The notes beneath the pieces are model-generated. The model ran no database searches, was not told where the DNA came from, and saw only the letters and a list, made by a program, of their open reading frames with translations. DNA of 35,204 nt, taken from IMG/VR virus record IMGVR_UViG_3300046011_005598, positions 1 to 35,204 of that record, one strand, 5' to 3'. The stretch comes from a virus. Below are positions 1 through 35,204 of the stretch, piece after piece; position 1 is the stretch's first letter; each line of letters starts with the position of its first letter. The position numbers and the translations under genes are program-made.

Positions 1-449
1 GCGTTAAATAACCCGCTGAATCTTCTTCTGCCTACTCTTCTACGTCTTCTCCCGTCAACGTCAAAATCCATGTCGTCTGACTCAGGATTTATTATTTTGA
101 CGGGAATATATCCATTAATTTTGAAAAAATCATCTAAAGCTGATTTGAAAACAATTTGATTTTCTTTGACAGGGGTCACTTGGTCATTGTCAGATTTATT
201 AACTGACTTATTCAACATATCTTTTAGTATTTCATGAATATCATTCAGTTTGATAGCAGAGTCTTGTGAATAATCACTCATTTTTTTCAATTGAGATCTT
301 TGTTCTATTAATCTCAATTTAATTATATTGAAAGTTTCAATGTTATAATTTGGTGAAACAGCTCCATCAGCAACAGGTTTAGCGTCAGGGGGTCCCCCTG
401 ACGCTTTTTTGTCCATCATATTACCTAAAAATGAGTTTTTTTCTACCAT
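1..449 (-). CDS. Partial structural protein, candidate tape measure (5' end only)
   Basis: The frame is open from an ATG at 449 to the left edge of the window, giving 149 codons with no stop. It begins MVEKNSFLGNMM, has a helical stretch around residues 40-80 (KLRLIEQRSQLKKM), and reaches a very basic patch (GRRRRRVGRRRF) near the edge. I recognise no domain. The gene starts 3 nt after the stop of the chaperone extension, with only a weak ribosome site (TAAG). In lambda-like and Mu-like phages the gene just downstream of the frameshifted G/T chaperone pair is the tape measure, and T4 gp29 also belongs to the hub group, so tape measure or hub protein is the best guess from position alone. Codons 13-23 lie in a perfect GC-rich hairpin (381-405). 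That the reading frame is real is likely; the function is inference. Confidence 0.6.
   Translation of the reverse strand, partial: MVEKNSFLGNMMDKKASGGPPDAKPVADGAVSPNYNIETFNIIKLRLIEQRSQLKKMSDYSQDSAIKLNDIHEILKDMLNKSVNKSDNDQVTPVKENQIVFKSALDDFFKINGYIPVKIINPESDDMDFDVDGRRRRRVGRRRFSGLFN
381..410 (+). terminator. Perfect GC-rich hairpin plus T-tract, terminator-like on the plus strand
   Basis: The arms AGCGTCAGGGGG (381-392) and CCCCCTGACGCT (394-405) are exact reverse complements around a single T, and TTTTT follows at 406-410. Read on the plus strand this has the form of an intrinsic terminator. It lies inside the beginning of a minus-strand coding region, so it would stop transcription running against that gene. 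On the minus-strand mRNA the same hairpin sits about 45 nt after the start codon and could slow ribosomes there. The structure is directly visible; its function is inferred. Confidence 0.55.
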
Positions 450-452
450 ATC

Positions 453-635
453 TTATGACGCACCCGATGCTTGTCTTTGTTTTTCTTCCAATTCTTCAAG
501 ATATTTCTTGAGCATGTCAAGGTAAACATCTCTCTCAAACGGAATCATGTTTTCGATGTCTTTCAGGGAATATTTATGGTGTTGCATCAACGTAAAGTTA
601 ATTGTATAGTAATTTTCTAGAGTGTTGTGCGTCAA
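453..635 (-). CDS. Baseplate-hub/tail chaperone C-terminal extension (-1 frame of gp26)
   Basis: This 60-codon frame is rich in charged and aromatic residues (NYYTINFTLMQHHKYSL, IPFERDVYLDMLKKYLEELEE), typical of the small hub-assembly chaperone seen after gp26 in marine T4-like phages. The only start at its left boundary is TTG (633-635), which overlaps the TGA of gp26 and has no Shine-Dalgarno sequence. The frame is open further upstream through TAC-GTT-GGT to a run of seven T on the coding strand (644-650), where a -1 slip from gp26 would enter it. The most likely product is therefore a gp26-extension fusion of about 298 aa rather than a free 60-aa protein. The arrangement matches lambda G/GT. 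Independent initiation at TTG by coupling to gp26 termination remains possible. Confidence 0.75.
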   Translation of the reverse strand: MTHNTLENYYTINFTLMQHHKYSLKDIENMIPFERDVYLDMLKKYLEELEEKQRQASGAS

Positions 636-1348
636 ACCAACGTAAAAAAATCAACTAACGAAGTCATCAGAATTTTACGTTCTGTGCCCTTTGAGTTTTT
701 GTAGTTAATTTCGTAATGCAATCGTGGCATGTTCACTACGAACTTACGCATTTTGTCATATGATACGGGATCAAATTCTTCTTCAAGATATTTCTGCAAT
801 TCTTCTTTAGAAACATCTTTAAGATCGAATTCTTCATCACCTTCATAAATCTTGTCTATGCAATGTGCAATTAGCATATCAAAATATTTGTTGATATCTG
901 TCTGTGTAAAGTTTTCGTCAGTCATCAATGACGCAGAAGCGTATTTCATTATAACGGTAACGTCGTCATTCACTTTGATTTTTTTGTCAACATCTTCTGG
1001 GAATTTAACAATCACATCATCTAGGTTGACTTCGAAATCATATGTTTCGTTATCCTCAGAGTCAATATATGCGACTTTAGAAATGTTGCTGATCGAATAT
1101 GCACGAATTTTTACAAACAGGTATTCGATGTCAAACGTAGTCAAATTATCGACGTTGATTTTATCGTCAAGGATACAATTGTTGACAACCTGTTTAACTG
1201 CCGACAATGCGTCTCTCGGGTCTCCCCCGCTTTTTGCAATCAAAAGAATTTTTTCTTCTTTGACGAGCATAGGTCTGATCTTGATGGTTTTATTATTTGA
1301 TGGTATTGTCACATCAAACAGCGGATGGCTGATTTTAGGTAAAGGCAT
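632..1348 (-). CDS. gp26: Baseplate hub subunit / assembly chaperone, T4 gp26 family
   Basis: This 238-aa acidic protein resembles the T4 baseplate-protein family that includes gp26. It opens with PLPKISHPLFDVTIPS, followed by KIRPMLVKEEKILLIAKSG and an internal CILDD; this 'folded N-terminal domain plus acidic body' pattern is usual for hub chaperones in marine T4-like phages. The start at 1348 has a good ribosome site (GGAGT) about 6 nt upstream and follows the tube-protein gene by 24 nt. The C-terminus is KILMTSLVDFFTLV. The two Phe codons lie in a T7 run, and a -1 slip there joins the next frame. In T4 the related proteins assist assembly of the central hub. Family assignment is fairly confident; whether it remains in the virion is not shown. 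Confidence 0.82.
   Translation of the reverse strand: MPLPKISHPLFDVTIPSNNKTIKIRPMLVKEEKILLIAKSGGDPRDALSAVKQVVNNCILDDKINVDNLTTFDIEYLFVKIRAYSISNISKVAYIDSEDNETYDFEVNLDDVIVKFPEDVDKKIKVNDDVTVIMKYASASLMTDENFTQTDINKYFDMLIAHCIDKIYEGDEEFDLKDVSKEELQKYLEEEFDPVSYDKMRKFVVNMPRLHYEINYKNSKGTERKILMTSLVDFFTLV
644..650 (-). promoter_or_regulatory. Putative -1 ribosomal frameshift site (T TTT TTT)
   Basis: On the coding (minus) strand the gp26 codons read GAT TTT TTT ACG, so seven T form a perfect X XXY YYZ heptamer with both tRNAs able to re-pair one base back. The -1 frame continues TAC GTT GGT TTG ACG into the 60-codon chaperone frame with no stop. gp26 terminates in its own frame only 10 nt after the heptamer. 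The downstream frame lacks a ribosome site and has only a TTG start. These features together fit programmed frameshifting as in lambda G/GT. No downstream stimulatory structure was identified by eye. Confidence 0.7.
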
Positions 1349-1372
1349 AGTTTACTCCAAAGTATATTAAAA

Positions 1373-1984
1373 TTATCTAACGTAATAATCAGTATAAAAA
1401 TCTGTATATGAGAATGATATAGGTATTTTGACAAAATCATCAGTATCAGTCCAATTCAATTGAATTTCGCCCATAGAGACAGGAAATGCTTCTCTTAAAG
1501 TCACTTTTAATGATACATTTCCATTATCATCATATACAAAAATTTCTATATTAGACGTGTAACCTTTCTTATATGTTATCTCATATGGTCGAGCAGTGAC
1601 AGGTGCTGGTATTCCTGTAAGAGATGAAAAATCGTAAGTTCTAGCATCATGGTTTGCGATTAACTTTGTCCAGTTATAGAAAAAAGAATGAACTGCTGCT
1701 TTACGATCACTTATGAAAGTCATTGTCACGTTATTGAACGTGGGTGCGACTCCCATCTTTTCGATAGGACCATAACCATATCTTTTGACTTCTGCTGTGT
1801 TTATATTAATGCCGGGAAGTGATGTAGAATCACACCACAATTCCATGTATCTAGACGTTTCTTTCAATGCAGGGACTGGATCAAATCCTATCGGATATGG
1901 CATTCTGACGAGAAACTTGTTGTTTCTCATCAATCCGTTTGCATTCATATGAGCACTGAAATCTCTTATGTTGAAACCTGCCAT
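1373..1984 (-). CDS. Tail-tube-family protein, gp54-like tube initiator (or gp19)
   Basis: This 203-aa protein has the T4 gp19 tail-tube fold signature: N-terminal MAGFNIRDFSAHMNANG, then NKFLVRMPYP, a 'SLPGININTAEVKRYG' segment followed by APTFNNVTMTF, and a helix DRKAAVHSFFYNWTKLI. This 'Pro-Gly-Ile-x-x-x-x-x-x-(R/K)-Y-G' and 'F-x-N-V-T-M-T-F' layout is typical of gp19/gp54 homologues. Because it lies with gp26 and gp4, and the tube gene proper normally sits next to the sheath gene, I favour the baseplate-tail-tube initiator gp54. It is shorter than T4 gp54 (about 320 aa) and longer than gp19 (about 163 aa), so the distinction is not secure. It starts 3 nt after the preceding stop, which suggests coupled translation. 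Confidence 0.75.
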   Translation of the reverse strand: MAGFNIRDFSAHMNANGLMRNNKFLVRMPYPIGFDPVPALKETSRYMELWCDSTSLPGININTAEVKRYGYGPIEKMGVAPTFNNVTMTFISDRKAAVHSFFYNWTKLIANHDARTYDFSSLTGIPAPVTARPYEITYKKGYTSNIEIFVYDDNGNVSLKVTLREAFPVSMGEIQLNWTDTDDFVKIPISFSYTDFYTDYYVR

Positions 1985-1987
1985 GTC

Positions 1988-2584
1988 TTAAAACTGCCTT
2001 GCTGAATCTTTGTAAACTTTTTGTTTAGATGCACCAACGAATTGTTCTGTCGGCAACATTATCGTCACGTCCCATTCCGCGGGACTGATATACATAAATC
2101 TTGATTTCACATGTCTTGATAAATATCGTTTCACACATGGTTTGAAATATTTGAATTGTGACGCACTTCTGAGAATTTCATAGTTGATTTTCAATCTAGT
2201 TGTGTCATCGTATTTTTTGTTGTTAGCAGTTTCATACAACGCATTCATCAATTTTGCTCTGACTAGAGGTGAGATGTAATGCAGGTTGATACCCAAAAAT
2301 CCGTCATTATATAATTCAATCGGAAACACTAAGGGAAAGCGATCCCAATATGGTAAAGTGTCTTTGTGTTTCGCATCATAACTAAACATATACATTCTTC
2401 CGATAGAAAAGAGATTGATTGTATTTGTAAATCTGTCTTTATCGGCTGCTATACTTGAAGCAGTCAATGAACCTAATTTTTTTGCACTGTTTCTATACCA
2501 TGCTTGTGCCTCGTTGACTTGTTTGCTGTCAACTGACCCGACTTTATTAGCCGTTGCAATTTTTTCGAAACTATACGCTACCAT
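1988..2584 (-). CDS. Conserved T4-like virion protein, possibly gp2 DNA end protector
   Basis: This 198-aa protein has a highly patterned core: GRMYMFSYDAKHKDTLPYWD, then RFPLVFPIELYNDGFLGINLHYISPLVRAKLM, a lysine-rich middle, and C-terminal RHVKSRFMYISPAEWDVTIMLPTEQF. I associate this pattern with a protein next to gp4 in marine T4-like phages, which may be the gp2 DNA end protector; in T4, genes 2 and 4 are also adjacent. That identity is from memory and position only. The start codon overlaps the end of gp4 by 7 nt (ATGGTAG) with no ribosome site, so translation is probably coupled to gp4. If it is gp2, it would cap the packaged DNA end before tail joining. Confidence 0.6.
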   Translation of the reverse strand: MVAYSFEKIATANKVGSVDSKQVNEAQAWYRNSAKKLGSLTASSIAADKDRFTNTINLFSIGRMYMFSYDAKHKDTLPYWDRFPLVFPIELYNDGFLGINLHYISPLVRAKLMNALYETANNKKYDDTTRLKINYEILRSASQFKYFKPCVKRYLSRHVKSRFMYISPAEWDVTIMLPTEQFVGASKQKVYKDSARQF

Positions 2585-3021
2585 TTGATGTTTAATTCTT
2601 TTTCAGTTAAAACCAGGAATCTCCACTTACGATCATCACAGTATTCTTTTGCTGCTTTCCATTTTGCTTGGTTCACACCCCAAGTCATGACCTCATTGAT
2701 ATACTGTTTATTTATCGTTTTCTTTTTGATTGGCTCTGTTGTCTGATGTGCAGGTTTTATCTCGACCATCAAAGTTTCTGTGACACCATTGGCATCACGT
2801 TTTCTGACGAGAAAATCTGGGAAATATCTATGCAACTTGCCATCTACAGGACTTCGATACGGGACGATGAGTTCTTCACTCGCCCATAGTATAACATCCG
2901 GATGCTCATCTAAATATTTCATAAATTTTGCTTCCCACGAACTGCGATAAATAATGTTCGTAGGATCACCTTTGTATTTAGACGGATTTTTAGGTTTAAA
3001 TTTGCCTGTGTAAGTCTTCAT
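2578..3021 (-). CDS. gp4: Head completion nuclease gp4 (PD-(D/E)xK/TnsA-like fold)
   Basis: This 147-aa protein matches T4 gp4 (gp50/65) in length and motifs: N-terminal GKFKPKNPSKYKGDPTNIIY, SSWEAKF (E30), WASEE (E49-E50), HRYFPDFLV (D69), and MVEIKP (E87-x-K89), with a later NQAKWKAAKEY helix. E30, D69 and E87-x-K89 have the spacing of a PD-(D/E)xK nuclease such as the TnsA N-terminal domain. In T4, gp4 is needed to finish heads before tails attach, presumably trimming packaged DNA. It is the first gene of the minus-strand cluster. There is no ribosome site ahead of the ATG; instead a late-promoter-like TATAAATT ends 5 nt before it, so the mRNA may be leaderless. Confidence 0.88.
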   Translation of the reverse strand: MKTYTGKFKPKNPSKYKGDPTNIIYRSSWEAKFMKYLDEHPDVILWASEELIVPYRSPVDGKLHRYFPDFLVRKRDANGVTETLMVEIKPAHQTTEPIKKKTINKQYINEVMTWGVNQAKWKAAKEYCDDRKWRFLVLTEKELNIKW

Positions 3022-3029
3022 ACTATAAT
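3002..3029 (+). promoter_or_regulatory. Possible sigma70-like promoter driving the plus-strand baseplate operon
   Basis: TATAAT at 3024-3029 is a perfect -10 hexamer, with TTGCCT (4 of 6 to consensus) at 3002-3007 and a 16-nt spacer. Transcription would begin about 3036, just ahead of the ribosome site GAGGA (3037-3041) of gp48. The -35 half lies within the 5' end of gp4 on the other strand. This is the only divergent junction in the window, so some promoter is expected here. The exact element is not proven, and phage late sigma may not need a -35. Confidence 0.4.
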
Positions 3030-3034
3030 TTATA
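3027..3034 (-). promoter_or_regulatory. Late-promoter-like TATAAATT immediately before gp4
   Basis: On the minus strand the sequence before gp4 reads TATAAATTATAGTATG. TATAAATT differs by one base from the T4 late promoter core TATAAATA. With standard spacing, transcription would begin at or next to the A of the gp4 start codon (3021), giving a leaderless message. This agrees with the absence of a Shine-Dalgarno sequence there. Confidence 0.4.
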
Positions 3035-3047
3035 ACGAGGAAAAATA

Positions 3048-4106
3048 ATGGTAACTCCGATTGATCTCAGACCTGGAGCTTCTATTGCTGCTCAAACCCC
3101 GACACCTAATCGACCTGTTACGGTGACTAGGGCAGACATTGTTGGGCCTGCAAGAAGACAGTCATTAGTTAACATAGAATCACCTGCAGGTGCTACTAAT
3201 AGGTATGTATTTCCGTCTGATCTCGGCCCACACTACATGAACATCGGAATAACGGCGTCGAATAGAAGAACGTCCAGTATGTCTATTCTTGCTCCTAGAA
3301 CTAGTGACATCAGGAACACTGAAACTAGTATTGCATTGCCATTACCTGAAAATATAAAAGATGTGACGCAAGTAGCTTATTCTGAGAGTCGTGTTTTGGG
3401 TGGCGCAAATGCATTACAAGCTATTATGGGTGTGGCAACTGGTGCAATTAGTGGGTCTCTAGGGCCTATTTCAAGGTTCCCGTCTGGGGGGTTTAATGCA
3501 GCAGTACAAGCAGCACAGGGATTCGCACAACCTTTAATAGAACCGGCGTTGAATGATTTGCAAGCATCTACAGGATTGACACCAAACCAGATGTTAACTG
3601 TTCTGCTGCAAGGCCCGACATATAAAACACATTCGTTTACTTGGAAATTGTATCCTAAAGATCCGAGAGAATCTATAGTTATAAAACAAATAATAAATGA
3701 ATTGAAAATCAAATCAAGGCCAGGAACCTCTCTTTATAGACAATTTTTTACTTTCCCTAGATTGTTCAATTTAAGTTTCACAATTAACGGGAAAGAACAT
3801 TTTAATGAACAAGACCCTCAAAATTATTTGTTTGCGTTCAAACCAGCTGTGTTGGAAGGTATATCTGTGAATTACACCCCTTCAGGTCAACCTGCGTTAT
3901 ACAAAGGCACTGGCGCACCTGATGGTGTTGAAATTACATTGAATTTCAAAGAAGTCGAATATTGGTTGAATGGCGAAGAATCAGCCGTAGATAGAATTTT
4001 CGACCTCTTCGGATCACAAGAACCCGTTTCACCCGGCGCTGGCCGAGTTGGGTTTCCGTCAGCATCAGGAATTGAAACCTTACCCGGTGATTTACCTATA
4101 TCATAA
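3048..4106 (+). CDS. gp48: Baseplate tail-tube cap gp48
   Basis: The 352-aa length is close to T4 gp48 (about 364). Recognisable features are ALPLPENIKDVTQVAYSE around residues 96-113, a Gly/Ala-rich hydrophobic middle (about 117-170), LTPNQMLTVLLQGPTYKTHSFTW (about 177-200), then PKDPRESIVIKQIINELK, and a C-terminal GVEITLNFKEVEYW. The 'P-N-x-x-L-x-V-L-L-x-G-P-x-Y-K-x-H-S-F-x-W' segment is characteristic of gp48 homologues. gp48 caps the hub and, with gp54, nucleates tube polymerisation. The ribosome site GAGGA lies 6 nt before the ATG. It is the first gene of the plus-strand group, and gp53 follows 14 nt later. Confidence 0.85.
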   Translation: MVTPIDLRPGASIAAQTPTPNRPVTVTRADIVGPARRQSLVNIESPAGATNRYVFPSDLGPHYMNIGITASNRRTSSMSILAPRTSDIRNTETSIALPLPENIKDVTQVAYSESRVLGGANALQAIMGVATGAISGSLGPISRFPSGGFNAAVQAAQGFAQPLIEPALNDLQASTGLTPNQMLTVLLQGPTYKTHSFTWKLYPKDPRESIVIKQIINELKIKSRPGTSLYRQFFTFPRLFNLSFTINGKEHFNEQDPQNYLFAFKPAVLEGISVNYTPSGQPALYKGTGAPDGVEITLNFKEVEYWLNGEESAVDRIFDLFGSQEPVSPGAGRVGFPSASGIETLPGDLPIS

Positions 4107-4120
4107 TTTAGGATAGCAAA

Positions 4121-4999
4121 ATGCCAGAATATTTTTTCGCAAAATTTCCCAAAATACAATATTCAAACTCAACCTGCGTTGATTTGACTAAGAGAGTAGT
4201 TGTTAATGCAGATTTGAGAAATTCACCTATTGTTTTTGACGAGTATGATATAAAGAATTCTTCAAGAGCTGACATTATTTCTGAAAATTATTATGAAGAT
4301 CCTACTATGGAATGGATGATATGGATGACTAATGGAATCATTGATCCGTATTATGGATGGTCATTGACCAACGAAGAATTTGATGCTCACCTGATAAAAA
4401 AATACGGATCAATTGATCTGACATTGAAAAAAATAGCATACTTCAGAAATAATTGGAGAAATGATGATCGTGAACTTTCTCCGAGTTTCTACAACAGTCA
4501 ATTGCCCGCGAATTTGAAGAAATATTTCACACCTAATTTCAATGACGGCATAACAATATTGAGTTACACAAGAAAACGTGATGATATTTTAGTCAATACA
4601 AACAAATTATACAGTTTTAATGTTACATTGTCAAACACTCAATTGACTTTCACGGTGGGTGAACTTGTCGATATTACAACCAACACTGCACCATTCACTG
4701 TTGTCGGTGGAGGTGAAGTCATTTTCGCAAACACTTCAGTTGTTAAGGTCAAAAACATCGCAGGTAACACTTCAGCGACTAATTTGATTGCGAGTGAACA
4801 AACAAACGCAGTGGCAACAATAACTACATCAACACTAATCGCAGACAATATACCAGACGATGAGGCTGCTTATTGGGAACCTGTCTATGTGTATGATGTT
4901 GAATATGAGAGCAATGAAAAAAACAAATCAATTCAATTATTGAATCCAGCGTATGCAAAAGAACTCGCATTTAATTTGAGAACAGCACTAAAACAATGA
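4121..4999 (+). CDS. gp53: Baseplate wedge subunit gp53
   Basis: The gp53 signature is clear in the N-terminal half: EYFFAKFPKIQY, then SENYYEDPTMEWMIWMTNGI followed by IDPYYGWSLTNEEF. The C-terminal tail KSIQLLNPAYAKELAFNLRT fits the LysM-like end that contacts the tube base in T4. At 292 aa it is about 100 residues longer than T4 gp53 (196). The extra material, roughly residues 155-245, is a beta-rich Thr/Val segment (FTVGELVDITT, VKVKNIAG) similar in style to modules in the downstream wedge proteins. gp53 joins neighbouring wedges around the hub. Its stop overlaps the next start as ATGA (4996-4999). Confidence 0.88.
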   Translation: MPEYFFAKFPKIQYSNSTCVDLTKRVVVNADLRNSPIVFDEYDIKNSSRADIISENYYEDPTMEWMIWMTNGIIDPYYGWSLTNEEFDAHLIKKYGSIDLTLKKIAYFRNNWRNDDRELSPSFYNSQLPANLKKYFTPNFNDGITILSYTRKRDDILVNTNKLYSFNVTLSNTQLTFTVGELVDITTNTAPFTVVGGGEVIFANTSVVKVKNIAGNTSATNLIASEQTNAVATITTSTLIADNIPDDEAAYWEPVYVYDVEYESNEKNKSIQLLNPAYAKELAFNLRTALKQ

Positions 5000-6234
5000 C
5001 ACTACCGTTATATAATCAGGCATTCATCAATAAGTGTATGATAAACAACATTGATGTGACTTCTCATGTCCGTCAATTGTATGTTAGTTCGTCTATAATG
5101 ACCCCATACATATTAGCAAAATTAACTATTGCTGATATGACACAGATACAGGATGCATTGTATGAACCTGGTGTGCCGGTAAGTATAGTTTATAGTGCAG
5201 GTGATAGTACTATATTGCGTGAGTTTTCTTTAGTTACGCTTGGAAATATGGGTGCAACAAAAGCAGAGAATAATCGTGTAGGTAAAACTGAAATATCTGC
5301 AATAAGTAAATGCTATTTCGATTTACAATTAGAGCATAACAGTTTTCATCAAAATTTACCTGCGTCTGAAGTTTTTAGAAAGCTACACAAAGAATTAGTC
5401 CCAGGGACAAACGTTAATGTCACAAAAACCCGAGGTTTGATTGGCGACCGTGAACCATTTCATTTGCGCGGAATTAAATTGGGTAGAGCTATAAACACAG
5501 TTAGAAGTCGTATGACTGATGAGAAATACAAATCAGGTGCATATGTGTATTATGTCGATCAAAATATGAACTATAATTGCAAACCTATTATAGAATTGTT
5601 TGAAACTGCAAGAGGACCTAAATTTCATCAACGAGTTGCGGGACATAGTTTTTTGCGTGAACAAGACGAGTTGGCGTTTAATATTTTCTCAATGAAACAA
5701 GGGACGGCAGGTGATAGCGGCGCTGACAATGCTGCCAATTATCAATCAGCGTTGAGACAACGTGGCGGCGGTGTAAATGAAGGGTGGGACTGGGCTTCTG
5801 CTACATATAAACCCCCTGCATCCAAAGATTATGACACAGCGTCGATTGCCACACCAGGTAAAACGGCATGGAGAGGTGACATATCTAGTTCACCCGGGAC
5901 AGTCAACCACAAATTTAATTACGACTCAAATCAGAAATTGTCTGAAGATTTTGAAGTCGATATTGCAAACAAAAATTTGATTAAATCACTTGTGATGCAA
6001 GGATCTACATTGATCAACGTTCCTCTCGAAGGAGGACTACAATCTTATGTCGGCAAGGGTGTCTATCTTGATATACCCGTAAACGCAGGTGACTCGGACG
6101 GTATGACATCTTTGACTGGCGGTCAACATTTAGTGATCGCCCAAGGTGAGTATATATTCCAAGACAAGAAAGGTTTTAACGGTGTTGCTGCTATTCAAAC
6201 ATCCAGCGGCGGTAAGCAAGGGAGCTTAGTATAA
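4996..6234 (+). CDS. gp27: Baseplate central hub subunit, gp27-like
   Basis: This 412-aa protein has the gp27/VgrG hub layout: an N-terminal tube-like barrel (INNIDVTSHVRQLYVSSSIM, then TPYILAKLTIADMTQIQDAL), a second domain with a Lys/Arg-rich KLHKELVPGTNVNVTKTRG, YVYYVDQNMNYNCKPI, and a C-terminal barrel GKGVYLDIPVNAGD. A Gly/Ser/Ala-rich low-complexity linker occupies about residues 235-300. gp27 forms the trimeric ring that takes the six-fold tube to the three-fold gp5 spike, and the next gene encodes the gp5 OB domain, as expected. It overlaps gp53 by 4 nt. Sequence similarity to T4 gp27 is weak, so the call rests on layout and neighbours. Confidence 0.78.
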   Translation: MTLPLYNQAFINKCMINNIDVTSHVRQLYVSSSIMTPYILAKLTIADMTQIQDALYEPGVPVSIVYSAGDSTILREFSLVTLGNMGATKAENNRVGKTEISAISKCYFDLQLEHNSFHQNLPASEVFRKLHKELVPGTNVNVTKTRGLIGDREPFHLRGIKLGRAINTVRSRMTDEKYKSGAYVYYVDQNMNYNCKPIIELFETARGPKFHQRVAGHSFLREQDELAFNIFSMKQGTAGDSGADNAANYQSALRQRGGGVNEGWDWASATYKPPASKDYDTASIATPGKTAWRGDISSSPGTVNHKFNYDSNQKLSEDFEVDIANKNLIKSLVMQGSTLINVPLEGGLQSYVGKGVYLDIPVNAGDSDGMTSLTGGQHLVIAQGEYIFQDKKGFNGVAAIQTSSGGKQGSLV

Positions 6235-6235
6235 T

Positions 6236-6544
6236 ATGAAGTATGGCAGAGGTCGAGGTTTTAATTATTTCATCGGTGAAGTCGTCAGTGTAAATTCGCC
6301 ATATCAAGACGGTTCGGTCAGAGTTAGAGCGTATGGAACGGAAGACGATGCTATCAAAATTCCTGATGAATCTTTGCGTTGGTATAAAGTGTTAATGCCT
6401 GTCACACATGCTCAAATTCCTGGTTCTGGTGGGTTACATGGTTTGATGAAAGGGTCAGTAGTTATGTGCATTTACTTAGACGACAATGAACAAATTCCGA
6501 TGGTGATAGGTGTTATCACATCATCAGGAAAGCCAAAACAATAA
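6236..6544 (+). CDS. gp5: gp5 OB-fold domain protein (tail spike N-terminal part)
   Basis: This 102-aa protein is essentially a stand-alone gp5 OB domain: FNYFIGEVVSVNSPYQDGSV, VRVRAYGTEDD, LRWYKVLMPVTHAQIPGSGG, LHGLMKGSVVMCIYLDD, then IPMVIGVI. The 'G-E-V-x-x-V' start, 'D-G-S-V-R-V-R' strand and 'M-V-I-G' end are typical of the OB fold by which gp5 or VgrG docks onto the hub. T4 gp5 continues into a lysozyme and a beta-helix (575 aa in all); neither is present here. The ATG follows the hub gene stop by one base. The needle part is encoded separately two genes downstream. Confidence 0.85.
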   Translation: MKYGRGRGFNYFIGEVVSVNSPYQDGSVRVRAYGTEDDAIKIPDESLRWYKVLMPVTHAQIPGSGGLHGLMKGSVVMCIYLDDNEQIPMVIGVITSSGKPKQ

Positions 6545-6556
6545 TGGAGTTTTTCT

Positions 6557-7156
6557 ATGGTTTCCGCAATTGATCCAACAACAATAGGTATACCTGCATC
6601 TGCAAGACCGCAAAATGATCCTAGACTTGTCGATGGTCTAGCAGGTCTTGAAACGGCACATGGTGCACTACAAGGTGCAATTGATTCTATCTATGATTTG
6701 TCATACAATTTAACTTCAAACAGAGTTCTCGGAGGGTTCGATTTACCCACCATAGGTTCTCAAATATTTGACGGCGACAGTGATGCGGCAAAATTCATTA
6801 GACAATTTGATCCCAACAATTCTTCGGGTGTAGTCGGATTCGGGTTGAAAATAGTTGACCAAATCAACTCAGCCCTTGATGAAGAAAAGATTTTCAAAGA
6901 TATTTTCGGGCCTCAAATGACATGTTTAGTGACTTCTTTCGTTGACATAAGTAATATATTGCCACAAATAAACATAAACTTTCCTGACATAGGAGCTCTG
7001 TTAAAACAGAAATTGCAGGAAATTCAAAATGCGATTAATTCTGCAATTGATGGTGTGTTAGCACCTATCAGAGAATTGATCGGTTCGATAGCAGAAGCTT
7101 TGCAAAAAGTTAATGATCTTATCGGAAAAATTGCGGCATGTGCCACAGCAACATAA
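6557..7156 (+). CDS. Unknown 199-aa protein between the two gp5 parts
   Basis: I do not recognise this protein. It has an N-terminal segment with Pro-rich and amphipathic parts (RLVDGLAGLETAHGALQGAI), a Gly/Asp-rich middle (around residues 55-85), and a long C-terminal helix-forming region from about residue 130 (IGALLKQKLQEIQNAINSAI, LAPIRELIGSIAEALQKVND) that is amphipathic rather than transmembrane, ending LIGKIAACATAT. Two cysteines occur, near residue 123 and close to the C-terminus. The ribosome site GGAGT (6545-6549) is clear. Being placed exactly between the OB and needle genes suggests a role in the puncturing device, for example a linker, plug or membrane-active element; this is inference from position only. 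Confidence 0.7.
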   Translation: MVSAIDPTTIGIPASARPQNDPRLVDGLAGLETAHGALQGAIDSIYDLSYNLTSNRVLGGFDLPTIGSQIFDGDSDAAKFIRQFDPNNSSGVVGFGLKIVDQINSALDEEKIFKDIFGPQMTCLVTSFVDISNILPQININFPDIGALLKQKLQEIQNAINSAIDGVLAPIRELIGSIAEALQKVNDLIGKIAACATAT

Positions 7157-7166
7157 GGACCATATT

Positions 7167-7835
7167 ATGACAGTTAATCCAGATGATACTGAAAATTTGA
7201 AGAGATCCGTCAGTGAAGCTATCACGAAAGATCGTGATAGACAAAGAACGAGAACACCCGACGCAGCACTAAACAATGCAGGCAAATATCCGCTAAGAAC
7301 TGTGCAAGAATATATTGGCGGTCATAGAACAGTTTTTGATAATACTCCTGGATCTAGAGTCGTTGAATTTGCACACGGCGCAGGAACATTCCAGCAATGG
7401 TCTGAGGACGGCGCAGAAATTAAAGTTGTGGTAGGTAACGCCCATCATCACATGAAAGAAGGTTACACCATGACAATAAATCAAAATGGTGACATCAAAA
7501 TTGACGGGCATTGTAGAGTTTCAGTTGGCGGCGGTGTTCACATAGAAGCTAGAGGTGACGTTTCATTAGTCACGACTGGTAATTTTACTGCGTTTGCTGC
7601 AAAGGACTACAAAGTTGTTGCTGGCGGTAAGGTCAGCATTCTGGGTCGTGGCGGCGTGAACCTTTCAACAGACAACGCATTTAAAGTCAGAGCAGGCACC
7701 GATCAGTCATATAAAATAGGTGGAAATTCGACCGAAGAGATAGGCGGAAATTCAACTGAAACAGTCGGCGGAGATTTGAAGTCGAATGCCGTCGGAACGA
7801 TGAAATTCACAGCAACATCAATTGATCTCAACTAA
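7167..7835 (+). CDS. gp5: gp5 C-terminal beta-helix needle protein
   Basis: This 222-aa protein corresponds to the C-terminal part of gp5/VgrG. After a charged N-terminal stretch (TKDRDRQRTRTPDA) comes a domain with GSRVVEFAHGAGTFQQWSED, NAHHHMKEGYTM, then regular short strands (NGDIKIDGHCRVSVGGGVHI) and repeats GGNSTEEIGGNSTETVGGDL of the intertwined triple-stranded beta-helix. I chose ATG 7167 because AAGGA (7154-7158) lies 8 nt upstream; a start at 7113 would lie inside the preceding gene without a ribosome site. A 9-bp hairpin (7219-7240) occurs early in the gene. The protein would form the trimeric needle that pierces the outer membrane. No lysozyme domain is present. Confidence 0.85.
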   Translation: MTVNPDDTENLKRSVSEAITKDRDRQRTRTPDAALNNAGKYPLRTVQEYIGGHRTVFDNTPGSRVVEFAHGAGTFQQWSEDGAEIKVVVGNAHHHMKEGYTMTINQNGDIKIDGHCRVSVGGGVHIEARGDVSLVTTGNFTAFAAKDYKVVAGGKVSILGRGGVNLSTDNAFKVRAGTDQSYKIGGNSTEEIGGNSTETVGGDLKSNAVGTMKFTATSIDLN

Positions 7836-7852
7836 CAATCTAAGGTAATCGA

Positions 7853-8275
7853 ATGTCAAGATCAGATCCATACATCAATAATAAATCTAAAGACGATAAA
7901 CGATATAGTGATCTCGCTTTGAGTTTTAACATTTCACCTGTGACTGGAAATCTTTCAAGGGTCACAGATGAACAATCAGTTAAACAAGCATTGCGAACCT
8001 TGATATTGACCAATAAAGGTGAACGACTTCATCAAAAATCGTTGGGGTCTAACCTGACCTCAATGCTATTTGACCCGGTAGATTCTGTTACCGCGAACAT
8101 GATTAGAAATGCGATTGAAGAGTGCATTCAAAATTATGAACCCAGAGTTGACATAGTTCAAATCCAAGTTATCCCTGACGTTGAAAATCTTCAATACAAG
8201 ATTAACATTTTTTTCAGAATAATAAATATTCCTGAATTACAACAACTTGACTTAACATTAAAAAGAGTTCGATAA
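7853..8275 (+). CDS. gp25: Baseplate wedge subunit gp25 (GPW/gp25 family)
   Basis: The 140-aa length is near T4 gp25 (132). Recognisable segments are YSDLALSFNISPVTGNLSRV, VKQALRTLILTNKGERLHQ, GSNLTSMLFDP, and the conserved NYEPRV (EPR at residues 96-98), followed by a strand pair (VDIVQIQV, INIFFRI). The EPR motif is the sheath-like core signature of gp25/W, which starts sheath assembly at the wedge. A ribosome site AAGG lies ahead of ATG 7853. gp6, its direct partner in the inner baseplate, starts 3 nt after its stop codon. Confidence 0.93.
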   Translation: MSRSDPYINNKSKDDKRYSDLALSFNISPVTGNLSRVTDEQSVKQALRTLILTNKGERLHQKSLGSNLTSMLFDPVDSVTANMIRNAIEECIQNYEPRVDIVQIQVIPDVENLQYKINIFFRIINIPELQQLDLTLKRVR

Positions 8276-8277
8276 GA

Positions 8278-10116
8278 ATGTCAAATTCATCAATAAATCT
8301 CGTAAACTTAGATTTCGCAACTATCAAGCGCAGTTTGCGTGACCACTTATCAGCACAAGACCAATTCAAAGATTATAACTTTGATAGTTCGTCTATGAAT
8401 GTGTTGTTAGAAATTCTGTCGTATAACACATACAAGAATGCATTCTATTTGAACATGATAGGTTCAGAGGCGTTTTTAGATAGCGCTCAACTTAAAGAAT
8501 CTGTTTATTCACATGCCAAAGAATTGAATTACCTGCCCAGATCTGCTAAAAGTGCTGTCGCAAATTTAACTATATCATTCTCAGCATCAGGTGTGAGTCA
8601 ACCTTACATTATTCGTAAAGGTGAAACATTCAATGCAGTTGTCAAACAAAATTCTTATGTGTTCAGCGTTGTATCAGATCAAATATTGACTTCACCTAAT
8701 ACTTCGTTCACTGCGACGTTTGACGTGTATGAAGGTCGTTACGTGGCAGATAGTTATGTGGTCGAAGCGCAAAATAATTCATATCAAATAACTAATGATA
8801 ATATCGACACCGACTCATTGGTTGTTTTAGTTTATGAGAATAATTCGACAGTTCCTAAAGTTTTCAAACAAGCAAAAACATTATTGGGTTTGAATGAAAA
8901 TTCAGAAGTTTATTTCATACAAACATCATACAATGGAAAATATGAAGTCGTTTTTGGCGACGATGTGTTGGGCAGAAAACCTTTGATTGGAAGCACGGTC
9001 ATTCTCGATTACAGAGTTACTGCAGGCGCAGAGGCAAACGGAGCTAGAACGTTTGCACCCAATTTTGACCCCACAGGTTCATCAGAGTTGACATCCGCTG
9101 TTGTGGTTGCGACTAATAATTATTCACCTACATCAGATTCGGCATTTGCTGTTAATGGGTCTAACTCTGAAAGCATAGAATCAGTTCGTTATTACGCACC
9201 GAGACATTTCCAGACGCAAGAGCGTGCTGTGACTGCAAATGACTACGAAACGCTGTTGAAAATGCAATTCCCCGAAATTGGTGCAATCTCTGTGTATGGC
9301 GGCGAGGAAATGAGTCCGCCAAGATACGGACGTGTGTTTGTTGCGATTGACATTGCGAATGTGAACGGATTACCTGATTCTAAGAAGCAAGAATATTACA
9401 GTTTCTTGAAATCTCGTGTTCCGTTGTCTATTGATCCTATTTTTGTCGAACCCGAGTTCACTTATGTCCAAGTCAATTCAAAGATAAAATACAACGTCAA
9501 CAACACAGCAAGAACTGCTCAAAATCTAGAAACTTCGATAACTTTAGCAGTGAACGAATTTGCACAGACATTCTTGAATGACTTCAAATCGACATTACGC
9601 TATTCTAAGTTGACAACAGTGATTGATGACGTGGATCCTAGTATTGTTTCAAACCAAACTGATTTGTTTGCTTACAAGAAGATTGCCCCTCTTTTAGGCA
9701 GATCTCAAAATATTGACGTGAATTTCAATATGCCGTTGAGAAAAACTTATTACGTGCTTGATAGGGTTGTCAGAGATAGATCAGTTTCCCAGGGTGAAAT
9801 AGAAGTCGCGCACACTGTTCGCTCTTCTACGATCACGTTCAATGGCATAAAGTGTGAAATCGAAGATAACGGCGCGGGGCTATTGCGATTGGTTAAAGTC
9901 TCTGACGATGAGCATACGATAATTAGAACAGTAGGCACTGTAAATTACGATACAGGCAAAATTCAATTGACAAACTTCTTGATCGACTCTTATGACGGAA
10001 ACTTTTTGAAAATATACGTCACCCCTGCCGAAAAGGATGTTGTCATTACTAAAAATGAAATTTTGTTTATTGAATCTGACGAAATTAATTTGGACGTAGA
10101 GGCTATTAGAGAATAA
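8278..10116 (+). CDS. gp6: Baseplate wedge subunit gp6 (baseplate J-like)
   Basis: The 612-aa length is close to T4 gp6 (660). The N-terminus SINLVNLDFATIKRSLRDHL, FDSSSMNVLLEILSYNTY, FYLNMIGSEAFLDSAQ, and SHAKELNYLPRSAKSAVANL is the typical gp6/J opening. Downstream come EVVFGDDVLGRKP, VILDYRVTAGAEANGA, YYAPRHFQTQERAVTANDYE and FPEIGAISVYGGEEMSPPRYG, the core of the baseplate-J domain. gp6 forms the dodecameric inner ring with gp25 and gp53. The stop and the next start overlap as TAATG at 10114-10118. Confidence 0.93.
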   Translation: MSNSSINLVNLDFATIKRSLRDHLSAQDQFKDYNFDSSSMNVLLEILSYNTYKNAFYLNMIGSEAFLDSAQLKESVYSHAKELNYLPRSAKSAVANLTISFSASGVSQPYIIRKGETFNAVVKQNSYVFSVVSDQILTSPNTSFTATFDVYEGRYVADSYVVEAQNNSYQITNDNIDTDSLVVLVYENNSTVPKVFKQAKTLLGLNENSEVYFIQTSYNGKYEVVFGDDVLGRKPLIGSTVILDYRVTAGAEANGARTFAPNFDPTGSSELTSAVVVATNNYSPTSDSAFAVNGSNSESIESVRYYAPRHFQTQERAVTANDYETLLKMQFPEIGAISVYGGEEMSPPRYGRVFVAIDIANVNGLPDSKKQEYYSFLKSRVPLSIDPIFVEPEFTYVQVNSKIKYNVNNTARTAQNLETSITLAVNEFAQTFLNDFKSTLRYSKLTTVIDDVDPSIVSNQTDLFAYKKIAPLLGRSQNIDVNFNMPLRKTYYVLDRVVRDRSVSQGEIEVAHTVRSSTITFNGIKCEIEDNGAGLLRLVKVSDDEHTIIRTVGTVNYDTGKIQLTNFLIDSYDGNFLKIYVTPAEKDVVITKNEILFIESDEINLDVEAIRE

Positions 10117-13085
10117 TGTCAACTATAGAAAAGAACATTTCACAATTCATCAAAACGCAATTCCCTTCCGTCTATCGTGAAGAGGGGGAATTATTCGTTG
10201 AGTTCGTAACAAGTTATTACGAATGGATGGAAGAATCAAACAATGTTCTGTATCACGCTAGAAGATTGTCTGATTATTCAGACATTGACATGACCGTTGA
10301 CGATTATGTTTTGAATTTTAAGAAAAAATATCTCGACGGAATTCAATTTGACACTGCTGCACAAACAAAAAATCTAGTGAAACATTCTTTAGATTTGTAT
10401 AGATCTAAAGGCACTGAGAGATCAGTGGATCTATTTTTCAGAGCTGTGTTCGGGGCACCCGCGGAAGTTTATTATCCCGGCGAAGATATTTTCCGTTTAT
10501 CTGACGGCAAATGGGTCAGACCTAGATATCTTGAAATAACAAACAGTGATTATAACATCGAATTTGTGGGTAAAATCATACAAGGTGTTAACTCTAAGGC
10601 GACTGCGTTTGTCGAAAGATACATCAGAAGAAAAATCAAATCTAAGTTTATTCACGTTTATTACATTTCTGCAATAACCGGAGAATTTGAAACTGGAGAG
10701 TTGATTACGCTGATCGGTTCTAGTTTGAAAAACACACCGACAATCATAGGTTCTATGACAACCTTACAGGTTATCACTGGCGGAATCAATTTTGAAGTGG
10801 GTGATATTGTCAACTTGACTTCAAACAACGGCCTACAAGGTAAAGCAAGAGTCTCGTCAATTTCGAACTTGACAGGCGCTGTGTCATATGATTTGACTGA
10901 TTCTGGTTGGGGTTATTCCACAAACTCTGATGTTATCATTTCAGAAAAAGTTTTGTTTTTATCTAATGTTGTTGCAGGTTCGAATACTACTGATTTCAGT
11001 TTTGAAATTTTTGAAACAATCAAGCAACCGCTTGCAAACGTTTCTTTGATCAACGCCAGTGCGACTTTGAATTTAGTCAATAATGCTGTCCTGTCAACGT
11101 ATTATTCTAATGGCGTTGTTGCAGGTAGAGGCAGAGTCCTGAATTACACGTCAAACGGTTCTACTAACGGCGAGGTATATGTTTCTGAATTTGTAAATAC
11201 ATTAGGACCTGTATTAGAACCTGCAGCAAATTTAGCCGGGACAGTTTCAGTTTCAACTGTTGATACACCAATTCTGGGCACTTCTACTACTACACAAAAC
11301 AACACAAAGGTCATTGGCGTTTCAACATCATACACGTCTGATCTAGTTGCAGGGCAAATCATTAAAATGTTTGCCTACAATTCTAACAATGTTTTGACTG
11401 ACACACAAGAGAATATTGTTCAATCAATTGCAAACACGACGGAAATGACGCTCGCAACAAACGCCAATTTCACTTCGTCAAACGTCATCATACAATCATT
11501 AGGCACTAAAACAATTGTCGGGACAGGAACAGCACTTAGTAGCAATTTTGTTTACGGTGATGAAGTTGCATTTTTCACTAATTCAACGAACTATGTCATC
11601 AAAACTGTAAATTCGGTCGTCAATGCCACATTCATGACTATTCAAGAAACTATCGGGTTTTCTAACGTATCGGCTAAATGTGCTACAGTTACGACAAACA
11701 ACAAAATTTACACATCAGGGAATGCTATCAACGCAAACATTTCTTCTAGGACTGATAAATCAGCGACTGCGAATGTCATGGGTGTGTCAACTAGAAATAC
11801 ATTGAAATTGGTTAACTGTTCTTCGAATTTTTTAAACACTGACTACATTTATCAGTTGAACGCAGATAACGATGAAATTGCAAATTCTAGAATACAGTCA
11901 GTTGTCGTGGCGGGTTCAAACGCGACTGTAGTTACTGCAAATACCGTAGGGGTGTTTGTTGTTAATGGTGCTCAACCTATCAGAACTAGACACGCAAACG
12001 GCGTTGTTTCAGGCAAAACAGCAAACTTAGCGCAACTAGATCTTGAAATAGGTGTCATAAGCATTTCTAATACCTTTGTGACGACTGAGAACAATTTTGT
12101 TTACGGCGTCAATTCTTTCTCTAACGCTACGCTTGTTAGAGTTAGTACAGGATCTTTGGCTAATTTCTCTGTGTCAAACACATTCACTTTCCCTGAGTCT
12201 ATTACGATAACGTCAGATAAAGTTCAGCCATATTTGACCATTAAATTGGATGTGCCCGCTTACGGGTTTCCTAAATTTCCGTCTGCTAATCTCAGCACAC
12301 AATATTTGAAAGACATATTTTCGAACACTACATTGACTATCGGCGGTATTTCATCTCTGATTGACATCAACCCAGGTAAGAATTACGATTACGCACCTTT
12401 TGTCACCGTTTATGATCCTTTGATTTCTAGCTTTGATTTGCATGATTTTGAAATGCAAATTTCAAACGTTGCTGGAGGTTTTTTCACTGTAGGTGAAGTA
12501 GTGTATCAAGCTGTCGGCGGAACAGGTATTGTTAAAAGTTCAAACTCATCACATATTTCTGTCAAAAGAATTACGTTCGAAAATACTTTCGATCTGAGTT
12601 CTGCTTTAATAGGACGAGCATCGGGTGTCACTGCAAATATTGATTCGATATCCGAAATTAAAAACATCTTGCAGATAGGTTTGAATGCAGTTGTCCAGAC
12701 TAATGTGCAAACAGCGTCGGGTTCTGTAAACACCCTGGAAATTATTGACGCTGGGTTCGGATACATACAAGATGAAACCGCAACTTTCACGTCAGAGGAC
12801 GGAATTCGCAGCGGCACCGCTAAAATAAATTTAGGTAGACGAGGAATTTCTGAAGGGTTCTATAGAAATAGAAATGGGCAATTGAGCGCTGACAAAAAAA
12901 TATTTGATGGCGAATATTATCAAGATTTCTCATATGAAATTCGATCACCAATTCGTGTTGATAAATATTCGGAGATGCTCAAGAACATTTTACACGTATC
13001 TGGAACTAAGATGTTCTCCGCGACTGTATTATCTGAAGTTGCAAATACCTCACTAAACATCATATCTGATATAACGACGGAATAA
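10116..13085 (+). CDS. Large baseplate wedge protein, gp7-like by position
   Basis: This 989-aa protein has a conserved helical N-terminal region of about 145 aa (SQFIKTQFPSVYREEGELFV, SYYEWMEE, LYRSKGTERSVDLFFRAVFG, YYPGEDIFRLSDGKW). Proteins with this opening stand between gp6 and gp8 in marine T4-like phages, the place of gp7 in T4, so gp7-like is the working call; I see no direct similarity to T4 gp7. The rest is beta-rich, Asn/Thr/Ser/Val-rich modules: two tandem GT-x-F modules (about residues 390-530), a 'GEVVYQ' module (about 790-850), and a GxGY module (about 867-895, AGFGYIQDE). The C-terminus (GFYRNRNGQLSADKKIFDGE, YYQDFSYEIRSPI) is non-repetitive. In T4, gp7 clamps the wedge arms. 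Confidence 0.62.
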   Translation: MSTIEKNISQFIKTQFPSVYREEGELFVEFVTSYYEWMEESNNVLYHARRLSDYSDIDMTVDDYVLNFKKKYLDGIQFDTAAQTKNLVKHSLDLYRSKGTERSVDLFFRAVFGAPAEVYYPGEDIFRLSDGKWVRPRYLEITNSDYNIEFVGKIIQGVNSKATAFVERYIRRKIKSKFIHVYYISAITGEFETGELITLIGSSLKNTPTIIGSMTTLQVITGGINFEVGDIVNLTSNNGLQGKARVSSISNLTGAVSYDLTDSGWGYSTNSDVIISEKVLFLSNVVAGSNTTDFSFEIFETIKQPLANVSLINASATLNLVNNAVLSTYYSNGVVAGRGRVLNYTSNGSTNGEVYVSEFVNTLGPVLEPAANLAGTVSVSTVDTPILGTSTTTQNNTKVIGVSTSYTSDLVAGQIIKMFAYNSNNVLTDTQENIVQSIANTTEMTLATNANFTSSNVIIQSLGTKTIVGTGTALSSNFVYGDEVAFFTNSTNYVIKTVNSVVNATFMTIQETIGFSNVSAKCATVTTNNKIYTSGNAINANISSRTDKSATANVMGVSTRNTLKLVNCSSNFLNTDYIYQLNADNDEIANSRIQSVVVAGSNATVVTANTVGVFVVNGAQPIRTRHANGVVSGKTANLAQLDLEIGVISISNTFVTTENNFVYGVNSFSNATLVRVSTGSLANFSVSNTFTFPESITITSDKVQPYLTIKLDVPAYGFPKFPSANLSTQYLKDIFSNTTLTIGGISSLIDINPGKNYDYAPFVTVYDPLISSFDLHDFEMQISNVAGGFFTVGEVVYQAVGGTGIVKSSNSSHISVKRITFENTFDLSSALIGRASGVTANIDSISEIKNILQIGLNAVVQTNVQTASGSVNTLEIIDAGFGYIQDETATFTSEDGIRSGTAKINLGRRGISEGFYRNRNGQLSADKKIFDGEYYQDFSYEIRSPIRVDKYSEMLKNILHVSGTKMFSATVLSEVANTSLNIISDITTE

Positions 13086-13086
13086 A

Positions 13087-15426
13087 ATGGCAGATTCAAA
13101 AAAGTTAATAACCAAAACTAGTCGTTTGCATAACGCAAGACAATTGATAGAATCAGTCACTGAGCCTGCTAATACGGCTTATTATGTGTTCATCGGTAAT
13201 CACTTGGAGTATGCGAATACCAGTGACATTCCTCAACCTACTGATTCTGTTTTTGAGACACATATCGACGTATATCGTAATATGATTTACGGCAAAAGAA
13301 TATCACAGAATGATGTGAGATTGATGATTAATAGAAATGATTATCAGTCAAACGTTGTCTATTCTATGTATGACGATAAAGTCGGTGAGGCAAATATTGC
13401 ATTCTTTGACAGTAAATATTACGCTGTCGTGAATTCCGGTGCGTTTTATCACGTATTCAAAGTTTTAGACAACAATAGCGGAGCGCCTTCGACTGTTCAA
13501 CCCGAATATAGTGAAGTTGATGTAGCTGACGAAATATATCAAACTTCTGACGGTTACAGTTGGAAATATATGTATTCTGTTAACGACAGCACAGTTAGAA
13601 AGTTTGCAACATCAGACTATTTCCCTGTTGTGCCTAATACGCAAGTTAGTTCTTCAGCACAAGAGGGCGTTATCAACGTCATAAAGGTTGAGGCTGCTGG
13701 TCGTGGATATGACAATTATTGCAATGGCACTTTCAGATCTGAAGATTTGAAAGTTGGCGGCAACAGTTTAATATACTCTATCAACGCTTCTCAGACAGCT
13801 AATACTGTAACTAGATTCTACAACGATTGTTACGTGTATATTTCTGCAGGGACTGGCGCGGGTCAATATTCAAAAATTACTAATTATGTAGTCAATTCAA
13901 CTGTAAAAGCAATTTATTTGCAGACGCCATTCTCAACACCCTTGTTAGCTGATTCTGTTTTTGAAATTTTTCCAGGTGTTGAAATTATCGGCGACGGAAC
14001 AGAATCCGTAAAAGCAGAAGCTAGAGCTGTTATTAACAGTGCAGGTAATACCATTCAACGCATCGAAATGTTGAATATAGGTTCAGGTTATAAATTTGCA
14101 ACTGCTACTGTGTTGACAGATGATGTTGTAGGTGTCAGCAACACTGCAGTTATTAGACCCGTGTATTCACCCCCTGGCGGGCATGGTTATGACGCAGCTA
14201 GTGAGTTGGGTGCGACAAGAGTTTGTGTCAGTACTAGATTTTCCAACACTGATATAGACATACCTCGTATGAATGAATATAGAACAGTGGGATTGCTGAA
14301 AGACCCTATGTTCAGTAACGTTTTGATTAACTATACGGCATCCAATGGCAACTTCATTCCTAATGAGCAAATTTACAAAGTTGAGGGTGTTAGAATCAGT
14401 GATAACGCGACAATTTCTTCAACTGATACGACCGTTATAGCTGATGCCGATTTCACAAATCAATTGAAAAGTGGTGAATACATTTACTTCAAAACAGACA
14501 GCGGATATCAATTGGCTGTTGTAAATTCGGTTGTAAACTCTTCATACGTCACGACTACCCAGAATAACTATTACAGCTGCACTGCTACGTCAATTTATAA
14601 GACCAATATTACGTCTTCGATTTCCGACATCGCATTAACATTCACTACGCTCACGGGCAATGTTTCTGTCAATACAACTTCAGCTAACATGGTAGGAAAC
14701 GGGACTCAGTTTTTGACAGAATTGATTGCAAATTCTTCACATGTTTTTGTATATGGCAATTCTTCGGGTGGCGGGCAAATAAAAAGAGTCGTCAGCATAG
14801 CAAACAACATAAATGCTGTATTAGACTCTAATGTCTCATTTGCGAATACGACCGCGAAAGCACAGGCTGTAAATTACACAATAACATCAGAAACATTATC
14901 GGGTGTGGGCTCTACTGAAGGGTTTATAACTTCAGTCGCAGTAGGGTCGCTGTTAGTTTCAAACGTTAGAGGTGTGTTTAAAACAGACGATTTCATAATT
15001 GGTTCTGAATCAGGTGCTACTGCAACAGTGACAACCATCAATAGAAACAATGTGAACAAAGGTTTTGACAATTTTGTTCAGATGTATAAGTATACTGTTT
15101 CTGGAGTCGCCGGAACATTCAATCCTGATGAATTAGTTTATCAAAGTGAATCCGGGTTGTTTGTCGAACAGTTTGCAAACGCATATCTACATTCATCAGT
15201 GGATGACGGTGTTTCATTGAATTATTATGTCACAAATCAAACCGGTGTGTTCAATTCTGGCTACGATTTAATCGGGTCAGTTAGCTCTGCAACCGCTAAC
15301 GTTGTTAATAAATATTCACCAGAGTTAGTATTTGGCAGCGGCGAAGTGATGTATATTGAAAAAATTGATTCTATAAGTAGAAGCAATACTGCGGCCGAAA
15401 TCATCAGATTTATATTCGAATTTTAA
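13087..15426 (+). CDS. gp8: Baseplate wedge subunit gp8, enlarged
   Basis: This 779-aa protein carries gp8 hallmarks at both ends: N-terminal TEPANTAYYVFIGNHLEYAN, VYRNMIYGKRISQNDVRLMI, YAVVNSGAFYHVFKVLDNNS, and SDGYSWKYMYSVN; C-terminal FGSGEVMYIEKIDSISRSNT ending FIFEF. T4 gp8 is only about 334 aa. The excess, roughly residues 195-700, is beta-rich insert material: GxGY units (AAGRGYDNY near 205, IGSGYKFA near 335), two GT-x-F modules (about 435-505 and 523-598) and 'DELVYQ' type modules. The ends match and the middle is expanded, so gp8 appears to be a scaffold carrying added surface domains. T4 gp8 lies at the wedge periphery contacting gp7 and gp10. Confidence 0.8.
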   Translation: MADSKKLITKTSRLHNARQLIESVTEPANTAYYVFIGNHLEYANTSDIPQPTDSVFETHIDVYRNMIYGKRISQNDVRLMINRNDYQSNVVYSMYDDKVGEANIAFFDSKYYAVVNSGAFYHVFKVLDNNSGAPSTVQPEYSEVDVADEIYQTSDGYSWKYMYSVNDSTVRKFATSDYFPVVPNTQVSSSAQEGVINVIKVEAAGRGYDNYCNGTFRSEDLKVGGNSLIYSINASQTANTVTRFYNDCYVYISAGTGAGQYSKITNYVVNSTVKAIYLQTPFSTPLLADSVFEIFPGVEIIGDGTESVKAEARAVINSAGNTIQRIEMLNIGSGYKFATATVLTDDVVGVSNTAVIRPVYSPPGGHGYDAASELGATRVCVSTRFSNTDIDIPRMNEYRTVGLLKDPMFSNVLINYTASNGNFIPNEQIYKVEGVRISDNATISSTDTTVIADADFTNQLKSGEYIYFKTDSGYQLAVVNSVVNSSYVTTTQNNYYSCTATSIYKTNITSSISDIALTFTTLTGNVSVNTTSANMVGNGTQFLTELIANSSHVFVYGNSSGGGQIKRVVSIANNINAVLDSNVSFANTTAKAQAVNYTITSETLSGVGSTEGFITSVAVGSLLVSNVRGVFKTDDFIIGSESGATATVTTINRNNVNKGFDNFVQMYKYTVSGVAGTFNPDELVYQSESGLFVEQFANAYLHSSVDDGVSLNYYVTNQTGVFNSGYDLIGSVSSATANVVNKYSPELVFGSGEVMYIEKIDSISRSNTAAEIIRFIFEF

Positions 15427-15438
15427 GGTTCAAAAAAC

Positions 15439-18400
15439 ATGACGCTAGAGACAGATTTAAACATTTCCCCTTATTTCGATGACTACGAAGAAACAAAAGA
15501 TTTCTATAAGATTTTGTTCCGTCCCGGAGTCTCTGTGCAGGCAAGAGAGTTAAATCAATTCCAGACTATTCTTCAAAAGCAAATAGAACGTTTCGGAGAC
15601 AACATCTTCAAACGTGGCACCATCATTGATGGATGTAATTTTGTTTTTTACCCGACATATCAATATATTAAAATACTTGACAACCAAAAAGACGGTTTGC
15701 AAGTAATACCTTCGGATTATGTGGGTTATTTTGCGAAAAGTTCTTTGTCGATTAATGGTGTCAATGCGTTTATCATAAACTATGAAGATGGTTTCGAGTC
15801 AACAGACCCTGATTTGAAAACCCTTTACTTAGATTACAACAACGCAGGAAGTAACGGCTCTACTAATTCGTTTGTTGCGGGTGAGGTCATCACAATTTAT
15901 GATCCTACTTACCCTGTGTTTAGAGTTAAAGTTACTAATGGCGGCGTAGCATTTTCTAATAGTGATCAAGTGATTGTCTCACCTGCACTCGTAGTTAATG
16001 TTTCATCTGGCACGTTCACTAACGCAGAATATCTATATCAGCCGACAACGGGTGCGAACGTCCAAATTATAGGCATCGACACGTCAACTCTCGCTTCAAG
16101 CAATCAGGTCATTTTGCGTATCAGACCTCGTGCGGGTGATTTGGCAAATCTTGCAGCAAACGTTTCGATGTGGACCGTTGCTAATGCAGAACCTGTGAGA
16201 AACTCTTCTAACACAGTTACTGCTGAGGTTGAAGGTTTGATTGGTGCAGGTTTGACAAGCACATTGACTACAGATTCTACCGGAAAAATTATTGACATTG
16301 CCGTAATATCAGGTGGCGCTGGTTATACGACAAATCCGTATGTGACTGTAAAATCTGCCAACAATTCTTCTTTAACATCAAATACACTAGTGTTAGAGCC
16401 GCAAAATTACTACGCAAACGTCCAAGTCGCATCAGTGTCGGAGAGTGTCGGTAATGGATATGCATTCGGTGTATCTGAAGGTGTCGTTTATCAAAAGGGA
16501 TTCTTTTCAAGAGTTTCACCGCAAACTGTTATTGTGTCAAAATATACGCAAACGCCTAACTCTGTTGCTGTAGGTTTTGATACTGCAGAATCAATTGTTG
16601 ACAGTAATATTGATACTTCATTGCTAGACAATGCAACAGGGACTGAGAATGAAAACGCACCGGGTGCAAATCGTCTGAAATTGTATCCTGAACTTGTCAT
16701 AAAAACTTCTGATGAAGCTAGTTCAAATGATAACTTCTTCACACTTGTAGAATGGTCAGAAGGTCGTCCGTTCAAGCAGAATCAACAAACGGCATACAAC
16801 AAAATTAACGACGAAATGGCCAGAAGAACCGCTGATGAAAGCGGTGATTACGTTATTAACAGATTCCAAGTAACGACTAGCTCAACGACAAATAGTTCAT
16901 TTGAGGGTAATAGTTATTCTGTTGTTATTGACCCAGGCATCGCATACATTGATGGTTATCGTGTTGAAACTAAATCAAACTATACTATTGATGTGTCAAA
17001 AGGTACTGACTTTTCCGCGACAAACAATCAAACTGTTTCGCTCGATTATGGCAATTATGTCCGCATTAGAGAAGTGGGTGGGTTGTTTCAATTCAGCACG
17101 GGTGATGTTGTAAAATTATATAATACTGCGAAACAGTTCATCACCAACGCAGCTGCTGCCACAACAGGAAATACAAATCCGGTAGGGACACAAATCGGGA
17201 CCGCAAGGATGCGTTCTATGATTTATTTTGACGGGACACCGGGAACTGCAAACGCTGTTTACAAGTTGTATTTGTTTAACGTCAACATGAATGCGGGTAA
17301 GAATTTCCGTGATGTCAAATCAGTATTTTATGACGGAACAAATAAAGGTATCGCTGACATCCGATTGACACTGGACGCAACTTTAAATCAAAACGTAGCA
17401 GTTATTGAAGGTGTAAATAAAGAAACGCTTTTGTTTGATTCTGGCGTATATTCTTTGAAGGCAACTTCTAATAGTTATTACACTTACAGAACAATTGACC
17501 AAACTATTACTGCTGCAAACACAGGTTTGATCACTAAAGATATATCAGGTATTGTGGGTGATTATTACCCGTATACAGGTGTGATTTCTGATTCTGAAAT
17601 AAGGAAGATATATGTCGTTCCTACTAGCAACGCATTAACTGCATTCGCAGCAGCAGCAGGAAATGGTAGCGTAAATACTACGTCTGCAAACGTCACCGGT
17701 ACTGGAACTACATTTATCTCCGATTTCCAGGAAGGGGATTATGTATTCCTGTCACCTAATGCGACCGCTAACGCTATCAAGAGAATCGTTTCAGTCGTTA
17801 GCGACACTTTGATGGTGTTGGATTCTAATAGTTCTTTCGCCAACGTCAATTCTAAAATTTACAGATACTTTCCTAGAAATGTTCCTATTCAACTGGGATC
17901 TAGATTGGTTGCAACACAAAACGGCCATTCAGCTAACGTAAACGCAAATGGTAACATATTGAATATCCAGTTCCGTTACGCAAACGGAACTAACATGACT
18001 TTCGATTCGACAACTTCTACTGCTGCTAATGTTAGCTTAGGTGTTGATATTGAACGCCGTGACGTTACTCCGTTGACTAAAAATGCAAATCGTAAAGTTT
18101 TTGTGAAATACAATCTTGCAACCGCAAGAGGCAACACTGTAGGTCCTTGGTGTTTGGGTGTCCCTGATGCATTCCGTCTACGTTCGGTTTATATCGGAGG
18201 TTCTAGCGTAAATACATCATCTACTAGTGTAACAGAAGATTTCTTTATTGATCACAATCAGAACGAAAACTTCTATGATCTTAGTTATCTGTATAAGACA
18301 CCCGGTTCTTCGTTGTCATTGACTTCGAGCGATTATTTGCTTGTTGAGTTTGATTACGGAACGTCAACTGATTCAGGTTTCTTGAATACATTGTCATATA

Positions 18401-19971
18401 CACAAGATTCTAATGTTGAAATAGTCACAACAAATGACAGTTTACCTCTTTCTAATTTGACAACAACATATAACAGCTTTGAAATTCCTGAAGTTTTCAC
18501 TAAACAAGGCAAATACTATGACTTGATGGGCACGATTGATTTCCGTCCTAGAGCCGCAAATACTGTTTCTCCTAACACAGCTCCTGCGAGCGCACCGTTG
18601 AATCCAACTTACGCTCTGTCATTCGGAAACACAGCTGATCCTGCCAATGACAAGAGATTCCCATTGCCACAAAGCTTGTTCAAAACAAACATTGAACAAT
18701 ATTTAGCAAGAATTGATTCTGTCTTTGCTGACCGTGACGGTGACATTTTTGTCGTCAAAGGAACTCCTGTTGTGAATATGCAAAACGCAAAAATTCCCGA
18801 CACTCCTTCGTATGCATTGAGATTGAATAACTTAGTCGTTATGCCATACCCCAATGCGCCGATGAATTATTCTGACAATTTCAGACAAATTATCGACAGA
18901 AATATTGCAAACGAAAATCGCTCAAACGTAAGGATTAGAAACAGAACTATCACGACGCCGTTGACCAATTCTGAAATCGAAGAGGAACAACCATTCGGAT
19001 ATACGATGGAAGCAATTGGAAATCTTGACAGAAGAATCAAGGACTTGGAATATTATGTCTCACTGTCATTGTTAGAAAGTAATATGAAAGACCGTGTGAT
19101 ACCATCGTCAATTGATCCGAAATTATCAAGATTTAAATATGGATTCTTCATTGACGACTTCACTACAAACAAATATACTGAAGACGATCACAAATCATAT
19201 TCTGCTACAGTAGATCAGGATGATGTTATGCCTACAAAGGAAATCATAACGTTGTCAAGTCCTGTGACGACTATCAATCAGCAATATATTGAATATAGCG
19301 TTGTTTCACAAAGAAACGCCACAAATCCTGCACCTCCGCGTCCTAATACAACCCCTAACACAACCCCTAATACGACACCTAATACGACACCTAATACAAC
19401 CCCTAATACGACACCTAATACAGTTGTTGTTGCTGCAAACACATGGGCGGTCCGGAAAGAACCTAGTAGAGGTAAGGGTGAAACATTTAATTTCACACTT
19501 TCTAGCGTTTCTGCCCCGGTTACATTGTATGGTCATTTTTACAGCGGTGCAGATGCTATAAAAATTTACCAAGGCAATACATTAATCAGACAGTCAAATT
19601 CGACACATCTGTCAAACTTAACTGCTGCTGACAAAACCAAATTGCAGTCGAATGTCGTTCCGGGTAAATGGTTTAATGGCATTACGTTCAAAAATTTTGT
19701 AGCTTCTACTAAAAGCGGCGACCCGGTTGTCAAAGATTCTTTCAAAATTTCATGGACACACAATCCTGCAAATGGTGTGAATTACACAATAAAGGTTACG
19801 AATTACTCTCAAGTTTGGAGATACGCAATTGAATATCCTATAAATAGTACTGTGGTATCCAACGGTGTCACTACTAACACAGGGGTAACCAATACCGTCC
19901 CACAACCTGTAATATATACAGGAAGAATGACAGTCACTCCTGACAAAATTGACATTAGTTACAGAATTTAA
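15439..19971 (+). CDS. DUF4815-type large baseplate/fibre protein
   Basis: This 1510-aa protein begins with the DUF4815 pattern: SPYFDDYEETKDFYKILFRP, GVSVQARELNQFQTILQKQI, ERFGDNIFKRGTIIDGCNF. Known members are virion proteins of T4-like marine phages with no proven role; position after gp8 suggests a peripheral baseplate protein in the place of gp9/gp10. Along it I see a GxGY unit (about residues 283-305), a GT-x-F module (about 740-811), a conserved block with GTIDFRPRAAN and RRIKDLEYYVSLSLLESNMK (a short coiled coil, about 1195-1215), and a tandem PNTT hinge (about 1302-1328) that joins a C-terminal domain of about 180 aa (beta-rich, GVNYTIKVTNY). A ribosome site AAGG precedes the ATG. 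It is one of the largest genes in the window. Confidence 0.75.
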   Translation: MTLETDLNISPYFDDYEETKDFYKILFRPGVSVQARELNQFQTILQKQIERFGDNIFKRGTIIDGCNFVFYPTYQYIKILDNQKDGLQVIPSDYVGYFAKSSLSINGVNAFIINYEDGFESTDPDLKTLYLDYNNAGSNGSTNSFVAGEVITIYDPTYPVFRVKVTNGGVAFSNSDQVIVSPALVVNVSSGTFTNAEYLYQPTTGANVQIIGIDTSTLASSNQVILRIRPRAGDLANLAANVSMWTVANAEPVRNSSNTVTAEVEGLIGAGLTSTLTTDSTGKIIDIAVISGGAGYTTNPYVTVKSANNSSLTSNTLVLEPQNYYANVQVASVSESVGNGYAFGVSEGVVYQKGFFSRVSPQTVIVSKYTQTPNSVAVGFDTAESIVDSNIDTSLLDNATGTENENAPGANRLKLYPELVIKTSDEASSNDNFFTLVEWSEGRPFKQNQQTAYNKINDEMARRTADESGDYVINRFQVTTSSTTNSSFEGNSYSVVIDPGIAYIDGYRVETKSNYTIDVSKGTDFSATNNQTVSLDYGNYVRIREVGGLFQFSTGDVVKLYNTAKQFITNAAAATTGNTNPVGTQIGTARMRSMIYFDGTPGTANAVYKLYLFNVNMNAGKNFRDVKSVFYDGTNKGIADIRLTLDATLNQNVAVIEGVNKETLLFDSGVYSLKATSNSYYTYRTIDQTITAANTGLITKDISGIVGDYYPYTGVISDSEIRKIYVVPTSNALTAFAAAAGNGSVNTTSANVTGTGTTFISDFQEGDYVFLSPNATANAIKRIVSVVSDTLMVLDSNSSFANVNSKIYRYFPRNVPIQLGSRLVATQNGHSANVNANGNILNIQFRYANGTNMTFDSTTSTAANVSLGVDIERRDVTPLTKNANRKVFVKYNLATARGNTVGPWCLGVPDAFRLRSVYIGGSSVNTSSTSVTEDFFIDHNQNENFYDLSYLYKTPGSSLSLTSSDYLLVEFDYGTSTDSGFLNTLSYTQDSNVEIVTTNDSLPLSNLTTTYNSFEIPEVFTKQGKYYDLMGTIDFRPRAANTVSPNTAPASAPLNPTYALSFGNTADPANDKRFPLPQSLFKTNIEQYLARIDSVFADRDGDIFVVKGTPVVNMQNAKIPDTPSYALRLNNLVVMPYPNAPMNYSDNFRQIIDRNIANENRSNVRIRNRTITTPLTNSEIEEEQPFGYTMEAIGNLDRRIKDLEYYVSLSLLESNMKDRVIPSSIDPKLSRFKYGFFIDDFTTNKYTEDDHKSYSATVDQDDVMPTKEIITLSSPVTTINQQYIEYSVVSQRNATNPAPPRPNTTPNTTPNTTPNTTPNTTPNTTPNTVVVAANTWAVRKEPSRGKGETFNFTLSSVSAPVTLYGHFYSGADAIKIYQGNTLIRQSNSTHLSNLTAADKTKLQSNVVPGKWFNGITFKNFVASTKSGDPVVKDSFKISWTHNPANGVNYTIKVTNYSQVWRYAIEYPINSTVVSNGVTTNTGVTNTVPQPVIYTGRMTVTPDKIDISYRI
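19342..19423 (+). repeat. 12-nt tandem repeat encoding (PNTT)n hinge
   Basis: Six complete 12-nt units of the form CCTAAYACRACM and a partial seventh follow one another in frame, encoding PNTT six times and then PNT. Units differ only at single synonymous positions (for example ACA/ACG). The repeat separates the DUF4815 body from the C-terminal domain and looks like a flexible, extended linker. Because the unit is a multiple of three, gain or loss of units would change hinge length without breaking the frame. Confidence 0.9.
19839..19846 (+). promoter_or_regulatory. Intragenic late-promoter-like TATAAATA
   Basis: An exact match to the T4 late core TATAAATA lies near the 3' end of the DUF4815 gene, about 210 nt upstream of the next gene (20056). 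It is within coding sequence, so it could be chance, but exact matches on the plus strand appeared only twice on reading. It could give an extra transcript for the 114-aa and 931-aa genes. Confidence 0.3.
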
Positions 19972-20055
19972 TAGGGTCTCACATGCTGTATATTCCCCGA
20001 ACAAAACTGCGTCAAAATCATTTGTCAATAGACAGAATAACAATGAGTAATAACA

Positions 20056-20400
20056 ATGGCTAACATACAGACAAAACCTTTAAGTTTTGAAGTTTCTTGT
20101 TCGGGATTAAAACCGAAAACGAAACATGATTTTTATTACAAAAATAAAAAAATGATTAATGAATGCAAGTCTTTGATGCCTGGGCCTGATATATCCAGTA
20201 CTACTTTAGTATCGGATGAAAAGGGAAATCTGAAATTTAGATTTCAAATGGAAGTTAAGTATACGATAAAGAAAAAGCGTTTTCTTATATTTTTTAAGAA
20301 GAAATACTTGACACTCGAAGAGCCGCCAGGTGATGCACTATTTGAAGTAAGAGCACAGAATTCAAGTGCGAAGTCACTTGTTCAATTTAAAGATTTCTGA
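20056..20400 (+). CDS. Small conserved-looking protein of unknown function (114 aa)
   Basis: I do not recognise this protein. It is basic (KKKRFLIFFKKKYLTLEE), with beta-strand patterns (KLSFEVSC-like start, GNLKFRFQMEVKYTI, DALFEVRAQNSSAKSL), and looks like a single small beta-sandwich. The start has only a weak GAG upstream and a stop (TGA, 20044-20046) lies in frame just before it, so ATG 20056 is the first possible start. It sits between two very large structural genes and ends immediately before the ribosome site of the next, so a minor virion or fibre-attachment role is plausible but unproven. Its basic, less Asn/Thr-rich composition differs from its neighbours. Confidence 0.7.
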   Translation: MANIQTKPLSFEVSCSGLKPKTKHDFYYKNKKMINECKSLMPGPDISSTTLVSDEKGNLKFRFQMEVKYTIKKKRFLIFFKKKYLTLEEPPGDALFEVRAQNSSAKSLVQFKDF

Positions 20401-20413
20401 GGAAAATAATAAC

Positions 20414-23209
20414 ATGGATAACGTCATTTTTAATTTTGCACAATCATTTTTTATAGATTCACAGGCAATTAAAAATGCAAAAGAAGTGGATTTATCTTCC
20501 ATTGATTTGTATTTCAAAAGAAAACCTGCGTTCGCAGGTAATAAATCCAACATAGAAGGCCCTGGGGTCACAATATTTCTGTGCGAAGTTGACGGCAGCA
20601 AAAATCCCAACGTTCTATCATATATTAACGGCAGACCACTAGGAATTTCTACTGTAGAATATACTGATATCCAAAATTCGGCTGATGCATCAAGAACAAC
20701 TAAATTCAAATTCGACAAACCTGTCAAGGTTAAGACTAACAAAGAATATGCGTTTGTAGGCATATTTGATGGGAATGAAATTTTTGAACTTTGGACAAGC
20801 AAGCAAGGAGATTTATTGGTTGGTACTAATACCGTATCCCCCGGTCCCTCAGGTAAATACGTAGGTAACTACTATAACAGCATAACGTTGTCAAGGCAGT
20901 CTTTATCAACTGTTAAAGACGCGACAAAACCTGATGTAGTCACACCTTCATGGAGACCTTCTACTGATACGGATTTGAAATTTGAGGTCAACGTTGCAAG
21001 ATATTATGTCAATGGTGTTCCGATAGGTAACAATTCAATTGCTAGCAGTTTGCCAGTTAATGTAGAAATCATACAAACGTCTACAAGCCAAGCTATTGCA
21101 AACATTGTTTATACAGCGGGAAAGGTGACATATTCAGTTGGTGCAGGTTCACCTGAATTTATCGCATACGACAGAAAAACATCAAACATTCAAAGAATTT
21201 CTGGTGGCGAAAGAGTATACCAGAATACTGTGTTTTACCCGGGCGGGTCTGCTAACGGAATCACTGTTTCCGTTGCAAAAGGTAATACTGTAATCACAGC
21301 AAATTCTAACTACCCTAACGGCTCTGCGTTCTCATGGAATGACGTATACACATCAGGTAGCTCTGATGAAGAATATATTGTTATCGTGAGCACTCACCCC
21401 TCTCAAGGTAGAAACACAAACATCAGAAAAGTTGTAAGTATTGTTTCAAATACACAATTGCTTCTTGATGTCGCAACTGATTTCACAAACACAGCAGCAT
21501 ATTTCATAAAATCACCTGTGGCTGAAATTTCAACAGTAGAACAGATGCAATATTTCAATTACGGCGCAACCACAATACCTAAAAGAAGGGAAAGAGTTAC
21601 TCAAGATATATTGATGTTGAATAACTCTAATGCAAACGCCACAAACAGATTTGTGAACGGGACGATTAATTCTGTTTCAGTTGTCACAGGTGGAACAGGT
21701 TATAGTAATACAGATTATGTCACCATCAGCGGTTTCGAGAACACTAGTTCAGTGACTGGTGGATATGTTGGTAGGGCGAATTTAGTTGTCAACGTAAGCA
21801 CTGGTGCCATTATGGCAGTTCATCTATCCAACGTGGGCGCAGGATTCTCTAATTCAGCAAATCTGACATTCACGATTTCAAATAACAGCGGTGGATCAAC
21901 TGCCGGCATAAACGGCAACTTGTCGTTCACTGTTGGTACCGTGTTGCGCGGTGAATATGACGGAAGAACTTCTACAGCAACTGAGTTCGGTACTGGCGGC
22001 GTATTCAATGACATTCGCGTTGTCAATTTAGAATTCTATAATTTCAGTTTTTTTTGTAACACTACAACCTTCGCAGGTTCGTCAACTAATTTCAGATTTT
22101 ACACGCCATATTATGTGTTGTTCGACAACGCAACTTACCTAGGTTCTTCTTATCGCAGCCTAGCATCCGGAAATGTCAAAAAAATCCCGATAAATCGTTC
22201 TGAATTAAAATACATCGACTACGGCAATATACCAGTGCTTGTCTCAGGATCGAATGAGTTTGTCATTAAAAACGACGGTACTGGTGCAGTAAATGCCACC
22301 CCTACTCCCGGTAGTGGCATCATTGAAATTGACACAGTGTCAAACAATGATTTCGTATCTATATCAGTTTCTGATTTAGTTATGACTTATGACAAATTCA
22401 ATGTAAACGGTGATTATTCAAATGAAAACACTGATTACGGAAATGCTGCTTCAAAGCACATAACGAAAAAAATCAATTTTGACAATGAACGTTTCGCTGA
22501 AGATTTAGTCGTATACTTGACTGCATACAGACCTTTGAACACAGACATTAAAGTTTTTGCTCGTGTCCATAATAGTAAAGACCCTGAAGCGTTTGATGAC
22601 AAAGATTGGACTATGTTAGAACTGAGATCAGGTAACATATACAGTTCATCGGCTGCCGCGGACAATTACATCGAAATGGAATTCGGTTTCCAGAACTCCC
22701 CTAATGTCGCATTTGACCTCGCAGGGACTGTGAATGTCGCAACCACAAGCACCGTCACTGTAATCGGAACCGGAACTACTTTCTCAACCAATGCAACCGC
22801 AAACTTGCAAGTGGATGATTTGGTGAAAATTTATTCGCCGTTATTCCCGAACAGTTATGCGATTTCAGTTGTGACTGCTGTTGATAGCGACACACAATTC
22901 ACTATCAGTTCACCGACTGGCAATGCTGATATTACAGGCAGTGGTTTGAAGGTCGGATTTATCGGTAGAGTCGGAAACAGTTCAATAAATGCACTGGGTT
23001 ATCCGCTACAGGCATTCAACAACAGGAACAATGATAACGTAGCTCGTTACTATAGTTCTTCTATGATGGAATATGATACATACGACACTTTACAGTTGAA
23101 GCTTGTTTTCTTGGCTGATATTTCACAAGTCGACAGCCCATCTTCAAACGTCCTCCCGACAACAATTCCTAGAGTCGATGACATTAGAGCAGTAGGAGTA
23201 ACATCTTAA
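20414..23209 (+). CDS. Large beta-rich virion protein (931 aa), baseplate/fibre attachment candidate
   Basis: This protein starts MDNVIFNFAQSFFIDSQAIK followed by NAKEVDLSSIDLYFKRKPAF, and later has GVTIFLCEVDGS, a β-sandwich-like opening also common among structural proteins of marine T4-like phages. I chose ATG 20414 because GAGG (20400-20403) lies 10 nt upstream; an upstream GTG/ATG-like start at 20366 would lie inside the previous gene. Modules seen: an NVAR-YY strand block (about residues 190-280), an insertion with IRKVVSIVSNTQLLLD (about 335-355), two GxG(Y/F) units (about 416-446 and 464-492), a conserved block VYLTAYRPLNTDIKVFARVH, and a GT-x-F module (about 770-854). The C-terminus (QLKLVFLADISQVD, VPRVDDIRAVGV-like) is non-repetitive. 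Its function is unknown. Confidence 0.7.
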   Translation: MDNVIFNFAQSFFIDSQAIKNAKEVDLSSIDLYFKRKPAFAGNKSNIEGPGVTIFLCEVDGSKNPNVLSYINGRPLGISTVEYTDIQNSADASRTTKFKFDKPVKVKTNKEYAFVGIFDGNEIFELWTSKQGDLLVGTNTVSPGPSGKYVGNYYNSITLSRQSLSTVKDATKPDVVTPSWRPSTDTDLKFEVNVARYYVNGVPIGNNSIASSLPVNVEIIQTSTSQAIANIVYTAGKVTYSVGAGSPEFIAYDRKTSNIQRISGGERVYQNTVFYPGGSANGITVSVAKGNTVITANSNYPNGSAFSWNDVYTSGSSDEEYIVIVSTHPSQGRNTNIRKVVSIVSNTQLLLDVATDFTNTAAYFIKSPVAEISTVEQMQYFNYGATTIPKRRERVTQDILMLNNSNANATNRFVNGTINSVSVVTGGTGYSNTDYVTISGFENTSSVTGGYVGRANLVVNVSTGAIMAVHLSNVGAGFSNSANLTFTISNNSGGSTAGINGNLSFTVGTVLRGEYDGRTSTATEFGTGGVFNDIRVVNLEFYNFSFFCNTTTFAGSSTNFRFYTPYYVLFDNATYLGSSYRSLASGNVKKIPINRSELKYIDYGNIPVLVSGSNEFVIKNDGTGAVNATPTPGSGIIEIDTVSNNDFVSISVSDLVMTYDKFNVNGDYSNENTDYGNAASKHITKKINFDNERFAEDLVVYLTAYRPLNTDIKVFARVHNSKDPEAFDDKDWTMLELRSGNIYSSSAAADNYIEMEFGFQNSPNVAFDLAGTVNVATTSTVTVIGTGTTFSTNATANLQVDDLVKIYSPLFPNSYAISVVTAVDSDTQFTISSPTGNADITGSGLKVGFIGRVGNSSINALGYPLQAFNNRNNDNVARYYSSSMMEYDTYDTLQLKLVFLADISQVDSPSSNVLPTTIPRVDDIRAVGVTS

Positions 23210-23210
23210 A

Positions 23211-23417
23211 ATGATGCACAAAACTAACGCAGAAGGTTATTCGAAAGATTTAAACTCGGGAGTTGTTGTCAACACAAACAATCGAGATTATAGTGCCTAC
23301 ATTCAAGAAAGAGAGCGCATTAAACAGATGCGTGACGTTCAAAATGAAATCACTTGGTTGAAAAAAGAATTTGCCGAATTAAGAGAACTTTTTAAAGAAT
23401 TTTGTGAGAAAAAATAA
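23211..23417 (+). CDS. Small coiled-coil protein (68 aa)
   Basis: After a polar N-terminus (HKTNAEGYSKDLNSGVVVNT) the second half is one heptad-rich helix (ERERIKQMRDVQNEITWLKK then EFAELRELFKEFCEKK). It is probably an oligomerising coiled coil. It follows the 931-aa gene by one base and its TAA overlaps the next ATG (TAATG at 23415-23419), so it belongs to the same translational chain. AGGAG (23194-23198) is 12 nt upstream, a long spacing. A second ATG at 23214 could be used. Small proteins of this type recur beside fibre genes in marine T4-like phages; the role is not established, but trimerisation or fibre assembly is plausible. Confidence 0.75.
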   Translation: MMHKTNAEGYSKDLNSGVVVNTNNRDYSAYIQERERIKQMRDVQNEITWLKKEFAELRELFKEFCEKK

Positions 23418-24025
23418 TGTCAAGATCAATAGCAAACGTTCAAACGTCAACTGACACATTCGGTTCGTGGATCGCAAAAACTAATGAAGTCGCAACAACT
23501 TTCGCTGAAACTGTAACAGTAAAAGCGAATACTGCAGGTGACCTCACGACCGGCAACGGATTCGTAGTCGGTATATTCGGTGCAAACACTTTAACTGCTA
23601 CGACAATTCGTGGCGGATCAGTCGCGACTTCGACAAACGTCTCGATAATGTCTAACACGTTCATAGGTAATACTAGTTCACAAACCATAACAATGCACAA
23701 TGGAATCGGTCAAGTAAAAACAACTAGTTACACTACAACAAATACTGATGCACAAATTGTCGATTCGTTCCCGACCACAGAGTTTAGAACTAGTAAGTAT
23801 TTGATTTCTATACACAATACTAACAATAACGATTATCAATCAACAGAAATCATGTTGTTACAGAATGGAACTACTGCACTAGTGACTGAATATGCAACTT
23901 TAGTTTCAACTGCCACTCTCGGGCAATTTGATGCAAACGTCGCTTCAGGAACTGTTCGTTTATTTGTGACCCCGACACTAGCAAACAATGTAATCAAATA
24001 TCAAAGAACCTCAGTGGCGGTGTAA
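23417..24025 (+). CDS. Short fibre-like structural protein (202 aa)
   Basis: The N-terminal half (SIANVQTSTDTFGSWIAKTN, TTFAETVTVKANTAGDLTTG) resembles the N-terminal anchor segment of fibre proteins in marine T4-like phages, a helix followed by Thr/Val strands. The C-terminal half from about residue 97 is a separate beta-rich domain (TTSYTTTNTDAQIVDSFPTT, KYLISIHNTNNNDYQSTEIM, LFVTPTLANNVIKYQRTSVA). Start and previous stop share the TAATG. It is probably a short appendage or collar-type protein. I cannot name a T4 equivalent. Confidence 0.65.
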   Translation: MSRSIANVQTSTDTFGSWIAKTNEVATTFAETVTVKANTAGDLTTGNGFVVGIFGANTLTATTIRGGSVATSTNVSIMSNTFIGNTSSQTITMHNGIGQVKTTSYTTTNTDAQIVDSFPTTEFRTSKYLISIHNTNNNDYQSTEIMLLQNGTTALVTEYATLVSTATLGQFDANVASGTVRLFVTPTLANNVIKYQRTSVAV

Positions 24026-24026
24026 T

Positions 24027-24350
24027 ATGGCACAGAAAGCTAATATCACGATTGATCAAGGAACTACCTTCTCCTCAGGTATCGACTTACTTAATGATAA
24101 TGACGAACCTGTTGACGTGTCTAATTATACGGCAAGAGGTCAAATTCGCAAACATTATTCTAGTTCAAATTCAGTCAGTTTCACAACTACATTGAGTAAC
24201 GGTTCTTTAGTTATATCATTAACCGCGTCACAAACTGCAAATATTGTTGCAGGTAGATATGTTTACGATTTAGAATTAGTAGATCCGTCAAATACTGTAT
24301 TGAGAATACTCGAAGGCATAGTAACAGTAACACCCGAGGTGACACGATAA
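24027..24350 (+). CDS. Small beta-sandwich virion protein (107 aa)
   Basis: The sequence pattern is ITIDQGTTFSSGIDLLNDND, then EPVDVSNYTARGQIRKHYSS, SLVISLTASQTANIVAGRYV, and YDLELVDPSNTVLRILEGIV. This 'D-Q-G-T-T-F ... Y-T-A-R-G-Q-I-R ... G-R-Y-V-Y-D-L-E' arrangement resembles the BppU-N-like or Ig-like small domains found in many phage baseplates, and close look-alikes are common in marine T4-like phages. It overlaps the next gene by one base (TAATG). Likely a baseplate or fibre adaptor; family name is tentative. Confidence 0.7.
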   Translation: MAQKANITIDQGTTFSSGIDLLNDNDEPVDVSNYTARGQIRKHYSSSNSVSFTTTLSNGSLVISLTASQTANIVAGRYVYDLELVDPSNTVLRILEGIVTVTPEVTR

Positions 24351-24622
24351 TGTCAACGATTAGAGTAAAGATTAATGCAAACACGGGCGGCATCATTGTC
24401 CGCCCGTCTTTCGCTACTCCAACAAATCCTACAACAACAATAAATATAAAAAACCAAACTGCAGTAGTTACTGGAAGGTTGGATACATTAGAAGACGTAG
24501 TTGAAACACCGATTCCAGCAGCAGGGTCTACTTTGATTTACAACCCAGCAACTGATAAATATGAAGTGCAAAGATTAGATTTTACGGACGTTGATGGACC
24601 TCTGGATGGCGGAGATTTCTAA
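24350..24622 (+). CDS. Small fibre-associated protein ending in a DGGxF tail (90 aa)
   Basis: This 90-aa protein has MSTIRVKINANTGGIIVRPS, a Thr/Pro-rich middle, and a C-terminal GSTLIYNPATDKYEVQRLDF followed by PLDGGDF. The 'L-x-Y-x-x-x-T-D-K-Y-x-V' strand and the final DGG-x-F also occur at the end of the next, larger fibre protein (TLDGGTF), so the two share a C-terminal element. It starts at the TAATG junction. I do not know the function; a short fibre or a free copy of a fibre tail domain is plausible. Confidence 0.65.
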   Translation: MSTIRVKINANTGGIIVRPSFATPTNPTTTINIKNQTAVVTGRLDTLEDVVETPIPAAGSTLIYNPATDKYEVQRLDFTDVDGPLDGGDF

Positions 24623-24642
24623 GAATTATAATATGTTGGTCC

Positions 24643-24650
24643 TATAAAAA
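24643..24650 (+). promoter_or_regulatory. Weak late-promoter-like TATAAAAA
   Basis: In the 44-nt gap before the 24667 fibre gene, TATAAAAA (one mismatch to TATAAATA) is followed by AAGGAA (24652-24657), a good ribosome site for ATG 24667. This is one of the few intergenic gaps in the operon, so a promoter here would fit, but the A-run could also be only part of the leader. Confidence 0.3.
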
Positions 24651-24666
24651 AAAGGAATAATAAGAA

Positions 24667-26358
24667 ATGGCCAATAACCTAATTCAAATTAAACGTTCGC
24701 TAACTACAGCAGTACCTGGCTCGCTGGCTAACGGTGAAATGGCGTTTACAAGCAACGGTGATGTGCTGTTCATCGGAGCAAACGGTGCGATTGAACCTAT
24801 TGCAGGTAAAAGATTCCCAGGAACGTTGACAGCAAATCAGGCTCTCGTTGCTAACGCGACTTCAGGCATTGATAAAATCATTGTGGCAAACGCTGCAATT
24901 TCTCAGTTGAATGCTAACGGATCCACTGGAACTGCAGGACAAGTTCTTAAAAGTGCAGGTGCCGGAGCAAATTCATTCTGGGCGGATGAAACTGCGTCTG
25001 TCGCGGGATTAGACACACAAGTTCAATACAATGACAACGGCTCATTAGCGGGTGCCGTAGGTTTTACTTACAATAAAGCTACCAACGCTGTTAGCATGGC
25101 TAACACATTAACTGTGACCAGTAGTGTTACCACTAACTCTTCATTTGTCGTCGGGGCTGGCTTAGGTCAATCAACTGCAGGATCAACCAGCAATACGACA
25201 GTTATTGGCATATCATCCAACTCAACTGTAAACGCCACACATACTGCTGCTTTGCTTCAAGTTGCAAACTCAACCGCATCTGCCAACCACACAGCAATCG
25301 GCTTCGCTGCTGGTATTACTGTTCAAAACACAACCGCCATCGCTGTCGGTACTAACAACTTCATAAATGCCACTGCGATTGACATCGGCAATAGCATCAT
25401 GACATCCGTCCTATTGACATTAGGTGGACAAGTTAACGCTAATGGCGGCGTAGGCACATTAGGTCAAATGTTGACATCAGGTGCTGCTGGCAACGTTTAT
25501 TGGACAACACCCGCAGTAGGAACAATCACGGGTGTCACTGCGGGAAGCGGTTTGACAGGGGGCGGATCATCAGGGTCTGTCACGCTTGATGTAGGACAAG
25601 GTAATGGTATTACCGTTGGTGCGGATGCAATTTCTGTCGCCGCAAACACCACAGGTGGTTTGCTCGCAAATACTACGCTACAAGTTAAGGTCGGCACAGG
25701 CCTCGTGTTTGACGGTTCAGGTAACGTCGCTGTAAACTCTGCTGCGCTTTCATTCCAAGACCTAACTGTTTCAGGTAACTTGACAGTTCTTGGCGACCTA
25801 GTTTCAATGAACGTTGCGACTCTTGCGATTGAAGATCCTCTGATCGTCCTTGCAAAAGATCAAAGCAACACTACTACATTCACTGACGCTGTAGACATCG
25901 GTTTCTATGGTTCATACGGCAATACACTGACGAAAAATTGGGCAGGTTTGTTCCGTGATCAAAGTGATTCCGGTATCTTCAAGTTGTTTGCGGGTAACAT
26001 CCCCGAACCCACAACTACAGTAAACACTTCAAACGTAAACTTCGCATATTCAACGTTGCAATCATATATCAGAACAGGTGGCGCCGGTGCTACTGGGTTG
26101 ATTGCAAATGCTACTCACATCGCAATCACGGCAAACTCTACTTTGAACGTTGCGATTGTCGCCAATACTCTAACACTGTCAACACCGCTAGCAGGAACTT
26201 CTGGTGGTACTGGCAAAGCAACTATGACCTCACAGGCAATCTTGGTCGGCAACACGACTAACGGTTACGCAGAATTGACTCTAGGTGCTGATGGTCGTGT
26301 TCTACAATCTAATGGAACTGCACTTGTCTATGACACACTTGACGGAGGAACCTTCTAA
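24667..26358 (+). CDS. Tail fibre protein with GTAGQVL modules (563 aa)
   Basis: The N-terminus MANNLIQIKRSLTTAVPGSL, then NGEMAFTSNGDVLFIG, is a typical fibre attachment segment of marine T4-like phages, repeated in spirit at the start of the 26612 gene (ANNKIQVKRT). The body has two copies of the NG-x-GT-x-GQ-(V/M)-L module (STGTAGQVLKSAGAGANSFW and VGTLGQMLTSGAAGNVYW). A conserved block (FQDLTVSGNLTVLGDLVSMN, IEDPLIVLAKDQSNTTTFTD, IGFYGSYG, WAGLFRDQ) resembles a common fibre domain. The end is TLDGGTF. It is rich in NTT, NST and NAT triplets. The protein is probably a trimeric distal or side fibre. Confidence 0.75.
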   Translation: MANNLIQIKRSLTTAVPGSLANGEMAFTSNGDVLFIGANGAIEPIAGKRFPGTLTANQALVANATSGIDKIIVANAAISQLNANGSTGTAGQVLKSAGAGANSFWADETASVAGLDTQVQYNDNGSLAGAVGFTYNKATNAVSMANTLTVTSSVTTNSSFVVGAGLGQSTAGSTSNTTVIGISSNSTVNATHTAALLQVANSTASANHTAIGFAAGITVQNTTAIAVGTNNFINATAIDIGNSIMTSVLLTLGGQVNANGGVGTLGQMLTSGAAGNVYWTTPAVGTITGVTAGSGLTGGGSSGSVTLDVGQGNGITVGADAISVAANTTGGLLANTTLQVKVGTGLVFDGSGNVAVNSAALSFQDLTVSGNLTVLGDLVSMNVATLAIEDPLIVLAKDQSNTTTFTDAVDIGFYGSYGNTLTKNWAGLFRDQSDSGIFKLFAGNIPEPTTTVNTSNVNFAYSTLQSYIRTGGAGATGLIANATHIAITANSTLNVAIVANTLTLSTPLAGTSGGTGKATMTSQAILVGNTTNGYAELTLGADGRVLQSNGTALVYDTLDGGTF

Positions 26359-26360
26359 TA

Positions 26361-26567
26361 ATGCAAGCAGAATTTGTCAATGCTTATATTGAAAGACTAG
26401 TTGAAGAAATTGTGGAGCTGACGAAAAATCGGCTCCTCAATGAAGCTCGTATTAAATACACAGAATCTGTTAACGTGAAGCTTGCACAGCAAATACAAGA
26501 GTTGGAACTTCAACTAGAAAAATTGAATAAAAAGAAAGCTCGTGAAGTAAATACTTCATCTGAATAA
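26361..26567 (+). CDS. Small coiled-coil protein (68 aa)
   Basis: Almost the whole protein is heptad-patterned helix: EFVNAYIERLVEEIVELTKN and LAQQIQELELQLEKLNKKKA, with Leu/Ile every three to four residues. It follows the 24667 fibre gene by 2 nt (stop TAA then TAATG spacing) and precedes the large fibre gene. It is analogous in size and place to the 23211 coiled-coil gene, but the sequences differ. A trimer-forming or chaperone-like accessory role for the neighbouring fibre is inference. Its 3' end contains a small inverted repeat (GAAGTA-AA-TACTTC, 26544-26557). Confidence 0.75.
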   Translation: MQAEFVNAYIERLVEEIVELTKNRLLNEARIKYTESVNVKLAQQIQELELQLEKLNKKKAREVNTSSE

Positions 26568-26576
26568 TTTTAACCC

Positions 26577-26592
26577 ATCGGTATATACCGAT
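26577..26592. other. Perfect 16-nt palindrome ATCGGTATATACCGAT
   Basis: A perfect self-complementary sequence lies in the 44-nt gap between the 68-aa coiled-coil gene and the 1405-aa fibre gene. It is followed by TTTGAC and then the ribosome site GGGAG. It could be a dimeric-protein operator, a small hairpin, or part of a promoter (it contains TATATA). The T-tract is too short for a convincing terminator. It is directly visible; its function is unknown. Confidence 0.5.
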
Positions 26593-26611
26593 TTGACTGG
26601 GAGTGCCAAAA

Positions 26612-29600
26612 TTGGCCAATAATAAAATTCAAGTCAAACGCACAAACGTAGCAGGTAGAACTGCAAACGTTACAAGTGCTGGCAATGCCCAGTATATTGA
26701 CGCGGGTGAGTTCGCGCTCAATATGGCCGACCAGATCCTATACACGTCTAACGGATCCACACTCATCACAGTCGGTGCAAACTTAGTAAATCAGCGTATC
26801 ACAAACTCTCTCACGCTCGATAACGACAAAAATATTTTTTTCAGAACAGTTAACACATCTGCCTCTGTAGGATTTCGTCAACAGAGCGACGATAATTTTG
26901 TTTTCTATAGCACAAATACGGCGTATGGTCAGAGAGCTGTTTGGTCAATTTTTGCTAATAGTATTACTAGTGCTTTTAGTGTTTCTGTACCAACCACTTT
27001 TAATAGTAACGTTACTTTCGGCGGTGTCGCAGTAAGCGCAAATGGTAGCACAGGAACCGCAGGCCAATTTTTAACAACTAACGGAACATCCACATACTGG
27101 TCGACAGCAACAGCATCAGTAAACGTGAACGCACAGTATGTTTGGACAAACACCCAAACTTTTCAAGCAAATATATCATTTACTGGCAATAACATTAGCT
27201 TTGTAACGAACACTGGTTCTGTTCTATTCAATGGATCTGCTGATGCAAATTGGAGAATCGGTCGTAACACAGGCGGTACCACTAAATTTTTCTATACCGG
27301 CAATACAATTGACATAATTGCCGCAAATAGCGCACTTGAAGGTGTTGCTATCGGTTTCACAGGTAACACATATCTTGAAACAGGTTACGCCGGAACATTT
27401 ACAAGATTGCCCGTTTACGTTGGCAACACAGTTGAAAACGTTGCAACAACAAACACAACACTGTTAATACAAACAAACACAACTGTCAATTCTACTCATA
27501 CTGCATCGTTATTACAAATTGCAAACAGCACATCAATAACGAATGTGACTGCATCAGGCATTCAAGTATATTCTGACGCTGCCACAAATACTAATATCAC
27601 ATCTGCTCTTATTCGAGTTTCTAATTCTACATCAAATGCGAGAATTACCGCTGCAACTGTTGCAGTGCAATCGAATACAACTGTCAACGCACAGATGACA
27701 GCATCATTGGTTCAAGTATCGAACAGCACATCAACTGCAAACTTGTCTGCCTTAGCACTTACTATCGGAACAAGTGTCGTTAACTCCACAGTTATCGCAG
27801 CAGGTGCAAACGTATTTGCTAACACGACTGCAGTTGACGTTGGAAACACTGTAGTGAGTTCAATTAACCTGACACTAGGTGGACAAGTAACAGCAAACGG
27901 CGGTGTCGGGACTGCGGGTCAAGTATTAACTTCCGGTGCGACCGGTAACGCTTATTGGACAACACCTACTGTAGGAACTGTCACCTCAGTTGCAACGGGC
28001 AACGGCATCACGGGCGGGACGATAACAAGCACCGGCACATTAGTAGCCACAGCGGGTCCTGGTGTTGTTGTCAATACATCAGGCATAAGCGTTTTAGCGA
28101 ATAACGGGTTGTCATCAAACTCCACTGGTGTGTTTGCTATACCCGGAAATGGATTAATCACAAGTAACTCTACTGGTTTGCATGTAGGACCAGGTAACGG
28201 TATCACAGTCAACAGCACTACAGTAGCAGTTTTAGCGAATACTGGTATCGTTTCAAACGCAACAGGAACATACGTCAACGCCACATATATTGCAACGCTG
28301 AATGCAAACAGCGCGACACAATTAGCGACTGCAAGAACTCTGACAATCGGAAGCACAGGAAAATCATTTAGCGGGACTAACAATATAACATGGTCACTCA
28401 CTGAAATCGGTGCTGAAGCTGAACAAACATCCGGCGTTCCGAGAGCTAACTTAGGCACACCCACTGTCCGCGAAGCTGCCCTATTTGACGCGCAATTCAC
28501 TAACAAAACCGACAGATTCAATATTGCTAATATCTGGGTAGAAACTTCTACTGATGACATAACTTGGACAGATACTCTTGCTAGCGATCAAAACAAACGT
28601 AGGTTGGTAGGTGGTGATGTTAATTTATCAGCTATCACTATTCCTTATAATACTCCTTACTTCCGTATCAGATTTCGTGCTACAGATTATGTTTATCTCA
28701 ATTCTTTATATTCATATTTCGCAACACAAGGTCATACTACCGCCGTTCAAATCTTCAAGAAACATGACAGCGGATCTTGGACTCAGCATACTAGCTCAAC
28801 CACTCAAGTAAATTCATGGCCCGGACATCTTTATCTACCGTTCAGCACTATCCCTTTCCATCCAACAGGCACACTCGGCACTCACTTTCATGAAGTGTAT
28901 GTTTTGTTTATCCCGACCTGGAATGTAAGTTTTCCTAGCAACCCTATTGCTATCTATAACACTCAATTGTGGGGCGGTTATCCATCTGGTAGAAGAAACA
29001 TTTATTCTACAGATGAATTTGGAAATGTCACATTCCCAGCAAACGTCACAGTTACTTCTACGCTCATAGGGACCGCAAACAACGCTTCTTTCTTGGGTGG
29101 AACTGCTGCTGCTTCTTATGTTCAGAATACAGATTCTAGAACACTATCAGGCAACCTTGTAATTTCTGGCACCTCATTTACACCATCATCAAATGCTATT
29201 TTATTAGGAAACTCGACACAGCGCTGGGTTCTTTCAGCTAATACTGGTAGTTTCAGTGGAGCAGTTTCTGGAATTACTACTCTTGCTGCTGGTAATACAA
29301 CTATCACTGGATTTGCAAACGTAACAACTTCGGTAAACTCTGCGTTATTAACTGTCGGGACAAGCTTCATTGCTAACACAACCGGAGCCTATCACACAGG
29401 CACAGTCAATGCGGCATCATATACTGTCGGAACTTCATTTACTGCAAACTCTACAGTAGTCAATGCTGTTTCTTATAGAGCGGGGACATTGTTAGTTGCG
29501 AACAGCACTGTTTCTAATGCAACACATCTTGCGGGTTCTACATTTGCTGCTCCTCCTGTCATAGGTTCAGGAACTGCTAATGGTATTTCATTGACCTATG

Positions 29601-30829
29601 CAAACGTATCTGGACAGGTTAACACCGCTACGCTATACGCCGCAACAAGTGCTAACATTGCATCAATTGTTCAAGCAAATAGCTTAGGTGTTCATGTCGG
29701 AGCTAACGTTGTAGCAAATACAACAGCACTACGTGTCGGCAACACAACGTTAACGACCACTAACGCTACATTCGGCGGAACTATTGCAGCAAATGGCAGC
29801 ATAGGAACTGCAGGTCAAGTAATGACTTCTGGTGCGGCAGGTAACGTATATTGGACAACACCCACTGTGGGAACTGTCACCTCTGTTGCGACAGGCAACG
29901 GTATATCTGGCGGACCGATAACAAGCACAGGCACATTAGTGGCCGTTGGTGGGGTGGGGACAGTTGTAAACACTACAGGTATTCATGTTCTTGCTAATAC
30001 TGGCATTGTTTCAAATACCACAGGAACCTTTGTTAACGCCGCATACATCGCAACAATAGCTGCTAACAATGCTTCTTTCTTGGGTGGAACTGCTGCTGCA
30101 TCATACGTTCAAAATACTGATTCTAGAACATTATCAGGCAACCTTGTAATTTCCGGCACAAGCTTCACACCATCATCAAATGCTATTTTATTAGGAAACT
30201 CGACACAGCGCTGGGTTCTTTCAGCTAATACTGGTAGTTTCAGTGGAGCAGTTTCTGGAATTACGACGCTCGCTGCGGGTAACACTACGATCACTGGATT
30301 TGCTAATGTAACCACTAGTGTTAACTCCGCATTGTTTACGGTGGGGACTGCATTTACTGCAAACTCTACAGTTGTTAATGCCGTTTCTTATTATGCGGGG
30401 ACATTGTTAGTTGCGAACAGCACTGTTTCTAATGCAACACATCTAGGTGGGGTTGCTGCTGCCAATTATGCGAGAACAGACGCCGCAGATAATTTTGACG
30501 GCATTGTAACATTTAACGCAAACGCTGTCCTCACAAAATCATTGTCTGCCAACGGTTCATTCGGAACTGCGGGTCAGGTGTTGACTTCAGGTGCAACTGG
30601 AAACGCTCATTGGGCGACTGCGGTTGGCGGCGGGTATTACAAAGGCGGTTCTACAACATTAGGCACATTGGCTTCCCAGGGTCAAAATATTTTCCGTGTA
30701 AATGCAAACACGTTAAATACAAACACAACATTTGCTGCGGGTGAAAATGGACAAGCAACAGGTCCTATTGCAGTCGCATCAGGTGTCACACTAACAATTC
30801 AAACAGGTGCAAGAGTGAGTATAGTATAA
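26612..30829 (+). CDS. Large tail fibre with inserted receptor-domain-like block (1405 aa)
   Basis: I prefer the TTG at 26612 (TTGGCCAATAA): it aligns with the ATGGCCAATAA start of the previous fibre, and GGGAG (26599-26603) lies 8 nt ahead. GTG 26603 overlaps that ribosome site. The protein has a fibre N-terminus (ANNKIQVKRTNVAG), repetitive strands, and four GTAGQ modules. A non-repetitive block at about residues 605-810 reads ANLGTPTVREAALFDAQF, FRIRFRATDYVYLNSLYSYF, IFKKHDSGSWTQHTSSTTQV, HLYLPFSTIPFHPTGTLGTH, FHEVYVLFIPTWN; this looks like a folded domain, a possible receptor or glycan binder. After it, two copies of a repeat unit (29076-29530 and 30063-30445) follow. The C-terminus is FAAGENGQATGPIAVASGVT, a typical fibre end. 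The start codon and block are the unusual points. Confidence 0.78.
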   Translation: MANNKIQVKRTNVAGRTANVTSAGNAQYIDAGEFALNMADQILYTSNGSTLITVGANLVNQRITNSLTLDNDKNIFFRTVNTSASVGFRQQSDDNFVFYSTNTAYGQRAVWSIFANSITSAFSVSVPTTFNSNVTFGGVAVSANGSTGTAGQFLTTNGTSTYWSTATASVNVNAQYVWTNTQTFQANISFTGNNISFVTNTGSVLFNGSADANWRIGRNTGGTTKFFYTGNTIDIIAANSALEGVAIGFTGNTYLETGYAGTFTRLPVYVGNTVENVATTNTTLLIQTNTTVNSTHTASLLQIANSTSITNVTASGIQVYSDAATNTNITSALIRVSNSTSNARITAATVAVQSNTTVNAQMTASLVQVSNSTSTANLSALALTIGTSVVNSTVIAAGANVFANTTAVDVGNTVVSSINLTLGGQVTANGGVGTAGQVLTSGATGNAYWTTPTVGTVTSVATGNGITGGTITSTGTLVATAGPGVVVNTSGISVLANNGLSSNSTGVFAIPGNGLITSNSTGLHVGPGNGITVNSTTVAVLANTGIVSNATGTYVNATYIATLNANSATQLATARTLTIGSTGKSFSGTNNITWSLTEIGAEAEQTSGVPRANLGTPTVREAALFDAQFTNKTDRFNIANIWVETSTDDITWTDTLASDQNKRRLVGGDVNLSAITIPYNTPYFRIRFRATDYVYLNSLYSYFATQGHTTAVQIFKKHDSGSWTQHTSSTTQVNSWPGHLYLPFSTIPFHPTGTLGTHFHEVYVLFIPTWNVSFPSNPIAIYNTQLWGGYPSGRRNIYSTDEFGNVTFPANVTVTSTLIGTANNASFLGGTAAASYVQNTDSRTLSGNLVISGTSFTPSSNAILLGNSTQRWVLSANTGSFSGAVSGITTLAAGNTTITGFANVTTSVNSALLTVGTSFIANTTGAYHTGTVNAASYTVGTSFTANSTVVNAVSYRAGTLLVANSTVSNATHLAGSTFAAPPVIGSGTANGISLTYANVSGQVNTATLYAATSANIASIVQANSLGVHVGANVVANTTALRVGNTTLTTTNATFGGTIAANGSIGTAGQVMTSGAAGNVYWTTPTVGTVTSVATGNGISGGPITSTGTLVAVGGVGTVVNTTGIHVLANTGIVSNTTGTFVNAAYIATIAANNASFLGGTAAASYVQNTDSRTLSGNLVISGTSFTPSSNAILLGNSTQRWVLSANTGSFSGAVSGITTLAAGNTTITGFANVTTSVNSALFTVGTAFTANSTVVNAVSYYAGTLLVANSTVSNATHLGGVAAANYARTDAADNFDGIVTFNANAVLTKSLSANGSFGTAGQVLTSGATGNAHWATAVGGGYYKGGSTTLGTLASQGQNIFRVNANTLNTNTTFAAGENGQATGPIAVASGVTLTIQTGARVSIV
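29076..29530 (+). repeat. Long in-frame direct repeat, copy 1 (fibre gene)
   Basis: This segment encodes NASFLGGTAAASYVQNTDSR, then TLSGNLVISGTSFTPSSNAI and LLGNSTQRWVLSANTGSFSG, and again appears 987 nt later. Bases 29180-29277 are identical to 30167-30264 (98 nt), and 29480-29529 are identical to 30395-30444 (50 nt). Between these blocks copy 1 has 72 extra nt (24 codons). The nucleotide identity exceeds what shared protein sequence alone requires, so duplication was recent or is kept alike by recombination. Confidence 0.92.
30063..30445 (+). repeat. Long in-frame direct repeat, copy 2 (fibre gene)
   Basis: This is the second copy of the fibre repeat, lacking the 24 codons present in copy 1. 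The flanks of the perfect 98-nt block carry mainly synonymous differences (for example ACGACGCTCGCT against ACTACTCTTGCT), so the unit is a mosaic of identical and diverged stretches. Recombination across the identical block would remove exactly 329 codons in frame. Confidence 0.92.
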
Positions 30830-31752
30830 TGAGCACAATTTCAGTAACAAACCTTACAACAGGTAACGGAACAACGTCACTAACAATTAGTACTGGCAAC
30901 ACAAGTGCAGGTGATATTGTGTTGAATTCCGGCGGCGGCGTTGTCATCGGTTCGAACTCAACTGTTGACGTTATCACTATTCAAGCAAATAGTGGTATGT
31001 TAATGCGACCGAATAACGCATTAGGAACTGCAGGTCAGGTATTGATCTCTAATTCTATCGGCGGAGTATTTTTCGGAAACACTACAAAGATTGCTCTCAA
31101 AGAAACTGTTTACGTTGCAAACGCAACATTCACAAAAGATGCAAATTTGGTGTCATTAGTGGTGTATTGCGTAGGTGGTGGCGGTGGCGGGGGTGGATCT
31201 AACGGCCTTGCAACTGCTGCTAACTCACAGGGTGCTGCAGGCGGCGGCGGAGGCGGCGTTGCCGTAGCGGTTTTGCAAAATGCTCAAGTGGGTGCAACAT
31301 CTAACATAGTTGTCGGTATTGGCGGCGCGGGCGGCGCATCCTGGGTAGGTGCGGGCGGCACAGGAACTAACAGTAGTTTTGCAAACTCAACAAACGGACT
31401 TGTATTGGGTCGGGGCGGAGGCGGCGCGACCGGTGCGACTGTTGGAACTTCTGGCGGTGCATCAGGAGGCGATTTGAACGTCACTGGTGGCGCAGGAAGT
31501 CAAGGATGGGGTAACGGCGTTGCATTGGCATTGGCAGTTAGTGGCGCAGGGGGATCTGCAGGAATGGGTTTTGGAACCGGTGGTGGATCTGTCAGAAGTC
31601 CTGCAAACGGCGTAACCGGAGACCTTTATGGCGGCGGTGGGTCGGGATCTGCATCGTCAAATAATACCACGGCACCTGTCGTAAAACCTGGCGGTAATGG
31701 AGCTAACGGCGTCGTATGGATTCACGAATATTACTACACAAATGCTGTTTAA
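30829..31752 (+). CDS. Glycine-rich tip-adhesin-like protein (307 aa)
   Basis: The N-terminal third is fibre-like (ISVTNLTTGNGTTSLTISTG) with a GTAGQVL module (near residue 65). After a short strand pair (TFTKDANLVSLVVYCVGGGG) comes a domain of about 190 aa with repeated glycine runs (VGGGGGGGGS, AGGGGGGVAVAV, GIGGAGGASWVGAGG, GRGGGGATGA, YGGGGSGSAS) and a final strand VVWIHEYYY. This fits the Gly_rich_2-type domain and recalls the polyglycine-II helix sandwich of gp38-type tip adhesins of T-even phages, where loops between glycine helices determine host range. It follows the large fibre directly (TAATG at 30827-30831), as an adhesin would. I did not test structure. Confidence 0.78.
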   Translation: MSTISVTNLTTGNGTTSLTISTGNTSAGDIVLNSGGGVVIGSNSTVDVITIQANSGMLMRPNNALGTAGQVLISNSIGGVFFGNTTKIALKETVYVANATFTKDANLVSLVVYCVGGGGGGGGSNGLATAANSQGAAGGGGGGVAVAVLQNAQVGATSNIVVGIGGAGGASWVGAGGTGTNSSFANSTNGLVLGRGGGGATGATVGTSGGASGGDLNVTGGAGSQGWGNGVALALAVSGAGGSAGMGFGTGGGSVRSPANGVTGDLYGGGGSGSASSNNTTAPVVKPGGNGANGVVWIHEYYYTNAV

Positions 31753-31763
31753 TGGAGATTTGA

Positions 31764-32021
31764 ATGACTTATCAACCTACTGAGGAAGAAATTCGTCACA
31801 GAAGAAACGTGTATCTCGAAACATCAGATAAGTATGTTTTAGTTGATAGATGGGAAACATATAACGATGAACAAAAACAAACGTGGCGTGATTACAGAAA
31901 AGCATTACGAGACATGCCGAACCAAGAAGGATGGCCTATTGTAGGTCAGTTTACCTGGCCATCAGCACCTGTTGATTTGCATGTAGAAACTTTTGACGGA
32001 TGGCCCCCTGAGTTGGTATGA
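31764..32021 (+). CDS. Small tail-assembly-chaperone-like protein (85 aa)
   Basis: This 85-aa protein reads EEIRHRRNVYLETSDKYVLV then DRWETYNDEQKQTWRDYRKA, LRDMPNQEGWP, with tryptophans spaced along it and a final DGWPPELV. The 'W-x-x-Y-R-x-A-L-R-D-x-P-x-Q-x-G-(W/F)-P' pattern is that of the phage tail assembly chaperone family found next to tail-fibre genes (Tfa-like, PF16778 type). Its place right after a fibre and adhesin agrees. It probably helps fold or trimerise a neighbouring fibre. A ribosome site GGAG (31753-31756) precedes the ATG. Confidence 0.82.
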   Translation: MTYQPTEEEIRHRRNVYLETSDKYVLVDRWETYNDEQKQTWRDYRKALRDMPNQEGWPIVGQFTWPSAPVDLHVETFDGWPPELV

Positions 32022-32024
32022 TAT

Positions 32025-32032
32025 TATAAATA
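32025..32032 (+). promoter_or_regulatory. T4-type late promoter core TATAAATA
   Basis: An exact TATAAATA lies in the 48-nt intergenic gap before the last fibre gene, 37 nt upstream of its ATG at 32070, with the purine-rich ribosome site (AAGGGG, GGGAA) between. It is the only exact match found in an intergenic position. In T4 this octamer is read by the gp55 late sigma factor. It suggests separate late transcription of the terminal fibre. Confidence 0.6.
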
Positions 32033-32069
32033 AAAATAAAATAGCCACAGAAGGGGAAAGGGAACCGTA

Positions 32070-35000
32070 ATGGCAGATAAAGATTTTGTCGTCAAGAATG
32101 GTTTAGTTGTCAACACCAATTTGCTAGTTGCAAATGGAGACTCTAATCGAATAGGTATCAATACCGCTTCTCCAGACGCTGCGCTTTCAGTTGTGGGTTC
32201 TGCCAATGTTGCAGGAAACGTCACAGTATCAAACGCAACATCCAGCGCATTAATCACTCCAATCGGATTGACCACAGGTGTTTCAATCGTGAACACTACA
32301 GCAATAGCTGTGGGTGCAAACGTTGTTGCGAACACAACAGCAATTCTTGTCGGAAACAGCACCGTCAACGCTTCAGTTATCAGCACACAAGTTAGAGTTG
32401 CTAATTCCACCGCATCCGTTAACGTATCTCCTATTAGCGTTACTGCGGGCATTTCAACCGTCAACACTACAGCAGTTGCAGTTGGTGCAAACGTGATCGC
32501 TAATGCGACTACGTTATTCGTGGGTAATAGCACGGTTAATGCTTCACATACAGCAACATTGCTACAAGTATCAAATTCAACAAGCACTGCAAACTTGTCG
32601 CCTGTTGACCTGCGTGTAGGTATTTCTACAGTAAATAGTACTACGATTTCTGTCGGCGCAAACGTAGTTGCAAATGCTACAGCGTTTTTTGTAGGAAACA
32701 CAACTGTTAACTCAGTCATTACATCTGCACAAGTTTCTGTGGGTGCTAACGTTGTTGCTAATGCGACTACTGTGTTTGTCGGAAATAGCACCGTCAACGC
32801 TTCAGTTATCAGCACACAAATTAGAGTTGCTAATTCCACCGCATCCGTTAACGTAAGTCCTGTTGACATTGTAGCCGGTATTTCAACTGTGAACACTACA
32901 GCAATTGCTGTTGGCGCAAACGTTGTTGCAAACACAACAGCAATTCTCGTGGGTAATAGCACTGTAAATTCATCTGTGGTTAGCACGCAAATTCGCGTTG
33001 CAAACTCGACAGCATCTGTCAACGTAAGTCCTATTAGCGTAATTGCAGGTATTTCAACTGTCAACGCCACAGTTGTTGCAGTAGGTGCTAACGTAATCGC
33101 CAATGCAACTGCGTTGTTTGTTGGCAATAGTACTGTTAACTCAGTTGTTACTGCGACACAAGTTTCTGTTGGCGCTAATGTGGTTGCTAATGCGACAGCA
33201 TTGTCTGTGGGTAATAGCACTGTCAATTCAATTATTACTTCTACACAAGTTGCAGTAGGTGCCAACGTCATTGCGAACGCTACTACGTTATTCGTGGGTA
33301 ATAGCACGGTTAATGCTTCACATACAGCAACATTGCTACAAGTATCGAATGCTTCCGGTATAGCAAACTTGTCACCTGTTGACCTTCGTGTGGGAATATC
33401 AACTGTTAACGCAACTATAGTCGCGGTGGGTGCTAATGTAATCGCCAATGCGACTACGTTATTCGTGGGTAATACTACAGTCAACGCTACACACACTGCT
33501 ACGTTACTGCAAGTATCTAATGCCTCAGGTATAGCAAACTTATCACCTGTTGACCTTCGTATAGGAACATCAACTGTAAACTCTACTGTAGTCGCAGTAG
33601 GTGCTAACGTAATCGCCAATGCAACTGCGTTGTTTATCGGTAACACAACTGTTAACTCAGTTGTCACATCCGCTCAAGTTTCTGTGGGTGCTAATGTAAT
33701 CGCCAATGCGACTACGTTATTTGTGGGTAATGCTACTGTCAACGCTTCACACACTGCTACTTTGCTACAAGTGTCAAATTCAACAAGCACTGCAAACTTG
33801 TCGCCTGTTGACCTGCGTGTAGGTATTTCAACTGTTAACGCCACTGTAGTCGCAGTTGGTGCTAACGTGATCGCTAATGCGACTGCGTTATTCGTGGGTA
33901 ATGCTACTGTAAATTCACTTGTTACTGCAACACAGATAAGAATATTAAACGCAACCGCATCAGTTAATGTCAGTCCTTCTGAAATTAAAACTGCAGATTT
34001 TACGTTAAATAGCACTGCAATATCTTTAGGTTCTAACGTAACAATTGAGTCAAGTAGAATAGCCCTCGGAAACACTACAGTAAATACTGTAATAAATTCT
34101 ACAGCTGCCGCTATAGGTGCTAACTCATCGACAACAGCATTGTTAGTTGGGGCAAACGGAAATATAGGTATCGGCAATACCACACCAACCGACAAATTAT
34201 CGGTCGCAGGAACCTTGAGATTATCTGGAAACGCCACAGTTGTCAACGTATATTCTACATACGTCAATACAGGTCATGTCAACGCAACGGCGAACATAAC
34301 TGTAGGTTCAATAGGATCAACTAATGGCGTTTCGATACAAAATACAAGCATCTCAATAGGCAATAACAGTGTTAACGGAACGATAACATCCACGACATTT
34401 AGCGGCAGTGCGAACAACACATCATTCGTGGGGTCTGTCTCAGCTGCAAACGTCGTTTCAAACGCACAACTATCAGGCAATCTAACAAACTATGCACTAT
34501 TATCAGGGGCGACATTCACGGGTGTTGTTCAAGTGTCGAACAATGTAACTATTACTGGCGGCGCTAATATATCAGGTAATTTGTATGTTAATTCGTCAAT
34601 AACTGTTAACGGCAACTTTAACGTCACAGGAAATCTCGTAACCTCAGGCACTTTCCAAGCCCAAGGCGATATTATTCCTGATACGGATGCAAAGAATTTA
34701 GGTAATACTACCCTCAGATGGAATTTGGTTGGTATAAACGCAAACATGGCAGGAAATGTTGCTGTCGCGCAAAATCTAACAGTTGCCAATACGATTACAG
34801 TCGGAAATTCTATAGTTAATAGTACTATAATGTATACAGGTAATGCGACTGTATACAGCTATATCAACAAAGATTCCGTGCAAACTACAGGTAACGTTGT
34901 AGCAACTAACGTATATGCTACAGCATTGAACGTTTCAACTATCAATGCAACGGCGAACATAACTGTAGGTTCAATAGGAACAACTAACGGCATTTCAATA

Positions 35001-35204
35001 CAGAATACGAGTATCGTATTAGGTAATAATATTGTCAATAGCACGATAAACTCTAGTTCTGTTGCATTCACAAACTCTACTGTTACAGCAACAATAAACG
35101 CAACAAGCTATACCGGAACCGCAAATAACGCCACAAACTTGAACGGTCAAGGCGGCGCGTTTTATACAAACGCAACAAATATCACTACAGGGACTTTGCC
35201 ATAT
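32070..35204 (+). CDS. Long repetitive tail fibre, 3' end beyond the window
   Basis: From ATG 32070 the frame is open for 1045 codons to the right edge. The start has a purine-rich site (AAGGGGAAAGGGAA). The N-terminus ADKDFVVKNGLVVNTNLLVA, then IGINTASPDAALSVVG, is a common fibre opening in marine T4-like phages. From about residue 81 to 610 a unit centred on VGANV(V/I)AN(A/T)T recurs twelve times, each followed by VGN-x-TVN and alternating with VSNSTSTANLSPVDLRVG-type strands, presumably a beta-helical or beta-spiral shaft. The second part has IGIGNTTPTDKLSVAG (about residue 697), paired ISIQNT-type strands, and near the edge LNGQGGAFYTNATNITTGTL, typical of distal fibre regions. Its antisense strand is falsely open. 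The end, possibly an S74-type chaperone or tip, is not in view. Confidence 0.8.
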   Translation, partial: MADKDFVVKNGLVVNTNLLVANGDSNRIGINTASPDAALSVVGSANVAGNVTVSNATSSALITPIGLTTGVSIVNTTAIAVGANVVANTTAILVGNSTVNASVISTQVRVANSTASVNVSPISVTAGISTVNTTAVAVGANVIANATTLFVGNSTVNASHTATLLQVSNSTSTANLSPVDLRVGISTVNSTTISVGANVVANATAFFVGNTTVNSVITSAQVSVGANVVANATTVFVGNSTVNASVISTQIRVANSTASVNVSPVDIVAGISTVNTTAIAVGANVVANTTAILVGNSTVNSSVVSTQIRVANSTASVNVSPISVIAGISTVNATVVAVGANVIANATALFVGNSTVNSVVTATQVSVGANVVANATALSVGNSTVNSIITSTQVAVGANVIANATTLFVGNSTVNASHTATLLQVSNASGIANLSPVDLRVGISTVNATIVAVGANVIANATTLFVGNTTVNATHTATLLQVSNASGIANLSPVDLRIGTSTVNSTVVAVGANVIANATALFIGNTTVNSVVTSAQVSVGANVIANATTLFVGNATVNASHTATLLQVSNSTSTANLSPVDLRVGISTVNATVVAVGANVIANATALFVGNATVNSLVTATQIRILNATASVNVSPSEIKTADFTLNSTAISLGSNVTIESSRIALGNTTVNTVINSTAAAIGANSSTTALLVGANGNIGIGNTTPTDKLSVAGTLRLSGNATVVNVYSTYVNTGHVNATANITVGSIGSTNGVSIQNTSISIGNNSVNGTITSTTFSGSANNTSFVGSVSAANVVSNAQLSGNLTNYALLSGATFTGVVQVSNNVTITGGANISGNLYVNSSITVNGNFNVTGNLVTSGTFQAQGDIIPDTDAKNLGNTTLRWNLVGINANMAGNVAVAQNLTVANTITVGNSIVNSTIMYTGNATVYSYINKDSVQTTGNVVATNVYATALNVSTINATANITVGSIGTTNGISIQNTSIVLGNNIVNSTINSSSVAFTNSTVTATINATSYTGTANNATNLNGQGGAFYTNATNITTGTLPY
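32311..33900 (+). repeat. Twelve-fold VGANV(V/I)AN(A/T)T repeat array
   Basis: Twelve copies of the VGANV(V/I)AN motif, each with a downstream VGN or IGN-x-TVN strand, were counted by eye between these positions. Nucleotide identity between some copies is high: 32508-32572 equals 33282-33346 exactly (65 nt), and 32358-32426 differs from 32787-32855 at a single base. Distances are whole codon numbers (774 nt = 258 codons, 429 nt = 143 codons). The array probably forms the shaft of the fibre. Confidence 0.88.

Follow-up and report, generated by a model that had tools for sequence, protein, structure and literature searches.

The G/GT pair of phage lambda uses the slippery sequence G_GGA_AAG, unlike the T_TTT_TTT described here. 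In 2022, Vladimirov, Gautam and Davidson reportedly identified the genes for tail assembly chaperones (TACs) in T4-like phages (Virology 566:9-15). A review of 2016 still lists T4 as an exception from the conserved G-T frameshift (PMC5009743). In a passage citing Vladimirov, polyT frameshift signals are described as known for TAC-N genes of T4-like phages (PMC12846349), and another passage, citing the same work, mentions a two-gene solution in "some T4-like phages", where the short form and the fused long form have a gene each and no frameshifting is involved (PMC10885494).

In public genomes of phages related to the one described here, gp26 and gp51 are annotated as separate "baseplate hub" proteins, with starts of gp51 that are often arbitrary, or with gp51 missing altogether. 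For example, the public record of S-CREM1 (L001) lists gp51 from an internal start, by which the conserved N-terminal part is cut off, and in the record of S-CAM7 (L169) gp51 has no annotation.

The locus discussed here is located on the minus strand of IMG/VR virus record IMGVR_UViG_3300046011_005598. The whole stretch of 35,204 nucleotides that was analysed (positions 1 to 35,204 of this record) is referred to as the window. From its sequence we infer, with a probability of roughly 0.93, that the locus is a TAC pair made up of a short form, gp26, and a gp26-gp51 fusion of 298 aa that is produced via a -1 ribosomal slip. The phage would be T4-like (Kyanoviridae-type), and gp26 and gp51 would not be two hub proteins but a short and a long form of the same chaperone, linked through frameshifting.

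According to this model, most ribosomes would finish gp26 and release a TAC-N protein of 238 aa. A fraction would slip back by one base at the heptamer, with the tRNA-Phe on T_TTT_TTT re-pairing on TTT TTT, and would then read the -1 frame to yield the fusion protein (TAC-NC). Taking lambda G/GT as a guide, TAC-N would form a coat on the tape measure protein, and the minority of copies that carry the C-terminal extension would use it to recruit tail tube subunits.

Anatomy of the gp26-gp51 junction

The features of the locus are as follows.

1355..1358, minus strand: Shine-Dalgarno sequence of gp26, GGAG (from sequence)
632..1348, minus strand: gp26-like TAC-N, putative short form of 238 aa, zero frame (Pfam PF12322, PHROG 150, AlphaFold model)
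644..650, minus strand: slippery heptamer T_TTT_TTT, in codon phase of gp26, conserved among relatives
633..635, minus strand: TTG that overlaps the TGA of gp26; no other start codon of the -1 ORF at the junction
632..634, minus strand: TGA stop of gp26, zero frame (from sequence)
453..644, minus strand: -1 frame extension, gp51-like putative TAC-C (PHROG 634, PHROG 150, pN/pS)
584..630, minus strand: 3' hairpin candidate, weak, with 630-624 pairing to 591-584 (-6.5 kcal/mol; p=0.07 relative to recoded sequences that keep the protein), at the place of a strong stimulator-like stem in relatives
3..449, minus strand: start of the next ORF, cut by the window edge and whole in the near-identical contig L005

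The gp26 gene reads from an ATG at 1348 to the TGA at 634-632, and profile searches match its product to PF12322 (Pfam T4_baseplate, E=3.3e-48) and to PHROG 150 (E=5.2e-55). A preliminary description of this DNA had pointed to a T TTT TTT heptamer within GAT TTT TTT ACG at 644-650. The heptamer is indeed present and in phase with gp26, and GAT TTT TTT ACG occurs a single time on the minus strand of the window. The gp26 stop is close by, as had been stated; however, the distance from the end of the heptamer to the TGA is 9 nt and not 10, the latter figure being obtained by counting to the first base of the stop.

Starting from the heptamer, the -1 frame is open for 65 codons up to a TAA at 455-453, in agreement with the earlier claim that it is open across the heptamer and beyond. 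Reading after the slip would proceed as TTT TTT TAC GTT GGT TTG and so on to this TAA. The predicted joined product has 298 aa, the size anticipated in the preliminary description, and its junction peptide would be LVDFFYVGLTHNTLENYY. Read alone, the -1 ORF comprises 60 aa from the TTG at 635. No Shine-Dalgarno sequence was found ahead of this TTG in the window, and the statement that the downstream frame has a TTG start only and lacks a ribosome site thus holds. The suspected resemblance of this 60-codon frame to a small hub-assembly protein is confirmed by a match to PHROG 634 (baseplate hub assembly catalyst, gp51; E=1.1e-26). The same ORF also matches positions 239-280 of PHROG 150 (E=4.5e-7), and hence the PHROG 150 model spans both frames.

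Among the 11,506 codons of window ORFs with at least 100 aa there are 7 in-phase T_TTT_TTY heptamers. Only the one at 650-644 is situated near a gene end, and only there is the -1 frame long, with 65 codons versus 3-16 at the other sites. In random sequence of the same composition as the window, the chance of 63 open codons is 2%.

The AlphaFold model of gp26 (mean pLDDT 87.6) matches predicted gp26-type viral proteins. For its N-terminal ~95 residues, the best structure matches are 3fgx (Z 8.3), 2ob9 (HK97 tail assembly chaperone; Z 7.8 over 84 residues) and 3klu (YqbN; Z 7.0), followed by entries with Z of 4.9 and 2.7. The match of the model to 2ob9 is weak in Foldseek (E 0.94, probability 0.80), and a search of the gp26 profile against the sequences of solved structures gave no match. 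The modelled fold is in agreement with a chaperone role, short of proof.

The gene that follows the pair encodes 697 aa in contig L005 (L005:3400-5493), including a hydrophobic segment and a GH19 chitinase-like domain; a further ORF begins at position 5496 of the same contig. The position of the 697-aa ORF after the TAC pair fits a tape-measure gene or a virion enzyme gene as candidate identities.

Conservation of the heptamer and selection in the -1 frame

Relatives were collected as IMG/VR contigs, retrieved by gp26 patterns outside the heptamer, and as phage isolates, which resulted in 167 loci with 134 distinct junctions. Conservation of the heptamer in gp26 homologues had been named in the preliminary description as a check on the proposed frameshift. 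In 131 of the 134 distinct relatives, T_TTT_TTY is found in gp26 phase and 0-24 nt ahead of the stop (T_TTT_TTT in 82, T_TTT_TTC in 49), taking the relatives as they come and ignoring kinship. With these numbers, chance is excluded as the origin of the layout. Clustering at 90, 70 and 50% identity yields 117, 79 and 40 clusters, and the heptamer is kept in every cluster at each level, including all 40 below 50% identity. The first six Ts are invariant in the 79 clusters, and the first Phe codon of the slip site is TTT in all clusters. The codon ahead of the T run is GAT, AAT, AGT, TCT, GCT or GGT (D, N, S, A or G) and never ends in C, A or G. Given the amino acids and the codon usage of the gene, the probability of this conservation in the 40 most divergent clusters is about 10^-20.9, a calculation assuming independence of the clusters, which applies only in part.

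Three relatives deviate: Pectobacterium phage PM2, with the T4 layout and a full-length gp51, and two Vibrio phages, K444 (L158) and 207E48.1 (L161). Absence of the heptamer combined with two good starts, the pattern that had been set against the frameshift beforehand, is thus confined to differing layouts. In both Vibrio phages, the T run at the end of gp26 is shorter, CTT TTT (G/C), and an ATG overlapping the TAA (TAATG) opens the next frame. These two phages may use translational coupling, or the shorter T run, in place of the canonical heptamer.

Past the junction, the sequence is under purifying selection as protein in the -1 frame only, with a pN/pS of 0.16, compared to 1.39 for the frame of gp26 and 2.23 for the remaining one (231 pairs with at least 75% identity). 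A continuous protein across both frames, which the preliminary description had suggested to look for, exists in T4: gp51 (249 aa) covers positions 13-280 of the 282 positions of PHROG 150 (E 2.6e-84), and T4 gp26 covers 14-235. Aligned to the predicted fusions, T4 gp51 runs across the junction, and so does gp51 of PM2. Based on this coverage and alignment we regard T4 gp26 and gp51 as paralogues, with gp51 representing the fused form as one ordinary gene. Conservation of the heptamer, selection in the -1 frame and T4 gp51 strongly support the programmed -1 frameshift from gp26 into the next frame, as originally proposed.

Alternatively, gp51 may be synthesized as a separate small protein by termination-reinitiation at the TTGA overlap, beginning with the TTG at 635, and no fusion would be formed. 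This appears improbable. The TTG does overlap the TGA in the window, and 81 of 127 relatives have an ATG, GTG or TTG up to 21 nt past the gp26 stop (ATG in 56 of the 81); yet the remaining 46 of the 127 complete cases have no such start, and gp51 starts are preceded by a Shine-Dalgarno-like site in only 4 of 117 cases, compared to 85 of 104 for gp26 starts, which makes a separate gp51 gene unlikely. The TAATG overlap in the Vibrio phages, which occurs without a canonical heptamer, would be in line with reinitiation. On the other hand, conservation of the -1 frame sets in at the heptamer, ahead of the candidate starts, both parts are one protein in T4, and the invariant T_TTT run would be left without explanation.

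RNA structure around the heptamer

In -1 programmed frameshifts of tail assembly chaperones, a stimulatory structure on the 3' side is common, though not required. RNA structure was assessed by single-sequence folding in 77 clusters, using as null model a recoding that keeps the protein of the -1 frame. The segment between 12 and 75 nt, counted from the heptamer's first base, folds much more stably than this null (mean z of -3.6), with p<0.05 in 58 of the 77 clusters; control regions further downstream and within gp26 have values of -0.02 and 0.06, respectively. One subgroup shares a 9-bp stem, GCTGAGYCA with TGGYTCAGC, which starts 8 nt past the heptamer and encloses a 38-nt loop. Across 47 sequences, pairing of this stem is found in 88.4% of cells, versus at most 37% when the arms are slid. 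Its covariation score of 0.241 (maximum 0.116 when slid) is reached in 0 of 500 shuffles, and it is also above a null that permutes synonymous codons within columns. Cyanophages have different hairpins at the equivalent place, the one in S-PM2 comprising 14 bp. Stems of the 9-bp type or lineage-specific hairpins are seen at L082:2193-2270 and at many other loci; the equivalent stretch in the window is 636-581. RNAalifold did not return a consensus structure for the 47 aligned junctions, probably due to the long loop and mixed registers.

In the window, the fold of 80 nt is close to that of dinucleotide shuffles (z -0.20), and throughout the lineage formed by the window and its four nearest relatives (L005-L009) the hairpin is weak or absent (p 0.07-0.40). 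The stimulator therefore seems to be lineage-dependent, and slipping in the window may accordingly be inefficient or depend solely on the heptamer.

A Shine-Dalgarno-like element (GAGG/GGAG) precedes the heptamer by 10-12 nt in 39 of 51 loci, compared to 26.5 expected from codon usage. These 51 loci, mainly of cyanophages (e.g. L003, L114, L139), are those with 0 or 3 nt between the heptamer and the gp26 stop. The element is not enriched in the group of the window (9 of 66, 9.1 expected). In cyanophages it could be a stimulator similar to that of dnaX, or merely reflect the coding of Leu-Glu-Gly-Leu.

Based on this dataset, we hypothesize at about even odds that the RNA stimulators of T4-like phages, the T4 subgroup excepted, are specific to individual lineages (the covarying 9-bp stem in one subgroup, the cyanophage hairpins and possibly the upstream Shine-Dalgarno-like element), which would tune the ratio of TAC-N to TAC-NC by different RNA parts. 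In the literature searched, where the work of Vladimirov et al. (2022) is represented by papers that cite it, no prior description of stimulator elements at the T4-like TAC site was found. The hairpins may represent an addition to published knowledge.

A fusion could also result from slippage of the RNA polymerase on the T run, in which case the transcript would differ by one base and the ribosome would not be involved. Polymerase slippage is used by some bacterial genes. It has been covered in the 2016 review (PMC5009743). We consider it very unlikely at this locus: the run consists of 7 Ts in the window and of 8 Ts in 8 of 117 clusters, but 47 of the 117 have six Ts followed by C, which is short for such slippage, and always in codon phase. 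The X_XXY_YYZ phase is kept in every case, and an RNA hairpin downstream is what would be expected for ribosomal slippage. Some sequencing chemistries are prone to errors in short T runs, but an artefact of sequencing or assembly that divides a single gene is refuted: more than 130 distinct sequences, among them the finished genomes of isolates (S-PM2, phiM12, S-CREM1), show the identical split and phase.

Comparison with known systems

Assuming a -1 ribosomal slip on T_TTT_TTY, this family offers natural variation in the slippery site and in RNA stimulators, which may be used for testing how the ratio of short to long form is controlled. The locus resembles lambda G/GT in that the -1 slip would occur near the end of a short chaperone gene, which in lambda precedes the tape measure gene and here may do so. 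It differs from it in sequence, which is unrelated, and in gp26 having a second domain beyond the one that is HK97-like.

In Vandenendeviridae and Andersonviridae, too, TAC-N has a slippery T run close to its 3' end and an open -1 frame (PMC12846349). There the slip site is GTTTTT, whereas T_TTT_TTY is found here, with a hairpin in most relatives. The locus shares two protein families with T4, in which gp51 is the counterpart of the full fusion and gp26 that of the short form; however, T4 has two paralogous genes on opposite strands in place of the one frameshifted locus in the window. A frameshifted TAC pair is already published in kind (Vladimirov et al., 2022), and the locus in the window is a new member.
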